From assembly GCA_016776905.1 (NCBI GenBank), contig JADHSM010000005.1:62001-126000 (forward strand): DNA of 64,000 nt, given 5' to 3'. Below the pieces are notes generated by a model. It saw only the letters and a list, made by a program, of their open reading frames with translations, ran no database searches and had not been told where the DNA came from. This DNA comes from Planctomycetota bacterium (GTDB lineage: Bacteria > Planctomycetota > UBA8108 > UBA1146). This document shows, in pieces, positions 1 to 64,000 of the stretch. Each line of letters opens with the position of its first letter. The first letter of the stretch is position 1. Made by a program: the position numbers and the translations under genes.

Positions 1-201
1 TCGTTTATGTCGAGCAACGATATCACTCGCTGTGTAGCCTTCTGTATGACCCACATGTAATCCGCTTCCCGAAGGATACGGAAACATGTCGAGGACATAG
101 TACTTCGGCAACTCATTACGATCACCCGCTCGGAACAAGTCATTCTCTTGCCAATGAGCTTGCCAACGCGGTTCAATTTCTTGGGGACTATAGGGCATCA
201 T
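1..201 (-). CDS. leuS: Leucyl-tRNA synthetase, N-terminal fragment
   Basis: Partial gene running off the left edge; only the first 67 codons are in the window. The protein begins [14 protein letters not shown] and continues with [13 protein letters not shown] and [10 protein letters not shown], the class I aminoacyl-tRNA synthetase HIGH region in its leucyl form. The enzyme charges tRNA-Leu with leucine in the cytoplasm. Two ATG codons sit next to each other at the start, and a purine-rich CAGGTGAAG lies just upstream, so either may be used. The frame is open to the edge. Identity is clear from the N-terminal motif; the rest of the enzyme cannot be seen. Confidence 0.95.
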
Positions 202-310
202 CTTCACCTGAAAGAGTCTGGCTTTGCTGCTATCCCTGAAGGACTCCATCCTCAGAAGTTATGATTCTAAGCAACGATGCGTGCAGAAACCACCCAAGGT
301 GATATCGAGA

Positions 311-349
311 TAAAAAAGTTGCCCCGAAATGAAAACATTCCGAGGCAAC
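311..349 (-). terminator. Rho-independent terminator after the EF-hand gene
   Basis: On the minus strand a stem starting GTTGCC and ending GGCAAC, with a further imperfect paired part and a TTTT loop, is followed directly by TTTTTTAT. It sits between the end of the EF-hand gene and leuS, which are on the same strand, so it separates their transcription. Confidence 0.85.
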
Positions 350-406
350 AGGCTCTAAAGGAGGTGAATATCCTCCAAGTGTGGGCAAAATTATTTCGTC
401 AAGGTT

Positions 407-1594
407 TTAGAGAGGAAGGGGGCGAACTCCGGGTTCCGGACGATCTCCGCCGCCGTCGCCACCGCGATCTCCACCGCGACCACCGCCGCGACCGCCTTCT
501 GGGCGTGGACGACGACCTTCACCGTCTCTATCTCCGCCGCGACCACGTCCGCGACGCATTCCTTCAAGTTCACTTTCATCGATAACACCGTCACCATTGG
601 CATCCAAGGGAGCCAAACGACCGCGCATTCCTTCGTCTAATTCATCCAGGTCGATAACGCCGTTACCATTGCGATCGAGTCGCTCAATAATGCTTCCGCC
701 GCGACGACCACCTTCAGGATTGGGACGAGGAGGCCCATCGCCTTCTCCTTCGCCACCCGGTCTAGGACGACGACCCGCTCCCTCCATCAATCCCTCGAGT
801 TCCTCGAGAGAGATCACGCCATCTCCATTGGTATCAGCAGGACCCAAACGCTCGCCCCAACCTTCCGGAAGCTCATCCTTATCGATGACTCCGTTACCAT
901 TACGGTCAAGGCGCTCGATGACGCCCTTTGCGCGCTCCGCAGCTCCGCCGCGACGCCTTGGACGATCTTCACCCTCTCCTTCAGGTTCACCACCTTCAGG
1001 TCCTGGGCGATTCCCTCCTCCGAGCATTCCGTCAAGCTCTTCAGGAGTGATCACTCCATCACCATTTCGATCAGCCCGACCGATCCTTCTGCCGAGTGGG
1101 CCACCTTCTTCGAGTTCTTCTTTATCAATCACTCCGTCGCCATTTCTGTCGAGTCGCTCGATGATGGCTCCACCACCACGACGTCCACCTCTACGACGAG
1201 GATTCTCACCCTCTCCTCCACCTTCCGGAGGATTATCAGGTCTGCGTCCTAGTCCCCCGAGTTCTTCACCGGAAATCACACCATCTCCATTGGTGTCTGC
1301 TTCTCCAAGGCGACGACGAATCCCCTCGGGGATTCCCTCAAGTTCTTTTTCATCAATCACACCGTCTCCGTTACGATCAAAGCGATCGATCAGTCCGCCT
1401 CTGCCTTCCCTTCTCGGGGGAGCAGGCGCGGGAGCGGGTGGAGTAGGAGCAGGATCATCTTCACCGGGAGTCACCACGGGTGGCTTAGGTGTGTCAGCAT
1501 CTCCTCCTGGAGTTGGCTTTGGGTCCTGTGCTTGAGTTTGCAAACTAAATACAAGACTCAGTAACACTGTCCAGACAAGTAGCGATTTGTTCAT
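407..1594 (-). CDS. Secreted protein with eight EF-hand calcium loops
   Basis: A 395-residue protein with a clear signal peptide (MNKSLLVWTVLLSLVFSLQTQAQ) and a Pro-rich stretch, then eight EF-hand loops of the type DRNGDGVIDEKEL or DTNGDGVISGEEL. They come as four pairs joined by Arg/Gly/Pro/Glu-rich linkers, with a Gly/Arg-rich tail. Each loop has the D-x-N-G-D/N-G-x-I-x-x-x-E calcium ligands. I chose the ATG in front of the signal peptide because AGGAATAGAG lies directly before it; an upstream in-frame start would add nine residues. The role is unknown; such proteins bind calcium outside the cytoplasm. The repetitive, G/C-biased sequence leaves long open frames on the other strand that are not genes. 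Confidence 0.85.
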   Translation of the reverse strand: MNKSLLVWTVLLSLVFSLQTQAQDPKPTPGGDADTPKPPVVTPGEDDPAPTPPAPAPAPPRREGRGGLIDRFDRNGDGVIDEKELEGIPEGIRRRLGEADTNGDGVISGEELGGLGRRPDNPPEGGGEGENPRRRGGRRGGGAIIERLDRNGDGVIDKEELEEGGPLGRRIGRADRNGDGVITPEELDGMLGGGNRPGPEGGEPEGEGEDRPRRRGGAAERAKGVIERLDRNGNGVIDKDELPEGWGERLGPADTNGDGVISLEELEGLMEGAGRRPRPGGEGEGDGPPRPNPEGGRRGGSIIERLDRNGNGVIDLDELDEGMRGRLAPLDANGDGVIDESELEGMRRGRGRGGDRDGEGRRPRPEGGRGGGRGGDRGGDGGGDRPEPGVRPLPL

Positions 1595-1831
1595 CTCTAT
1601 TCCTTTCAGAACATGAAGCATGAAAGTGCATGTTCATTCATAAATTTTGCTTTCGGGACTCAGAACATCTATCGCTAGATGACAGACCCTGATCTGTATC
1701 TTACCCGAATAGTCGTGATTGCTTTGAGAAATATTGCCTCCCGAGGGAGATCCCTATTCTTTCTCTACGTGGGTCATACTCATCAAACACCAGAGTGCTG
1801 ATCAGGTTTCTAGGTTCTTTAAAAAATAGGG

Positions 1832-2335
1832 CTAAATCACTGAATTCGAAGCGGAGACCCGCTTTAGGACCCTGAAACAACAGTCGTGCTGATTTTTCTC
1901 ATCGGCAAATCGATCGCGACGAGAGATCTCTTCCCATTCCTTTAAATCAAGTTCTGGAAAGAATGCGTCTCCCTGAAAATCTCCAGCAACTTCTGTCAAA
2001 TAGATCGTCTCTACGCAACTTAAAAAAGTCTCGTAGATTTGCCCACCCCCGATAATAAATATTTCCTCTTCCGAGAATGCTTCAATGACCTCTTTTACCG
2101 AGGAAAAAAGCTCTACTCCTGGAATCAAACTTTGTGTTCTGGATAACACAATATTCCTACGCCCTGGAAGTGGACGTCCTATGGATTCATAGGTTTTTCG
2201 TCCCATGACGATGGGATGCCCCATCGTTATTTTTTTGAAATACGCAAGGTCGGCAGGAAGATTCCAAGGGATCTCGCCCTCATTACCGATCACCCGTGAA
2301 GTTCCCATCGCCACTATTAATGAAACTCGAGTCAT
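1832..2335 (-). CDS. folA: Dihydrofolate reductase
   Basis: A 167-residue cytoplasmic enzyme that reduces dihydrofolate to tetrahydrofolate with NADPH. It has the usual DHFR order: SLIVAMGTSRVIGNEGEIPWNLPADLAYFK at the N-terminus (substrate Asp/Glu region and IPW), VMGRKTYESIGRPLPGR (NADPH site) and FIIGGGQIYETFL. The ATG shares one base with the thyA stop codon (TGATG), so translation is coupled to thyA; a TTG one codon earlier is an alternative start. Pairing with thyA is logical, because thymidylate synthase makes dihydrofolate that this enzyme recycles. Confidence 0.95.
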   Translation of the reverse strand: MTRVSLIVAMGTSRVIGNEGEIPWNLPADLAYFKKITMGHPIVMGRKTYESIGRPLPGRRNIVLSRTQSLIPGVELFSSVKEVIEAFSEEEIFIIGGGQIYETFLSCVETIYLTEVAGDFQGDAFFPELDLKEWEEISRRDRFADEKNQHDCCFRVLKRVSASNSVI

Positions 2336-3132
2336 CAAACTGCCACCGGCGCTTTGATCGGCGGATGCGGATCATAACCCGAGATACTAATGTGCTTATA
2401 TTGGAAGTCATCGATCTCTTCGATGGACTCATCCAACTCTAAAGTCGGCAAAGATCTAGGATCTCGAGCAAGTTGTTTTTTTGCCTGCTCAACATGATTG
2501 TCGTAGAGATGGAGATCCCCGAACGTATGCACGAAATCTCCCGCTTGCAATCCAACTACCTGCGCCATCATGTGAGTCAAGAGTGCGTAGCTAGCGATGT
2601 TGAAAGGGACCCCAAGAAAGATATCTGCACTTCGCTGATATAACTGACAGTTCAATCTTCCCTCGGAAACTTGAAACTGAAATAGACAATGACAGGGTGG
2701 TAAAGCCATTTCATCGAGTTGGGAAACATTCCAAGCATTGACCACTAATCTTCTGGAATTCGGATTATTTTTGATCTCGTGGATGACCTGCGCCAATTGA
2801 TCAAATGTCTCATGACCTGCACCTTGCCAGCTGCGCCATTGAGCTCCGTAAACAGGCCCCAAATCTCCCGTCACAGGATCTGCCCATTCGTCCCAAATAC
2901 TGACGCCTTCAGCCTGCAGTCTCTTCACATTGGTATCTCCGGCAATAAACCAGAGCAACTCGTGGACGATGGAACGTAAATGCACCTTTTTGGTCGTTAG
3001 GAGTGGGAATCCTCTGGAGAGATCAAAGCGTATCTGTCTTCCAAAAACAGCACGCGTCCCTGTTCCGGTTCGATCTTCTCTATGAGTTCCATTTTCAAAC
3101 ACATCGGCCAATAACTCGAGATAACTCTTCAT
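2335..3132 (-). CDS. thyA: Thymidylate synthase
   Basis: A 265-residue enzyme, close to the standard ThyA length, which methylates dUMP to dTMP using methylene-tetrahydrofolate. Visible signatures are the phosphate-binding [12 protein letters not shown], the catalytic Cys in [33 protein letters not shown] and the C-terminal [10 protein letters not shown]. The ATG was chosen because GGAGGGAAC precedes it; an upstream in-frame codon would add seven residues without family support. It is the first gene of the thyA-folA pair. The classical ThyA rather than the flavin enzyme ThyX is used here, which explains the need for folA. Confidence 0.97.
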
Positions 3133-3439
3133 GTTCCCTCCGAGTGAAACCATGGGGTGATCTATTCAGTATTTACGCGGAGAAGCATCAGGATCACCTT
3201 GTGCTCACTGATCGAGGCCACCGATCGATACCATCGATGGATGAATGCGTCTCCATGTCCATTTTGGAGGATAGCATCGGGGGATGCCACCGGATTCGAT
3301 CGCACTCGAAATTGAAGGGGAACCCAGGACTGATGTGAATATTGTCATACTTACAGATATAGAACAGGCTCTTAGGAAACTGGATTCACTGCTTATATTT
3401 AATCAGCTTTTCGAGACTCGCCAGAGCACCTTGATAGAC
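3133..3439. other. Intergenic stretch upstream of thyA
   Basis: About 300 bases between the thyA start and the end of the next minus-strand gene. I see no supported gene; it should hold the thyA-folA promoter and the end of the upstream transcript. Short inverted repeats such as GCATC/GATGC are present, but there is no T-run terminator. Confidence 0.5.
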
Positions 3440-4915
3440 CTATGGACAATCAAGAGCATTCAACGAAGCACAATCCAAAGAGTCATCAGTGGAATCACTC
3501 GCGCATTCGCCATATGGCTCTGGCAGGTTCGCACCACCCGAAAACAGTGCGGAGAGCAGAATAATCGGATCGGCGAGATCGAGTTCACCATTATCGTCAC
3601 AATCCAAAGAATCCATACAAGGAATCACTCCTTGGCCTGTGAAGAGAACCGTGAGGCCCATAACAGGGTCTGCAATATTAATGTTACCGTCCCTGTTCAC
3701 ATCCCCACGCTCAAAGTCTGCATCCCGAATGATTCCCAAATAAACCTGAATCACCTGCTCGCTAGCTGACATTGCAGCCAGATCCAACACTCCATCAAGA
3801 TTGAAATCCGTAATCTTGAGGCATGTAGTTCCAATAGGTGCGTCATATTCTCTCACGCTACCAAATGCATTTCCGTCTTCACCATCCGCTTTGAGAATAT
3901 GAATCTCATTATCCAACTCATCGAAAAAGATCAGATCAGAAGTCCCTTCACCCCTGAGTTGTGCAAAGAGAGGCTCTGAGATTTGGGCGAGCTCTTCCTC
4001 ATAAGCCAATACGGGGGCTGAGTGCAAACCACTACTTGTGCCTGCTAGAATGAAGCAGCCTGGGTTATTAAAAAGGAAGGCAACTATATCCAGATAAACA
4101 TCCCCGTCTGGATTATCGGTCAAGACCTCGCAGATACTAACAACCGAAACAGGTGCTAATAAATCGAACTCCTCTTGCAGGGAGAAATCCCCGGTACCTT
4201 CGTTGACAAATTTCCTGATCTGCGCCCCAGCAAAAACGAGGTCCATGTCTCCATCCCCGTCAAGGTCACCAGAATCAACGGCATTTGCATTGGGGAAAAC
4301 TAATGGGGACAATTCTAACTGCGAATTGTTCAATGAAGAAAGAACCCATGTTTCACCACCAGAGGCGATACCTGCCTGAGTCAAGAGAAGAAGATCATCT
4401 CTCGAATCTCCATCGATATCTGCGACATGCATCCCTGTAACAAAACCAATACCGGGAAAGGTCAATATCTCTTCTATTCCCGTGCTACCTTGCTGTGTGG
4501 TAATCAGAACAAGTTCGCCAGCAGTGCTCCTCAGAATGCACTCGCTGACTCCATCGAAATCAAAATCGATCATGACGACTTCTTGGTAACTAGCAATATT
4601 TTCAATTTGATATGATCCAGCCGGAGAAAGCTCCCCGAGGGAGCCTGAATAATAAAAATCCAACTTGTTTTCCAGATCAGTCACCATGATGACATCCGGG
4701 CGTTCGTCTTCACTAGGATTAAAATTATGTAGGGTCATATCAATAAAATCATTGGGAAGAGCGACGCTCGGCAATGGATCAAACTGACCGCTACCGACAC
4801 CGGATGGCACCTGAGCGACGACCACACTGCATCCGAGAACAATGGTCATGACAAAACTGCAAAACCCCATTGAGGAGAAAAGCACTTGAATACTCTGCTT
4901 ATCAATAACACGCAT
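3440..4915 (-). CDS. Secreted FG-GAP/VCBS repeat protein with C-terminal dockerin pair
   Basis: A 491-residue exported protein. After a signal peptide (ending near VVVAQ) come several FG-GAP/VCBS-type beta-propeller repeats, recognisable from DFDGVSECILR, DIDGDSRDDLLLL, DLDGDGDMDLVFAG and NLDGVLDLAAMS. The last roughly 90 residues hold two dockerin-like calcium repeats (GDVNRDGNINIADPVMGL and LDCDDNGELDLADPIILL) and a Cys-containing tail. The family is usually extracellular and binds ligands or other surface proteins; no enzyme motif is visible. The ATG was chosen over a GTG two codons upstream; an AGGG lies nine bases before it. It diverges from the lipoprotein gene to its right. Confidence 0.85.
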   Translation of the reverse strand: MRVIDKQSIQVLFSSMGFCSFVMTIVLGCSVVVAQVPSGVGSGQFDPLPSVALPNDFIDMTLHNFNPSEDERPDVIMVTDLENKLDFYYSGSLGELSPAGSYQIENIASYQEVVMIDFDFDGVSECILRSTAGELVLITTQQGSTGIEEILTFPGIGFVTGMHVADIDGDSRDDLLLLTQAGIASGGETWVLSSLNNSQLELSPLVFPNANAVDSGDLDGDGDMDLVFAGAQIRKFVNEGTGDFSLQEEFDLLAPVSVVSICEVLTDNPDGDVYLDIVAFLFNNPGCFILAGTSSGLHSAPVLAYEEELAQISEPLFAQLRGEGTSDLIFFDELDNEIHILKADGEDGNAFGSVREYDAPIGTTCLKITDFNLDGVLDLAAMSASEQVIQVYLGIIRDADFERGDVNRDGNINIADPVMGLTVLFTGQGVIPCMDSLDCDDNGELDLADPIILLSALFSGGANLPEPYGECASDSTDDSLDCASLNALDCP

Positions 4916-5296
4916 AAACACAACCCTGTCATTTTCAACTTTAATCGTATCCGCAAGAACCGAATGAATACTTTTATCAATAATGTTGACGAAACAGATT
5001 CACGACCTCAATCGGAACCCTACGCCTTAGACTATCTTTGCACGTCATGACTTTCCAAATAACCGGGATTTCACATGTTGGGAGGTATGGACCAACTAGC
5101 AGATATGGCAGTATTGACCGTTGAGTCAGGTTAGACAGATCAATACTTGACCCAATGATCGGTATTGAATCGGTTGGAAACGTCCTAAAATAATCCCCCG
5201 GTGAGGTACCCTGAAATGGCACGAAAACCCAAGTTGTCATTCTTACAGTACTTGCATTCAAAAATTACGATTAGAACTACTAAAGGGAGCTTCGAA
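4916..5296. other. Divergent promoter region, no gene seen
   Basis: About 380 bases between two genes that are transcribed away from each other. An open frame of about 94 codons on the minus strand has no signal, ribosome site or family resemblance, and I do not accept it. The region should carry both promoters. Confidence 0.5.
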
Positions 5297-6844
5297 ATGC
5301 ATAACCGCCCATTGCCAAATCTATTGTGGTCATTCCTGCTCATGATCCTCTTATTGTCCCCATTGATCGGCTGCGGAGGGGGCGGATCGTCCCCTGATCC
5401 TTTACCGACATTAGCTCAAGTCAGAGCTCTAGAACCGGGAACCCTTGTCACAACAGCGGGATTCGTTTCTGTCAAAGCAGGTGTCATGGAGAGCACAACA
5501 GGGGAAGTAGGATTCGGACTCCAAGATTCCACGAGTGGTATTTACATCACTGTAGATTCAGGTTTAGCACTCGATCTCTCTGCAATAAAACTTGGCAGAT
5601 CAGTCCAGGTCACTGGAGTTGTGGGAAGCCTGAATGAGTTCCTTACGCTATCTCTGGGTAGCGAAGATGACTTCGTGATTTCCTCCAGCGGAGGGTTCCT
5701 TTTCTTTCCACAAACCTCTGATACTAATTCCATCGCTACTGGAGCAGCCTCTGAATCGGAATCTAAAATCGTCAGTATCGAAGGTGAAGTCGTGGTGGAC
5801 CCTGAGGGGAGCGGACTCTCCGTAGTCCCAGTCGAAGATAGTTCGACAAACCTTCTCGGTTGGAACATTCATATCGATGACAATTCCGGAACTGCGGATA
5901 CTTTTTGGAATGTCAGTGCTGGCCTCTCTGCAGATACTCTTTCTTTCCTGACTGAAGGTGCCAACGTCCAGATGACCGGCATTCTCTTTAGGCAACTCGA
6001 TACCTATGAAGTTCTTCCCCGAGGCAACTTCGATGTCTCCATTTCTATAGAAGACTGTCGATTGATACCCGATGGAGAAACCGTCCTGACTACTGGTGTC
6101 ATTGGCCTCGTCCCGGGTGCCCTGATTGCAGAACTGGATTATGGGTTTTCCCTACACTCCGCGAACGGAAGCGGTATCTACGTCAATATTGCTGACCAAG
6201 TGGGTTCATATGTCGATTATGATGGCGATGGCACCCTTGAATTCGGAAATGGCGCCACTCTCCCTTTCGACCTTCCTACCTTTAGGGATCTTGTCGATCC
6301 ATGGCCCTTCACTGCAAACAACAATGTTCCCGTTGTAGTTCATGTCGAAGGTACTCTTTCAACAACAGCGGCAGGTGACAGGGTTCTTGTCAGTAATCCT
6401 GGAAAAGTACGAAGAGTCGCTGTCAGTCCGAGTTACCCCGTTGTTGCCAGTCTCTCCACAGGCGGGATTCAATCCGCAGATCTAGGGCGCTGGGTGACTA
6501 CGACAGGAACCCTCGTCACGCCACCCGCAGTAGGCAGTCCATATCCCGGCGGCGCCAATGCCTGGAAGGTCGATACTGCTGGTTACAGAGCGCGCATCAA
6601 TGACGGTTCAGGGACTGTAGAAGTCTTGATCCCTTATGGAATCATCACTGACGGAGGCGCAGGGAATGGTCTCGATGGCTTCTTTGACCTGCTCGACCTC
6701 CCCTCTTATCCCTTTGGCGTAAACATCGGAGATACTCTCACCGTTTACGGCTTCGTTAGAAACGTCAATGGGCAGGAAGAAATCCTCATCGGAGGAGAAG
6801 GTGTTCTCCAATTTGGAACTTCTATCGTTCACTTCATTGATTGA
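5297..6844 (+). CDS. Lipoprotein with OB-fold-like repeats, function unknown
   Basis: A 515-residue protein with a lipoprotein signal: hydrophobic stretch LLWSFLLMILLLSPLIGC and a Gly-rich segment after the lipidated Cys. The body has repeated segments of the type 'LVTTAGFVSVK...GFGLQDSTSGIYITV' and 'VQMTGILFRQLDTYEVLP', which resemble OB-fold (tRNA_anti-like) modules found in extracellular nuclease and surface proteins; this match is by eye. No catalytic motif is seen. The ATG chosen gives a normal lipoprotein leader and is preceded by AAGGGAGC. Only eight bases separate it from the downstream transglutaminase-esterase gene, so the two probably form an operon. Confidence 0.75.
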   Translation: MHNRPLPNLLWSFLLMILLLSPLIGCGGGGSSPDPLPTLAQVRALEPGTLVTTAGFVSVKAGVMESTTGEVGFGLQDSTSGIYITVDSGLALDLSAIKLGRSVQVTGVVGSLNEFLTLSLGSEDDFVISSSGGFLFFPQTSDTNSIATGAASESESKIVSIEGEVVVDPEGSGLSVVPVEDSSTNLLGWNIHIDDNSGTADTFWNVSAGLSADTLSFLTEGANVQMTGILFRQLDTYEVLPRGNFDVSISIEDCRLIPDGETVLTTGVIGLVPGALIAELDYGFSLHSANGSGIYVNIADQVGSYVDYDGDGTLEFGNGATLPFDLPTFRDLVDPWPFTANNNVPVVVHVEGTLSTTAAGDRVLVSNPGKVRRVAVSPSYPVVASLSTGGIQSADLGRWVTTTGTLVTPPAVGSPYPGGANAWKVDTAGYRARINDGSGTVEVLIPYGIITDGGAGNGLDGFFDLLDLPSYPFGVNIGDTLTVYGFVRNVNGQEEILIGGEGVLQFGTSIVHFID

Positions 6845-6852
6845 GGAGCCCT

Positions 6853-9219
6853 ATGAATCTCAAACCCATTCACTCTCCATCGTTTTATCCAAGACACCTC
6901 ATAGTGTTCACGCTCATTTGCTTGTCTAGCCTGAGCCTCCATGTCGAAGCGCTCTCCGCAGCGAGAGATGAGGTTGGAACAGACTGGACCGAAACCGCGG
7001 GGATCAACCGAAGTGAAATAGAGAAAGCCCTCAAAAATGTTTCCTCTGCAGGGAAACCTCATTTGTTATGGCTCATCCAGCATATGCCCGCTGAAGATCT
7101 TCAAAATCTAGATGCTTCATTCCTCCTCGAACATGTTGAGGGAGCCATCGTCGCCTGGAAAAATGCTCCTTGGTCGGAAAAGGTGCCCGAAAAAGTCTTC
7201 AGAGACTCCTTGCTCCCTTATGCCAGTATCAATGAACGCAGAGATCGCTGGCGAGAGGACTTCCGTAACAGATTTCTTCCCCTCATCGAAAAAGCATCCA
7301 GCCCCAGTGAAGCGGCTGCGATTCTGAATAACAAAATCTTTGGGATTCTTAAGGTGAAATATTCGACGAAGAGACCGAAAGCTGACCAAAGCCCCTATGA
7401 ATCCATCGAGGCTGGACTGGCATCTTGTACAGGGCTCTCTGTCATTCTCATCGATGCCTGTCGATCAGTGGGAATCCCTGCCCGCTTCGTAGGAACCCCA
7501 CTTTGGTCTGATTCTTCAGGAAACCACTCTTGGGTGGAAGTATGGGATGAGGGTTGGCACTTTACGGGGGCCGCAGAACCCACGGGTGAAGAACTGAACA
7601 AAGGCTGGTTCTTGGGACGTGCAAGCCGAGCCTCTTCTAGCAATCCTGCCACTGCAATTTATGCCGTCCAATGGTCCAACGATAAACTCTATTTTCCTAT
7701 GGTGTGGAAACCCGAAGACACTTCCGTCGGTGCTATAGATATCACTCACCGTTATTCCAAAGACCAACCAACGCTTACGGAGAACGAATCATACCTAAAG
7801 ATCTCCGTACTCGATCACAGAGGACAACGTGTCCAAAGCAGTGTCACGGCCTACACCTCTACCGGAGAGAAGCTCAAGGGAGAATCTAAGGACGATAGCC
7901 ATGATTCAAATGATTTATTAACCTTCAAGGTAAAGAAGAATGCGACAACTCTTGTGAGCTGCGAAAAAGGCCCGCTCGCAGCGGCAACCCTCGTCACTCC
8001 CATGACTAACGACTATGTTTTACAACTTCAACTCTCCGAGCCAGGAAAAGCGACAGAATCAAATCATGCATTGATGTGTATGGATCTGATCATCTCGCAA
8101 TACCCTGAGAGGCTCACTCAAGTCGCCCAGCTCCCCTTGGCAAAAGTTCCCTTAACCCGTGAAGACGCCGAGCGGGCAAAGACCAGTTTGTGGAAGGCCT
8201 ACTCCAGCAATATCCAGAAAGAGCGTCAGGACGAGATGGAGAACAAAACCATCTCCATCGGAAAACTTGAAATGCCTTTTGATTTCAAAGTATTCGGAGA
8301 AGATTCCAAAGAGCGCCGTAGCCTATGGATATCACTTCATGGTGGCGGGGGTGCCCCTGCGAGCGTAAATGATCAGCAATGGGAAAATCAAAAGCGTCTT
8401 TATTCACCAGAAGAAGGGATATACCTAGCCCCTAGAGCACCGACAAACACTTGGAACCTCTGGCATCAGGGGCACATTGATACCGCTTTCGATCGACTGA
8501 TTGAAAATATGATTCATTTTCATAATGTCGATCCGAATAAAGTCTATCTTCTTGGATATTCGGCAGGCGGAGATGGTGTCTATCAGCTAGCTCCACGTAT
8601 GGCAGATCGCTGGGCAGCAGCCGCAATGATGGCGGGTCATCCCAACGACGCACGGCCGGACTCCCTTCTCAATTTACCCTTCACCATCCATATGGGAGGA
8701 AAAGACTCTTCCTACAACCGAAATAGCAAAGCTGAAGAATGGAAGATTCTCCTCGAAAAACTTCGTTCAGAGGATCCTGCTGGATACGACCACTGGGTTA
8801 AAATTTATCCTAACAAAGGTCACTGGATGGACAGGGAAGATGCTCAAGCAATCCCTTGGATGGCCAAAAACATACGAAATCTTCGACCGGAAAAAATCGT
8901 GTGGCTTCAAGACGACGTGAAACATGATAGGTCTTATTGGTTATCCGTAGATCAACCCGTTAGCAGAAGTCGAATAGTAGCGAATCTCAATAAAAATACA
9001 GTTTCATTGGATACCTCTAAAGATGTCTCGGTCATTACTGTCAGACTCGACGATTCTATGCTGGATTTAGACCATCCAGTTCAAATAATCTTGAACTCAA
9101 CTACGAATATGACTTTCAATCCAGTCCGTAGTATCGGTACCTTAGTAAAAACGTTGTCGGAACGCGGCGATGATATTGGTATGTTTTGTACGGAGATAGA
9201 AATCTCACATACTGACTGA
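6853..9219 (+). CDS. Secreted transglutaminase-like / alpha-beta hydrolase fusion
   Basis: A 788-residue exported protein. After the signal peptide, residues about 100-260 hold a transglutaminase-like (papain-fold) domain with Cys in SCTGLSVILIDACRSVGIPARFVG, His in GNHSWVEVW and Asp/Glu nearby. Residues about 480-680 hold an esterase or peptidase-like alpha/beta hydrolase: WISLHGGGGAP (oxyanion region), nucleophile Ser in LLGYSAGGDG, IHMGGKDSSYN and a late His in YPNKGHWMD. The combination suggests an enzyme that acts on peptide- or ester-linked polymers outside the cytoplasm, but the substrate is unknown. The ATG is preceded by GAGGAG. A TTG overlapping the upstream stop would add four residues. 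Confidence 0.85.
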   Translation: MNLKPIHSPSFYPRHLIVFTLICLSSLSLHVEALSAARDEVGTDWTETAGINRSEIEKALKNVSSAGKPHLLWLIQHMPAEDLQNLDASFLLEHVEGAIVAWKNAPWSEKVPEKVFRDSLLPYASINERRDRWREDFRNRFLPLIEKASSPSEAAAILNNKIFGILKVKYSTKRPKADQSPYESIEAGLASCTGLSVILIDACRSVGIPARFVGTPLWSDSSGNHSWVEVWDEGWHFTGAAEPTGEELNKGWFLGRASRASSSNPATAIYAVQWSNDKLYFPMVWKPEDTSVGAIDITHRYSKDQPTLTENESYLKISVLDHRGQRVQSSVTAYTSTGEKLKGESKDDSHDSNDLLTFKVKKNATTLVSCEKGPLAAATLVTPMTNDYVLQLQLSEPGKATESNHALMCMDLIISQYPERLTQVAQLPLAKVPLTREDAERAKTSLWKAYSSNIQKERQDEMENKTISIGKLEMPFDFKVFGEDSKERRSLWISLHGGGGAPASVNDQQWENQKRLYSPEEGIYLAPRAPTNTWNLWHQGHIDTAFDRLIENMIHFHNVDPNKVYLLGYSAGGDGVYQLAPRMADRWAAAAMMAGHPNDARPDSLLNLPFTIHMGGKDSSYNRNSKAEEWKILLEKLRSEDPAGYDHWVKIYPNKGHWMDREDAQAIPWMAKNIRNLRPEKIVWLQDDVKHDRSYWLSVDQPVSRSRIVANLNKNTVSLDTSKDVSVITVRLDDSMLDLDHPVQIILNSTTNMTFNPVRSIGTLVKTLSERGDDIGMFCTEIEISHTD

Positions 9220-9266
9220 GTCGAACTTATGCTGACTAAAGCCCTGAAGAGAACTAGAGCGGCACT

Positions 9267-9962
9267 ATGAGAAACCTTTCAGAAATGCAAATGGACTTTA
9301 TTGAATTCCTCGTGAATTGCGAAGTTCTTCGTTTCGGTGATTTCACAACAAAAAGCGGCAGAAGCACTCCCTATTTCGTGAATACCGGAATGGTGAGAAC
9401 TGGATCACAACTTGAATGCTTCGCCTCTTTTTACGCCCATGCGATTGCCAGCCAATTTTCTAACAAGTTCGATATTCTTTTCGGCCCCGCTTACAAAGGC
9501 ATACCTCTGGCGGCCGCAATCTCAACAAACCTTGCTCGCGAACATGGCATCGATTGCGGATTCTGTTTTGACCGAAAAGAAGTCAAAGATCATGGCGAAG
9601 GTGGATCACTGGTGGGGTGCATCCCACAGGACGGCGACAGAGTCCTCATTGTTGAAGACGTCACTACTGCAGGAACTTCAATCAGAGAAACAGTCCCTAA
9701 ACTTATGGCTTGTGGCGATGTCCAACTCGCCGGACTCATGATTTCTGTGGATAGAAGAGAACGCGGAACCGACCACCGGGCAGCCCTGGATCAACTCTCA
9801 GAAGAGTATTCAATGCCATGCCTTGCCATCGTCCAGATCCAACAAGTTCTCGATTACTTACATCTCAAGGAAATTGCTGGAACTGTTTATATCGACGACA
9901 GTATCCGAAATCGAATGCTGGATTACTTGAAAGAGTATGGCCCTAGAGATTGCACTTCCTGA
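9267..9962 (+). CDS. pyrE: Orotate phosphoribosyltransferase
   Basis: A 231-residue enzyme of pyrimidine synthesis that joins orotate to PRPP to make orotidine monophosphate. The PRPP-binding motif VLIVEDVTTAGTS, the substrate region FGDFTTKSGRSTPYFVN, GPAYKGIPLAAAIS and the flexible-loop Lys region DRKEVKDHGEGG are all present. Length is normal for bacterial PyrE. The ribosome site before the ATG is weak. It stands on the plus strand after the fusion hydrolase; there is no other pyrimidine gene nearby except that thyA-folA also serve dTMP supply. Confidence 0.95.
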   Translation: MRNLSEMQMDFIEFLVNCEVLRFGDFTTKSGRSTPYFVNTGMVRTGSQLECFASFYAHAIASQFSNKFDILFGPAYKGIPLAAAISTNLAREHGIDCGFCFDRKEVKDHGEGGSLVGCIPQDGDRVLIVEDVTTAGTSIRETVPKLMACGDVQLAGLMISVDRRERGTDHRAALDQLSEEYSMPCLAIVQIQQVLDYLHLKEIAGTVYIDDSIRNRMLDYLKEYGPRDCTS

Positions 9963-10010
9963 CTTCCAAAGTCATCTCTGCCGACTTACCAGAGCACCTC
10001 AATATAGAAG

Positions 10011-10442
10011 TTACTCTTCTTGATCCGCTGATCCTCCAACGGAAAATGATCCTGCTCCATAGATGAGAATGACGAGACAGCTGATCAGAATCCCAAGGGG
10101 TATCCCAAATTCGGAGTAGTTCAGAGCCATGACATCTGCGCCTTTCGCCACAAAGGTAGCCACGGCAAAAGTCACCACCAGAGGAATGCTTGCGAGACGT
10201 GTTCCAAAACCGATCACATAAAACATCGGTGCGAAAAACTCGGTCAAGGCCGCCAGATAAGCGGAGATCAATGGGAACGGCACTCCTAATGAGGTCAGAT
10301 AACCCGAGAATCCTTCGATTCGGCCCTCGGTAAAGAGCTTGCCATAACCTGATTGAATAACAAGATACGCGACAAAGAGTCTAAGAACGAGTAGACCTAG
10401 ATTTCCCCATAGGGGGTAAATTTTTTCGGTATTGCCTATCAC
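10011..10442 (-). CDS. DoxX family membrane protein
   Basis: A 143-residue protein with four predicted membrane helices. The pattern LGLLVLRLFVAYLVIQSGYGKLF...LTEFFAPMFYVIGFGTRLASIPLVVTFAVATF is that of the DoxX family of small integral membrane proteins. The start is a GTG with GGTGGAGAGAA in front. The molecular role of DoxX proteins is poorly defined; some are linked to redox or thiosulfate metabolism. It lies at the edge of the lipid-modification cluster on the same strand as DUF1295 and DUF2878, but 176 bases separate it from them, so membership in that operon is uncertain. Confidence 0.8.
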   Translation of the reverse strand: MIGNTEKIYPLWGNLGLLVLRLFVAYLVIQSGYGKLFTEGRIEGFSGYLTSLGVPFPLISAYLAALTEFFAPMFYVIGFGTRLASIPLVVTFAVATFVAKGADVMALNYSEFGIPLGILISCLVILIYGAGSFSVGGSADQEE

Positions 10443-10618
10443 TTCTCTCCACCTTTCGCCTTCATGAATCTCTTACTTCGACAGAGTGAATCACCATTGC
10501 TCCATCATCAAGGGGAGAGAATTTTTCAAAACTCGACACCTTTATCGGTTCAATTGTAGATGTCCTTTAAACCTCTGTAATCAGTGCACTTGATCAGAAA
10601 TAGCGATTTTAAGGATTT

Positions 10619-11437
10619 CTATTCTTGCTTTGTATTCTTAGGAAGCCAGGGAATAAAAACACTGACCTCTTCTTGGTACCTCTTGTATTTTTCACCCCTG
10701 CTTTTCAAAGCCTGTTTTTCTGTAATCGGAATCCCCGTAATTCTGAATAAGAAAATCAACATCGCAACGGGACCGATCAAAGTGAAAAATCGCCAATCCC
10801 CATGCCAGCCAATTGCCACGTATGCAAACCAATGAGTCCACTCAAAAAAGTAATTCGGATGACGTGAATATTTCCAAAGTCCAATCCGACATACTTCTCC
10901 CCTATTTTCGGGATTTTTTCGGAATCGTTCCAACTGGTTATCTGCCAATGTTTCTCCAGCAAGAGCCAAAATCCAAATCCCAATACCCAAATAATCTAAA
11001 AGCTGGATCTCGATGTTTGGTGGAGTAAACGCAGCGACGAGAATTGGGCTGGCGAAAATGAGTGCAAAAATGGCCTGGAACTGGAAGAAGATCATGTAAA
11101 AGCGGTCTGCTTTTTGTTGCCCATGTTCCTGCCTGTAACTTTCGTAGCGACCGTCCTCTCCTTCTCTGGCGAGGCGCTTCCATAGATGCACCGCCAATCG
11201 AAGCCCCCACAGCCCCATCAATACTCCTAAAACGATTCTTCGCTGAGGATGCCCGGATCCCACTACGCAAAAACCCATAGCCATGAGACCCGTACCTATT
11301 GACCACGCCACATCGACAAAGCCTGCACGCCCTGTCTTTTTTTGCCACATCCAAAGAAAGTGCATGAACACGGCAATGATGAGCCAACCCCATACTGCAG
11401 AAGAAATGGGGCCAAGACTGGCAATAAAATCATTCAT
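10619..11437 (-). CDS. DUF1295 / steroid 5-alpha-reductase-like membrane protein
   Basis: A 272-residue multi-spanning membrane protein. FVDVAWSIGTGLMA, the loop GEDGRYESYRQEHG, and the C-terminal GLWKYSRHPNYFFEWTHWFAY and GEKYKRYQEEV are the hallmarks of DUF1295, a relative of steroid 5-alpha-reductases and isoprenylcysteine methyltransferases. Relatives use NADPH or SAM at the conserved C-terminal region; the real substrate is unknown. The ATG overlaps the stop of the upstream DUF2878 gene by four bases (ATGA), so the two are co-translated. DUF1295 and DUF2878 genes recur beside CFA-type genes in other bacteria, which ties this protein to lipid modification. Confidence 0.88.
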   Translation of the reverse strand: MNDFIASLGPISSAVWGWLIIAVFMHFLWMWQKKTGRAGFVDVAWSIGTGLMAMGFCVVGSGHPQRRIVLGVLMGLWGLRLAVHLWKRLAREGEDGRYESYRQEHGQQKADRFYMIFFQFQAIFALIFASPILVAAFTPPNIEIQLLDYLGIGIWILALAGETLADNQLERFRKNPENRGEVCRIGLWKYSRHPNYFFEWTHWFAYVAIGWHGDWRFFTLIGPVAMLIFLFRITGIPITEKQALKSRGEKYKRYQEEVSVFIPWLPKNTKQE

Positions 11438-12024
11438 TCGGTGTCTCCTGAATCCAGGTTCTTAGTGGAATCATTCATTGTAGACTTTCCAGGATTGAAC
11501 AAAGAAGCTTCAAAGAACATTCGGAATTTAATCGTAAGAGGAAAAACTACTGCCCAAGCCAAACCAATCGTGACCACTGAATACATCTGGCTTGAGGGAA
11601 ACTCTAGAGCCCCAAATTTGGTTCCTCCGAGATAAGCCAATCCCCCACCTACTCCACCAAGCAGGGCTGCGATAACCCACTTCCCCCTTATCCAGCCAAG
11701 GCATTCACCTAGAGCAAGGGTTCGCATGAAAAGTGGCCAAAGGAGAAGCATCCAAAAGGGGACAAAGCCAGACCAAGATAGATAAGAACTCTCAGGATAA
11801 GAGGTCGCGCCAATCGTTAAAAAGATATTTTCTACGGCCAATCCCAACATTATCGCAAGAGTTCCGAGATAGACTTCCATCAGGCCTCCTTTTAGGAAGC
11901 CAAACAACACAACGACTCCGATCATCGCAGTCGCCAACTCAGGTTCGCCTCGCGAAGCAAATACGATCGCTCCGAACCAGCCCATGTAATAAAGGACCAA
12001 GGATCTCAAAACAGAAATGGTCAT
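11434..12024 (-). CDS. DUF2878 membrane protein
   Basis: A 196-residue membrane protein with about six hydrophobic helices, starting LYYMGWFGAIVFASRGEPELA and containing FVPFWMLLLWPLFMRTL, typical of DUF2878. The function of this family is not established; it is repeatedly seen in clusters with cyclopropane fatty acid synthase, DUF1365 and DUF1295 genes. The ATG has AGGAGACAGGC before it. It is the first gene of the leftward unit, transcribed away from the methyltransferase across a 137-base gap that holds an inverted repeat. Confidence 0.8.
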   Translation of the reverse strand: MTISVLRSLVLYYMGWFGAIVFASRGEPELATAMIGVVVLFGFLKGGLMEVYLGTLAIMLGLAVENIFLTIGATSYPESSYLSWSGFVPFWMLLLWPLFMRTLALGECLGWIRGKWVIAALLGGVGGGLAYLGGTKFGALEFPSSQMYSVVTIGLAWAVVFPLTIKFRMFFEASLFNPGKSTMNDSTKNLDSGDTE

Positions 12025-12077
12025 GCCTGTCTCCTTTTACAAAAACTCAGATTGAGGGTCTTTCGAGCTCATGTCTA

Positions 12078-12101
12078 GCAAGTCCCGATTTCTGGACTTG
12101 C
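12078..12101. promoter_or_regulatory. Inverted repeat, candidate operator
   Basis: Perfect 8-base half-sites GCAAGTCC and GGACTTGC separated by eight bases, in the gap between the divergent lipid genes. The right half overlaps the proposed -35 element of the rightward operon. There is no T-run, so it is not a terminator. Operator function is an inference from position. Confidence 0.4.
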
Positions 12102-12125
12102 CCAATGATCAGTTCTTCGTATCAT
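12098..12125 (+). promoter_or_regulatory. Candidate promoter of the rightward lipid operon
   Basis: TTGCCC and TATCAT with a 16-base spacer, ending about 36 bases before the methyltransferase ATG. It matches the housekeeping sigma factor consensus at 4 of 6 and 5 of 6 positions. Overlap with the inverted repeat suggests repression of this promoter. Confidence 0.4.
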
Positions 12126-12161
12126 CCGGCTCGTTCAAGATCCCCAACAGAAGGATTTCTC

Positions 12162-13190
12162 ATGTCGATAATGATCGAACTGGCAGAAAAAGGCGTCTTC
12201 CCAGATTCCCTTATTCGCTGGGGTGTAAAAAACCTTGTCAAAGAACGCCTCCTTGAAGCACAGCATGAGGCAACAGGAAACCACTTCAACTCTCTCGGCA
12301 GATTCGCCGACTCCATGCGAGAAGCCTCTATTGCGGAAGTCCCAGAACTCGCTAATGAACAACACTATGAAGTGCCCGAAGTATTCTTTGGTGAAGTATT
12401 AGGAAAACACCGAAAATACTCCAGTTGCTATTATGAAAACTCAGATACATCTCTCGACGACGCTGAAACCGCGATGCTCACCCTCAGTTGCCAAAGAGCT
12501 CAAATTGAGAACGGGATGAGCATTCTTGAACTGGGGTGCGGCTGGGGGTCACTGTCTTTATGGATGGCTGAACAATACCCCGACTCCTCGGTGCTTTCGG
12601 TCAGTAATTCTTCTTCTCAAAAAGCGTATATTGACTCTCAAGCTGAATCGCGCGGTCTTAAGAACTTGACAGTCATCACGTGCGACATGAACGATTTCGA
12701 ACCTGAAGGTCAATTCGATCGCATCATTTCAATCGAAATGTTCGAACACATGAAAAACTGGGAACTTCTGATTGGCAAACTAGAAAACGTCATGACGGAG
12801 AATGCAAAACTGTTTCTCCATGTCTTCAGTCACAGAATCTATGCGTATCACTTCCTCAAAGAAAATGACGACGAGTGGATGGCTCAACATTTTTTCTCGG
12901 GCGGAATGATGCCAAGTCATCACATCTTTGATCGCCTGGATGTACCTCTTTCTCTCGAATCCTCTTGGTTTGTAAATGGGACTCATTACCAAAGAACTTC
13001 AGATCACTGGCTTGAGAATATGAACACCCGTAAAGCGGAGATCATGCCTATTCTCCAAAATACGTATGGATCCAGATTAGCAAAAGTTTGGTTTCAAAGA
13101 TGGAAGATCTTCTTCATCGCATGCTCTGAACTGTTTGGTTACCAGAACGGTCACCAATGGGGCGTTTCCCACTTCTTATTAAAGAAATAA
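12162..13190 (+). CDS. CFA-type SAM-dependent fatty acid methyltransferase (short form)
   Basis: A 342-residue member of the cyclopropane fatty acid synthase/mycolic acid methyltransferase group. The SAM site is ILELGCGWGSLSLWMAEQYP, followed by SNSSSQKAYI, FDRIISIEMFEHMKNW and the Tyr/His-rich SHRIYAYHF. It differs from the second CFA enzyme in this cluster by a short N-terminus (DSLIRWGVKNLVKERL) and probably acts on a different acyl intermediate. The ATG has AGAAGGA seven bases upstream; a longer open frame to the left runs through the divergent promoter and is rejected. It is the first gene of a tight rightward operon, so it should be regulated with the desaturase and oxidase. Confidence 0.88.
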   Translation: MSIMIELAEKGVFPDSLIRWGVKNLVKERLLEAQHEATGNHFNSLGRFADSMREASIAEVPELANEQHYEVPEVFFGEVLGKHRKYSSCYYENSDTSLDDAETAMLTLSCQRAQIENGMSILELGCGWGSLSLWMAEQYPDSSVLSVSNSSSQKAYIDSQAESRGLKNLTVITCDMNDFEPEGQFDRIISIEMFEHMKNWELLIGKLENVMTENAKLFLHVFSHRIYAYHFLKENDDEWMAQHFFSGGMMPSHHIFDRLDVPLSLESSWFVNGTHYQRTSDHWLENMNTRKAEIMPILQNTYGSRLAKVWFQRWKIFFIACSELFGYQNGHQWGVSHFLLKK

Positions 13191-13248
13191 GCACACCAAT
13201 TGGTTATCCTCTCAATATCAATACGAAACAACAGCCCGGAGATCGATC

Positions 13249-14190
13249 ATGATAGTTAAGACTTTAAGTAGGAAACTGAGTTACCACCTGAAGGCGGCTC
13301 TGGATAATTCCACTTTCAAAGAGTCTTCCGAGGAAAACCCACGTCACATCGACTGGATTCGCTCCAGCCCTTTTTGGCTCAGCCATCTCGCTCTCATTGC
13401 CATATATTGGGTAGGAGTGAGCCCCATTGCTGTCGGGTTTTGCGTCTTCTTCTATTACATCAGAATGTTTGGGATCACAGGGTTCTATCATCGCTACTTC
13501 TCTCATCGGTCTTTTCAAACTGGCAGAATCGTTCAATTCCTTGGTGCAACCTTAGGAGCAAGTTCCGCTCAAAGGGGACCGATATGGTGGGCCTCCCATC
13601 ACCGACATCATCATCAACACAGTGACGATCCGCCGGATTCTCATTCTCCAAAGCAAGACGGCTTTTGGTGGAGTCACGTGCTTTGGTTTCTTGCTGATAA
13701 AAACTTCAGCACTAAAGATCATCTCGTCAAAGACCTGAATCGATTTCCTGAGTTGAGATTCCTCGACAGATATGATTACGTCGTTCCAATTGTCTATTGG
13801 GGATTCTGCTTCCTGCTCGGCTGGGGTCTCGAAACCTACTATCCGGAATTCGGAACGAATGGTTGGCAGATGCTGGTGTGGTCAGGGTTCGTCTCCACGG
13901 TTCTATTGTGGCACGGCACATTTACCATTAATTCCCTGGCTCACCGCTGGGGGTCGCGTCGATACACCACCGGCGACGATAGCAGGAATAACTTCATCCT
14001 CTCCCTTCTGACACTTGGAGAGGGTTGGCACAATAACCACCACCACTATCAACACACAGTTCGTCAAGGGTTTTACTGGTGGGAAATCGATATCACCTAC
14101 TACATTCTCTGGACGCTCTCATGCCTTGGTTTGGTGAAAAAACTAAAACCCATACCAAAGAGTGTTCGAGAGTCATCAAGGTTAGTATGA
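13249..14190 (+). CDS. Membrane acyl-lipid / acyl-CoA desaturase
   Basis: A 313-residue membrane di-iron desaturase of the delta-9 (DesC/SCD) type. All three histidine boxes are present: HRYFSH, HHRHHHQH and GEGWHNNHHHYQH. They bind two irons and use oxygen to place a cis double bond in a fatty acyl chain. Hydrophobic segments before and between the boxes give the usual membrane layout. GGAG lies before the ATG, and the stop overlaps the start of the FAD oxidase. In this operon it can supply the unsaturated chain that CFA-type enzymes methylate. Confidence 0.92.
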   Translation: MIVKTLSRKLSYHLKAALDNSTFKESSEENPRHIDWIRSSPFWLSHLALIAIYWVGVSPIAVGFCVFFYYIRMFGITGFYHRYFSHRSFQTGRIVQFLGATLGASSAQRGPIWWASHHRHHHQHSDDPPDSHSPKQDGFWWSHVLWFLADKNFSTKDHLVKDLNRFPELRFLDRYDYVVPIVYWGFCFLLGWGLETYYPEFGTNGWQMLVWSGFVSTVLLWHGTFTINSLAHRWGSRRYTTGDDSRNNFILSLLTLGEGWHNNHHHYQHTVRQGFYWWEIDITYYILWTLSCLGLVKKLKPIPKSVRESSRLV

Positions 14191-15467
14191 GAATAGGCAT
14201 CGTAGGCACCGGAATCTCGGGGTTAGTCTGCGCTCGCCTATTGAACCGTGAGAATGATGTATCAGTGTTTGAGGCGGGCAGCTATATCGGCGGGCATACA
14301 CACACCATCGATGTCCAAGAAGGAACAGGGACGCGCCCCGTCGACACTGGGTTCATCGTCTTTAACGAAAAAACCTACCCAAATCTCGTAGAAATCTTCG
14401 ACCGACTCGGTGTCGAAAGTCGAGAATCAAACATGTCATTCAGTGTCTTCAATCCGGATTCCGGTTTTGAATACAATGCTACTGATCTAAAAGGACTTCT
14501 AGCCCGTCCATCGAATCTTCTTAGAAAACGTTTTTGGAACATGATAAGAGGGATCCTAAGATTTTATAAAATGGCACCCGAACTCCTTGGAACATTGGAT
14601 GCAGATGTCACATTAGGAACCTGGCTCGATGAAAATCGTTTTCCCAAAGCGTTTATCGATGACCATCTCATGCCCATGGCTTCAGCAGTGTGGTCAACTC
14701 CGCTTGACCAGATCCGTGATTATCCACTTTTATCGCTGATACGCTTTTTTGATAATCATGGCTTTCTACAATTAAGCGATCGTCCTGTCTGGAGAACTGT
14801 CGTCGGTGGATCCAGTGCATACATAGATCCCATGACTGCACCATTTCGAGATAAGATTCGGCTCAATTGCCCTGTTCAGTCGATAAATAGATCCGGTGCC
14901 GAGGTGTTACTGACAACGGCAAGTGGCGAAGAACACATTTTCGATCGAGTCATATTGGCTTGTCATGGTGACCAAGCTCTTCGATTACTTGGCGACTCCA
15001 CCGAAAAAGAAACGGAAATACTGAGTTGTTTTCGTTACTCCACGAACCCCACAACTCTTCATCATGACTCGCGTTGGCTGCCATCCGCTCCAAAAGCCCG
15101 GGCAGCTTGGAACGTCAGAACCTCTGATCATCATCAGGATATTCAAGTGAACTACTGGATGAACAGTCTTCAGGGATTTAACGACGCACCCGTAGATTAC
15201 GTCGTCACTCTCAACGATCAGTCCGTAGGCACCGACGTTCAAATTGACCCGGATTGTATTATTGCGAAAATGGTCTACGAGCATCCTCTCTTTAACAACA
15301 GCGCTATTTCTGCGCAAAATCGTCACCATGAGATCGATGGGATTGCGGGTGTTCATTTCTGTGGTGCCTATTGGGCCAATGGTTTTCATGAGGATGGCGT
15401 AACTAGCGCACTGAGAGTCGCTAAAAAGTTCAACAGAAACCTTGAGGAGTTTTCTCATGGAATCTAA
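14187..15467 (+). CDS. FAD-dependent amine oxidase-like oxidoreductase
   Basis: A 426-residue flavoprotein. The N-terminus RIGIVGTGISGLVCARLL, then VFEAGSYIGGHTHTIDV is the FAD-binding Rossmann motif and GG-motif of the amine oxidase/phytoene desaturase superfamily; VILACHGDQAL and the C-terminal GVHFCGAYWANGFHEDGVTSAL close the FAD site. This subfamily is typically encoded next to DUF1365 and CFA synthase and is thought to act on membrane lipids, not amines. The ATG overlaps the desaturase stop (ATGA); a longer reading frame to the left lies inside the desaturase gene. Its stop overlaps the DUF1365 start, so translation is coupled. Confidence 0.9.
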   Translation: MRIGIVGTGISGLVCARLLNRENDVSVFEAGSYIGGHTHTIDVQEGTGTRPVDTGFIVFNEKTYPNLVEIFDRLGVESRESNMSFSVFNPDSGFEYNATDLKGLLARPSNLLRKRFWNMIRGILRFYKMAPELLGTLDADVTLGTWLDENRFPKAFIDDHLMPMASAVWSTPLDQIRDYPLLSLIRFFDNHGFLQLSDRPVWRTVVGGSSAYIDPMTAPFRDKIRLNCPVQSINRSGAEVLLTTASGEEHIFDRVILACHGDQALRLLGDSTEKETEILSCFRYSTNPTTLHHDSRWLPSAPKARAAWNVRTSDHHQDIQVNYWMNSLQGFNDAPVDYVVTLNDQSVGTDVQIDPDCIIAKMVYEHPLFNNSAISAQNRHHEIDGIAGVHFCGAYWANGFHEDGVTSALRVAKKFNRNLEEFSHGI

Positions 15468-16266
15468 TGGAGATTTAGCCAGTGCCATTTATGTGGGTCA
15501 TGTGGAACACGATCGCTACACACCCAAGAAAATAAAATTCACATACAAAATTCACCACCTCTATTTAGATCTAGATGAGATCCCCATCTTGTTTGATCAA
15601 CACCCACTTTGGTCACACGAAGCCGCGAACATCGTCAGTTACAAGAGATCAGATTACATGGGTGACCCCAGTCGCCCTCTCAAAGAGGTCGTCAAGGACA
15701 AAGTGAATGCAGAGTTGGGTTTTCGACCAGAGGGTCCTGTAAGGCTTTTAACCCACCCTAGGTATTTCGGATACATTTTCAATCCTGTCTCTTTTTACTA
15801 CTGCTTCGACAGCAGTGGAGAAAACCTTGAAGCGGTTGTCTCTGAAATCACAAATACTCCATGGCTTGAACGTCATGCATACGTCACCGATCAGAGGAAA
15901 GCTCCCCTCACAGACCAACTCACCCATAACAGGTTTGAAAAACAGTTTCATGTATCTCCATTCTTCAAGATGGATCATGTGTATGACTGGGGTTTCAGCG
16001 AACCGGGCAAGACGCTCTCTGTTTGGATGCAAAATTTTTCAGAGGGTAAAAAAGTTTTCGACGTGAAACTAGAGGGTCAACGTTGGCCCTGGAGTAGCTC
16101 TATGATGACAAAGGTATTGTTTAGAAATCCCTGCGTCACACTGGCAGGCTGGCTGGCCATTTATTGGCAAGCGACTAAACTGAAACTGCGGGGAGTCCCG
16201 TATGTCCCTCATCCGGACACAGAAACAGACGGAAGTCGCATAGAAGAGAAGGCAAAGAACTCATGA
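15457..16266 (+). CDS. DUF1365 protein
   Basis: A 269-residue protein. YVGHVEHDRYTPKKIKFTYK, the central TLHPRYFGYIFNPVSFYYC-like segment (LLTHPRYFGYIFNPVSFYY here) and FHVSPFFKMDHVYDW mark the DUF1365 family. Its biochemical activity is not established, but it nearly always sits between the FAD oxidase and CFA synthase, as here. TTGAGGAG precedes the ATG by seven bases, inside the previous gene; its stop overlaps the CFA start by four bases. It therefore belongs to one translationally coupled lipid-modification operon. Confidence 0.9.
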   Translation: MESNGDLASAIYVGHVEHDRYTPKKIKFTYKIHHLYLDLDEIPILFDQHPLWSHEAANIVSYKRSDYMGDPSRPLKEVVKDKVNAELGFRPEGPVRLLTHPRYFGYIFNPVSFYYCFDSSGENLEAVVSEITNTPWLERHAYVTDQRKAPLTDQLTHNRFEKQFHVSPFFKMDHVYDWGFSEPGKTLSVWMQNFSEGKKVFDVKLEGQRWPWSSSMMTKVLFRNPCVTLAGWLAIYWQATKLKLRGVPYVPHPDTETDGSRIEEKAKNS

Positions 16267-17540
16267 GTACGATAGAAGACAAAAACCACTCAAAATCTCA
16301 TCGTAGAGTTTCTCAAAATCGCTCCGGGGGTGGCCTGGCTCGTCACCTGGTTCTCAAGACGCTCTCCTCTATCAAACTGGGTCTTTTACATATCGTAGAT
16401 GGACCTGATACCCACACATTTGGATCCGCTTCCGAAGATTCTCTCGAAGCCACTATTTGCATCACCGATTCCAGATTCTACAGAAACACACTTTTACGAG
16501 GATCTGTCGGATCCGCAGAAGCCTATATTCAGGAATGGTGGAAGACTCCCGATCTCACCGCGGTCATTCGTATACTGGCACGAAACTTGGATTCTCTCGA
16601 TTCGATCGATGGGGGTTGGCAGTGGCTTTCGAAGCCCTTCCTCTGGGGATATCACCTTTTTAACTGGAACTCCCTTAAAGGAGCCCAAAGAAACATCTCC
16701 GCGCACTACGACCTGTCGAATGCGTTTTTCCAGATGATGCTCGATCCAACCATGTGCTACTCATGTGGCATATTTGAGGACTCCACTTCAACCTTGGAGG
16801 ACTCCAGCATCGAGAAAATGGATCGACTGTGCAGAAAGCTCTACCTCAAGCCAGAAGACCATCTCCTAGAGATTGGCACAGGCTGGGGAGGCATGGCGAT
16901 TCATGCTGCGAGTAAATATGGCTGCAAGGTTACAACCACAACAATCTCACGCGAACAACATGATATGGCCAGAAAACGGATCGACGAGGCGGGTCTTCAA
17001 GATCGAATCGACCTTCGTCTTGAAGACTACCGGAAATTAGATGGTGTCTACGACAAACTGGTCAGTGTCGAAATGATCGAAGCGATCGGGAAAAACCAGT
17101 TCAAAACCTTTTGGAATAAATGTAGCGAACTGCTTCGTCCAGGAGGCCGACTCGCCCTGCAAAGCATTACGATTCAAGATCACCGATTCGAGACGGCTTC
17201 CACAGAAGTTGATTTTATCAAAAGGTATATCTTCCCCGGTTCCTGCATCCCCTCGGTATCTGCTCTGCTCACCGCAGCCTCTGCCAGCTCCGATCTACGA
17301 CTCGTGCATCTTGAAGAAATCGGCTCCCATTACGTCCGTACTCTCGCGGAGTGGAGGGCCAACGTTCACGCTCGCCTCGATGGAGCAATGGAACTCGGAC
17401 TGGATAACAAGTTCATGCGGATGTGGGACTTTTATCTGTCTTACTGCGAGGGAGGGTTCGCGGAGAGAACCATCGGAGATGCCCAGTTAGTGATGGAAAG
17501 ACCGGGAGCCACGACGCCACCCCTCTTGGGCCACATCTGA
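16263..17540 (+). CDS. cfa: Cyclopropane-fatty-acyl-phospholipid synthase
   Basis: A 425-residue enzyme of normal CFA length. It transfers a methylene or methyl group from SAM to the double bond of membrane phospholipid chains. Visible are the N-terminal lipid-binding part (RGSVGSAEAYIQEWW), NISAHYDLSNAFFQMMLDPTMCYSCGIF, the SAM site HLLEIGTGWGGMAIHAA, and SVEMIEAIGKNQF, ending with YIFPGSCIPS and FYLSYCEGGF. The ATG overlaps the DUF1365 stop (ATGA). Whether the product is a cyclopropane, a methyl branch or a precursor to a furan fatty acid cannot be told from sequence; the neighbours make a further oxidised product possible. Confidence 0.93.
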   Translation: MSTIEDKNHSKSHRRVSQNRSGGGLARHLVLKTLSSIKLGLLHIVDGPDTHTFGSASEDSLEATICITDSRFYRNTLLRGSVGSAEAYIQEWWKTPDLTAVIRILARNLDSLDSIDGGWQWLSKPFLWGYHLFNWNSLKGAQRNISAHYDLSNAFFQMMLDPTMCYSCGIFEDSTSTLEDSSIEKMDRLCRKLYLKPEDHLLEIGTGWGGMAIHAASKYGCKVTTTTISREQHDMARKRIDEAGLQDRIDLRLEDYRKLDGVYDKLVSVEMIEAIGKNQFKTFWNKCSELLRPGGRLALQSITIQDHRFETASTEVDFIKRYIFPGSCIPSVSALLTAASASSDLRLVHLEEIGSHYVRTLAEWRANVHARLDGAMELGLDNKFMRMWDFYLSYCEGGFAERTIGDAQLVMERPGATTPPLLGHI

Positions 17541-17845
17541 TCGCACTGCATTCTGAATGCGTATATTGATGTGCACTCCTCACTCGAGGGTGCACCCTCT
17601 CCAGAACGCAGTCGGTAGCCTGTTTCTGCATGTCCTATCCACGACCTCTTTGACCAGTGAGCGATTTTCCGCCTCCGTGAACGAATTCTCCCCTCCTTCA
17701 CTGTCAAAATCACCCAAAATACGCCCACTACGTTCATCATTTTTCCATATCCGAATATATCGAAATGCAACCATCTGGATCAGAGAAGGCCACAGTTGCC
17801 ATTCATTACCGATATAGGCCATTTTGAAGCTTTTTGGAATCCCTC
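17541..17845. other. Gap between cfa and the regulator, no intact gene
   Basis: About 300 bases holding no gene I can support apart from a possible degenerate VOC-like fragment on the minus strand near its right end. A small hairpin GCATTC/GAATGC follows cfa but lacks a T-run. Confidence 0.45.
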
Positions 17846-17878
17846 TTGAAATCGTTCATATCGTTCACTATACTCTGG
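17757..17878 (-). pseudogene. Possible remnant of a VOC-family protein C-terminus
   Basis: Read on the minus strand, this stretch spells pieces of a glyoxalase/VOC protein end in shifted frames: VNDMNDFKRDSKKLQ, then AYIGNE, then MATVAFSDPDGCISIYSDMEK followed by a stop. SDPDG-xxISIYS matches the usual VOC C-terminus. The frames do not join, and no upstream part exists because the regulator gene begins there. If real, a broken gene end now forms the regulator promoter. Evidence is by eye only. Confidence 0.25.
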
Positions 17879-17880
17879 GT
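17846..17880 (+). promoter_or_regulatory. Promoter of the CarH-like gene, apparently leaderless
   Basis: TTGAAA and TATACT are separated by exactly 17 bases, and the ATG follows the -10 element after only six bases (CTGGGT). Transcription should begin at or within a base of the ATG, and no ribosome site exists. The spacer is filled by a tandem 9-base direct repeat, ATCGTTCAT then ATCGTTCAC, a plausible operator for autoregulation. Confidence 0.7.
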
Positions 17881-18753
17881 ATGAATACTTACATTTCACC
17901 AACTATTCTTTCAAATGCTTTCGGCGTGAGCCCCTCGACCCTTAAGCGTTGGTCCGACAAGGGGATTCTCAAGAGCGATCGTACTAGAGGTGGCCACCGC
18001 CGCTTCAGTATCTCGGAAGCGATCCGCATGTCCCGGAATCTGGGCATACCGTTCAGAAATCCGGAATCGATAGGCCTTCCAGAGCCTATATTGCCCACTG
18101 GCATATCAGGAGGCCGCGAGCCCTTTGAGCTTCTTCATGAAGCTCTCAAGGCTGAAGACCTCCATGAGTCACAGAGAATAGTCTTGGGGCTATTTCTCTC
18201 TGGAATGCCCCTCGTCGAACTCCTAGAAGATGTGGTCACTCCAGTTATTTCCAGACTGGGCATGCAATGGGTCAAGACCCATTCAGGAATCGCTAGCGAA
18301 CACGCAGCGACCCAGATGCTCCTGGAAACATTGGGGACCCTCAAAAATTTAATCCCGACAGCAGAAGGAAGAGTTCTGGCTATCGGCGGCGCTCCTGCAG
18401 GAGATCCTTACAGGATCCCCACAACGATGGCAGCTTTGACGGTCCAAGATCTCGGCTTCAAATCCGTGAATCTTGGACCTAATCTGCCTCTCGAATCACT
18501 CGTGGAATACGCTCGGAAGGAAAGGCCCCGGCTTGCGTGGCTCTCAACGACCTCTAGCGACCCGATGCCCATGCTTCAAAGAAAGATCCACTCTGTCGCA
18601 GAAGAGCTGCACTCTTTAGGTGTACTATTGGTAGCGGGGGGCCGTCAAGCTGGGAAGTTGACAAGACGTCCTATCCCTAACCTAATCGAGTTCAGATCCC
18701 TGAAACAATTCAGGGCGTTTTGTGAACGACTGCTGACGCCCAGCAACATTTGA
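17881..18753 (+). CDS. MerR-family regulator with B12-binding-like domain (CarH/LitR type)
   Basis: A 290-residue regulator. Residues 1-70 form a MerR-type winged helix (SPSTLKRWSDKGILKSDRTRGGHRRF). Residues about 85-160 form the helical B12-capping domain and keep the W-x9-E-H motif (W130, E140, H141) that encloses adenosylcobalamin in CarH photoreceptors. Residues about 165-285 look like a cobalamin Rossmann domain (NLGPNLPLESL, STTSSDP, VAGGRQAG). However, the E/D-x-H-x-x-G signature reads D-P-Y-R-I-P: the cobalt-ligating His is Tyr177, and the residue after W130 is Val. It may bind B12 in another way or act without it. It probably controls the lipid genes beside it and itself. The ATG is fixed by the promoter; a TTG further left is not used. 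Confidence 0.85.
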   Translation: MNTYISPTILSNAFGVSPSTLKRWSDKGILKSDRTRGGHRRFSISEAIRMSRNLGIPFRNPESIGLPEPILPTGISGGREPFELLHEALKAEDLHESQRIVLGLFLSGMPLVELLEDVVTPVISRLGMQWVKTHSGIASEHAATQMLLETLGTLKNLIPTAEGRVLAIGGAPAGDPYRIPTTMAALTVQDLGFKSVNLGPNLPLESLVEYARKERPRLAWLSTTSSDPMPMLQRKIHSVAEELHSLGVLLVAGGRQAGKLTRRPIPNLIEFRSLKQFRAFCERLLTPSNI

Positions 18754-18766
18754 GATCGAGACCCCA

Positions 18767-19729
18767 TTGCTAAACCCACTTTCCCGAGATTCTGAACTCA
18801 CCTCTCCCCCCCAGAGGGGTGAGTCAGTTCTCATCACTGGCTCTTCGGGCCTTGTCGGCACCGAGCTGACCAAGATACTTGAATCCCAAGGATACCGTGT
18901 CGTAAAAGCGGTCCGAAGACCCCCCCGATCCTCAGGCGAGCTCGAATGGCAACCGCTCATTCCCTTTGAACAGATCCCGGTCGATCAACGTGCGGCGTTC
19001 GAAGGGTTTGATGCGGTGATCCATCTGGCTGGAGAAAATATTGCTGGTGGGCGCTGGAACAAAAACCGCAAAGAACGCATCCGCAATAGCCGCATCGAAA
19101 GCACTCAAAATCTTTGCCAGTTGCTCAACTCATTAGAATCACCGCCAAGAATTTTTCTCTCTGCGAGTGCCATCGGAGGGTATTCCCAGACTACGGACAA
19201 AGCCCAAACTGAAGAAGATCCTTTCGTCGATGGTTTCTTGGGAGAAGTCTGCAGCGGCTGGGAACAATCCTCAGAAATTCTGGAAGAAAAAGGAATCCGC
19301 AGGGTGCTTCTACGGATCGGATTAGTCCTGTCGCCCCACGGAGGTCTCCTCCAAAAATTAGTCCCCATTTTCAAATGCTTCCTAGGGGGAAAGATTTCTC
19401 ACGGTCAGCAGTGGATGAGCTGGGTAGATTTGGACGATTTGATTCAGATCATCCTGTTCTCGCTGCAAAACCAAAAGATCAAAGGGCCTATCAACTGCAC
19501 CGCGCCCGGGGCGGTTCGGAACGAAGACTTCACTACGATTCTGGCAGCCAAACTGAGACGACCGGTCGCCCCCCGTGTCCCGGCTCTCGCCTTGAAAGTC
19601 CTTTACGGTGAAATGGGTCAAGCTCTGATCATCAACGGGGCTCGGGTATTGCCCACCAAGTTGGAGGCCGCCGGATACCGATTCCGGCACCCCGACCTTC
19701 CTTCCTGCCTGCGAAACCAGCTGACCTAG
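18767..19729 (+). CDS. TIGR01777 family NAD(P)-dependent epimerase (YfcH-like)
   Basis: A 320-residue protein of the extended short-chain dehydrogenase group. VLITGSSGLVGTELTKILESQGY is the NAD(P) site, and VIHLAGENIAGGRWNKNRKERIRNSRI, FLSASAIGGY, LLRIGLVLSPHGG and MSWVDLDDLIQIILFSL are family hallmarks. The substrate is not known. No ATG fits the N-terminus, so a TTG 13 bases after the regulator stop is the best start; initiation may depend on upstream translation. It is likely co-transcribed with the CarH-like regulator; similar epimerases accompany light- or singlet-oxygen-regulated lipid clusters elsewhere, which supports a role in the same response. Confidence 0.82.
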   Translation: MLNPLSRDSELTSPPQRGESVLITGSSGLVGTELTKILESQGYRVVKAVRRPPRSSGELEWQPLIPFEQIPVDQRAAFEGFDAVIHLAGENIAGGRWNKNRKERIRNSRIESTQNLCQLLNSLESPPRIFLSASAIGGYSQTTDKAQTEEDPFVDGFLGEVCSGWEQSSEILEEKGIRRVLLRIGLVLSPHGGLLQKLVPIFKCFLGGKISHGQQWMSWVDLDDLIQIILFSLQNQKIKGPINCTAPGAVRNEDFTTILAAKLRRPVAPRVPALALKVLYGEMGQALIINGARVLPTKLEAAGYRFRHPDLPSCLRNQLT

Positions 19730-19770
19730 CCCCTGCTGCTCATCGGGTATTCCCAAATCGCAGATCCCCT

Positions 19771-19852
19771 CGCCAAAAAAACCGCCATAAAAAACCCGCC
19801 ATAAAAAACCGCCATAAAAAAACCCCGGTGTCCCTTTGCAGGAACACCGGGG
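19771..19852 (-). terminator. Terminator with repeated U-tracts
   Basis: On the minus strand a 9-base stem CCCCGGTGT/ACACCGGGG (with an extra CC/GG in the loop) is followed by TTTTTTT and then by three 13- or 14-base copies of a unit containing ATGGCGG and TTTTTT. It terminates the 1990-residue protein gene and faces the end of the plus-strand epimerase gene. Confidence 0.85.
19774..19822. repeat. Short tandem repeat (CCGCCATAAAAAA-type, three copies)
   Basis: Three near-identical 13- to 14-base units plus a partial first one (CGCCAAAAAAA) lie directly next to the terminator stem. On the minus strand they give successive T-runs, probably back-up release sites or slippage products. Confidence 0.6.
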
Positions 19853-19896
19853 TCAAGTGCCTCAAAAGCACTTCATGACTGAATCCAAACGGTAGA

Positions 19897-22800
19897 TCAG
19901 CACCCTCCATCATAACTGTTGCACTCTTCACCGGAGGGGCTCACGCCACAATCCGGGAAGGGAGCAGACGGCATCGGGCCGGAACTGAACTGGTAACTGA
20001 AGGTGTAAATGGCATCCGCCACGTCGATCACTGAGTCCGCGTTGGTATCACAAGCCCCAAAACACTCTCCGGCAGATCCACTCTGGAAGAGGAAGTTGAG
20101 GGAGAAAATGCCGTCGGCAATGTCAATCAACCCGTCACCATTGCAATCGGAACGACGGAAGGCGACTGCGGTGCTACCCGCAAGCTCTCCACCAACGCCA
20201 GAGGCGACATAGGTCGTTCCGTCAGATCCACTGACCACGTTCGGTACCGAAGGTGCGCCCAGATTGTTGGTGAAATCGATAGCGGTCACCCCACCTGTAG
20301 CCGTGGCAGAAAGAGCCAGGTTCAGATGGACGGCCGTTTCAGAGGTGGCGTAGTTCACGGTGTCAACACCACTGAAATCCGTCACACAACCGATCGTCAC
20401 CCCGTCAGCGAGGGCATTTGACTCGAAGAACTCCGGGCCGGCTCCCGCTCTGACGGCTGCCAGAGCTCCGGCAGGGGTTGCACTTGCGAAGTCGTACTCC
20501 GCAGTGTCGTAACTGATACCCATGGAGAATCCAGCAACAGCGGTGCTGCCAGAGAGATCCTCAATGGAGACGGCAACATCCGTTCCGCCCGTCTCGACAA
20601 TTGTGCTTGCCGGAACAGCGAAGGTGAAGATCGGAGCCGCCGGGGAAACCGTGACAGAACCATTGAAACCTGCAGCGTCAAAGGTGTTACCAGCCGCATC
20701 GCTCACCAGATTTTCGACAGAACCCTCGGAATCAATGCTCACGTCGGCGGAAATCACGCTGGTGGATCCGGCAGCCACATTGACGTCGAAGGCCAGATCG
20801 ACCACATCTGCAGCCGAGGTGAAGCCGAGAAGCTCTGCACCGTCAAAATCGAAGACACAACCCACAGTTGCGGTGGCACCGGCAATCGAAGCCTGGAAGA
20901 ACTCAGCTCCAGCACCGGCGTCGAGGGCAGAAAGGCCCGCTCCTTGTGAAATCGTTGCAACGGAAAGCACACTGGCATCCCATTCAAGAGACATCTGGAA
21001 TCCACTGAGAGGGATCGCCGAACCGGAGTTCTGGGAAATCGCCACAGTGGTGGATCCGGATCCTTGACCGTTGGTGCCGTTGTACTCACCACTTCCATTG
21101 GCCACGACAAACTCGAAGGGCGAGGGTGCCGGGGACAGAGTCACGGTTCCATCAACACCTGCCATGGCGTAAGTCACGCCAGCGGCATCCGTCACCAGGT
21201 TATCAACCGCGGGGTTGCCAAGGCCGTCAGTGACGGTCAAATCGGTCGTCACAGTGGCACTGCTACCGGCATTGAATCCGGTCAGGGCGTAGTTGACGAC
21301 TGCAACTTCTTCACCGGCGAAGGTGATTTGGTCGCTACCAGCACCGTTGCCGAAGCTGAAGATACAACCGACAGTGACCCCACCGGAAAGCAGATTGGCC
21401 TCAAAGAAGTCAGGACCCGCACCGCTGTTCAATCCCGACAGTCCAGAACCGGCGACGACACTGTCTGCCTGAAGCTGGACACTGTTGTGGGCGACGGCGG
21501 CACTGAAACCGCTGGCAGCGATGGTCCCGGTCTGATCGATACTAAGGGCAGCAGAAACAGATCCGGAACCGGTGGCATCATAGACACCCGCGGCATCCGC
21601 CACCGTCAAAGTAAACGGAGGAGGCGGCGGGGTCAGGGTGACCACACCATCCACTCCTTCCGCCGGGTAGGTCACACCCAGGGTGTCCGTCACCAGCGAA
21701 TCAGTGGCAGGAGATCCAAATCCGTTGACCACGGCGAGGGTGGTGCTTCCCCCGGGTCCTCCAGCCTGAGCTCCGGTCAAGGAGTAGTTGAGGACCACAA
21801 CACCAGCAGCGCTGGAGTAATCAACAGGCTCGGCATTGTCAAAGTCAAAGATACAGCCGATGGCCATACCATTGGCGCCAATCGTCGCCTGGAAGAAGTC
21901 CGGTCCTGAGCCACCGTTGAGTGATCCAAGATCCGGGTGGGCATCTGCTCCAAGGGCCTGCAACTCGACCGGGTCATGCGCCACGGCGAGTGAGAAACCA
22001 CTCACAGAAATGGCAGAAGCAGCGGTCTGGGCGAGGGCGACATTGGTTGCAAAAGATCCGGCACCGAGAGAATCAAACTCAGCATTGGCATTGCCAATTG
22101 TGTAGGTGAACGGTGCAGGAGCCGGTGAAAGGGTCACTGTAGCACCCACCAGGATCGGCGCCTGGGTGCTTCCGTCTGGGAAGGTCACCAGGTTCTCGAC
22201 TGCCGGGGATCCGAGATCGTCAGCGAAAGCAAGATCTGTCGTCACCGTGTCGGTCGAACCTGCCAGTCCTCCGGTCAGGGAGTACTCCACATTGGCAACC
22301 GTGGTTTCCGCTTCGTAACTGAGCGTAGTGACACCATTGAAGTCGTAAACGACTCCCAGAGTCCAACCACCACCCAGAATGGTAGAGGTGAAGAACTGAG
22401 CAGCACCCGGAACCGGTTCGGTCACAGCCTTGGCGGCCATGGCTGCAACTTCATTGCGAACTCCCATGGAGAATCCACTCGTGGCGATCGGAGCCACAGA
22501 GGAAGTCTGGGTAATGCTGACCGAGGTGGCTACGGTACCATTTCCATCCGTACCGTATTCACCGGTTGCATCGGCAATAGCAAACTGGAAATCCGGAATC
22601 GGTGCAATGATTCTTACTTCACCGGAGATCCCGCCGGTTGCGGCGGTAACCCCACCGGCCACAGCCAAAGCTTCAACAGCAGGAGATCCCAGCGTATTGC
22701 AGATGTCGATGCTGGTGGTCGAACCAGCAGCACCCAGTACATCGTAAGTGGCGACGGTCGTCTCGATTCCGAAGCCCGGAGCAATCGTCAAGCCACTGCT

Positions 22801-25800
22801 GCCAAGAGACATGACAACGCCAACGGTGTATCCACCGGCAACGACCTCGTAGTTGGTGAATTCAGGTGTTCCAACACCAGATCCGGTGGTGACGGAAACC
22901 AGGCTCAACTGAGTGGAATCCTGACAGGCACCGTAACTGTATGCGTCAACATCGGCACCGTAACTATCGAGATAAACACTGATGTCGGTCAACTTGGTAG
23001 ATTCAGCCTCTTTGCTCTCGGTTCTCAAATCCTGATCCGGCAACTCGACGATACGGTAGGCCGTGGTCGAACCGGAAACCTCATTGGCCACCAGGATGAT
23101 GGCGGATCCAGTCGGGTTTTGATCTGCGGGAACAAAGACGATGCCTTCAGGACCAAGGTCGCCGGCAGTACCTGCTTCGGCATTACCGCTGAAGTCGCGA
23201 TTGTTGATGTAACTCAACAGATAGGAGTTCGCCGGATCTGTGACGTCGTAGAGGTAAATGCCACCCTGACGTTCAGCACCAACAAAAGCGAAGGTACGGC
23301 CATTGATTTCACCGACGGTAACAGCTTCAGGCTCGATACCCTTGTTATCAGAACGGCTCTCAAAAGAGTCATTCTCATCATTGTTGGAGTTGAAATCGAA
23401 AGGATCATACCCGGCAACGACACGCTCCAGCTCACTGCCGGAATCGTAGACGAGAACTCCGCCGTTGGTCATATCCCAGATCGAGAAAGAACGGGCACCG
23501 TAAACGTGAAGTTCATCGAAGTCACCGTCACTATCAATATCACCATCGATGGTGGAGGCTCCGAGGCGACCCAACTGTGAACGCTGCTGAAGATCAGCGG
23601 CATTGGGGAAAACCGTCGGATCGAGAACGAAGTCCTCAATACGCTCATCCTCACTTCTGGCATCTCCCTCGTTGGCTGTCACGAGGTAAGTGTTTCCATT
23701 GGCGCCGTAGGCCACGGCGGAGTCTGGCATGTGCATGCCAAGTACAGGCCAGTTACCGATATTGATGCCGGAGTCACGATCACTCGGGTCCAACTCGTTA
23801 CCGGGCAAGGAGTGATCTTTACGGCCAAATGCGACTATCTCAGTGAAGGAAGCAGTGGCAATATCAAAGACGACCACGGCGTTCGCTTCCTGACACACTG
23901 CATAGCCAGTGTTTCCATCTGGCGAAACAGCTATGTACTCCGGCTCCAGATCCTGACTGGCGGAGTTGCCGGGGAAAATCCGAATGCCTTGTGCACGAAG
24001 AGCATCCTCAGTGCCATTCAGGCTATCGAATGTGACTGTCGAGGTGGTGCCGGCCATCAGGTCGACAATTGTTACAGATCCATCCGGATCGACAGCGCCA
24101 CTCGGCTCACCTTCGTCAGCCGTAAGTGCGTAGTTCCCTGAGACGAAAACCATATCAGGGAGAGCACCCGTAGCATAAGTAGCGATTGCGCAAACATTGG
24201 CTGAACCAGGAGTATCAGTTCCCTCTGCAATATCGAAATCGCTGACGATCCAGTCACCCGCCACAGATCCATCACTGCCACAACGTGAAACGTGTCCGGG
24301 GACAAATGTTCCATCAGGGCCGACTACCGTGGTGGAGTAAATCAGGTTACCAGCGGTCGTTTGACCGTTTGCATCCAGTGGATCCTCGACCAGGGCCACA
24401 CTGTCAACAACCGTGGCTCCCCACTCCAGAACACCGTCGCCAGCAGTATCAACATTGTCACCTGCAGCATTGGCAAAACCGGTGACCAGGAAGTAGGTAC
24501 TATTCTGGCTGTTCTCGTGATTGAGATCATTCGAAGGAACCGTCAGATCTGCAGTTCCCAAAGTGAAGGAGGTCTCCGCGATCAAGAAGGTTCCATCTGC
24601 GGGGACGACTTGGCCATCCAGGCTGATTGCGGTCTCGATGGTGCCGGAAGGGGAATCACCGATCACCACATAGGTCAATCCCGTCAGATCCGTACCTGGA
24701 GCCGCCGCGATTTCCACATACTCATCATTGTCCGCACCGGCCTGGTCAATCCGAATCTCACTGAGAATCGGAGTCCCGGAGTAAGCAGAGCCAGGCATAT
24801 CGAAGACCTGAAGCTTTCCGGGATCCGTGGCCACAGCGGAAGGAACAGAAGCGACAATGCGGCTCGTGCCAGCATCATCCCAAACCCGTACATGAGTCGG
24901 AGCACCAGCAGCAGCCAGAGTATTGATCTTTGTCAGATTACCTGCGGCATCCAATTGAAGAACGTCTACTGAACCGCTGTCGGAGTTGGTCACAAAGACT
25001 TTTCCGGAAGCAGCGTCGTAGGCCACGATCTCTGCAGCGCTCTCGTCAAAGATACCAGTGGTGTATGAACCAAGAACTTCAAGGCCAAGCCTGTTGGCAC
25101 TGAGAGCTGGTGTCACACAAGCCGCATTGCCAAAGCAATCCGGATCGTCACAGTCGACCAGGTTGTCTCCATCATTGTCGAGGGTGTCGGCGCAATCCTC
25201 AGCAGGACAGAAGTTTTCAGCTCCGGGAGTATCATCTGCACCACCGAAATCAGAGATCAACCAACCCTGACCACAACGGCGAATCGCCCCGGGAGGAAAA
25301 GTACCGTCGGGACCGATAGTTGTGGTTGAGTAAATGTATTCACCTGAAGCAGGAATATCAAAAGTCTCCACAGTGGAAACGGAATCGAGAACGGCGACCC
25401 ATGCAAGAGCATCCACAACAGCATCACCATCGGTATCCACAACCAAATCCAGGACACCGTCGTCATCGAGATCAAGATCGGTCTGCTCAGAAACCATCAG
25501 CGAAGCGCCGAGGGCATCCAGCTGACCCACAACAAGAAGGTGTGTCAGGTTGTCACTGTTTTCAATACTGAAACCATCGGCAACATAGAATCCATTGGCA
25601 TCGATGACATTGCCGGAAAGATCAACGATTCTTTCGGCAACACCTGAGCCGCCGGTACCATCGCCGATGACAATATAAAAAATGTTGTCGAGAGTGGTTC
25701 CTGGGAAACCTTTGATCTCCACAAATTCAGTATCAGCTCCCGGATTGTCTATTTTGATTTCATTGAGATAAACACTGTCTCCGGCTTGAACGCTGTTGAT

Positions 25801-25869
25801 TCCGTAACATAGAAATGCAACCAGCAGTGCCAAGGGCACTGATGGAACTCTATAACAATACTTTGACAT
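19897..25869 (-). CDS. Giant secreted protein: lamin-tail, choice-of-anchor I propeller, six cohesin-like repeats, dockerin
   Basis: A 1990-residue exported protein; the ATG has AGGAGGATCAAA before it and opens a signal peptide ending near NSVQAG. Domains in order: lamin-tail-like (about 33-225), a Cys/Asp calcium motif CADTLDNDGDNLVDCDDPDC, the start of a 'choice-of-anchor I' beta-propeller (about 259-360), a second lamin-tail-like domain (about 365-560) inserted there, the rest of the propeller (566-940; TANEGDARSEDE, KGIEPEAVTVG, ANEVSGSTTAYRI), six cohesin-like beta-sandwich repeats of about 160 residues, and two dockerin-like repeats (about 1903-1990). Propellers of this family are often labelled alkaline phosphatase, without proof. 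It probably sits on the cell surface as a scaffold. A terminator follows. Confidence 0.88.
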   Translation of the reverse strand: MSKYCYRVPSVPLALLVAFLCYGINSVQAGDSVYLNEIKIDNPGADTEFVEIKGFPGTTLDNIFYIVIGDGTGGSGVAERIVDLSGNVIDANGFYVADGFSIENSDNLTHLLVVGQLDALGASLMVSEQTDLDLDDDGVLDLVVDTDGDAVVDALAWVAVLDSVSTVETFDIPASGEYIYSTTTIGPDGTFPPGAIRRCGQGWLISDFGGADDTPGAENFCPAEDCADTLDNDGDNLVDCDDPDCFGNAACVTPALSANRLGLEVLGSYTTGIFDESAAEIVAYDAASGKVFVTNSDSGSVDVLQLDAAGNLTKINTLAAAGAPTHVRVWDDAGTSRIVASVPSAVATDPGKLQVFDMPGSAYSGTPILSEIRIDQAGADNDEYVEIAAAPGTDLTGLTYVVIGDSPSGTIETAISLDGQVVPADGTFLIAETSFTLGTADLTVPSNDLNHENSQNSTYFLVTGFANAAGDNVDTAGDGVLEWGATVVDSVALVEDPLDANGQTTAGNLIYSTTVVGPDGTFVPGHVSRCGSDGSVAGDWIVSDFDIAEGTDTPGSANVCAIATYATGALPDMVFVSGNYALTADEGEPSGAVDPDGSVTIVDLMAGTTSTVTFDSLNGTEDALRAQGIRIFPGNSASQDLEPEYIAVSPDGNTGYAVCQEANAVVVFDIATASFTEIVAFGRKDHSLPGNELDPSDRDSGINIGNWPVLGMHMPDSAVAYGANGNTYLVTANEGDARSEDERIEDFVLDPTVFPNAADLQQRSQLGRLGASTIDGDIDSDGDFDELHVYGARSFSIWDMTNGGVLVYDSGSELERVVAGYDPFDFNSNNDENDSFESRSDNKGIEPEAVTVGEINGRTFAFVGAERQGGIYLYDVTDPANSYLLSYINNRDFSGNAEAGTAGDLGPEGIVFVPADQNPTGSAIILVANEVSGSTTAYRIVELPDQDLRTESKEAESTKLTDISVYLDSYGADVDAYSYGACQDSTQLSLVSVTTGSGVGTPEFTNYEVVAGGYTVGVVMSLGSSGLTIAPGFGIETTVATYDVLGAAGSTTSIDICNTLGSPAVEALAVAGGVTAATGGISGEVRIIAPIPDFQFAIADATGEYGTDGNGTVATSVSITQTSSVAPIATSGFSMGVRNEVAAMAAKAVTEPVPGAAQFFTSTILGGGWTLGVVYDFNGVTTLSYEAETTVANVEYSLTGGLAGSTDTVTTDLAFADDLGSPAVENLVTFPDGSTQAPILVGATVTLSPAPAPFTYTIGNANAEFDSLGAGSFATNVALAQTAASAISVSGFSLAVAHDPVELQALGADAHPDLGSLNGGSGPDFFQATIGANGMAIGCIFDFDNAEPVDYSSAAGVVVLNYSLTGAQAGGPGGSTTLAVVNGFGSPATDSLVTDTLGVTYPAEGVDGVVTLTPPPPPFTLTVADAAGVYDATGSGSVSAALSIDQTGTIAASGFSAAVAHNSVQLQADSVVAGSGLSGLNSGAGPDFFEANLLSGGVTVGCIFSFGNGAGSDQITFAGEEVAVVNYALTGFNAGSSATVTTDLTVTDGLGNPAVDNLVTDAAGVTYAMAGVDGTVTLSPAPSPFEFVVANGSGEYNGTNGQGSGSTTVAISQNSGSAIPLSGFQMSLEWDASVLSVATISQGAGLSALDAGAGAEFFQASIAGATATVGCVFDFDGAELLGFTSAADVVDLAFDVNVAAGSTSVISADVSIDSEGSVENLVSDAAGNTFDAAGFNGSVTVSPAAPIFTFAVPASTIVETGGTDVAVSIEDLSGSTAVAGFSMGISYDTAEYDFASATPAGALAAVRAGAGPEFFESNALADGVTIGCVTDFSGVDTVNYATSETAVHLNLALSATATGGVTAIDFTNNLGAPSVPNVVSGSDGTTYVASGVGGELAGSTAVAFRRSDCNGDGLIDIADGIFSLNFLFQSGSAGECFGACDTNADSVIDVADAIYTFSYQFSSGPMPSAPFPDCGVSPSGEECNSYDGGC

Positions 25870-26179
25870 TTTGATCCTCCTCATAAGTCGGACAGAATCC
25901 GTTTGGCTAAACCTATTGAACTTTCGGAAGACGACGGCTTCCGGCCTCATTAATAGACAGTACTGGTGTGAAGGTCTGGAAAAGCCAAGGACAACGAGTG
26001 AGTAAGGTTATGTGAATCCAAGAGTAAAAAAGTGTGAAGATTCTTGAGGCTGCATTGAGAGAAGAATGGCTTAAATACTGTGACTATCTCGGCTTTTTGA
26101 TTTTGGAGGATGCGGTCCTCATCAAATCTCGTCGGCTGAGTATGGCAGCTCAAAAATTGCCCTAATCTTGGACACCCGA
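25870..26179. other. Gap upstream of the giant surface protein
   Basis: About 310 bases with no supported gene. It must hold the promoter of the giant protein and the end of the upstream minus-strand pair. A hairpin GAGGACCGCATCCTC is visible on the minus strand near its right end but has no T-run. Confidence 0.5.
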
Positions 26180-27448
26180 TTATGGGCAAGGGTAGGCGGG
26201 GCAATCCAGACTGTTGATTGAATCGTCAGGTCCACAACCTGGAAAAGGGCTGGCGGGAGCAGAGCCATCATTGAACAAAAACCCAAGGAGATTGATGATG
26301 TCATTCAACTGCAAATCACCATTTGCATCAAAGTCTGCAGTAGCGAGACAAGTGGGCTCTTGCCCTGAAGTGAACAAATAGTTGATCAATTGAATCGGAT
26401 CGCCCAGCCCCAAATCAAGGTCTGCATCGACATCGCCGCGAATGAAAGAAGGCCCTTGGGCCGATCCATCCACAGTAATCATCCCGCTTTCCGTTACCAG
26501 TACGGTATCAACACCTGAAACAGTGGCGCTTAGAAGCACAGGAGGCGAACCCAAATCGTCAACCAGATTTGAAGTGAAGGTGTCACCCTGTTGCGCATCT
26601 GCTGAACAATCATACTGAACAACTGCCAACTGCATTCCGTTACCCGTCGGAATCTCTGCGTAAGGAGCAGAGAGCGAGAGTACGCACATGAAGGTGGCTC
26701 CCGTGGAAGAGCCCGCATCAATATCCACCGCAAGAAAATCAGGACCTGCCGTCCCTGTTGCAAGATCAATTGCTGAACCCGGAATAATATTCAACGGCTG
26801 CAAATGATCGCTTCCGAGGTTCAAACCAAACGAAATCGCTTGTATGGGTAATGGATTCCCCAATATCAAATCGAGTTCACTTGAACCACCGGGGGCGACT
26901 GTCGAGGAAGAAACGGCCAAAGTAAATGGCGGTGTATCACTGATCGTGATTGAACCCGCTTCTTGAAAAGGTATTTCGGTACTGCTGTCAGGAAAGGCTA
27001 CCAATGTATCAACCGGAGGACTTCCCAAACTCGAGCAATAATTCAAAACAGGGTCGTCAGCCTCCAGGACCTCGTAGATAGCAGAATGAAGTGAATAGCC
27101 ACTGCCCTCACCCAAAGTTGTCGACCCCACAAATGAAAGGAGAACTCCCACTGTCCAACCCTGCCCCGGGATCAATGCCTGATCAGAAAAATCAGGGTCA
27201 ATACCGGCAGTAGTAGAGCCTTCCAATACGTCAACAATATCGATTGCAGAACTCGAATGACAAACTCCCAAAGACCAACCGGAGATTTCCTCAACCCCCG
27301 AAGCAATGGAAAGCATTACATCAATTTGCGCATTCCCACCAATGACTCCAAAACCATCACTGAAGAAGAAGTTGTAATCAGAGCTTTGGGAGTGGACTGA
27401 ACTACACAAGGCGAGGCTCAAAATAGAACTCAGAAAATAAAATCTCAT
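26180..27448 (-). CDS. Secreted protein with two cohesin-like domains and a dockerin pair
   Basis: A 422-residue exported protein with signal peptide MRFYFLSSILSLALCSSVHS. Two cohesin-like domains follow (about residues 22-170 and 172-325), each with the 'GWSLGVCHSSS...GWTVGVLLSF...LGSPPVDTLV' pattern also seen in the giant protein, then two dockerin-like repeats (GDVDADLDLGLGDPIQLIN and DFDANGDLQLNDIINLL) and a Cys-rich tail. It likely binds partner surface proteins through both domain kinds. Its ATG directly follows the stop of the lamin-tail lipoprotein gene with no spacer, so the two are made together. The same gene pair occurs again near 44 kb. Confidence 0.85.
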   Translation of the reverse strand: MRFYFLSSILSLALCSSVHSQSSDYNFFFSDGFGVIGGNAQIDVMLSIASGVEEISGWSLGVCHSSSAIDIVDVLEGSTTAGIDPDFSDQALIPGQGWTVGVLLSFVGSTTLGEGSGYSLHSAIYEVLEADDPVLNYCSSLGSPPVDTLVAFPDSSTEIPFQEAGSITISDTPPFTLAVSSSTVAPGGSSELDLILGNPLPIQAISFGLNLGSDHLQPLNIIPGSAIDLATGTAGPDFLAVDIDAGSSTGATFMCVLSLSAPYAEIPTGNGMQLAVVQYDCSADAQQGDTFTSNLVDDLGSPPVLLSATVSGVDTVLVTESGMITVDGSAQGPSFIRGDVDADLDLGLGDPIQLINYLFTSGQEPTCLATADFDANGDLQLNDIINLLGFLFNDGSAPASPFPGCGPDDSINSLDCPAYPCP

Positions 27449-28312
27449 TTAAGGCCCCTCACAATTCATGGAATCCGCCGTGGGGTCTAAACCTGCATTC
27501 GGATAAGGCATGGGCATTTCCACAATGCCGTCCAAGAACTTCGCTAAAAAGAGCAGGTCGGACACCGATATCAGTCCGTTGTCATCAACATCAAGCCGAT
27601 CAGGACAAAGAGTGAATATGGGGGCACCGTCGAAGTGCTGCTCAAGAAGATTCAAATCTTCCTGATTGACCACCTCATTCAAATCAAGATCTCCACGAAC
27701 GAACATTGGCGGCAGTTCTTTATCTGCATTGGGCTCACCGGGAGTGGGTAACTGCAGATTTGCCGGGTCTCCCTCTCCATCAGGAAACAAGCCTATAACT
27801 TCATCTGGCCCCAGCGCAGTAGGATTGACAGCAAAAAGGTCTACAGAGCCATTCAGGACCAAAGTGAAATCGGTCAATGGCAAGTTGAAATCAATCCGGT
27901 CATTGTCCAGATCTCCGCCAGTACCTTCAAAGAAAAGAACTCTGAATCCGCCTGGAGGTATCAAAGAGTTTTCTAGATCACAGGGGAACTGCCACTTGTC
28001 AGGATTTCCCAAATCATCGGAAAGAGTGACTCCACCAAGATCAAAGTTTTCAGCCCCTGTGTTGTAGAGCTCAATCCAGGGAAGGTAATCATTATCCTGC
28101 GTAGGTATCGTTGACTGGTTTTCAATCATCAACTCATTGATACGAAGGGGAACGATCGATGGATCTGGAACCGGACATTCATCGACCGGAACAGTTTGGC
28201 CGGTATGGATAGTCGTCGGTCCATCATTGAGACTTCGCTGCTGGCAACCTGAAACCACGAGCAGGAGCAGGAGCAGGAGCGATACCAAAAGTGTCAAATA
28301 CCTGTACGGCAT
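27449..28312 (-). CDS. Lamin-tail-domain lipoprotein with dockerin pair
   Basis: A 287-residue lipoprotein: hydrophobic leader YLTLLVSLLLLLLLVVSGC with a lipobox. Residues about 55-190 form a lamin-tail domain (RINELMIENQST, DYLPWIELYNTGAENFDLGGVTLSDD, PPGGFRVLFFEG). Two degenerate dockerin-like repeats (GDLDLNEVVNQEDLNLL, LDVDDNGLISVSDLLFL) end the protein. CGGAGATTTGA precedes the ATG. As a lipid-anchored partner it could hold the cohesin-dockerin protein encoded immediately downstream; this is inferred from the conserved pairing, not shown. A paralogue with the same order lies near 45 kb. Confidence 0.85.
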   Translation of the reverse strand: MPYRYLTLLVSLLLLLLLVVSGCQQRSLNDGPTTIHTGQTVPVDECPVPDPSIVPLRINELMIENQSTIPTQDNDYLPWIELYNTGAENFDLGGVTLSDDLGNPDKWQFPCDLENSLIPPGGFRVLFFEGTGGDLDNDRIDFNLPLTDFTLVLNGSVDLFAVNPTALGPDEVIGLFPDGEGDPANLQLPTPGEPNADKELPPMFVRGDLDLNEVVNQEDLNLLEQHFDGAPIFTLCPDRLDVDDNGLISVSDLLFLAKFLDGIVEMPMPYPNAGLDPTADSMNCEGP

Positions 28313-28484
28313 TCAAATCTCCGAAGAATGGGAAAAACTCACCGACTTCTCATCCTTTTTGGGATCCGAATGGGGAATCAGAACGGGATCCCACCCATAT
28401 GAAGTCCCCTGCATTCGACCACGGTACCGTCAAGAAACTGTTAAGACGAAAATAAAGATCCTGTAAGTACGCCTGCAGATTCGC

Positions 28485-30074
28485 TCAGCCTTCCTGCGAG
28501 GAGGAAAACTTCAACTCTTCACGAATCTGCTCCAATGCCCCCGTAAAGCGCAAATCCTCGGGTTTTTCAGCAACAGCGTCTTCGTAGTATCGAACCGCCT
28601 GCTCAAGATTACCCATCTCGTATGCCACTTCTGCGAGACCCGCTAATCCGTCCGCTTTTGAAACCGGCAAACCTGCTGCAGCCCCATAGGAATCGCGGGC
28701 TTCACCGAGGTCTCCCTGATCCAGGTACAAATCACCCAGAAGAAGCCAGGTTTTGCCATCGTTTCGATTAATGTCAGTCACCGATTCAAGGGCTTCGATC
28801 GCCAAATCACTCTTTCCCGACCCCATCAGAATCGCAGCTTTTCGAGAAATGGCTTCTGCTTTCTGATCTGAATCTCCTTCAACCTGTGCATACACCTGCA
28901 AAGCGTCATCGAGAAGACCGGCTTCTTCGAGCAAAGTTCCGTAGTAAAAACGTTCTTTCGCTGACATTTGCTGAAGATCATCAGAAAAAGCTCTGGAAAA
29001 CCAGATAGCCCCACGATCTGGTTGGTTCAGATCGAGTGAATAGATATCTGATAATTGAAGACAAGCCTGCTTCGTGGATTTATTGATTCCGACGATGCGA
29101 AGGTATGATTCATAACTGTCGGCAGCCTTTACCGGTTGCTCTAGTGCCTCAAAGCTACGCGCTTTCAGCTCTAGGTAATACGCATTGGCAGGGTATCGAG
29201 TCAAAATGCTGTCGAGCTTTCGAATTGCTTCTTCGTATCTCTTCAACTCGAAATCGAGAGTCACCCCCCAGCTCAAATACTCTTCATTTCCTGGATCTTG
29301 GACTCTGGCTTCATCGATGGCGATTCTGGCAGCTTCCAGAAGAGTCATATCACCGTTCTGGCTACCGACCTCATATTGAGCTTGGGCCAAAAGAAACAGA
29401 TTTTCTCCTGAGCGGTAACCCGCAGCGAGCTCCTTGCTGAATGCCTTCATCGCCTCTTCAAAGTTGCCACTGCTAAACTGAAGTTTTCCAAGATTGATCC
29501 GGGCCATTCGATTTCCGGAATCCAGATCAACGGCCTCACTGAATGCACGGATCGCCCCATCCATATCCCCGTTATCATTTTTTGCAGCACCCATTACCAC
29601 GAGATAGTTGGCTTTCTCAACTGACTCCATGGGCGGAATAATGGGATCCCCCGACTCATCCGCAAGAACTTCATCTTCATTTCCTGCAGCCCGCGCCTCT
29701 TCATAAGTACGCTGAGCCTCCTCATCTTCAGCCAAAAGCGGTTCCAGAATCCCAAGGCAACCTTCTGCGTCTCCAGACATCACTCTGGATACGGCCTCCT
29801 TATAAGCTTCCTGACGATCGACCCTGCGATTGACCAGAAGTGCACGCAATTTCAGCTTGCGCTCTTCCTCATCCAGTTGTGCCACTGCCTCGTTGTTCTG
29901 AACCTGAACCTGATCGGCTACCGTTACTTGCTTCTGTTCCTGTTCAATAGCTGCTCTTTGAGCCTCAGTCATCGTCTTGCAACCCACCAATCCGGAGCTC
30001 AGGCCCAAGATCAACAGGAAATATCCGTTGCTCATAAAGAGTAGATGGAAGCAGTGGTGAATATGATTCTTCAT
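28485..30074 (-). CDS. TPR lipoprotein of the TonB operon
   Basis: A 529-residue protein with a lipoprotein signal (LLILGLSSGLVGCKTMTEAQ) after a longer N-region, followed by a charged stretch and at least ten tetratricopeptide repeats (AIRAFSEAVDLDSGNRMARINLGKL, AIRKLDSILTRYPANAYYLELKARS, AVRYYEDAVAEKPEDLRF). TPR proteins closing DUF3450-ExbB-ExbD-TonB operons occur in gammaproteobacteria and may organise the transporter in the periplasm. The start chosen lies five bases after the tonB stop; other in-frame starts upstream overlap tonB and are less likely. It is the last gene of the operon. Confidence 0.82.
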   Translation of the reverse strand: MKNHIHHCFHLLFMSNGYFLLILGLSSGLVGCKTMTEAQRAAIEQEQKQVTVADQVQVQNNEAVAQLDEEERKLKLRALLVNRRVDRQEAYKEAVSRVMSGDAEGCLGILEPLLAEDEEAQRTYEEARAAGNEDEVLADESGDPIIPPMESVEKANYLVVMGAAKNDNGDMDGAIRAFSEAVDLDSGNRMARINLGKLQFSSGNFEEAMKAFSKELAAGYRSGENLFLLAQAQYEVGSQNGDMTLLEAARIAIDEARVQDPGNEEYLSWGVTLDFELKRYEEAIRKLDSILTRYPANAYYLELKARSFEALEQPVKAADSYESYLRIVGINKSTKQACLQLSDIYSLDLNQPDRGAIWFSRAFSDDLQQMSAKERFYYGTLLEEAGLLDDALQVYAQVEGDSDQKAEAISRKAAILMGSGKSDLAIEALESVTDINRNDGKTWLLLGDLYLDQGDLGEARDSYGAAAGLPVSKADGLAGLAEVAYEMGNLEQAVRYYEDAVAEKPEDLRFTGALEQIREELKFSSSQEG

Positions 30075-30078
30075 TGTC

Positions 30079-30900
30079 TTATCTCGCATCCTCGATCTTG
30101 AAGACGTAGTTGTATTCTCTCCACGATTCGATCGGCTTGCCATTGGCATCCAATGCCGCATCGAAAGTCCATTGCCCAAGAACTTTTTCTATCGCCTCTT
30201 CAAACAAGCCCGCTGGTTGAGCGGAGAGGATTTCGTACTCCTCGATTTTTCCATCCCTGTCGATCAGCATTCTCAAACGAACAAAGCCACCGATCTGTTT
30301 CTGTAAAGCCTTCTTTGGATAGTTCGGTTTTTTCAGGTACACGGGTCGAGCTTCACGTGAAAGAGCCCCAGCACCTGAATTTCGTTCACGTTGACCCCGA
30401 TCTCGCATCTCTCGTATGGCACGGCGCTGCTCTTGATAGTTCACCAGCTCCATCGCTTCACCTGCGATCGCATCAAAAGACTGGGACGTCGGTAGAGAAA
30501 CTCCTCCTGTACCTGCACCACCCAGACCTGCCATCAAGTTCATTCCGGAAAAGCCGCTACGAACACCTGATCGCAAACTGGAGGCTTTACGGGGTGTGGC
30601 AGATCGCCTTGGCCTGGCCTTTCGTGCGAGCGTTTTTTGCTGGGGCTTGGGCTCATCCCGCTTCATTTCACGACGTTTGGGTTCTTGCTTGGGAGGCTTT
30701 CTGGGAGGAGCTTTTGCTGCTCTTTTAGGCGCGACCTTAAAACGAAACTGAGGTGCCACTGCCCGCTCCTCCTGAACCCCCACCGGTTGTAACCATGCCA
30801 AAACCAAAAGCACAAAGAGAGCAAAGCCCCCGCCTAATGCCAAAGTTTTCAGGATCCCGGTAAAGCCTCCAGGGCTTCTGTTCAACTTGGCAGCGTTCAC
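30079..30900 (-). CDS. tonB: TonB family energy transducer
   Basis: A 273-residue protein with one N-terminal membrane helix (TLALGGGFALFVLLVLAWLQP), a Lys/Pro/Arg-rich periplasmic spacer (KAPPRKPPKQEPKRREMKRDEPKPQ) and a C-terminal TonB domain (KPNYPKKALQKQIGGFVRLRMLIDRDGKI, WTFDAALDANGKPIESW). It carries proton-motive energy from ExbB/ExbD to outer-membrane receptors. The GTG start overlaps the exbD stop (GTGA). It serves the receptor encoded at the head of this operon. Confidence 0.92.
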   Translation of the reverse strand: MNAAKLNRSPGGFTGILKTLALGGGFALFVLLVLAWLQPVGVQEERAVAPQFRFKVAPKRAAKAPPRKPPKQEPKRREMKRDEPKPQQKTLARKARPRRSATPRKASSLRSGVRSGFSGMNLMAGLGGAGTGGVSLPTSQSFDAIAGEAMELVNYQEQRRAIREMRDRGQRERNSGAGALSREARPVYLKKPNYPKKALQKQIGGFVRLRMLIDRDGKIEEYEILSAQPAGLFEEAIEKVLGQWTFDAALDANGKPIESWREYNYVFKIEDAR

Positions 30901-31304
30901 AGATTTCCATTTCCTGTGGCAATACTGATGTCTTCAGCCCCGGCCAGTTTGCATTCGTCAATCACCCGTGTCAGCAAACCGGTCCTGACGGCTTCATCTG
31001 CCACGACGACCAGTGCCGCTTTGGGTGTCTTGTTACGTGCTTGAGAGACAGTAGGACGAACATTACTCAAATCGATACGCTTGCCATTCATATGAATGGT
31101 GCCCGCAGAAGAAATCCCAACCATGATGACATCACCCGTCTTGGCCTCACTAGTTGCTGCTGTCGGCCTCTTGACCTCAATGCCGGTTTCTTTGGTGAAG
31201 TTCATATTGACGATGAAGAAAATCAGCAACAGGAATGTCATGTCAATCATCGGTGACATATCCACAGAGGCTTCTTCAAGAGCGCTATTTCGCCGACTCT
31301 TCAA
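30897..31304 (-). CDS. exbD: ExbD/TolR biopolymer transport protein
   Basis: A 135-residue inner-membrane protein with a single N-terminal helix SPMIDMTFLLLIFFIVNMNF. The Asp in PMIDMTF is the proton-carrying residue of ExbD/TolR. The rest is periplasmic. The start is a TTG with AAAGGAG seven bases ahead; no ATG fits. It overlaps the end of exbB and the start of tonB, consistent with a tightly coupled operon. Confidence 0.93.
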   Translation of the reverse strand: MKSRRNSALEEASVDMSPMIDMTFLLLIFFIVNMNFTKETGIEVKRPTAATSEAKTGDVIMVGISSAGTIHMNGKRIDLSNVRPTVSQARNKTPKAALVVVADEAVRTGLLTRVIDECKLAGAEDISIATGNGNL

Positions 31305-32016
31305 TGTGGACTCCTTTCAAATCTGAATTTGAACTCTCCGCTTTATGATTACGAAGAAGAAGGGAAGTTTTGCGAATCTCTTCCTGCAAAACCTGCCCCC
31401 TCCGCGAGAGGATTCCCAAAGCAACGATTCCCGGCAATGAAACCACCAAGCCAACATTGGTCGCTAAAAGGGCAATACGAATCCCCGAAGAGAGCGCTTT
31501 GGGATCCGTACCAGAGGAGAGCATCATTGCTGAAAAAGTGGCAATCATTCCGGTGACGGTGCCCATCAGCCCCATCAATGGTGCAGTTCTGGCAAATGTA
31601 GAAAGCAGGGGAATGCTGGTTTCTATGGCCAGATTCTCAGAGAGTTCTGCTTGTTGAGTTTCCAGTTGCTGAACCTTGCCTCCACGACGACCTTGCCCCA
31701 GCAAGCATCGCTGAATGAAACGACCATGTGGCGTTTGATATTTCTGACAAGCGAGCTCCAGTTTCATTCTGGTCCCAGTATTATCTGCTTCCAAAAATGC
31801 TGTCAGGCATTTTTTGAAGCCTACTTTATCTTCTGCCAGGCTTTTCCGGAATGTCGGAATGAACTTGAAGAAGGAACGGGGTTCATACAGATAACGAAAG
31901 CGATCCACCACCAGATAGCAAATTACAAAACAGGTACCCATCAGGGGAACCATGACCCCAAGGGTCCCCTCCTCAATCAACTTGCCCAGTCGTTCAAACA
32001 GATCCAGAAGCATCAT
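31285..32016 (-). CDS. exbB: ExbB/MotA/TolQ proton channel subunit
   Basis: A 243-residue inner-membrane protein with three hydrophobic segments. The C-terminal channel motif TAPLMGLMGTVTGMIATFSAMM and SGIRIALLATNVGLVVSLPGIVALGIL is typical of ExbB/TolQ. It forms the proton channel with ExbD. Two ATG codons follow the overlap with the upstream stop (GGATGATG). A longer ExbB-like protein is encoded just upstream, so the operon has two channel-type subunits. Confidence 0.93.
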   Translation of the reverse strand: MMLLDLFERLGKLIEEGTLGVMVPLMGTCFVICYLVVDRFRYLYEPRSFFKFIPTFRKSLAEDKVGFKKCLTAFLEADNTGTRMKLELACQKYQTPHGRFIQRCLLGQGRRGGKVQQLETQQAELSENLAIETSIPLLSTFARTAPLMGLMGTVTGMIATFSAMMLSSGTDPKALSSGIRIALLATNVGLVVSLPGIVALGILSRRGQVLQEEIRKTSLLLRNHKAESSNSDLKGVHIEESAK

Positions 32017-33614
32017 CCGCTGATTCTTTCTTCCTCAGGAGAATCGAGATCGACTCCATCCTGAGTCGCATCAGGTTTTTCCTCGAGAAGATCATTCGGG
32101 GATGAATCTATCACTGACTCAGAGGTTGTAACTTCATCTCCATCGATGATCTCACCCCGCATTTTCAGAATTTCGATCAATGCCGACATCGCACCGGATT
32201 CTATTTTTCCAACTGATTTTTCTGCGATGGAGCCGAGTATCCCTCTCATCAACAAACTGGGGATCGCTACGTAGAGACCACCTTGGGTGGTAATCAACGC
32301 TTCCGATATACCCCCTGCAAGATTTCGTGGATCACTGGCACCGAAAATCACCAAGTTTTGGAAGGTTCCAATCATTCCTGTAACAGTTCCCAGCAGACCC
32401 ATCAAAGGGGCGACTGCAGCACAAAGTGCGATCATGGCGAGCCTTGACCGGTAAATCGGAGCAACGGTCATCATCGCATCCTCGATGGAACTTTCGATGA
32501 TCTCTTCAGGTTGATCCGAATTTTCCAAGGCTGCCAGCATGACTGTTCCTACAGGGTTATTCAGACTTCTCGCAGTTTGAATTGCAGCTTCGATGTCGCC
32601 ACTTTGAAGAGGCTTAAGAACCTTGTCTACCGAGGCCTGGATCCCCATCGACTTGATGAACAATACCAACACGCGCTCGAAAATCATCAACAGGGAGAAC
32701 ACTGCCAAAGCGACAAGCCCCCACATAAAGTTGCCGCCTTTTTCAAACCATTCTGCCCAGCTATCTCCTGCCGCTAGAGAAGCAAAACCAGCCCCGCCAC
32801 TGACATCCACTGGCAATTCCCCTCCCGCTGAAGGGTTGGCCACGAAATCACGAATCAGGCGAACCTGTTCACTCGTCAAACCTTCCGAAAGCCCTTCAGG
32901 GGTATCCCCTGTGATCTCATCCTTAACCAGCCGCCCTGCGAATGAGCCCTGACTGAAATAATTATCGACCAGTCCCAATCGAAGAACATCAGCCTTGACG
33001 ACCCGGCGCTCAGCGGCCACGACTTGCACATCAGTCTTAAAAGAACTCGTAGTCTCAGCGGCATCTAAGACCTGATTGAAGCGCTGCAAAAGAAAGTCGA
33101 TATCCCTGTTTTCATCTAAGTTTTCCAACTCAAGCTTGGCCGCCAATGAAGGACCAAAATCAGGGGCCTCCAGCGAGAACACACCCGTAGAAAACCGATC
33201 ATTCAAATCGGCGATTTGATTTCTCAGTTCGCTACCCACAGCGGCAGACATGCTCTTCAGCGAATCTCTTTTAGCTTCAGCTTCAAAACGATTGAACTCT
33301 TTTTCATCGAGCTTCTTTTGAAGTTCTGTCACCTGATTTCTGAGATCCGTTTCCTTACTGGCAGCATTAAAAACAGACTCAGTAAAAGAACGGATTTCTT
33401 CAGAGAGTTCTTGTTGGTCTTTTTCCCACTGACCTTCAAGAACTGTCAATTCGGCCCTGATTTCTGCGATCACAGCTTCCAGTACCGACTTTTCTGCTGC
33501 TTTCGCTTCGGGAGGTGCACTGGGTGCTGAACCGGCATCAACGGTGATGCCATCCTGCGCCTGAACACATGCACATAGAAAAATGGAACCCAGGAAAATC
33601 AAATGCCGCAACAT
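32013..33614 (-). CDS. Long ExbB-like protein with periplasmic coiled coil (TtpC type)
   Basis: A 533-residue protein: signal peptide (MLRHLIFLGSIFLCACVQA), a long Glu/Lys-rich coiled coil (about 40-130), a periplasmic region, a membrane helix (FMWGLVALAVFSLLMIFERVLVLF), and a C-terminal MotA/TolQ/ExbB channel domain (VAPLMGLLGTVTGMIGTFQNLV, ISEALITTQGGLYVAIPSLL). It resembles TtpC, the extra ExbB-like part of the TonB2 systems of vibrios. It starts inside the DUF3450 stop codon (TAATG). Its acidic C-terminal tail is unusual. In TonB2 systems this subunit is needed for transport and spans to the receptor. Confidence 0.88.
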   Translation of the reverse strand: MLRHLIFLGSIFLCACVQAQDGITVDAGSAPSAPPEAKAAEKSVLEAVIAEIRAELTVLEGQWEKDQQELSEEIRSFTESVFNAASKETDLRNQVTELQKKLDEKEFNRFEAEAKRDSLKSMSAAVGSELRNQIADLNDRFSTGVFSLEAPDFGPSLAAKLELENLDENRDIDFLLQRFNQVLDAAETTSSFKTDVQVVAAERRVVKADVLRLGLVDNYFSQGSFAGRLVKDEITGDTPEGLSEGLTSEQVRLIRDFVANPSAGGELPVDVSGGAGFASLAAGDSWAEWFEKGGNFMWGLVALAVFSLLMIFERVLVLFIKSMGIQASVDKVLKPLQSGDIEAAIQTARSLNNPVGTVMLAALENSDQPEEIIESSIEDAMMTVAPIYRSRLAMIALCAAVAPLMGLLGTVTGMIGTFQNLVIFGASDPRNLAGGISEALITTQGGLYVAIPSLLMRGILGSIAEKSVGKIESGAMSALIEILKMRGEIIDGDEVTTSESVIDSSPNDLLEEKPDATQDGVDLDSPEEERISG

Positions 33615-34492
33615 TACTGATCTCCCTTCATTTGCAACGAAGGAACTTGAAGGTTTACCAACCCTGGAGTTCTTTTCCGATTCAAAATATCAACGGCCAT
33701 CAAATAGCCAGTAGCAGACTCTGCGGAACCTTTTGAGATGCCTTTTTCAATAGATTGTCCAGGACCAGCCCAGCCAAAGACATTGCCTTCAGCATCTGAG
33801 AAAACCACTCCCAAGAGCCCAAAATGAAATCCTTCGATTCCCCTGGTTTCGCCATCTACTTCAACTTCAATGATTCCAAACTCAACGAGCCGCCCAAGGG
33901 CCTCTTGCTCCTTGACCATTCGCCCTGCGGCAGCAATCGCAGCCTGAGCAGATGTGTCTTCGTTACGGATTAACTGTAATGAAGTCTCGACAGAGGCCAC
34001 TCTTTCAGACTTCTTCCACGGGATTCCATTGGAGATACGATTCTTGAGTGACTGTAGAAAGCCGACCACCCGTTCTTTCAGCCGATTTTCTTGGGTCTTG
34101 ATCTGCTCTGATTCGTTGACTGCTAAAGAAGTTTTTTCATCCGATTCGGAAACCTTCTCTTCAAGCTCGGACAGCTGCTTCTGAATCGCGTTATTCAAAC
34201 GTTCCTGATTACGAGATTCGTATCTCAACTGATCGAGACGGTTTAACTGAGCCTTGCGACGCTCTAGTTCTTCCATCGAACGCCGACGCAACTTTTCCTG
34301 GAGAGCAGAAAGCTCAATTTCCAGGCTACCTGCGCTTTTTTTGGCTGTCGATTCCCCCCCCGTGTTGGCATCTTGCCCAACCACTGTATTCAAAGAAAAC
34401 TGAGAATAGATCCCCAGCAGAAGCAAGAGGATCAGGCTTCGAGAACTCACCATGTACTTTTCTCGTTCTTCCCGTTTCATGACGTATTCCAT
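33614..34492 (-). CDS. DUF3450 periplasmic coiled-coil protein
   Basis: A 292-residue exported protein with a hydrophobic signal (SRSLILLLLLGIYSQFSLNTVVGQ), a long coiled coil (ELSALQEKLRRRSMEELERRKAQLNRLDQL...) and a C-terminal domain with FGIIEVEVDGETRGIEGFHFGLLGVVF and SATGYLMAVDIL. The order matches DUF3450, which precedes long ExbB, ExbB, ExbD and TonB in gammaproteobacterial TonB2-type operons. Several ATG codons near the start are possible; the first follows ACAGAG, and a downstream one would give a shorter, better-placed signal peptide. Confidence 0.85.
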   Translation of the reverse strand: MEYVMKREEREKYMVSSRSLILLLLLGIYSQFSLNTVVGQDANTGGESTAKKSAGSLEIELSALQEKLRRRSMEELERRKAQLNRLDQLRYESRNQERLNNAIQKQLSELEEKVSESDEKTSLAVNESEQIKTQENRLKERVVGFLQSLKNRISNGIPWKKSERVASVETSLQLIRNEDTSAQAAIAAAGRMVKEQEALGRLVEFGIIEVEVDGETRGIEGFHFGLLGVVFSDAEGNVFGWAGPGQSIEKGISKGSAESATGYLMAVDILNRKRTPGLVNLQVPSLQMKGDQ

Positions 34493-34513
34493 CTCTGTAA
34501 GTCAGCGACTCGA

Positions 34514-35140
34514 TCAACCAGGGATCGATAGAATCTTTAATGTCCCGTTATCCAATTCGACAACCGAACCGAACAACTCCAACATACGGGTTTCACCCGT
34601 CAATTTATCTTTCACCTCGACCAATGGTTTATTGTGAAGCTTAAAGCCATCGTAATACTCTACGCCGTCAAAAAATGTGCCTTGATAATCGAGATGTTCC
34701 CAACCGTAACTATCAAATTTTTCGAGCAGCCCGCCCATGCTTTTCATTCTCAGCAATTCCCAGTGGAACTCGCTTTTTCTGGAAGACATGTGAATACTTT
34801 TCTCAAACTCAGGCCATAATACATCGAGATAGAATTGCTCCGTAACCACCAAATTCTTGATTCTCAAGCCATCTCTCGTCACAACGCCCACCAGAAACTC
34901 CCGACTCAATTCATCCATGTCGGAAATTTCCCTCGTTTCCACCTCTGGATCAAAAACGGGGATCAAACGCGGAGGGGGAATTTGATCGTGTTGTTCCTGA
35001 GTATCTTTGGAACTGACTTTGGTAATATTCTGCTTTTCACTTTGCTCACCAACGCCAACGGAATCCGATTCCCGTTCAGCATTGCAGGAGGAAAGAATCA
35101 ACAGAAGCAGGATCAATATGAGGTTTTTTGAAATAAACAT
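34514..35140 (-). CDS. Lipoprotein of unknown function in the TonB operon
   Basis: A 208-residue protein I do not recognise. It has a lipoprotein signal (NLILILLLLILSSC), a charged linker, and a soluble part with many Glu/Asp and aromatic residues, ending VELDNGTLKILSIPG. It lies 11 bases after the TonB-dependent receptor and 21 bases before DUF3450 on the same strand, so it is co-expressed with them. It could be a periplasmic partner of the receptor or of TonB. No family match can be made by eye. Confidence 0.75.
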   Translation of the reverse strand: MFISKNLILILLLLILSSCNAERESDSVGVGEQSEKQNITKVSSKDTQEQHDQIPPPRLIPVFDPEVETREISDMDELSREFLVGVVTRDGLRIKNLVVTEQFYLDVLWPEFEKSIHMSSRKSEFHWELLRMKSMGGLLEKFDSYGWEHLDYQGTFFDGVEYYDGFKLHNKPLVEVKDKLTGETRMLELFGSVVELDNGTLKILSIPG

Positions 35141-35151
35141 TATTTTTCAGC

Positions 35152-37989
35152 CTAAAAATCCACTGAATAACTCAAGCTACAACCAATGCCTTTTCGATAC
35201 TTTTCAGCAATCGCATCATTGACCTGAAATTTGTAGTCTTCGTCGAGAATATTCGTGAGTTTCAATTTGAGCTTTCCGGTCTCAAATCTTTTTGAAATTA
35301 TCCAATCGAGATCCAATCGAGGTTGCTCATATTCGTCAGGCAATCCGTTTGCCCCCACACTTGAGATACGCTCACCAAATGTATTGAACTGCAAACTCGA
35401 CTCCAGACCCAAATCTGGACTATCCCAGTAAATCCCCAAATTGGCCACATACTCAGGTTGACCTTGCAGAGGTCTCTTCAAATTTGTTTGAGCCAGCAAA
35501 GGCGTAACTATCGCTGTTACTTCACTATCAATGTAGGCCAGGTTCAAGCTGAGCAGGAATCCTTCAAACACTGGATTCAACCTGGAAAGATCTGTTCGAG
35601 CTTCCATTTCAATGCCGAAGAGGTTTCCGTCTTTGGCATTGAGAAAGCTCTTGATCAAGGCCGATGCGGCCTGCAGTTGCACCTGTTCGATGGGCTTATC
35701 CAAACGCTTGTAAAACAATCCCATCGAAAAAATCTCATCGGGAGTGGGATATGTTTCATAGCGAACGTCAAAGTTTTGTAGTGTTGCGGTCTCCAAATCA
35801 GGATTTCCCTGAACCGAAAAACTTCCAAGTGTGTCCGTGTACTGGGCCTCTGAGAGCTCCCTTAATTGGGGACGACTTACTGTCTGGCTGAGACCGACTC
35901 TCAGTTGTCGATTTTCTTCTACTTCATAAGTCAGGTTGATTGCCGGTAGTGGGTCGGTCGTTTTATTAACCGCTTCGATCTGACCATTTCCGAACAATTC
36001 AAATGTGCGCACCTCTTGGTTCGAGACTTCCATTCGCAGGCCACCCTGCACCCTGAACTGTTCGGAAAGCAGAAATGAAGTCGCGGCAAAACCTGAATAC
36101 AGTTGCTGCTGAGCATCGTAATTGTCAGTTGATCGAGTGAACTCTTCGAGAACAAATCCAGTCGGATGAATGTTTTCATCGATAAACAGAATCTCAGCAG
36201 GAAGTGAAAAATCGATGGGGACACCGTTAACATCGTTGATACCAGCACGCCTGTAACGGAAGAGCCTTGCTGTAAAGTTACGATCCCGAAAAGTCATCCC
36301 CAAACCGAATTTCAGATACTGGGATGGAAGCAATGCCAGAGGATCTGCATTGGGGTCTTTCATGGCGAATGGACTAAAGGGAATCGAGATTTGGGCCGTT
36401 GTATCAATCACATTTTCATCCAGAAAGTAGAAATCTCTACTTCCGCTGAATGATTTGTCATACCAGCGATACTTTTCAATGATGGTATCCGGTACTCCAT
36501 CTGAATCAGTATCCACCTGCAATGCTGACAACTCATACTTGTTGGAGCGCGTATCAGGCTCATCCCTTTCCGTATAGGAAAAAGAAGTTTTCCAGGTCAG
36601 TAATGAATCTCCCACAAGCAAATGCTCACCGGTTAACTGAGAGTTAAAGATGGCTCTCTCAATGTAACGGAACTGTGTGAATCGAACAGGTTCGCCATTA
36701 TCAACATTGACGCCTTCTGTGAGATTGACCGAATCTGAGGTGCTCCTGGACATAATATTGCGGAAAGAGATTTTCTGAGCCGGAGAATGCTCGTAGGTCA
36801 TACTGAAGATACCCGTGAGATCGACGCCAAAAGAGCTGGAGTCGATGGTGTAGTCATTGAAAAGAACAAGATCTTCTCCAGCGACACCAAAATCGACTTT
36901 CCTTCGATCTTCAATGTTCTGATATGAATTTGAATATGAAAGCGATCCGACATATCCAAATCTCGACAAACCGTCTAATTCCACTTTATCGCCGAAGGCA
37001 AAATCAAACCCGGACCCCGGCATTGCCGTTGATTCCATGAGTGCCCAGTTGTTGTTGAAACTTCTTCCGACCGCCTGTACTCCAGCAGCCCCCAAATTTC
37101 CGATAGCAATTCTTACCGAAGGAAATCCATCGGGAAGCCCGCGAGTCCCATCATCAAATCCCAGAAAGTCGTAATTTCCTCCCTTGTAAGTATTAAAATT
37201 TTCAAAGGTAGTCTGGGAATTATAAGAAGTTCCAATTGCTATTTTTGTGAATGCACTTTCCGGAACACCCACCGTAGTGATTCGAATAGATCCACCCGCA
37301 AACTCTCCCGGTAATTCCGGCGAGTAAGACTTTGAGACCACTACAGATTCGATAATGCTTGAAGGAAAAAGATCGAGAGGAACTACTTTTTTTGACGGCT
37401 CTGGAGAAGGAATACTGGTCCCATCCAAAAGTGTCTGACTGTATCGACCACCCAAACCTCTTACGTACGCGAACTTTCCTCCCACAATAGTGACCGCTGG
37501 TAATCGACTGACGACTTCACCCGCATCAGAGGAACCGCTCTTCGATATCTCTTCTGCACCAACTCGATCACTCACTTCTGTAGCGAATCGCCTTTCCAGC
37601 AATTGCTTTCTGGCACTCGCCTCGAGAAGTCGTCCTCGAACTTCGATGGTGCTGGCATCCGAATCCTCTGGGAGAATCACGGGAAGATTAATTGAATCTC
37701 CTGTTGTAACGGTGACTGGAACCCGCTGTGTCAAAAAGCCAGGAGCTGAAACCTCAACGATTAACTCACCGGCCTTGACCGTAGCTGAAAAGGACCCGTC
37801 AAGACTCGTTGCAAGGCTGATGTCAGCCTGTCCCGGTGATTCTATTATTATAGCTGCGGCGCCGATGGGGGAGTTGTCTGAGGCTCTCGTAACCACTCCC
37901 GAGAGCAGTCCAGAAGATTCTTGCCCGATCAGGTCTGTCATGAAGACAGGAAACAGGAGAGGGATCAGAATTGTCAGCTTCAAATTCAT
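35152..37989 (-). CDS. TonB-dependent outer-membrane receptor
   Basis: A 945-residue outer-membrane transporter. Signal peptide, then a carboxypeptidase-regulatory-like beta-sandwich (SGLLSGVVTRASDNSPIGAAAI...SLDGSFSATVKAGELIVEV), a plug domain (VVSRLPAVTIVGGKFAYVRGLGGRYSQTLLDG, SSIIESVVVSKSYSPELPGEFAGGSI), then a long beta-barrel ending with the outer-membrane motif SLSYSVDF with terminal Phe. It heads an operon with its own energising genes, so it can be powered independently. The substrate is unknown; no riboswitch for B12 or thiamine was found upstream. The gene diverges from a beta-helix protein that often pairs with such receptors. Confidence 0.93.
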   Translation of the reverse strand: MNLKLTILIPLLFPVFMTDLIGQESSGLLSGVVTRASDNSPIGAAAIIIESPGQADISLATSLDGSFSATVKAGELIVEVSAPGFLTQRVPVTVTTGDSINLPVILPEDSDASTIEVRGRLLEASARKQLLERRFATEVSDRVGAEEISKSGSSDAGEVVSRLPAVTIVGGKFAYVRGLGGRYSQTLLDGTSIPSPEPSKKVVPLDLFPSSIIESVVVSKSYSPELPGEFAGGSIRITTVGVPESAFTKIAIGTSYNSQTTFENFNTYKGGNYDFLGFDDGTRGLPDGFPSVRIAIGNLGAAGVQAVGRSFNNNWALMESTAMPGSGFDFAFGDKVELDGLSRFGYVGSLSYSNSYQNIEDRRKVDFGVAGEDLVLFNDYTIDSSSFGVDLTGIFSMTYEHSPAQKISFRNIMSRSTSDSVNLTEGVNVDNGEPVRFTQFRYIERAIFNSQLTGEHLLVGDSLLTWKTSFSYTERDEPDTRSNKYELSALQVDTDSDGVPDTIIEKYRWYDKSFSGSRDFYFLDENVIDTTAQISIPFSPFAMKDPNADPLALLPSQYLKFGLGMTFRDRNFTARLFRYRRAGINDVNGVPIDFSLPAEILFIDENIHPTGFVLEEFTRSTDNYDAQQQLYSGFAATSFLLSEQFRVQGGLRMEVSNQEVRTFELFGNGQIEAVNKTTDPLPAINLTYEVEENRQLRVGLSQTVSRPQLRELSEAQYTDTLGSFSVQGNPDLETATLQNFDVRYETYPTPDEIFSMGLFYKRLDKPIEQVQLQAASALIKSFLNAKDGNLFGIEMEARTDLSRLNPVFEGFLLSLNLAYIDSEVTAIVTPLLAQTNLKRPLQGQPEYVANLGIYWDSPDLGLESSLQFNTFGERISSVGANGLPDEYEQPRLDLDWIISKRFETGKLKLKLTNILDEDYKFQVNDAIAEKYRKGIGCSLSYSVDF

Positions 37990-38438
37990 GATTCACCACT
38001 TGCTCAAAATCGCTGATTGACGATTTGATTGAACGATTGACTCCGGCTCGTTTCCCTCTTGTAAGCGTCTCTCTACACCCCTGTAGAGAAAGAAGGAAAT
38101 CCCGCAAGCGGGCCTTTGTGTCAAGAAGTTGGACTTCTTTATAAAAACACGAATGCAGACACGGGGAAGTTAACCAAGCCACATTAAGAAAAGATAAAGA
38201 CCACAACAGGAACCCGAAAACCGAGAGCCCAAATCTTCTACAAATTATCTTTCCGTCTTCACTATTGCTTCACTGAAGTGGTGCACACTTTGGTCATGAA
38301 GGTCAGGGAAAAGTCATTTTCAGCCTTCAACTTTTGGTATTCGAGATGTGAGCACAGGTAGTGCACACAACAGGGTTCCTGGATTTTGCTGACGTAGATC
38401 AACAGTCAGCAGTTTTGAAAGTTATAGAGGAGATGATC
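37990..38438. promoter_or_regulatory. Divergent control region with hairpins and GTGCACAC repeats
   Basis: About 450 bases between the receptor and the beta-helix gene. On the receptor side there are three hairpin stems: TCTCTAC/GTAGAGA, CCCGC/GCGGG and AAGAAGT/ACTTCTT. On the other side an 11-base element occurs twice 80 bases apart, GTGGTGCACAC and GTAGTGCACAC. A TTGACA on the minus strand lacks a good -10. I infer joint regulation, but cannot name the factor. Confidence 0.4.
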
Positions 38439-39971
38439 ATGTTCCGTAAAATCAGTTTTGTGGTTGTTATGCTTAGTTGCATTCAGTTTGGAGACTTTGC
38501 AAATGCACAGTCCTCCCAGTTCATGCGTGGAGATCACAACCAGGATCGCGCCGTCAACATTGGTGACGCCGTTGGTATTCTTGGCTTCCTTTTCTCCAGT
38601 GGTGCATCCCCCATTTGTGAGGACGCCAGTGATATCAACGACGACGGCTCCATCAACATTGGTGACGCTGTCAGCCTTTTGGGATTCCTTTTCTCAGGTG
38701 GAGTTGCTCCCGCCGAGCCTTTCCTGACTTGGGAAGCAGACCCTACCTCGGACGCCCTTGGTTGCAAGACTGTGTCCACCATCGGTGGAGACATCACCGC
38801 TGACATTGTCTTGACCAATGACACGACCTGGCTTCTTCAGCCGACCTTCATCAAAGACGGTGTGACCATGACCATTCAGGCCGGAACCACCATCGTGGGT
38901 GACAACGCCACTCAGGGATTCCTTGCCGTCGAGCGCGGTGGCGTCCTGAATGCTATCGGTACTGAAAATGCACCGATCGTCTTCACCTCCGGAAGTGACC
39001 GTGGAACCCGTTCTGCAGGTGACTGGGGTGGTATCATTGTTATCGGTAATGGCGCCAACAACATTCCGGGTGGAACCTCCCTCGTTGAAGGTCTTCAGAA
39101 CACCACCTACGGAAGTGCAAACCCGGTTGCTGACGAGAACAGTGGAACCATGTCTTACGTTCGCTGCGAGTTTGGTGGAACCGAGATCTCCCCGAACAAC
39201 GAGATCAACTCCATCACCCTTGCTTCCTGTGGTTCTGGAACCAACTACGACCACGTGATGTGCAAGTCCAACCTCGACGACGGTTTCGAGTGGTTCGGTG
39301 GCGGTGCCAACCTTGAGTTCGGTATCTGCTACGGTGTGGACGACGACGACTTCGACGGATCCTTCGGCTGGAACGGTAACGTCCAGAACATCGTCGGAAT
39401 CAAGAATAACTTCGTTGATGGTGCCAACGACCGTGGCTTCGAGTTCGATGGTTCCGAGCTGAACTTCACCGACACCCCCTTCACCAACGCCACCATCAAC
39501 AACTTCACCGTGATCGGTGAGGACACCCAGGGTGCTCAGGGTGCAGACGCTGGTGCCGTGATCCGTCGTGGTTGCCAGGGAACCTGGACCAACGGAATCG
39601 TTGAGGGCTGGGCTGACGCAGGCTGGGACATCGACGATGCCGCCACCACCACCAACGGTGTGGTTACCTGCGACGGAATCACCTTCGCCAACAACAACGA
39701 AGACTTCGAGACCGGTGACGACGAGTCCGAGGCCTCTGGTTACGCGTACACCACCGGTGAACTTCTTCAGACTACTTTCACCAACAACCAGTTCGCAGGT
39801 GCCACCAGCGTTCTTCTGAGCCTGGATCCGTCCAGCGACGACTTCTGCCGCCCGGACCTCAGTGTGGTCAGCGGTGGAATCAACGGCACTGCATACCGCG
39901 GTGGTGTTGACCCGAATGCAGGATCCGCCAACTGGCTTCGCTCCATGTGGGTTTCCTGGGACGACAACTAG
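38439..39971 (+). CDS. Secreted beta-helix surface protein with N-terminal dockerin pair, probably highly expressed
   Basis: A 510-residue exported protein. The ATG has GAGGAG six bases ahead and opens signal peptide MFRKISFVVVMLSCIQFGDFANAQ. Two dockerin-like repeats follow directly (GDHNQDRAVNIGDAVGILGF, SDINDDGSINIGDAVSLLGF), then a right-handed beta-helix part: DGVTMTIQAGTTIVGD, APIVFTSGSDRGTRSAGDWGGIIVIGNG, SYVRCEFGGTE, DDGFEWFGGGAN, DDDDFDGSFGWNGNVQ. This pattern marks proteins often wrongly called 'multidrug transporter' that sit next to TonB-dependent receptors; they may deliver ligand. Codons are strongly biased to C in the third position, unlike neighbours, suggesting very high expression. 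A terminator follows. Confidence 0.87.
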   Translation: MFRKISFVVVMLSCIQFGDFANAQSSQFMRGDHNQDRAVNIGDAVGILGFLFSSGASPICEDASDINDDGSINIGDAVSLLGFLFSGGVAPAEPFLTWEADPTSDALGCKTVSTIGGDITADIVLTNDTTWLLQPTFIKDGVTMTIQAGTTIVGDNATQGFLAVERGGVLNAIGTENAPIVFTSGSDRGTRSAGDWGGIIVIGNGANNIPGGTSLVEGLQNTTYGSANPVADENSGTMSYVRCEFGGTEISPNNEINSITLASCGSGTNYDHVMCKSNLDDGFEWFGGGANLEFGICYGVDDDDFDGSFGWNGNVQNIVGIKNNFVDGANDRGFEFDGSELNFTDTPFTNATINNFTVIGEDTQGAQGADAGAVIRRGCQGTWTNGIVEGWADAGWDIDDAATTTNGVVTCDGITFANNNEDFETGDDESEASGYAYTTGELLQTTFTNNQFAGATSVLLSLDPSSDDFCRPDLSVVSGGINGTAYRGGVDPNAGSANWLRSMWVSWDDN

Positions 39972-40011
39972 GTTCTTCTCGGGCCTGCCGATTGTGGCCT
40001 GACTTGAGCTT

Positions 40012-40049
40012 AGCCCCCGATCTCATAAGAGATCGGGGGCTATATTTTT
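40012..40049 (+). terminator. Rho-independent terminator after the beta-helix gene
   Basis: A perfect 13-base stem AGCCCCCGATCTC/GAGATCGGGGGCT with an ATAA loop, followed by ATATTTTTG. It is a strong terminator, fitting a highly expressed single-gene transcript. Confidence 0.93.
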
Positions 40050-40151
40050 GTCACCCACCCTAAAGAATCCTTGAAAATCCTGAGCCTCAAGTCTTGTTTC
40101 TCGATTATTCTAGAATTATGGCGTTAGCGACGGATTTCAACTGGAGGCTCT

Positions 40152-43100
40152 ATGCTGTCGACCCGACTTTTTTATTCTTCTGCAATCAGTCTTCTTTTAG
40201 CTCTCATTGTCATTCCCGGATGCACCAGCGGCAAAGATGGCTCGGATCCTGCTGCTAAATCTCCCGATCTGAGAGCCCTTCATCTTGAAGGACACGCACT
40301 CATCAGCCAACACCGCTTTACCGATGCAGAGAAAGTACTCAACTCGCTGGTCAGTAAAGCTCCCAATAGTTTCGTCCCACTCTTCAACCTCGGGGTCTGC
40401 CAACTGAATCAGGCGGAAAAGGGAGTCGACAAGGCCATCGTCAACTTTGAGAAAGCCCGCAAGATTCAGCCTTCTCATCCCGGCGTCCCTTATAACCTCG
40501 GCATCATTCACCGTTTCAAAGGCGAAGAAGCAGCAGCACTCGCTGAATTCAAGACTGCTCTCGAACTCGCCCCCCGGGATTCGGACTGTCATTACCAGGT
40601 CGCCATCGGCCTGCTGAGAACCGGCCAACAGGAACTGGCTCTGCCCCATTTCGAAATGGCGGTACAGCTGGACCCAACCATTCGCGGAGCGTGGAACAAC
40701 CTGCAGTTGATGTGGCGTCGATCCGGCCGCATTGAAGAAGCCAACAAAGCCCTCGCCACCTTCAAGGCACTGGAAAAAAGTGGTCAGGGCAGGGCCCACA
40801 GCACAAAGTACACGGAACAGGGAAAGATCTCGGAAGCGATCCGGGATTGGGCTGAGCCGGAACTGTCCAGGGCCTCTGCCACCCCAAAACCCGGCAGTGA
40901 GTTCAGTGAAGAACCGATCGACCAGGCTGACTCCGGAGATCCGAATGCTCCCATGGCCCTCGTCGACTCCGACCTCGATTGCATCCCGAGCCTGTGGATC
41001 GCCGGCAAACAGGGCAGAAGTATTGGTCTCAGTGAGACCACCCACACGGTGACTCCCCTCAGTGCCCTTGATAACGCTCGCACCTTCTGCGTTGGCGACG
41101 TCGATGAGGACGGTCTGATCGATCTGGTGGTCGCACAAAAAGACCGGGTCGTCATCTTCAAGGGAGATGGCACTGAAACTCCATCCTTCACCCAAGAGAT
41201 CAGTGAATTCCCCGGGGAGTTCACCTCGGTGCTTCTCGCTGACATCGATATGGAATCGGATCTCGACCTGCTGCTGATCGATGCAGAGGGAGGACTGTCT
41301 CTGGCCCTGAATGAAGGCAAGAGTTTCCGTCCCATCATCGAATCCCCTGCATTGCCAGCGATCACTGGTGTCCGGGAAATTGTCGCGGTCAGGGATCTGG
41401 ATGAAGATCGGGATGTCGACCTGCTGCTGCTGACCGATCAGGGATTGACCTGGATCGCCGGAGCCCCCGAATGGCAGTTCGAACTGGCTCCGGAAGAGCG
41501 CCCCCTCTTCAACTCCGACGCAGACGTAAACCTGCAAACCCGGAACATGATGAGTCCACGCCTTGCTGATCTGGACGGAGACCTGAAAGAGGATCTTCTC
41601 TTTGTTCGGCGCGGGACCCTTCCCGCGGATGAACCCCGGGGAGTCATCGGTTTTCTGCGCAAGCACGGAAATTATCGCTCGGAAGCAGGTGTGCCTCTCT
41701 TCATCCGCCCCACCTCAGCGGAGGGCAACTTTCGGGGACCGATTGACTACTTGAACCCTCACCCCTGTGATCTGGATCACGACGGCTGGCTCGATCCGGT
41801 CGGAACCTTCGATTTGGGGGGAGCCTTCTCTGCCGGCACGAGTCTCGAACGGGATTCAGCACAGGACATCTTTGTGACACGCATCCCATCAGAAGTGCCC
41901 GGATCGATTCTGGTCAGCGGGGATGTGGATGGAGATGGCGACCTCGATCTGATCACCCTGTCGAAACAGGGAAGCATCGGTACCGATGGCAGACTCGATC
42001 GCAACCAGCCCCATGAGTTCAGGCTTCGACTTCAGCGAAATCTGTTTGCCCAAAATCATCCTGGTCACCACACCTTCCGAGCCCATCTGGGTGGCCGCAG
42101 GGATGGCGATGACCGCCGCACCAACCTGTTGGGTTTTGGCACCCGCGTTGAACTTCGCAGTGGAGATTTGGCAACGGTCCGTTATCAGGAAGGGAGTCAT
42201 GGGCAGAATGCTCGCGGCTTCCAGCCGCTGGTTATCGCCATCGGAGAGCGAACCGTCATCGACAGCGTCACTCTCGATTGGCCTGACGGGGTTCTCCAGT
42301 CGGAGCTGGGTGTGGCCATCGATCAGTGCCAGGAGATCGAAGAGATTCAGCGGAAGGCTTCTTCCTGCCCCATCCTCTTCACCTTTGCCGATGGTCGCTG
42401 GAACTTCATCACAGATTTCATGGGTGGAGGCGGTCTTGGATTCTGGATCGGCCCTGGTGAGTTCGCCCCTTCCGAACCTACTGAAGTTGTCCGAGTCGCC
42501 CCAGAAAAGCTCAAGCCCATCGATGGAGTCGTTCGACTGAGCATCATGGAGCCGATGCAAGAGATCTGCTACACCGATCGTCTGTCCTTGATGGCCGTCG
42601 ACCATCCGCCAGCGAGCGATTGCTACCCTGAAGAGTATTTCCCCGTCAAAGGGGCTCCCCCCTCAGGCGACCCCGTGGTCGTCGATCATACAAAAATGTT
42701 GTTTCCTTCACGGGTCATCGACCTCGATGGAGAACAGGACTCGACCCTGCTCTTGAAGAAGGATCGAAAGTACATCGGGCCGCGAGCGCTCGTCCCTGAA
42801 TGGGTCGGCTACTGTGCCCCCCAATCGTGGACTTTTGAATTTGACGCAGCACCCATTTCAAAAAATGGTCGAATCGCACTGTTCCTCGACGGCTGGGTCG
42901 AATACCCATACTCACGGGTTAACTTTGCCGCATGGCAGGGAGATCAACGTCTCTCCGCTCCGACCATCTCTTGGCGTAAAAATTCTGAATCAGAGTGGCA
43001 ACTGCTGGGTGAAGAGTTCGGCTACCCAGCAGGGATGCCGAAAACGATGGTGCTCGACGTGACTGCAGCGATCGCCTCTGGAGCGCGCCATTTCAAATTT

Positions 43101-43616
43101 GAATCCAATCTGGAGCTTTATTGGGATCAGGTCTTCCTCGCCCCAGTGAACGATCCAGTGGTAACGACAGAGCTCACCTTGAAGTCTGCGATCCTGAGAG
43201 AGGGTGGGTATCCGCGGGAGTACAGCAACGACGGACTTAAGCCCAACACGTACCATTACGAAGAACGGCAATCGACTCTCGACTATCGGTCCATGGAACG
43301 AGGAAAAGTCACTCGCCTCGGAAGAGTCGACGAGTTGATCCTTGAAGCGGATGATCGTTTTGTGATTCTCGGAGGAGGCGATGAGCTACTCGTAGAGTAC
43401 GACGCGTCAAATCTGCCAACACTGAAGCCCGGCTGGAAGCGAACTTGGCTCCTCGACACTTTCGGCTGGTGTAAGGATTTGGATCCTTTAACAGCTGAGC
43501 GAAAAGGGGTCGATCCATTGCCATTCATGAATATGAGTGGATATCCCCCGCAAGAAAGTGACCCTGCTCCAGATCGGCTCGATTACGAGAAGACCTGGAA
43601 CACTCGTTCAGACTAA
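40152..43616 (+). CDS. Lipoprotein with TPR, FG-GAP and ASPIC/UnbV domains
   Basis: A 1154-residue lipoprotein (leader LLLALIVIPGC). Residues about 40-220 hold TPR repeats (AIVNFEKARKIQPSHPGVPYNLGII, ALAEFKTALELAPRDSDCHYQVAIG), residues about 270-620 FG-GAP/VCBS repeats (GDVDEDGLIDLVVAQ, DLDGDLKEDLLFV, GDVDGDGDLDLITLS), then an ASPIC/UnbV domain (LLGFGTRVELRSGDLATVRYQEGSHGQNARG, VTLDWPDGVLQ). The last roughly 400 residues are of unknown type, with FEFDAAPISKNGRIALFLDGWVEYP. Such multi-domain proteins are common in planctomycetes and acidobacteria; function is unknown. GGAGGCTCT precedes the ATG. A 31-base stretch inside is identical to part of an unrelated gene near 60 kb. Confidence 0.87.
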   Translation: MLSTRLFYSSAISLLLALIVIPGCTSGKDGSDPAAKSPDLRALHLEGHALISQHRFTDAEKVLNSLVSKAPNSFVPLFNLGVCQLNQAEKGVDKAIVNFEKARKIQPSHPGVPYNLGIIHRFKGEEAAALAEFKTALELAPRDSDCHYQVAIGLLRTGQQELALPHFEMAVQLDPTIRGAWNNLQLMWRRSGRIEEANKALATFKALEKSGQGRAHSTKYTEQGKISEAIRDWAEPELSRASATPKPGSEFSEEPIDQADSGDPNAPMALVDSDLDCIPSLWIAGKQGRSIGLSETTHTVTPLSALDNARTFCVGDVDEDGLIDLVVAQKDRVVIFKGDGTETPSFTQEISEFPGEFTSVLLADIDMESDLDLLLIDAEGGLSLALNEGKSFRPIIESPALPAITGVREIVAVRDLDEDRDVDLLLLTDQGLTWIAGAPEWQFELAPEERPLFNSDADVNLQTRNMMSPRLADLDGDLKEDLLFVRRGTLPADEPRGVIGFLRKHGNYRSEAGVPLFIRPTSAEGNFRGPIDYLNPHPCDLDHDGWLDPVGTFDLGGAFSAGTSLERDSAQDIFVTRIPSEVPGSILVSGDVDGDGDLDLITLSKQGSIGTDGRLDRNQPHEFRLRLQRNLFAQNHPGHHTFRAHLGGRRDGDDRRTNLLGFGTRVELRSGDLATVRYQEGSHGQNARGFQPLVIAIGERTVIDSVTLDWPDGVLQSELGVAIDQCQEIEEIQRKASSCPILFTFADGRWNFITDFMGGGGLGFWIGPGEFAPSEPTEVVRVAPEKLKPIDGVVRLSIMEPMQEICYTDRLSLMAVDHPPASDCYPEEYFPVKGAPPSGDPVVVDHTKMLFPSRVIDLDGEQDSTLLLKKDRKYIGPRALVPEWVGYCAPQSWTFEFDAAPISKNGRIALFLDGWVEYPYSRVNFAAWQGDQRLSAPTISWRKNSESEWQLLGEEFGYPAGMPKTMVLDVTAAIASGARHFKFESNLELYWDQVFLAPVNDPVVTTELTLKSAILREGGYPREYSNDGLKPNTYHYEERQSTLDYRSMERGKVTRLGRVDELILEADDRFVILGGGDELLVEYDASNLPTLKPGWKRTWLLDTFGWCKDLDPLTAERKGVDPLPFMNMSGYPPQESDPAPDRLDYEKTWNTRSD
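41515..41545. repeat. 31-base exact repeat, copy 1
   Basis: The stretch beginning CCGACGCAGACGTAAACCTG is identical over 31 bases to one near 60,080, inside an unrelated gene. Here it encodes SDADVNLQTRN; there another frame is used. Weaker similarity continues for some bases after the exact match. Confidence 0.9.
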
Positions 43617-43782
43617 GACCATGCTCAGTCGTTGATCTCGCTTCTTTTACGAGCTGGCGAACATGTCACAGGACATAGCCCGAATGAATGGGCGGGCCCT
43701 GGGTGCTAAATACATGGAGTCCCACATACTAAAATCTCGGCGAAGACCTGCCCGCTGAGTGGCTTCAGCGAATGATTCCACA

Positions 43783-44640
43783 TCAAGGTGAAGCTGTACA
43801 TTCGCTGTCGAGGCATTCCAAATCCTGGGTGGGATCTTGTGAGCAATCTGGAAATGGCATGACTGGCTCAGGACCAAAACTGAAGAGGTAACTCAGTAAC
43901 TGAACCACATCGTTCAACTGGACTAAGCCATTGTCATCAATATCTCCAGCCGCCAAACAAGGCAGTTGATTCACTCCACGGGCGACAAACACACCGATAC
44001 GAATGGGATCAGAAAGATCGAGCACTCCATCGCCGTTGACATCTCCTCGAACAAATAGAGGACCTGAAGGGGGCGGTGGTGCATCTAGTACTGTGAGAAA
44101 TCCAGAAACGGGCTCAAGGAATCTGTCCTGCCCTCCCACACTTGCTATCAATAGGATGACGGGGTTCCCTAACTCTCCAGAAAAGTCTATGGGAATCTCT
44201 CCGGGCAAGGCTGCGATCTCGTAATCGATGATGGCAATTTCTGAACCCACACCGGCAGGGATTTCATCCAGAGGAACTGTCAAAGAATTCAAGCAGGTGA
44301 GAGTGACCCCATTTGCATTGGACGGAACTCCAACAGGAATCAAATCGACGATAAAGAAATCTGGTCCGTCTGCACCGGTCGCTGCTATCAGATCAAATCC
44401 GGGTTCTATCCCCAACGGATCCACAGATTCATCCCCATAAATCAGACCAAAAGAAAATCCTTCAACCGGTTCAGAGTGGTCTAGAAAGATGAAAGTCTGA
44501 CCCTGTTCGGTGTTTCCTGAAAAATGCTCAGAAGAACTCGCCCTGACAATAAAGGGGTCTCCTGAGGTTTGGGAATGCGCTACATCCGGTAACGCTAACA
44601 TGCAGACCAGTAACACTTTAGGTAATAAAGAGGCGTTCAC
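43783..44640 (-). CDS. Secreted protein with one cohesin-like domain and a dockerin pair
   Basis: A 285-residue exported protein with signal peptide MNASLLPKVLLVCMLALPDVAHS. One cohesin-like domain (about 25-185; EPVEGFSFGLIYGDES, GADGPDFFIVDLI, GVTLTCLNSL, LGNPVILLIASVGG) is followed by two dockerin-like repeats (GDVNGDGVLDLSDPIRIG, GDIDDNGLVQLNDVVQLL) and tail PFPDCSQDPTQDLECL. The start is GTG one base after the stop of the lamin-tail lipoprotein, with GAGGG in that gene's end acting as ribosome site. It is the partner of that lipoprotein and a paralogue of the protein near 27 kb, with one cohesin-like domain instead of two. Confidence 0.85.
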   Translation of the reverse strand: MNASLLPKVLLVCMLALPDVAHSQTSGDPFIVRASSSEHFSGNTEQGQTFIFLDHSEPVEGFSFGLIYGDESVDPLGIEPGFDLIAATGADGPDFFIVDLIPVGVPSNANGVTLTCLNSLTVPLDEIPAGVGSEIAIIDYEIAALPGEIPIDFSGELGNPVILLIASVGGQDRFLEPVSGFLTVLDAPPPPSGPLFVRGDVNGDGVLDLSDPIRIGVFVARGVNQLPCLAAGDIDDNGLVQLNDVVQLLSYLFSFGPEPVMPFPDCSQDPTQDLECLDSECTASP

Positions 44641-44641
44641 T

Positions 44642-45514
44642 TCAGGGTCCCTCGCAATCGATATTGTCCGGAGTCGGATCGACTCCCTCAGAAGGGAATG
44701 GCTCAGGAATCACTAGCCCATTGGGCTCAAGGGCCTGAATCAGATAAGACAGGTCACTGATTGTCACTTCACCATTGTCATTGATATCGAGGCGATCTGC
44801 ACAAAGTGTGATCACAGGTGATCCTGAAAAGTGCCCCGTGAGAAGTGCGAGATCATCTTCGTCAACGTCGAGGTCGAGATCGAGATCTCCTCTGACGAAA
44901 ACTACTGGAGGTATTGGCTCAGCATTCGGTCCTCCTGGTGTGGGGACCGAAAGAGGAACGGCATCTCCTCCGCCATCCGGAAAGGGTCCTGCGCTCTGAT
45001 TCTGATCGAGGAGGTCCGCGTTAAAGTAAAAGAAATCAGAAGACTGGTTCAGAACATATATATGTTCTCCCGAAATCTCAGGGAGAAAATCAATGTGAAG
45101 ATCATCTGGATTTCCGTCACCGCCAAAGAACAGTACTAAAAACTCGCCGGCCTGAAGATTCGTTTCAGGGAACTGACATGGAAATTGCCATCTCTGGTTA
45201 TCGGCAATCGAATCAGCGAAAAACGCCCCTCCCAGCTCCATCGACTCTGGACCAGGATTGTAGAATTCAACCCATGGGTAAAACTCACCGCTTCCATTCG
45301 GAACAGCGGAAGTGTTATCGACCATGACTTCGTTGATATAAACCTGTAATTCTACAGCCAACGGGGATGGGCATGGATCGCCGGGTCCGGGGGGCTTACC
45401 TCCCGTATCGCCCGTCGTCACATTTGAAGAACTGCTATTGTTACATCCGAGAGCGAACAATAGGGTCAGTAGAATCAAAAATTTCGAGGCATTGATCACT
45501 GTGAAGTTCTCCAT
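44642..45514 (-). CDS. Lamin-tail-domain lipoprotein with dockerin pair, second copy
   Basis: A 290-residue lipoprotein (leader KFLILLTLLFALGC, Ser/Gly-rich linker). The lamin-tail domain (VYINEVMVDNTSAVPNGSGE, YPWVEFYNPGPESMELGGAFFAD, LQAGEFLVLFFGGDG) is followed by two dockerin-like repeats (GDLDLDLDVDEDDLALLT, LDINDNGEVTISDLSYLI) and the tail PFPSEGVDPTPDNIDCEGP. It matches the lipoprotein near 28 kb along its whole length and has the same downstream partner type. The ATG is taken as start; a GTG five codons earlier is possible and no strong ribosome site decides. Confidence 0.83.
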   Translation of the reverse strand: MENFTVINASKFLILLTLLFALGCNNSSSSNVTTGDTGGKPPGPGDPCPSPLAVELQVYINEVMVDNTSAVPNGSGEFYPWVEFYNPGPESMELGGAFFADSIADNQRWQFPCQFPETNLQAGEFLVLFFGGDGNPDDLHIDFLPEISGEHIYVLNQSSDFFYFNADLLDQNQSAGPFPDGGGDAVPLSVPTPGGPNAEPIPPVVFVRGDLDLDLDVDEDDLALLTGHFSGSPVITLCADRLDINDNGEVTISDLSYLIQALEPNGLVIPEPFPSEGVDPTPDNIDCEGP

Positions 45515-45603
45515 CCATTTCAGCGGCACCTAAGTACAGACAGACTACCGGGCAATTCCCCCACCCGACAACCCTCTCGCAGGTTATTGTTCAGATATGA
45601 GAA

Positions 45604-47289
45604 TCAGGCGAATCTACGGTGGGTTCCCCTTGGAACATCAGGATCATCACCGCGCTCGATGCGCTCCTGACGGATTTTCTCGGCGTACGCTTCGTAGGAC
45701 CCTTCAAAGAACCGGCCCCCACCCTCTCCATCTAAAGCGAGGATATTGGTCGCCACTCGATCCAAGAAGTACCTGTCGTGGCTGACCACGATGGCGCATC
45801 CAGGGAATGCTTCCAAAGCTTCTTCGAGAAGTCTAAGAGTTGGGATGTCTAGGTCGTTAGTCGGTTCGTCGAGGATGACCAGATTTCCACCACGACGAAG
45901 CATCTTCGCCATCTGAACTCGGTTCCTCTGCCCCCCGGAACAATCTCCGACCTTCTTCTCTTGCTCTTCTCCGGTAAATCCAAATCGAGCCACGTAAGCC
46001 CTGCTGGCAATCTCGACCTTACCCACCTGAAAGACGTCGTATCCTTCAGAGATGTTATCGTAGATCGTATTGTTGTTTTCCAATTCCTGACGACTCTGAT
46101 CCGCAAAGCAAAGTTGAACCGTAGAGCCCAATTCAACTTTTCCAGCGTCTGGTTCGATTTGATCGGCGATCAATCTCATCAATGTGGTTTTGCCCGCACC
46201 ATTGGGGCCAATAACGCCAACGATAGCGCCTGGACGAAGTTCAAAAGAGAGATCATCAAAAAGAGTTCTTCCGTCGTAGGACTTGGTCATTCCTTTAACT
46301 TGCAGAACCTTGTCTCCCAATTTGGTCTCGCATGGAATCGCCAATGCAGGAACATCTTTTCGCGATTCGTATACTTGTTCCTGAAGCTTATGGAATGACT
46401 CAACCCTAGCTTTACTTTTCTTAGCTCGAGCTCTAGGGGTTTGGCGAATCCAGTCTAATTCCTTGTTGAGTTGCTTCCGGCGATCATCTTCTTGCCGAGC
46501 TTCAACTTCCAATATCTTCGATTTTTGCTCAAGGTATTGACTGTAGTTTCCTTCAAAGGGAGTTCCGCGCCCTCGATCGATTTCCAACATCCAACCGACA
46601 ACATTATCCAAGAAATAGCGGTCGTGAGTGATGAGCAAAACAGTACCCTCATAGTTAGCGAGGTGTCTCTCTAACCATGCTGTAGTATCTGCGTCTAAGT
46701 GGTTGGTAGGCTCGTCAAGAAGCAAGATATCGGGATGCGCCAATAGAGTTTTGCACAGGGCAACCCGTCTTTTTTCGCCACCGGAAAGGTGTGCGACCAT
46801 CGAGTCCCCTGCAGGACAATTGAGGGCGTGCATCGCTTGATCGATCTGTCGATCAATCTCCCACGCATCAGAGCCATCAATTTTTTCCTGAAGTTCAGCG
46901 AGGCGATCATAGGCCTCCTGCATATCTTTCTCGGACAACTCAGTGGCAAGAGATTCTGTTACAGCATTATATTCTTCAAGAAGTTTGCGAACCTTTTCGG
47001 CTCCAATCTCTACGTTCTCTCGAACTGTCTTTGTCTCATCCAGAGAAGGTTCCTGCGGAACGTAACCAATGGTGGCACCTCTGGCGAGAGTCACAATTCC
47101 ATCATAACCATCATCCACACCTGCAATGATCTTCAACAGCGTGGACTTTCCACAACCGTTAATTCCGATCAATCCAATCTTGGCACCTCTGAAGAAGCCT
47201 AAGGTGATTCCTTTAAGAACGTCCTTCGTCCCAAAGGATCTGTGGACGTCGGTGACCTGGAAGATGACTTCCTGAGAATCGCTGCTCAT
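45604..47289 (-). CDS. ettA: Energy-dependent translational throttle A, ABC-F ATPase
   Basis: A 561-residue soluble ABC-F protein with two ATPase domains: Walker A GINGCGKST and GPNGAGKT, signatures HLSGGEKRR and CSGGQRNR, Walker B ILLLDEPTNHLD and LVILDEPTNDLD. The linker between them (QTPRARAKKSKARVESFHKLQE) is of the EttA kind. It has no membrane part; EttA binds the ribosome E site and gates the first peptide bond according to ADP/ATP. Length agrees with E. coli EttA. It follows the selenoprotein gene by 39 bases on the same strand and may share its transcript. Confidence 0.93.
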   Translation of the reverse strand: MSSDSQEVIFQVTDVHRSFGTKDVLKGITLGFFRGAKIGLIGINGCGKSTLLKIIAGVDDGYDGIVTLARGATIGYVPQEPSLDETKTVRENVEIGAEKVRKLLEEYNAVTESLATELSEKDMQEAYDRLAELQEKIDGSDAWEIDRQIDQAMHALNCPAGDSMVAHLSGGEKRRVALCKTLLAHPDILLLDEPTNHLDADTTAWLERHLANYEGTVLLITHDRYFLDNVVGWMLEIDRGRGTPFEGNYSQYLEQKSKILEVEARQEDDRRKQLNKELDWIRQTPRARAKKSKARVESFHKLQEQVYESRKDVPALAIPCETKLGDKVLQVKGMTKSYDGRTLFDDLSFELRPGAIVGVIGPNGAGKTTLMRLIADQIEPDAGKVELGSTVQLCFADQSRQELENNNTIYDNISEGYDVFQVGKVEIASRAYVARFGFTGEEQEKKVGDCSGGQRNRVQMAKMLRRGGNLVILDEPTNDLDIPTLRLLEEALEAFPGCAIVVSHDRYFLDRVATNILALDGEGGGRFFEGSYEAYAEKIRQERIERGDDPDVPRGTHRRFA

Positions 47290-47328
47290 CTCTTAACCCG
47301 TCTCTCTAAATGTGTCACGTGACCGTAA

Positions 47329-47556
47329 TCAGACCTGGCGGTCTTCAATCGCGGAATAGATTTCTGAATGCTCCGGGAATCGACTGAGCTCTTTCTTGCT
47401 GAATACAAGTTCTCCATCGATCACAACCTCAAAAACGCCGCCTCCACTTTCAATGAGACGAGCATCTACACCGAACTTATCTTTAAGGTCAGCCGCCAAA
47501 CTGGTGGCCTGTGGGGTGTAGTTTCACTTCACACAGTATTCAATACTGATATCCAT
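47329..47556 (-). CDS. SelW-like (Rdx family) selenoprotein with in-frame UGA
   Basis: A 75-residue protein that is found only if a UGA at codon 11 is read as selenocysteine. The N-terminus is MDISIEYCVKU with U at the UGA, giving the CxxU redox motif, then NYTPQATSLAADLKDKFG, LIESGGGVFEVVIDG and LVFSKKELSRFPE, all typical of SelW/SelT/SelH-type Rdx proteins. AAGGAG precedes the ATG. The frame ends at a second UGA after the normal family length. A hairpin with a G-containing apical loop begins about 14 bases after the first UGA, as a bacterial SECIS element requires. The protein is a small thioredoxin-fold redox factor. The cell would need SelA, SelB, SelC and SelD, which are not in this window. 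Confidence 0.85.
47491..47509 (-). promoter_or_regulatory. Candidate bacterial SECIS hairpin
   Basis: In the mRNA the stem GGCC-A-CCA / UGG-C-GGCU closes a GUU apical loop, with one A-C mismatch, starting 14 bases after the UGA at codon 11. Position and the G in the loop fit known SelB-binding hairpins. Confidence 0.6.
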
Positions 47557-47743
47557 CTGCCTTCTCCTTCCCGACACAAGATTTGAATCTTGCAGTTTAA
47601 TGCCCCTAAGCAGGGCTTCGTCCTAATTTTTAATCAGATCCGGAGGAATCCCGTCACCTTCAACTCCCCCAGTCCCGTCCTTGGGTTTATGGTAAGGAAC
47701 ACTTTGAGTGTGTACCAGCAGACCGAGGAAGCAGGAGGACGAA

Positions 47744-49108
47744 ATGCAGGATGTGATTGAACAGCTGTCCGCAGGGCGTGAAGAACACGTCCAAAAACTG
47801 ATCGAATGGCTCAGAATCCCCAGTGTCTCCACCGATTCGAGCCTCAAGTCCGAGGTTCAGAAGGCAGGGCAATGGATTCAGGCGGAATTACGAGATGCGG
47901 GTTTCGAGACTCGCCTCGACGAAACTGAAGGACATCCGGTCTGTTTCGCCCAATGGAACGGGGCAGAGGGGGCTCCCACCCTTCTGATCTATGGCCACTA
48001 TGATGTTCAGCCCCCCGAGCCTCTTGAGTTGTGGCGACATGGGGCATTTGAGCCCACCCTCGAGGGAGAAGATCTGATCGCCCGGGGAGCCACCGACGAC
48101 AAGGGTCAGGCTTTAGCCCTCGTCCGCGGAGTCTGCGGAGTCCTGCGCACAAGAGGTTCCTTACCCATCAACGTCAAGTTTGTCATCGAAGGTGAAGAAG
48201 AGATTGGGTCTCCCCATCTCGCCGGCTACCTCGAATCTCACAAGGAAGAGTTGGCAGCGGATGTCGCCTTGGTGGCTGATTGCTCCCAGTTCGGTCCCGG
48301 CATGCCTGCGATCACCGTCGGGCTCAAAGGACTGGTATACCTTGAGCTTCATGTTCAAGGCCCCAATAGAGATCTGCACTCCGGTTCTTTTGGTGGAGCT
48401 GTCGAAAATCCCGCCAATGCCCTCACGCGAATGCTTGGAAGCCTACGGGATGAAGAAGGCCACATCACCATTCCAGGATTCTATGATCAAGTCAGAGAAC
48501 TCACTGAAGAAGAACGTACTTCTATGCGGGAGTTGCCATTCAAAGAGGAAGAGTTCCGCTCTGATTTAGAAGTTCCTCGTGTTCATGGAGAAGCAGGTTT
48601 CTCCACTCTTGAAAGAAAATGGGCTCGCCCCACACTCGATATCAATGGATTGCTCAGTGGTTGGACTGGAGAAGGTGCAAAAACTGTCTTGCCGGCACAC
48701 GCCAGTGCCAAGGTGTCGATGCGACTCGTCCCGGATCAACACCCGGATGAGATTGCAGAATTGGTCCAAAATCATCTGCACTCGATTTGCCCTGATACCT
48801 GCACCCTGACTGTTCATTGCCATCATGGCGCCCGCCCTGTGCTCGTCGAACAAAACAGTCCATGGCTCGACGCCACGTCTCGCGCTATAGAAAAAGGTTT
48901 CGGCAAAGCCCCTGTCATGATTCGGGAAGGTGGCTCTATTCCGGTCGTCAGTGATCTCAAGGAGACACTCGGCATCGATACGATTCTTCTTGGACTAGGT
49001 CTTCCCGATGACAACGCACACTCTCCCAACGAAAAATTCCATCTTCCCGATTACCAGCGAGGAATCGAAACGATGGCTTGGTTGCTGGAGGAGATGAAAA
49101 ATTGTTAA
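47744..49108 (+). CDS. M20 family dipeptidase
   Basis: A 454-residue cytoplasmic metallopeptidase. The zinc site is visible: LLIYGHYDVQPPEP (His and following Asp), RGATDDKGQALALVRG (bridging Asp), FVIEGEEEIGSPHL (catalytic Glu and Glu ligand), VALVADCSQFG and late His in DNAHSPNEKFHLPDY. The insert LHSGSFGGAVENPANALTRML is the dimerisation domain. It cleaves dipeptides or similar amides. The ATG has GCAGGAGGACGAA ahead. Its end overlaps the start of the pirin gene. Confidence 0.93.
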   Translation: MQDVIEQLSAGREEHVQKLIEWLRIPSVSTDSSLKSEVQKAGQWIQAELRDAGFETRLDETEGHPVCFAQWNGAEGAPTLLIYGHYDVQPPEPLELWRHGAFEPTLEGEDLIARGATDDKGQALALVRGVCGVLRTRGSLPINVKFVIEGEEEIGSPHLAGYLESHKEELAADVALVADCSQFGPGMPAITVGLKGLVYLELHVQGPNRDLHSGSFGGAVENPANALTRMLGSLRDEEGHITIPGFYDQVRELTEEERTSMRELPFKEEEFRSDLEVPRVHGEAGFSTLERKWARPTLDINGLLSGWTGEGAKTVLPAHASAKVSMRLVPDQHPDEIAELVQNHLHSICPDTCTLTVHCHHGARPVLVEQNSPWLDATSRAIEKGFGKAPVMIREGGSIPVVSDLKETLGIDTILLGLGLPDDNAHSPNEKFHLPDYQRGIETMAWLLEEMKNC

Positions 49109-49809
49109 AACTTCGTTCCGCTCAGGATCGAGGAACTGCCGACTATGGCTGGCTAAAAGCATGCTACAGCTTCAGCTTCGGGGAATATCAAGATCCGAAA
49201 TGGATGCGCTGGCGTAGCCTGAGGGTCATGAACGAAGATCGTATTGCCGGCAATACAGGTTTTCCTGCACACCCCCATCGGGAGATGGAAATCATCACCA
49301 TCGTCCTCAAAGGTTCTATCGCGCATCAGGATTCCACCGGTGGCGAAGGAGTCATTCAAGCAGGAGAAATTCAGGTGATGAGCGCCGGGAGAGGTGTCGT
49401 CCACAGCGAGAGAAATGCGGAAGATTCGGAACTTCATCTGTATCAGATCTGGCTCATTCCCGGAAATCACGGTGTCAATGCTCGCTATGATCAAATGGCA
49501 TTTGATCCGAAAGATAGATCGGGTCAGTGGCAACTCATGGTCAGCAATAAAGAATCAGAAAAGTGCCTCATGATTCATCAAGACGCCAGAATCATGCGAA
49601 GAAACTTTCTGCCCGGTGATCAAGATGAGATCACCATTAACTCAGGACGAGGCCATTGGCTCCAGGTGATCTCCGGGGATATCAGTCTTGAATCCGAGAG
49701 TGAAAAGCACAACCTGAAGAGCGGAGACGGCGTAGCAATCGAGGCTATCGAAAAGTATTCGATTCACTCGTTGGCAGAATCCGATTTGTTGCTGTTTGAC
49801 CTCGCCTAA
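49102..49809 (+). CDS. Pirin family bicupin (YhhW-like)
   Basis: A 235-residue two-cupin protein. FPAHPHREMEIITIVLKGSIAHQDSTGGEGVIQAGEIQVMSAGRGVVHSE has the metal-binding HxH, and the second His/Glu set of pirins; YhhW relatives oxidise quercetin in vitro, the natural substrate being unknown. The start is a TTG inside the last codons of the dipeptidase, with GGAGGAGA eight bases ahead, so translation is coupled. An earlier TTG in frame would add eight residues. Confidence 0.88.
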   Translation: MLKLRSAQDRGTADYGWLKACYSFSFGEYQDPKWMRWRSLRVMNEDRIAGNTGFPAHPHREMEIITIVLKGSIAHQDSTGGEGVIQAGEIQVMSAGRGVVHSERNAEDSELHLYQIWLIPGNHGVNARYDQMAFDPKDRSGQWQLMVSNKESEKCLMIHQDARIMRRNFLPGDQDEITINSGRGHWLQVISGDISLESESEKHNLKSGDGVAIEAIEKYSIHSLAESDLLLFDLA

Positions 49810-49821
49810 AGTGAGCGGGAT

Positions 49822-51378
49822 TCAACGTCTCCATGTGAAGGGTAAGAAGATCACAAGAACAGCATAGATCTCCAGCCTTCCGAGAAGCATCAACAGGATC
49901 AATAAGACCTTTCCGGCGGCAGGAATATCGGCATAGTTCTCCATGGGTCCAACCCCACCGAAACCCGGTCCCACATTGGTCAAAGTCGCCAAAGTTGCAC
50001 CGAAAGCTGTTACCAGATGATCATCCTCTTGTGCACCGCTCACCTTGCTCGCTTCTACCGGGTCGAGACTCCCTGATTCACTCGACCACCCAGGATCAGT
50101 AATGAAAGACATCAAAGCCACTGAAAGAAGAAACAACAACAGCCACAATGCTAGGAATCCCAGCACTCTCGAAACCACTTCGCGTTCAATATTATTCCCG
50201 TTCAGCTTGAGCGAGATAACGGCTTGTGGCCTGATCAATAATGCGATTTCACGAAGACTAAACTTCATCAGAGTCAAGAATCTAACCACCTTGACGCCAC
50301 CGGTTGTCGATCCAGCACATCCACCAATCATCATCAAAACCGCAAGAAGCACACGACAGATATTTGGCCAATGGTCAAAGTCGGCGGTCACAAACCCACA
50401 ACCTGAAAACAAAGTCGCCACTTGAAAACTAGCCACCCGGAAGCACTCACCCAATCCTGAATATATTTCAGGATGCTGACTTTTAGCCGGATAAGCAGTC
50501 ACGAAAGTGAGAACCGCCGTAATGAAAAGCATAGAAGTGAGTGCCACACCGATAAAAAACCGGCACTCTCCATCAAAGAACGATTTGGTTTGAAATTGAA
50601 ACAAGAATCGATAGTGCAAAACGAAATTAATCGAAGCCAGTAACATAAATACCGTGACCACGGCATCCACATAGGCACTGTCGAAAGCCGCTATGCTCGC
50701 ATTTTTTGTCGAAAATCCACCCGTAGAGAGAGTGCTCAATGAGTGGGTGATGGCGTCAAACCAACCGATTGCCGGCATCAACATCAGTATCTCTAGCACA
50801 GTAAAAAGTAGATACAGACCCCAAAGATAAAGTGCAGTCTGCGTCACCCTGGGGGTTAACTTTTCTTTGGTCGGACCCGGAATTTCAGCCCGATACATGT
50901 GGACTCCGCCGGATCCCAACAGTGGCATCACTGCAAGAGTCAGCAAGACGAAACCCATTCCCCCTAGCCACTGAGTCAGGCTACGCCAAAACAACAGTCC
51001 GGGAGATAACACCTCAACATCTTTCAAAATGGTCGCACCGGTCGTGGTAAAGCCACTCATCGTCTCAAAATAGGCATCCAGCAAATTAGGGATCCCTGAG
51101 GGCGATAACCAAAAAGGCAAGGCTCCGAAGAAACTCACCATCACCCAGCTCAACCCAACGACAGTGAAAGCTTCTCTAACACGAATATCTTTGAGATTGT
51201 TGAGATTCAAAATCCAAAATACCGCTCCCACCGTAAAGGTGATCGCTATGGATGATAAAAATGCAGGATAATCTTCTGTAGATCCCATGAACCAAGAAAC
51301 ACCCAGAGGGATCAACATGATTCCCGATAAGACTAAGAGCAATAATCCCAGAATGGCAAAGAGTGATCTTACTCTCAA
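49822..51378 (-). CDS. trkH: Trk-type potassium uptake membrane subunit
   Basis: A 518-residue membrane protein with four channel-like repeats. Pore segments are visible as MSGFTTTGATIL, STLSTGGFST, LFSGCGFVTAD and LTNVGPGFGG, each with the selectivity Gly. It forms a potassium channel-like transporter gated by TrkA. The start is TTG within the trkA stop (TTGA), with AGAGGA ahead, so it is translated together with trkA. The third filter has a Cys before its Gly, a small deviation. Confidence 0.94.
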   Translation of the reverse strand: MRVRSLFAILGLLLLVLSGIMLIPLGVSWFMGSTEDYPAFLSSIAITFTVGAVFWILNLNNLKDIRVREAFTVVGLSWVMVSFFGALPFWLSPSGIPNLLDAYFETMSGFTTTGATILKDVEVLSPGLLFWRSLTQWLGGMGFVLLTLAVMPLLGSGGVHMYRAEIPGPTKEKLTPRVTQTALYLWGLYLLFTVLEILMLMPAIGWFDAITHSLSTLSTGGFSTKNASIAAFDSAYVDAVVTVFMLLASINFVLHYRFLFQFQTKSFFDGECRFFIGVALTSMLFITAVLTFVTAYPAKSQHPEIYSGLGECFRVASFQVATLFSGCGFVTADFDHWPNICRVLLAVLMMIGGCAGSTTGGVKVVRFLTLMKFSLREIALLIRPQAVISLKLNGNNIEREVVSRVLGFLALWLLLFLLSVALMSFITDPGWSSESGSLDPVEASKVSGAQEDDHLVTAFGATLATLTNVGPGFGGVGPMENYADIPAAGKVLLILLMLLGRLEIYAVLVIFLPFTWRR

Positions 51379-52757
51379 CGTAAGAATCCTCTTCTACGGG
51401 TGAAGACTTTTTCAATCTCACTGACTGCTGCCGGAAGTGCAAAAATAATCACATGGTCATCGGCAAGGATTTTAGTATCGCCAACGGCTGTAAAAATTTC
51501 GACACCTCCATTTTCATCTGTCCTTCTGATAGCACCAATAATGCTGTCTTGAGGAAGGTTGAGATCTGATATCTTCTTGCCACATACCGCTTGGCTTTCT
51601 GTGACTTCGTATTCTCTGGCCTCTGCGCCCAAGGCTCCCACCTGAGACACTGCCACGACTCCACCCCTTCTTATCACCCTCAATATATCACTGACTGTGA
51701 CTCTTCTTGGGTTCACCACTTCGCCAAAATTCGTTTGCTGAAAAACAGGGAGGAACTGGTCATTTTCACTTCTGACAAGTACTCGCCGTACACCTTGTTT
51801 CTTGATCAGCATTGCATTCGTTAGGTTTTCAGCGTCGTCACTTTCTAAGGAAAGGAAGTAGTCGGCATCTGCGATCTCATTTTCAGAGACAAAACTGGTA
51901 TCTGTAACGCTACCATGCAGCACCAATGCTTTATTTAGCTCTTCAGCCGCTTTCTCTGCACGTGCGCGATCTTTTTCAACAACTATGAGAGAACGAACCT
52001 TTTGTGGATTTTGCTCAACTCTTCGTGCCACTTCTAGCCCAAGGCGAGTGGCACCAGCGATCACAACTTTTTCCACTCTCTCGGATTCCGGGTGCACAAA
52101 CTTTCGGAAATTTTTCAACTCTTCCTCAGGCATGAGGACGTAAATATGATCTTCCGCACGAAGGTCATCGTCGCCCCTAGCGATGCTCTGCTCTCCATCT
52201 CTGAAAATTGCGACGATAAGACCTGGAAGCTTATCGAAACGTTTTTTCAAATCTTTGAGGATGACACCATCGAGGGGGGAACCCTTCGAAATTTCATAAC
52301 CCCATAAATCAAGTTTCCCATCCGCAAATGATGAGACATCGAATGACCCTGGATTATGAATGAGCCGCTGAATTTTTTCGGCAGTAACAATTACTGGATT
52401 CACGGTCGCCTGTGCTCCGTAGAGCTCCATCAATTCTTTATCCGCCGATAGTTCTGCATTGCGCAATCTGACAACAATCTTTTTCGCGCCCAAATGTTTC
52501 GCCAGAAGGCTTACCGTAATATTGGTTTCGTCGCGATCCGTCACAGCGATGACAAGATCAGCCGCTCCTATTTTCGCTTTGCGAAGAACACGTGGGCTGG
52601 CGGCATTTCCAAGAATCGCCTGAACATTCAAACGTTCATCGATGCGCTGAATCAATTCACTGTTGGAATCGATAATTGTGATCTTGTGGTGATCATCTGA
52701 CAGCTTTTCTGCCAAATGAAATCCCACCACTCCAGCCCCAACAACAACGATGCGCAT
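51375..52757 (-). CDS. trkA: Trk potassium uptake regulatory subunit
   Basis: A 460-residue cytoplasmic protein with two RCK modules: RIVVVGAGVVGFHLAEKLSDDHH...IIDSNSELI...LGNAASPRVLRKA (first NAD-binding Rossmann half), then KVVIAGATRLGLEVARRVEQ...VVEKDRARAEKAAEELNKALVLHGSVTD (second), each followed by a TrkA_C domain. NAD(H) or ATP binding controls the TrkH pore. The ATG has GGGGGATACGG before it. Upstream lies a short hairpin with a strong ribosome site of its own. Confidence 0.94.
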   Translation of the reverse strand: MRIVVVGAGVVGFHLAEKLSDDHHKITIIDSNSELIQRIDERLNVQAILGNAASPRVLRKAKIGAADLVIAVTDRDETNITVSLLAKHLGAKKIVVRLRNAELSADKELMELYGAQATVNPVIVTAEKIQRLIHNPGSFDVSSFADGKLDLWGYEISKGSPLDGVILKDLKKRFDKLPGLIVAIFRDGEQSIARGDDDLRAEDHIYVLMPEEELKNFRKFVHPESERVEKVVIAGATRLGLEVARRVEQNPQKVRSLIVVEKDRARAEKAAEELNKALVLHGSVTDTSFVSENEIADADYFLSLESDDAENLTNAMLIKKQGVRRVLVRSENDQFLPVFQQTNFGEVVNPRRVTVSDILRVIRRGGVVAVSQVGALGAEAREYEVTESQAVCGKKISDLNLPQDSIIGAIRRTDENGGVEIFTAVGDTKILADDHVIIFALPAAVSEIEKVFTRRRGFLR

Positions 52758-52783
52758 CCGTATCCCCCAGGTCATGCTTCAGA

Positions 52784-52809
52784 AGGAGGTCACCCATGAC
52801 CCACCTCCT
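52784..52809 (-). promoter_or_regulatory. Hairpin enclosing a Shine-Dalgarno in the trkA leader
   Basis: AGGAGGT and ACCTCCT, seven bases each, are separated by 12 bases. In the minus-strand RNA the first arm is a perfect ribosome site five bases before an ATG of a 34-codon frame that overlaps trkA out of frame. The second arm can hide it. Confidence 0.4.
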
Positions 52810-52994
52810 AGGGATGATGATAAAGAAATCCATGAAAAACTCCACGTTTCCTGACAGGTCTAGATCTCGTAGACGAGGGGTTTATTCTGTAGGCAGGTTC
52901 AGATTCCTGCATATTGCCCGATCTTGGGTAGCACGAGAGCTGCTTGTGGTAATTTGCCTTGTCGACACGATTTTTTTTCAAGGAGAGATCAAAG

Positions 52995-54071
52995 ATGAAT
53001 CTTGCTCATGATTCCTGTCAAAAGCGCATTACTCCATCAGGACAAAGACCACGTCTCATTGGTGTTCTATTGCTATGGATCATTCCAATTCTTTGCATCA
53101 ATGCCGTGCTGAAAAACTCAGCGCTTCATGCCCAGGCACTTCCTCTTGAAAATGGATTTGCAGCCAAGGTCAATGGAGAAGTGATCACTCTTGGCGAAGT
53201 GTTACAAATGATTGAACGTAGAATCGAACCCAGCCTGGGAAGATTTCCGGAGTCCGTTCTTGAGATAGAACGACTCAAACTTAAACCCATAATATTAAAA
53301 GAGATGATAGAACGGAAACTGCTGGTTCAACAAGCGATCAGAGAAGGCCTTATTCTTCCTGAAGATGCCGTTGAGAATTATCTCCAACGAACTGTCGAAA
53401 GACTCAGTCGAGTAGAAGGCACACGATTTTCTATTGATGACTATTTGTTTTTGTGGAAACAACAATTCGGAGAAAGCGAAACTGAACTTCGAGCCCGTGT
53501 TAACGAAGATTTGCTCATCAGTGAACTCAAGGATAAGAAACTAAAGATTTCCCAGAGTATCTCTCCAAAGGCCATACGAAACTATTACAAGTTACACGTC
53601 GATGAGTTTGCACAAGAAGGTCGAGTCAAATTTCGACAACTTCTTATTCCATTAGACGACACGGATTACTCCAAAATCATCGCGGAAATAGATACTGCGC
53701 TTTCTGAAGGCAAAGATTTCAGCTCCATCATCTCTTCATTTTCAAGCGGGCCAAGATCTTCAGCCGGTGGCTTATACTCCATGAGTGATTCAGAGCTCGA
53801 TGACCGATTCCCACCTGTTCCTGACATTGTCAAAGGTCTAGAAGAGCAGGACATTTCTGATTGGTTTCCCTGTCGGGGGTACTCACATAAAATTTTGCTC
53901 GTCGAGCGTATCTCTGGTGGCGCACTAGATTTCTCAGATGCCCAAGGGCAAATCCGTAGAATCTTGCTAAATCAAATACAAGAAGAGAACCGGATCAAGT
54001 TTCAGAGAACGCTTTGGAAAGATGCTCAAATCGAAATCTATCTTCATGGTGTAGAACTACCAAAATTCTGA
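52995..54071 (+). CDS. SurA-like periplasmic peptidyl-prolyl isomerase
   Basis: A 358-residue exported protein. A signal or anchor helix (LIGVLLLWIIPILCINAVL) precedes a SurA N-terminal-like region (AAKVNGEVITLGEVLQMIE...LKEMIERKLLVQQAIREGL) and a parvulin-type rotamase part (VKFRQLLIPLDDTD...FSSIISSFSSGPRSSAGGLYSMSDSELDDRF). SurA helps outer-membrane proteins fold in the periplasm. AAGGAGAGATCAAAG precedes the ATG. A bidirectional terminator follows. Confidence 0.88.
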   Translation: MNLAHDSCQKRITPSGQRPRLIGVLLLWIIPILCINAVLKNSALHAQALPLENGFAAKVNGEVITLGEVLQMIERRIEPSLGRFPESVLEIERLKLKPIILKEMIERKLLVQQAIREGLILPEDAVENYLQRTVERLSRVEGTRFSIDDYLFLWKQQFGESETELRARVNEDLLISELKDKKLKISQSISPKAIRNYYKLHVDEFAQEGRVKFRQLLIPLDDTDYSKIIAEIDTALSEGKDFSSIISSFSSGPRSSAGGLYSMSDSELDDRFPPVPDIVKGLEEQDISDWFPCRGYSHKILLVERISGGALDFSDAQGQIRRILLNQIQEENRIKFQRTLWKDAQIEIYLHGVELPKF

Positions 54072-54093
54072 GATCTATTTCCATTTGTACCCA

Positions 54094-54138
54094 TAAAAAA
54101 ACCCCCACGACCGGCGAGGTCGTGGGGGGTTTTTTTTG
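54094..54138. terminator. Bidirectional terminator
   Basis: An 11-base stem CCCCCACGACC/GGTCGTGGGGG with a short loop is flanked by an A-run on the left and a T-run of eight on the right. It serves the two convergent genes on each side. Confidence 0.95.
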
Positions 54139-54144
54139 CCGAGA

Positions 54145-55017
54145 TTATTGTCCCTCGGAACCTTTTGAAGCACCGTTATCTGGATCAAGCACTTTTTCTT
54201 TCTTCGATTTTTCCATGTCGACCAGCTTTTGAACTTTCTCAGGAATAGCCGTCATGGCTGAAGTGTCTTCCACATCGTGTTCAATTTTCCCAAGGTGGAT
54301 TTCCATCATCTGAAGAGCTTGCTTGACTCTGATGTGCTCAGGAAATTGTATTCCGTCTATCTCTTTCCACGATTCCAGTGTGATCTCCATCGGGATTTTT
54401 CCCATTTGAGAATCGGCAGTCATCGTCATTTTACAAACAAGACCATTCTCAGAAACCCAATACTTTTCAGTCTTGCCATCTGTGGTCACAAGATCAAAAA
54501 TTTCACATTGCTGATCTTTAATTTTCTCTTCGCCTATGACCTTTGCACTTAAATAATCATTCGTTAACCAAAGAGCGGTATGCAGGCGAGCGCCTCTCCT
54601 CAACTGTACTTTTTCCGCACCAGCAACGAGACGTGGACCATTGATAGGATCCAGAGCCCAGGTGACATCACCTGAGATACCTTGGATAAAATCGCCAAAT
54701 CCTTCCAGTGACATAGATTCACGGTAACTTCCGTTTTTATCTAAAAAAGTCACCAACTCCGCTTCCATTCCCTGAGCGATAATCTTTACGGTGGAAGTCG
54801 TGACTCTATTCGAGAACTTTTCGAGAGCTTCTTTGCCTCCCAATGCTTTTATAATCCGACCTTGTAATGCAGCGAGTACTTCTTTTCCTTCGGCATTCTC
54901 TGCGGCTTCTTTAGCAGGCTTATCAGCAGTTCCATCTTGAGCCGTCAGCGGGGTTGCCCAACACATTGAGAACAGCAACGCTGCCAACAGTGGAAAAACA
55001 ATGAAAGGTTTATTCAT
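54145..55017 (-). CDS. LolA-like periplasmic protein, function unknown
   Basis: A 290-residue exported protein (signal IVFPLLAALLFSMCWATPLTAQ). The body resembles LolA/LolB-like outer-membrane lipoprotein-sorting folds: KALGGKEALEKFSNRVTTSTVKIIAQGMEAELVTFLDKNGSYRE, GDVTWALDPINGPRL, QCEIFDLVTTDGKTEKYWV, LESWKEIDGIQFPEHI. Relatives are common in planctomycetes and bacteroidetes without proven cargo. It lies convergent to the SurA-like chaperone, in a block of envelope genes. Confidence 0.72.
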   Translation of the reverse strand: MNKPFIVFPLLAALLFSMCWATPLTAQDGTADKPAKEAAENAEGKEVLAALQGRIIKALGGKEALEKFSNRVTTSTVKIIAQGMEAELVTFLDKNGSYRESMSLEGFGDFIQGISGDVTWALDPINGPRLVAGAEKVQLRRGARLHTALWLTNDYLSAKVIGEEKIKDQQCEIFDLVTTDGKTEKYWVSENGLVCKMTMTADSQMGKIPMEITLESWKEIDGIQFPEHIRVKQALQMMEIHLGKIEHDVEDTSAMTAIPEKVQKLVDMEKSKKEKVLDPDNGASKGSEGQ

Positions 55018-55129
55018 TTTTGATTCCTCTTTCAGGAATTATTTCTGCTAAATACAGAAGGTCGGGAAAGGCCTCGAGCTTCTTTCCGTGAGTTTTATGA
55101 TCTGCGAGATTTACGCAAGACGTTCAGCA

Positions 55130-56467
55130 TCACCTCTGAGGGCTATCAGGTCCACCCGGTTTACCCACAAGCCAATTTCGAGCCCTATGGAGTACTGGGT
55201 CTCCATATTTACGGATCAGGGCCGAATCTACCGGGATTCTCTCATCTGGCTGAACGCCGACCCCCTCCATTCGATGACCCGATGCCGATATGTAATCGGA
55301 AATCGCGTATTGCAACATATCACCAGAAGGAAGCTCAATAATGAGGGAGGGTAAGGCCGCCCCCGCAGTCGTTCGACCAAACAGGCGAACTCTTCCAGCA
55401 TCTCTCAATCCTTGGGCCATAATTTCTGAAGTCGATCCACTGCCTTCGTCGATGAGCATCGCCACGGGCTTTACCCACCCCCCCATTCTTGGATTCACAG
55501 TAAAATTGAGCTCCGAATCACGCATGATCATCTTTCCCAATTGAAATCCCTGTTCAGGAATCAACCAACCAGATATCCCACAGGCCATAATTCCAATTCC
55601 GCCGGGATTGCCTCTAAGGTCGATGACCAGTCCTTTGGCTTCAGAGTGTTCGCTGAGAGATTCCTCAATCCAAGGCATCACCAAGCCTGGGCCCAGAAAC
55701 ATGTTCCAACGCAGATACAAAATGTTGTCTTCTAGAATTTTCTTTTCCATGCGGAGGGGAATCGGTGAAATATTTCCGACACCTACACGTGGAATATCTT
55801 TATCTGCGGCCTCCAAGATTATAGTTACTTTTCGTTCACCAGATTCTCCTAGCACTAATAACTCTCGCGTCGCTCCCGCCTTCCCGGAGCAAATCGATCT
55901 TAAACCCTGAACAACAAGATATCGGTTTCCGGTAATTTTCCATTCTTTAATGAGAGAGGCAAGCTCTCGATCTTTTGCTTGAAGAATTTCATCCCCAGGC
56001 TGAATACCTGCAATATCCGCGGGCCCATTCGGTTCAACCCTGACAACGATCACTTGATCATCATCGGACGTCCTGAGAATCATCCCTGCTTCTCCTGGCT
56101 GACGGCCTCTTCGAAATTCTTCACTAGCAGTTGCGGACATCAGACCAAAATGAGAGAGCTTCAGAGCCGAAAGCAGTTGTCTCATAGCAGCCCGGGCCTC
56201 ATCTATCCCCTCAGCGGCCACCACCTTTTCGCGACACTCTTCCTTCAATCCATCCCAACGGCTCTCAAGAAGTTCAGGATCCCAAAATGAATCTTCGATC
56301 TTCTTTGTCATTATGTCGAAGGACTCAATATATTTCTGCCGAACTTCTTTTGTCATGGGAGGAGTACGTCCTGGAAGACCCATACATCCGGAAACACATA
56401 TCAATAAAGCCGAGAGTAAACAAAGAAGCCGATACGGCCGTACCTGTGATTCTTCAGGAAAGAACAT
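55130..56467 (-). CDS. S41 family lipoprotein protease with PDZ domain
   Basis: A 445-residue lipoprotein (leader LLCLLSALLICVSGC). A helical N-terminal part is followed by a PDZ domain (IVVRVEPNGPADIAGIQPGDEILQ) and a C-terminal S41 peptidase fold: LVIDLRGNPGGIG, VAMLIDEGSGSTSEIMAQGLRDAGRVRLFG and TTAGAALPS. The serine nucleophile of the 'STSE' site is present, but the Lys of the CtpA dyad is replaced by Ala, as in other S41 subgroups that use a different base. It likely trims or degrades envelope proteins. GGAATATCG precedes the ATG. Confidence 0.87.
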   Translation of the reverse strand: MFFPEESQVRPYRLLCLLSALLICVSGCMGLPGRTPPMTKEVRQKYIESFDIMTKKIEDSFWDPELLESRWDGLKEECREKVVAAEGIDEARAAMRQLLSALKLSHFGLMSATASEEFRRGRQPGEAGMILRTSDDDQVIVVRVEPNGPADIAGIQPGDEILQAKDRELASLIKEWKITGNRYLVVQGLRSICSGKAGATRELLVLGESGERKVTIILEAADKDIPRVGVGNISPIPLRMEKKILEDNILYLRWNMFLGPGLVMPWIEESLSEHSEAKGLVIDLRGNPGGIGIMACGISGWLIPEQGFQLGKMIMRDSELNFTVNPRMGGWVKPVAMLIDEGSGSTSEIMAQGLRDAGRVRLFGRTTAGAALPSLIIELPSGDMLQYAISDYISASGHRMEGVGVQPDERIPVDSALIRKYGDPVLHRARNWLVGKPGGPDSPQR

Positions 56468-56559
56468 CGATATTCCATTTCACTATTCGAGTTGAAGTCT
56501 GTTTCTGTAGACTATCAAAGAGAGGGATTTCTTTACGGAAGAGCGAGGCGCTCGTGACT

Positions 56560-56796
56560 TCAAGCCTCAAGATCCTCTCCTTCTTCTGTTGGATTGGAAT
56601 CTGCTTCTGTTGGATTGGAATCTGCTTCTGTTGGATTGAAATCTGCCAGCGGATCTTTGCCACGTCGCTGCATCACTGCTTGTCGCAACAGGAATTCAAT
56701 TTGAGCATTGACGCTTCGTAACTCGTCACTTGCCCAGTGACGTAGTTCTTTATGGATGCGTTCATCGAAACGCAACAGAAGAGATTTCCTAGCCAT
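56560..56796 (-). CDS. Ribbon-helix-helix (Arc-like) DNA-binding protein
   Basis: A 78-residue protein. RKSLLLRFDERIHKELRHWASDELRSVNAQIEFLLRQAVMQR is the beta strand plus two helices of Arc/MetJ-type repressors. The C-terminus holds three repeats of NPTEADS coded by 21-base tandem repeats, giving an acidic tail. GGAG lies nine bases before the ATG. It follows the SPFH gene by 64 bases on the same strand. No toxin gene is next to it; it more likely represses its own operon through the 26-bp palindrome upstream of the SPFH gene. Confidence 0.85.
   Translation of the reverse strand: MARKSLLLRFDERIHKELRHWASDELRSVNAQIEFLLRQAVMQRRGKDPLADFNPTEADSNPTEADSNPTEEGEDLEA
56584..56646. repeat. 21-base tandem repeat, three copies, inside the RHH gene
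   Basis: Three units beginning TTCTGTTGGATTGGAATCTG, the third with one change. On the coding strand they give NPTEADS repeats. The multiple-of-three length keeps the frame, so copy number can vary without breaking the gene. Confidence 0.9.
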
Positions 56797-56860
56797 GATT
56801 AAAAACTCCAGTGATGTCGAGGTTCAGTGCGTGGTCTGGTAGGCCTGTTACAGGCCTTGA

Positions 56861-57739
56861 TCATGTGTAGAGACTGCCTGTGTTCACGACTGGCTGTGCA
56901 TCACTATCACTACAGAGGATGACCAGTAGATTGCTGACCATAGCGGCCTTGCGCTCTTCGTCCAGATTCACCACATTTTTCGATTCGAGACCATCGATCG
57001 CCATTTCAACCATGCTCACCGCTCCGTCAACAATCTTTTCTCGTGCTGCGATGATAGCATCGGCTTGTTGACGGCGCAGCATGGCGCTGGCGATTTCCGG
57101 TGCATATGCCAGGTGGTTGAGTCGTGCTTCTTCGACTTCAACTCCGGCCTTTTCCAGACGTTTCGAGAGTTCGATCCGCAGCGCCTCGCTGACCTGTTCG
57201 GTCGAGCTTCTCAGGGTGTATTCGCTTTGTAGTTCATCCGAGTTTTCACCGTGATCATAGGCGTAATCATTGGCCAGGTGGCGTAACGCCGATTCGCTCT
57301 GAACCCGTACGAAGTGAGCATAGTCGTCGACATCAAAAGCGGCCTTGGCAGTATTTTGCACTTTCCATACCACCACAGCAGAGATCTCGATGGGGTTACC
57401 ACGCTTGTCGTTGACCTTGAGCTTCTCACCGTCAAAGTTTCGTGCACGTTTCGAGATCCGAGTTTTGGTGTAGAAGGGATTGCCCCAGAAGAAACCGTTG
57501 CGAGACTCGGTACCCTTGTACTTACCAAAGAGCAGGATCACCATCGCTTCATTGGGCTGCAGGGTGAAGTGCCCGGCGAGGAGCACGATGACGAGTGGAA
57601 TCGCAATGACGACGCCATTCTTGGCTGGAAATGGCACCAGAACGATGGCAATGACGGCGCAGATGGTCAGCAGCAGATGGAAGAAGAGCCGTGTCCAACC
57701 ATTGGCCATTTTGATGTTTTTTTCCTCGGTGATTTGCAT
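56861..57739 (-). CDS. SPFH domain membrane protein (stomatin/prohibitin type)
   Basis: A 292-residue protein with two adjacent N-terminal membrane helices ([37 protein letters not shown]) and an SPFH domain: [123 protein letters not shown] proteins assemble as membrane platforms. GGAAAGG precedes the ATG; a longer frame upstream runs through the promoter. It forms a two-gene operon with the RHH repressor, a pairing known from other bacteria. Confidence 0.9.
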
Positions 57740-57774
57740 GGCTGACCTTTCCGTAGTGTGACGATGAACTTCTA

Positions 57775-57811
57775 ATATCGTTATGATATCACAACGATAT
57801 ACGACTGTCGA
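57775..57811 (-). promoter_or_regulatory. SPFH operon promoter with 26-bp palindrome operator
   Basis: On the minus strand TCGACA and TATCAT are 17 bases apart. A 26-bp palindrome (57775-57800) with outer arms ATATCGTT/AACGATAT and centre GATATC matches itself in 12 of 13 pairs and covers the -10 and most of the spacer. Binding there would block the promoter. The ribbon-helix-helix protein encoded in the operon is the obvious candidate ligand. Confidence 0.75.
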
Positions 57812-58064
57812 AGTATCACCGTCGCCAGGGGACACCGATCAGACTTAAAGCCATATTAATGAAGTACTTAGAGCATATCTGCAAGGTTGTTTTTGGGCCC
57901 CTAAAGAGGGGACGATGGGGGGCGTCCAGGGGACCAACGGTACAAATATCGGCTCCATCTGGGAATGGGTTTGTGGCGACGACTGAAAATACCCGGTCGG
58001 CTGGAGCTGTTCACGATGATCGAAAGTTGTCGGTCTTGCCCGGCATCTACATCGTAAATTCAAG

Positions 58065-58106
58065 ATCGTGTAATCGACATCGTGTAATCGACATCGTGTA
58101 TTCGAC
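58065..58106. repeat. 14-base tandem repeat, three copies plus a degenerate fourth
   Basis: Units ATCGTGTAATCGAC, ATCGTGTAATCGAC and ATCGTGTATTCGAC; a decayed copy ATCGTAAATTCAAG precedes them. Non-coding. Confidence 0.9.
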
Positions 58107-58186
58107 GCCTTGAGGCGGCCGCCAGCGGGCCCGTTGAAGATACGAACAATCCCCGCTTCACAAATCACTGTGCACGAGATCTCTGC

Positions 58187-58238
58187 GCTAAATCTGTACG
58201 CTAGACCTGCACGCTAGACCTGCACGCTAAATCTGTGC
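58187..58238. repeat. 13-base tandem repeat, four copies
   Basis: Units GCTAAATCTGTAC, GCTAGACCTGCAC, GCTAGACCTGCAC and GCTAAATCTGTGC. The first and last units resemble each other, the middle two are identical, giving a symmetric A-B-B-A order. Non-coding. Confidence 0.9.
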
Positions 58239-58462
58239 GCTGGAATAGGACCCAGTGAGCCCCTAGAGTGCCATCGCACTCCAGCTGCGAGGGCCCGATG
58301 ATATGAGGCTGGCCCTCGAGGCCGAAAAAGGACAAGCCACATGACGATCTCGAATAAAAGTCGTAGAAGATTTCTGACGAGTGGTGCGACTCCGGGATTG
58401 CCCTGGAGTCACAGAGCTTCGTTTCCGTGCCCACCTATGGAAACCGTGAAAGATGTATCGAT

Positions 58463-59143
58463 ATGAAAAATATCAAGATTGAAATCTGCATCGATCAGGC
58501 TGAGCACGCGCATCTACTCAAGCCTTCAAATTGCCATCGCATAGAACTCTGTAGCAAACTTGAAGAAGATGGTCTGACTCCTGACCTGAACTCGATGGGT
58601 CTTCTTCAAGATATGGGATTCGAAGTCACGGCGATGGCTCGCCCAAGGAGTGGAGATTTCAATTATTCCCCTACAGACATCGATCGACTCAAGTCGGACA
58701 TCGCTGACTGCGTCTCAGCAGGAGCGGATGGGCTTGTATTGGGAATCCTCGACTCCAATAACAGAGTCCCTCGAGAGACTTTGAGAGAGCTGGTCATTTG
58801 TTCTAAAGGTCTCCCTGTCACTTTTCACCGAGCATTTGACCATTCCGCCAATATGATCTCAGATCTGGAAACCATCATCGAAACGGGCTGTCAGCGGATC
58901 CTCACTTCAGGAGGTTCGTCTTTCGCCGACCAAGGACGTCAAAAACTGTCCGAATTGGTCCAGCTGGCGGGGGATCGTATTGAGATTATCGCTGGAGGCG
59001 GCGTCCGACCTGGTCACGCTGCAAGCCTGGTGACAGAAACAGGAGTCTCATGGATTCACCTCTCTGCCAGAAAAAATGAAGATCGACCCGATATTGACCT
59101 CCTAGAAGACCTCGAACGGGAACTCTACGGATCGGATCGCTAA
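58463..59143 (+). CDS. cutC: CutC family protein
   Basis: A 226-residue TIM-barrel protein. IKIEICIDQAEHAHLL...HRIELCSKLEEDGLTPDL, VTAMARPRSGDFNYS, GADGLVLGILDSNNRV, LPVTFHRAFDH and ILTSGGSSFADQG...IIAGGGVRPGHAASL are CutC signatures. The family was linked to copper homeostasis, though its enzyme activity is not settled. The start giving the normal CutC N-terminus is used; a GTG 12 codons upstream would add atypical residues. The ribosome site is weak. Confidence 0.9.
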   Translation: MKNIKIEICIDQAEHAHLLKPSNCHRIELCSKLEEDGLTPDLNSMGLLQDMGFEVTAMARPRSGDFNYSPTDIDRLKSDIADCVSAGADGLVLGILDSNNRVPRETLRELVICSKGLPVTFHRAFDHSANMISDLETIIETGCQRILTSGGSSFADQGRQKLSELVQLAGDRIEIIAGGGVRPGHAASLVTETGVSWIHLSARKNEDRPDIDLLEDLERELYGSDR

Positions 59144-59195
59144 CTTACATCTCGCAAGCGTGGTATTCTGAGTCCTTCTCGGAAAGGGAACATCT

Positions 59196-60335
59196 TTGCA
59201 AAAGGTCGAGCCCGACAACTTCAAATTCAGACTGGGTGGCTTTACCCGTACTTCCTGGCAGGTCAGCTGGGAGGGTGGAAAGCTCATCTGGCGTAAATTT
59301 GCTGCCGAATGGCAGGAATTGACGAGCGAAGAAATTCATCCCTCCGACGATGAATGGACCGCTTTCTGGAGCGCACTCGATGAGAGTCAAATTTGGAGCT
59401 GGAACGAAGCCTACTACCTAGAAGCAGAACGAGCCTGTGATCAGATTCCCGCAAGTGCCTCCGAGGATGAACTCGCAGATGCATCTGACGATATTATCTC
59501 ATGGGCTGTCGAGGTTTTGCTCAAGGATGGGCGATACATCGATTCTTCAGGATCGAATGCGGTTCCCGGAAAAACCGGCCGGGCCAAATCCCCTCGAAAT
59601 CGCCGCCGCCGCGGAGGAAGATCAGGCCGCCCTCAACGATCACCAGAAGCAACAGAGGTCGCGCCTACCGCTGTGATGGTCAGGGATTCCAATGCAGGAA
59701 TTCCCGAAGACACTTTCGATATTGTCCTCAACGCCATCAAAACATTAATCAAAGGCAAAGAACTCGGAGATGAGGAACAGATCCCCGAGGCGGTCGAAAC
59801 CGTTTTCAGAGGTCGAACCGAAAAGAAACGAGCCCGGAAAAGCCCTCTCGAACTCTTCGAAGCTGAGGAAACAGAGACCTCAAAGCCGAAGCGGCGCCGA
59901 CGCAGCATCAAGCGTCAAGATGGATCCAAAGACAACCGCTCAGAAGAACAAAAGACCACCCGCAAGAAGTCTCGCCGTCGGAAAAAACCCACTGGAGAAG
60001 CAGTTCAACGCAAAGATGCCAGTCAAGGTGAGAATGCAGCCACCAATCCAACCCGCAAGCGTCGCCGACGCAGACGTAAACCTGCAAACCCGGAAAATCG
60101 TGATTCCCAGGCAACCTCAACCTCTGCCGGTAACAAGCCTGCGGCTCGCAGACCCAAACAACGGCCAGCAGGGTCGAGCACACAAAAAGCCAATCCCGAT
60201 TCCGCCCACTCTTCAGCAGCCCCACAGGGCGATGGAGCACCAGGCGCGGTCAAGAAAAAGCGACGCAGAAGACGTCGCAGAAAACCTGCGGGTGACGGAA
60301 GCTCAGCCCCGAAACCCTCTGGTAGCGACAGTTAG
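59196..60335 (+). CDS. Protein with a very basic Lys/Arg-rich disordered tail
   Basis: A 379-residue protein I do not recognise. Residues 1-115 look folded (FKFRLGGFTRTSWQVSWEGGKLIWRKF, DEWTAFWSALDESQIWSWNEAYYL); the rest is disordered and rich in KRRRRRR blocks separated by Ser/Pro/Ala/Glu stretches, with one more ordered acidic segment near 170-200. Such tails bind nucleic acid or ribosomes. The start is TTG with GAAAGGGA ahead. It contains the second copy of the 31-base repeat. Another frame is open over the tail because of base composition, but is not supported. Confidence 0.7.
   Translation: MQKVEPDNFKFRLGGFTRTSWQVSWEGGKLIWRKFAAEWQELTSEEIHPSDDEWTAFWSALDESQIWSWNEAYYLEAERACDQIPASASEDELADASDDIISWAVEVLLKDGRYIDSSGSNAVPGKTGRAKSPRNRRRRGGRSGRPQRSPEATEVAPTAVMVRDSNAGIPEDTFDIVLNAIKTLIKGKELGDEEQIPEAVETVFRGRTEKKRARKSPLELFEAEETETSKPKRRRRSIKRQDGSKDNRSEEQKTTRKKSRRRKKPTGEAVQRKDASQGENAATNPTRKRRRRRRKPANPENRDSQATSTSAGNKPAARRPKQRPAGSSTQKANPDSAHSSAAPQGDGAPGAVKKKRRRRRRRKPAGDGSSAPKPSGSDS
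60065..60095. repeat. 31-base exact repeat, copy 2
   Basis: Identical to the stretch near 41,530. In this gene the repeat encodes RRRRKPANPE, a different frame from copy 1. Confidence 0.9.
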
Positions 60336-60368
60336 CCGCCGCTGAATCTAGCGCGTCTGTCAATTCTT

Positions 60369-60428
60369 CCGCATCCGCATCCGCATCCACATCCGCATCC
60401 GCATCCGCATCCACATCCGCATCCACAT
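60369..60428. repeat. Hexamer microsatellite, ten units
   Basis: Ten units of CCGCAT or CCACAT in the order G G G A G G G A G A (named by the third base). The order shows a 24-base higher repeat. It lies in the 230-base gap between two convergent genes and is not coding. Confidence 0.95.
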
Positions 60429-60568
60429 CGTGTGTGTGATTTCATTCATCTCGATGATAAATATGATTTTGTCGAGAGTCGTGCATAAGACAGCGCGATT
60501 CCTCGAACAGTTCAAACGCTACGAACTCTCCGAATATCTCGCCCATAACATTTGCGCTGAACCTTAGC

Positions 60569-61672
60569 CTAGAGGCGGCCAAATTTCGCGGCCACTTGAA
60601 GTACTCTCAGTTCTTTACGAGGATCATTGGTCTCTATCGTCAATTTTCCTCGCAAAATCGGCTCTTTTCGATATTCCGTCAGAGTCAACTCAACCTTGTA
60701 GGTCTTGCCTGGCACAACCTCGACAACATCCACATCGAGAACTCCCTCAGGGAACCCATCTAGCGTCGCGTCCAATACTTTGAAATCGAGAGCCTCATCG
60801 ATGCTCTGCAATTGCACCACCTTGGTAATGACGCCGGGTGTATCTTCTTTCAAGAGTTTATCTGTATCTCGATTTCCAAACTGGATGACACTTTCTGGTC
60901 GCACAAGAACTGCATCCAGATGGAAGATTTCAACATATCTTCCGACAACAACACTTCGCCCATCTTTCACTTCAATCATTAAATCGAGCGGATCCTTGAT
61001 GGTTCTAGCATTCGCTGAAGGCGGGACCGTAATTTCAACGAGATACTCGCCATCTTTTGTCACTTCTTGAAAGTCAGTGATTTCAAATTCGCCATTTCGA
61101 GATCGCGCGCCAAGGACATTGAATCCCAGATTAGTAGTCGCCAACAATCGAACATTTGCCTTCTTCGTTTCACTGAACAAACCACTGATCCGAATCGGAT
61201 TTGGATTTGTCTTAAAGAGGCTCGTTATCTTTGTCTTGAAGATAAATCTTATCTTTGATTGTTCAGGATCATTATTTTCTAGAGTGATTCCTTTTCGAGT
61301 ATCACCCGGCGCAATCTTCTTGCTATCGATCTCAAACTTCACTGTACCTATGGCACCCGGTTTCAGAGTTCTTGGAAAATCTATCATTTTGGTGCACCCG
61401 CAACTTGGAATAGCCCGCCAAATATTGAGAACAGCATCACCTTCATTTTTTATTCTAAATTCTTTTTCAATAACCTCGCCCTGGAGGAGTTCGCCGTAAT
61501 CCACTTCAGTTTCAAGCAATACGATACGAGGACCATCTGGGAGCGTTGGCTCCGCTGTAGTCATCTCTGCAAGACTCACATCAGAGGAAAAGGCCTGTGA
61601 AAGAACCAAGAGAAACCCAAGTATTCCCAATATGGAGGTAAACACAGGAGCGGATTGTTGGTATTGAGTCAT
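60569..61672 (-). CDS. DUF1573 secreted protein
   Basis: A 367-residue exported protein (hydrophobic leader FTSILGILGFLLVLSQAFS). DYGELLQGEVIEKEFRIKNEGDAVLNIWRAIPSCGCTKM is the DUF1573 beta-sandwich with its CGCT motif; further immunoglobulin-like segments follow (LVEITVPPSANA, YKVELTLTEYRKEPILRGKLTIETNDPRKELRVL). Function is unknown; the family is abundant in planctomycetes and bacteroidetes. AAAGGAATCCC precedes the start; a TTG just before the ATG is possible. Confidence 0.85.
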   Translation of the reverse strand: MTQYQQSAPVFTSILGILGFLLVLSQAFSSDVSLAEMTTAEPTLPDGPRIVLLETEVDYGELLQGEVIEKEFRIKNEGDAVLNIWRAIPSCGCTKMIDFPRTLKPGAIGTVKFEIDSKKIAPGDTRKGITLENNDPEQSKIRFIFKTKITSLFKTNPNPIRISGLFSETKKANVRLLATTNLGFNVLGARSRNGEFEITDFQEVTKDGEYLVEITVPPSANARTIKDPLDLMIEVKDGRSVVVGRYVEIFHLDAVLVRPESVIQFGNRDTDKLLKEDTPGVITKVVQLQSIDEALDFKVLDATLDGFPEGVLDVDVVEVVPGKTYKVELTLTEYRKEPILRGKLTIETNDPRKELRVLQVAAKFGRL

Positions 61673-61757
61673 CAACGGGATTCCTTTCGGCGGTTCTCTA
61701 GTATTAAACTGGGTTACGGGCTTGAACGTCTACAGGAAATCATGAGAGGACACCATC

Positions 61758-63167
61758 GTGAAGATGACTCGCTTAAAAATCGCTCTGCGAAAGTGGTCCA
61801 GTGTCGTAATCGTGTCATATCTCTTAGTACCCAGCTTGCTGGGAGCCTCGGAACGTTTTCCTCTAGGTATTCTAGGTGCACATGGGGAAGTAGAACCGGG
61901 AAGCTCTCTAATTACGATCGTGTCGATCCAGAAAGGGTCCCCAGCAGATCAAGCCGCTCTGCAGCTGAATGATCGTATTTCCGGTATTGCCGGGACTCCC
62001 TTCAATCCTCATACAAAAAAGGTAGATGATGGCGGATCTGGTCCCCAAAAAAGTTTGGGCGAATTTCTCGATCTCACCGCTTCAAAGACCTCGTCTGACG
62101 ATCGGAAATTTCAGCTCGATATTTTCAGGGGCGAAGAAGAAAAAAACCTAGCCCTTCAAATCACCTGTCAATTACCCATGAGACCACGAGTTCTCGAATC
62201 TGAGGGAAAAAAACAACTACAAACGCAAGCAGCGAATCAATTGGGGAAAACCATCTCTCCCAAAGGGTACTGGGATTCACCTGTCGGACTTACGGGGGAC
62301 AGAGTTCTTACCGCTTGGGCAACTGTCGCCCTGATCGCCTCAGGGCGTCAGCAAGATCTTGCAGTCGCAGAGATCGCCCACCGATGGCTCACGGGTCCTC
62401 AGCAACAATCGTGGATCCCTGACAATCCTCTCGAAAAAGGGCCCGACAATCTTGGTAACTGGGCCATTACATCTACCGTCATTGCGCTTGTTGAGTATTG
62501 CGGGGGAAATCCTGACAAGGATCTCCAAACAGTTCTTGAAAGAAACTGCAATGCTTTGAAATCTCGTATGGACCCCACGGGGTTGTTTGGCCATGACGTG
62601 GTGCCGGGTTACAACAAAAAAGGGTTCAACGTCATCAATACTCTTTCGCATTTAGCATGGGCCATGGGAGAGAAAGCAAAGATTCCTATCGACAATAAAA
62701 TCTGGGATTTAAGCATCGAGCAAATCCGCAGATCGATAGACCCCAATGGTGGTGTGCGTTACTGGACTTTGAAAAACACAGGCACTGGCGATGCGTCTCT
62801 GAGGACATCTTCCATGGCCCTCGCGTTGGGACTCAGGAAATCCGACGAAAAAATGCTCGATCGTTTGTCTTCTTATTTGGACCAATACAATTCCAGGACC
62901 CGCGAAGCGCATGCCGTTGGATCTCTTGGGATGATTCTTGCCCCCGCCGCACTATGGAGACACGACAAAGAAGCCTACCAACGATTCGTTTCCGAATGGC
63001 GTTGGTACCTGGCATTGATGCAAGATCATAAAGGAGAAATCCACTATATCGGAGGCAAGGGAAACAACGGTGGAGACAGCTATCTCGGGAAAAACCGCAT
63101 CGCCTGCATCATCGCTCTCATGATTCTATCCCCTCCAGATGAAAAACTAATTCTCTTTAAGAAGTAA
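61758..63167 (+). CDS. PDZ plus terpenoid-cyclase-like alpha/alpha barrel protein (DUF6288 type)
   Basis: A 469-residue exported protein. After the signal (SVVIVSYLLVPSLLGAS) comes a PDZ domain (ISIVSIQKGSPADQAALQLNDRI-like; here LITIVSIQKGSPADQAALQL), then a helical alpha/alpha-toroid of the prenyltransferase/terpenoid-cyclase fold with repeated GYWDS, VLTAWATVALIASG, NWAITSTVIALVEYC, LFGHDV and HAVGSLGMIL segments. No DxDD cyclase motif is seen, so it is probably a non-cyclase member. The start is GTG with AGAGGA ahead. Role unknown. Confidence 0.78.
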   Translation: MKMTRLKIALRKWSSVVIVSYLLVPSLLGASERFPLGILGAHGEVEPGSSLITIVSIQKGSPADQAALQLNDRISGIAGTPFNPHTKKVDDGGSGPQKSLGEFLDLTASKTSSDDRKFQLDIFRGEEEKNLALQITCQLPMRPRVLESEGKKQLQTQAANQLGKTISPKGYWDSPVGLTGDRVLTAWATVALIASGRQQDLAVAEIAHRWLTGPQQQSWIPDNPLEKGPDNLGNWAITSTVIALVEYCGGNPDKDLQTVLERNCNALKSRMDPTGLFGHDVVPGYNKKGFNVINTLSHLAWAMGEKAKIPIDNKIWDLSIEQIRRSIDPNGGVRYWTLKNTGTGDASLRTSSMALALGLRKSDEKMLDRLSSYLDQYNSRTREAHAVGSLGMILAPAALWRHDKEAYQRFVSEWRWYLALMQDHKGEIHYIGGKGNNGGDSYLGKNRIACIIALMILSPPDEKLILFKK

Positions 63168-63247
63168 GCTCACGATCTATTTGCGGCCATTAGTTGGCTC
63201 CTCTCCGAGACCAAGACTTCCCGGTCGAGGAGTAAGGGCGATCACGC

Positions 63248-63259
63248 TATAATCAGCAT
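63248..63259 (+). promoter_or_regulatory. -10 element six bases before a start codon
   Basis: A perfect TATAAT is followed by CAGCAT and the ATG of the last gene. No ribosome site and no good -35 are present. As in the CarH-like gene, the transcript would begin at the start codon. Confidence 0.5.
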
Positions 63260-64000
63260 ATGAATAGAATCTATTGCCTTATCGCGATACTGCTCACCAT
63301 GACCACCGTCACTGCGGATTTAGTCTCCGCCCAAACGCCCATTTATATTGAAGCGGGATCGGTCATCTGGGATCCAGCAACGAACGAAGGCACATTCCCG
63401 GTCTACATGACAAGCACTGTCGCCATCGCAGGATTTCAATTTGATGTCGTCTTTGATTCACCGACAGGGATCCTCTCAGCAGCCAGCGGCGGACTTGCAG
63501 AAACCTATGGCTATGACATCGGTTCAGGAAGCGTGACGGTTCTCGGATTTTCACTCACGTTGACAGAGATACCGCCGACACCCACTCTTGAAGTACTCGT
63601 GAACATCACTATCACCACTACGACAGGGATTCCTGATTTCGGTAATATTTGTTTAGAAAACCCCGTCTTCTCAGATGTCACTGCAAATTCCGTCGGTGTG
63701 ACGATCGGCCCCTGTAGCAGCCTTGTTCCAACATTTCGACGCGGAGATTGCAACTTAGATACGACTTTTAATCTTGCAGATGTGATTTACCTGCTCGCTC
63801 AATTATTTTCTGGGGGAGCTTTGGGAAGTTGTCAGGATTCCTGTGACTCTAACGATGATGGAAACACAAATATTGCCGACGCTGTGTATTCGCTAGCAGC
63901 TCTTTTCACCTCGGGCCCGCCACCCTTGAATCCAGGGCCGACAAATTGCGGCATTGATCCCACTCCAGATGGGCTTCAATGTGACTCTGGTACAAGCTGC
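63260..64000 (+). CDS. Secreted cohesin-like/dockerin protein, cut by the window end
   Basis: The first 247 codons of a gene that runs off the right edge. Signal peptide MNRIYCLIAILLTMTTVTADLVSA, a short cohesin-like domain (about 28-150; GTFPVYMTSTVAIAGFQFDVVFDSPTG, LGFSLTLTEIPPTPTLEVLVNI), then two dockerin-like repeats (GDCNLDTTFNLADVIYLLAQLF, CDSNDDGNTNIADAVYSLAALF) and the tail NCGIDPTPDGLQCDSGTSC. The tail suggests the stop is close. It belongs to the same surface family as the proteins near 20, 27 and 44 kb. Confidence 0.8.
   Translation, partial: MNRIYCLIAILLTMTTVTADLVSAQTPIYIEAGSVIWDPATNEGTFPVYMTSTVAIAGFQFDVVFDSPTGILSAASGGLAETYGYDIGSGSVTVLGFSLTLTEIPPTPTLEVLVNITITTTTGIPDFGNICLENPVFSDVTANSVGVTIGPCSSLVPTFRRGDCNLDTTFNLADVIYLLAQLFSGGALGSCQDSCDSNDDGNTNIADAVYSLAALFTSGPPPLNPGPTNCGIDPTPDGLQCDSGTSC

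Follow-up and report, generated by a model that had tools for sequence, protein, structure and literature searches.

Our analysis points, with a probability of about 97%, to a functional gene for a SelW-like (Rdx) selenoprotein in a planctomycete, in which an in-frame UGA would be read as selenocysteine (Sec) by means of SelB, Sec-tRNA-Sec and a hairpin within the gene. The predicted coding sequence lies at 47329..47556 on the minus strand of the window, as we call the whole stretch of 64,000 nucleotides that was analysed. The case is built from sequence data, namely the frame, its homology, the Sec machinery of the genome, covariation in the putative SECIS element, conservation and selection.

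According to the proposed mechanism, the UGA at 47526-47524 (codon 11) would be decoded by SelB and Sec-tRNA-Sec, and SelB would be recruited by the coding-region hairpin located 14-32 nt past the UGA. Sec would be made by SelA, with selenophosphate provided by SelD, itself a predicted selenoprotein. The gene would encode 75 residues, Sec included, with the redox motif CxxU, and for this protein we infer Sec incorporation, redox activity and a substrate. By analogy with its family, it may serve as a cytosolic thiol/selenol oxidoreductase or as a redox adaptor.

A SelW-like reading frame interrupted by UGA

Starting from the ATG at 47556 (minus strand), the frame reads MDISIEYCVK (the ATG and nine codons), followed by an in-frame TGA (47524..47526), 64 further codons and a terminal TGA (47329..47331). 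Seven nucleotides 5′ of the ATG, a Shine-Dalgarno-like AAGGAG could be read directly (47564..47569, minus strand), and purine-rich stretches precede the start codon in many relatives of the gene as well. Every element of the original prediction, that is, the frame, its coordinates, the ribosome site, the in-frame TGA, the 64 downstream codons and the stop, was found in the sequence. The prediction also held that gene callers overlook this gene on account of its UGA. This is probable, as the frame is left uncovered by standard ORFs of 60 aa or more, and a 72-aa antisense ORF (47368-47586, plus strand) is listed in its place.

For profile searches, the UGA was translated as a residue. The product matched Pfam Rdx (PF10262) with 69.8 bits (cut-off 22.6; E = 2.3e-19) over profile positions 2-74 of 74. 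It also exceeded the cut-offs of the NCBIfam model NF041051 (SelT/SelW/SelH; 95.8 bits vs 88) and of TIGR02174 (CXXU_selWTH; 59.9 bits vs 34.2). Solved Rdx proteins, among them 2fa8, 2ljk and 3dex, were matched by sequence, and in both printed alignments the UGA position corresponds to Cys: the CVKU of the product aligns with CTQC of Atu0228 (2fa8). The match to Rdx/SelW is thus far beyond chance, and the predicted family membership, with Sec at the CxxU position, was borne out by the alignments. No other Rdx protein was found in the genome.

Selenocysteine machinery and conservation of the UGA

The genome assembly that contains the window comprises 26 contigs with a total of 2.92 Mb, is 94.5% complete and carries all components expected of an organism that decodes Sec. 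We identified selA (C6:97906-99267, 521.8 bits), selD (C6:99395-100318, 347.8 bits), selC, the gene for tRNA-Sec (C6:100529-100622, 65 bits; anticodon TCA by ARAGORN), and selB (C6:226663-228543, 365.6 bits), each above its curated cut-off. The first three are mutually adjacent. Sec decoding by this organism had been implied by the original prediction, which saw a lack of selB or selC as evidence against itself; both are present in the genome.

The selD gene contains one in-frame TGA, around which its product reads SCAG-U-AAK; we take this to be the site that is normally Cys or Sec in SelD. Five further genes have a UGA at a redox position, with UxxC or CxxU among their motifs: a Prx-like gene (TPG-U-TRQC), three Trx-like genes (YS-U-GIC, GDW-U-GPC and ATW-U-GPC) and an AhpD-like gene (CHY-U, a CxxU motif). 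Together with the SelW-like gene, this amounts to at least seven predicted selenoproteins. The six additional loci (L121, L122, L123, L124, L125 and L076) could be truncated or split in standard annotation. Comparable families, namely Trx-like UxxC, AhpD-like CxxU, Prx TxxU and SelD, appear in a list of marine selenoproteins (PMC2398784).

We collected relatives from 59 genomes, ranging from the same genus to the same phylum and including the genome under study. A SelW-like homologue was found in 36 of them, and 35 of the 59 have the UGA form. Extra loci came from named genome contigs of Planctomycetota, Krumholzibacteriia, Geobacteraceae, Tissierellia, Chloroflexi and others. In all 54 full loci, which span several phyla, TGA occupies the exact Sec position, although these do not equal 54 independent lineages, because they include the copy in the window itself and count some genomes twice. 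Cys stands at this position in distant relatives. One locus (L073) has no usable Sec site, and another (L075) ends after 26 codons.

Such conservation bears on the simplest alternative, an error of sequencing or assembly in which a Cys codon (TGC or TGT) was misread as TGA. The two codons are one base apart, and the sequences of the relatives are mainly metagenome assemblies. The same TGA nevertheless recurs in many separate assemblies from several phyla, is followed by a covarying SECIS and occurs in a genome with Sec machinery. Its presence at all 54 loci led us to reject this explanation, to which we assign a negligible probability.

Equally remote is the idea that a nonsense mutation turned the SelW-like gene into a pseudogene. 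Under the standard code the frame does contain a stop, but dN/dS downstream of the UGA is about 0.05-0.15 in comparisons with relatives from the family, where dS is unsaturated, and the codons after the UGA are under purifying selection. Moreover, the loci show no other internal stop and no frameshift. The pseudogene reading was discarded in view of the UGA shared by the relatives and of this selection.

The terminal stop, on the other hand, varies among the loci between TGA, TAG and TAA. Since the gene ends in TAG or TAA at the corresponding site in relatives, the last TGA acts as a stop, which speaks against a general reassignment of UGA to a sense codon (a Trp or Gly code, with nothing specific to selenium). 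A reassigned code is known from a few bacterial lineages and would be in keeping with the TGA that also terminates this copy. It hardly fits the alignment of the internal TGA with Cys of Rdx proteins, nor a genome holding a tRNA-Sec and the full sel set. In addition, the window contains 379 TGA-bridged frames, and among the 80 listed only the SelW-like gene looked convincing. The TCA anticodon of tRNA-Sec and the varied terminal stops argue so strongly against reassignment that we give it practically no weight.

For selB, a match above the cut-off was found in 31 of the 35 genomes with the UGA form and in 14 of the 24 without it (Fisher p = 0.012, uncorrected for relatedness). The four relatives that have the UGA gene and no selB match over the cut-off are incomplete assemblies, so that assembly gaps are the simplest explanation.

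While collecting loci, we noted that QNYK01000019.1 (L054), titled Bacillota bacterium, shows the gene order of the planctomycete family and encodes proteins 70-83% identical to those of its members. For this reason its label is probably wrong.

A hairpin that covaries at synonymous positions

The candidate bacterial SECIS is a hairpin at 47491..47509 (minus strand) with seven pairs (4+3 around an A.C mismatch) and a GUU loop, laid out as UGA-(14 nt)-GGCC A CCA GUU UGG C GGCU. It begins 14 nt past the UGA, and its loop lies 22 nt past it. The published bSECIS model asks for a loop of 3-9 nt located 16-37 nt after the UGA, an upper stem of 4-16 bp and a G at loop position 1 or 2 (PMC13188914). 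The hairpin agrees with these constraints in its loop of 3 nt with G first, its seven pairs with one mismatch and its distance of 22 nt.

An Rfam search of the window at gathering thresholds gave zero matches. By its folding energy, the hairpin does not stand out from shuffled sequences, 62 of 200 of which fold equally well or better (z = -0.43). The GUU-loop hairpin of the original prediction is therefore present at the distance of a bacterial SECIS, while the argument first made for it was weak, energy alone being at chance level. It is the covariation among relatives that supplies the evidence.

Across 38 distinct sequences, the seven pairs were formed in 92.5% of cells, as compared with 83.3 +/- 1.1 in shuffles and 18-53% in versions slid along the sequence; cells with both sides changed numbered 20, against 4.9 in shuffles. 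The covariation score was 0.335 vs 0.162 for shuffled data, a value reached by none of 500 shuffles, with phylogeny ignored. The strongest signal comes from a pair between the third positions of two Ala codons. Where both codons are kept, we counted C..G 25 times, G..C 6 times, and T..A, T..G and C..C once each (Fisher p = 8e-6, uncorrected for phylogeny). As these are third positions of Ala codons, their covariation is beyond the reach of protein constraint. The G of the loop is invariant, as AGT/AGG or GGT/GGG is used at this codon throughout, and never TCN. Thus, a bacterial SECIS after the UGA is backed both by the published constraints and by covariation.

In the Firmicutes homologues from Tissierellia and Fonticella (L067, L068, L069 and L074), a hairpin with the stem AGAGC..GCUCU and an AGUU loop lies about 5 nt nearer to the UGA. 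Such a distinct form indicates that one and the same protein has different SECIS elements in different phyla.

Other families of the class have a paralogous Rdx branch, which served as a useful though imperfect negative control. In its seven copies, Sec is replaced by Gly (CxxG; L077 316-525 (+), L078 345-542 (-), L079 441-644 (-), L080 332-532 (-), L081 384-590 (-) and L084 36-248 (+)) or by Ala, with Ser for Cys in addition (L085 325-534 (-)). At least one inner hairpin pair is broken or the loop G is gone in all seven; L077 and L079 keep most pairs and have pair 19-35 broken. Because all seven genomes carry the UGA form elsewhere, the branch seems to be a non-catalytic or repurposed copy of SelW.

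The original prediction had counted close relatives with neither Cys nor Sec at this site as evidence against itself. All close relatives have UGA there. Other families of the class do contain such homologues, the CxxG paralogues, but they do not contradict the Sec reading, since the same genomes hold both a UGA copy and paralogues without the hairpin pairs. Synonymous-position covariation, combined with the loss of pairs in non-Sec paralogues, makes this gene a clean example of a bacterial selenoprotein supported without experiment.

Gene neighbourhood and known selenoproteins

Two neighbours of the gene are conserved. An ettA-like gene for an ABC-F ATPase (45604..47289, minus strand) lies 39 nt 3′ of the SelW-like stop, and a gene for an M20-family peptidase (47708..49108, plus strand; start codon provisional) is divergent. 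The order M20 peptidase, selW, ettA (window 45604-49108) was found in all 16 genomes examined (L020-L035), which belong to the family or its sister family and include our own. With a gap of 39 nt on the same strand, a selW-ettA operon is likely. In more distant loci, beyond these two families, no ettA neighbour was found; the weak matches there are other ABC ATPases.

EttA is an ABC-F ATPase that gates translation according to energy state, and we know of no functional reason for its pairing with selW. That the pairing reflects functional coupling in this planctomycete order, with selenium or redox state tuning the downstream translation factor via UGA decoding, strikes us as highly doubtful. 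Very little credence goes to the UGA as mainly a regulated stop, which would end a 10-residue leader while minor, selenium-dependent Sec readthrough controlled ettA. UGA recoding does compete with release factor 2, and 30-40% recoding in vivo has been reported (PMC4513850); the position directly upstream of ettA would also suit such control. However, the entire 64-codon part past the UGA is under protein-level constraint, which a leader would not need, and outside the two families ettA did not turn up next to the gene. We favour the reading as a SelW-like selenoprotein gene.

This reading leaves the general view of selenium biology unchanged. It adds a poorly cultured planctomycete group that, by our prediction, decodes UGA as Sec and possesses seven or more selenoproteins; redox genes of this group are thus likely to be shortened or left out in standard annotation. 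The planctomycete Porphyra isolates P1 and P2 are described as having, like our genome, complete sets of Sec-insertion genes along with several selenoproteins; SelW is not named in the main text of that paper (PMC4807772).

The SelW-like family itself is long known, and the planctomycete gene is a well-supported further case with the canonical SelB/SECIS mechanism. A 2006 study lists SelW-like selenoproteins among those of bacterial genomes (PMC1794560). The Campylobacter SelW (CJnc60) was missed in annotation (PMC4607533) and has ribosome-profiling and peptide evidence (PMC11955535), whereas the planctomycete copy is known from its sequence. Both are UGA-encoded proteins of about 75-80 aa, and the latter scores above the cut-off of the NCBIfam model SelTWH_Campy.

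The original prediction also regarded Sec forms of Rdx as common in the sea. Indeed, in the Global Ocean Sampling survey, SelW-like proteins were the most numerous prokaryotic selenoprotein family, with 427 Sec vs 56 Cys homologues (Zhang and Gladyshev 2008, PMC2398784). The planctomycete copy shares with this marine set the family, the CxxU motif and the downstream bSECIS; we found no difference in kind, and the copy is set apart by its place in a planctomycete genome group and next to ettA.
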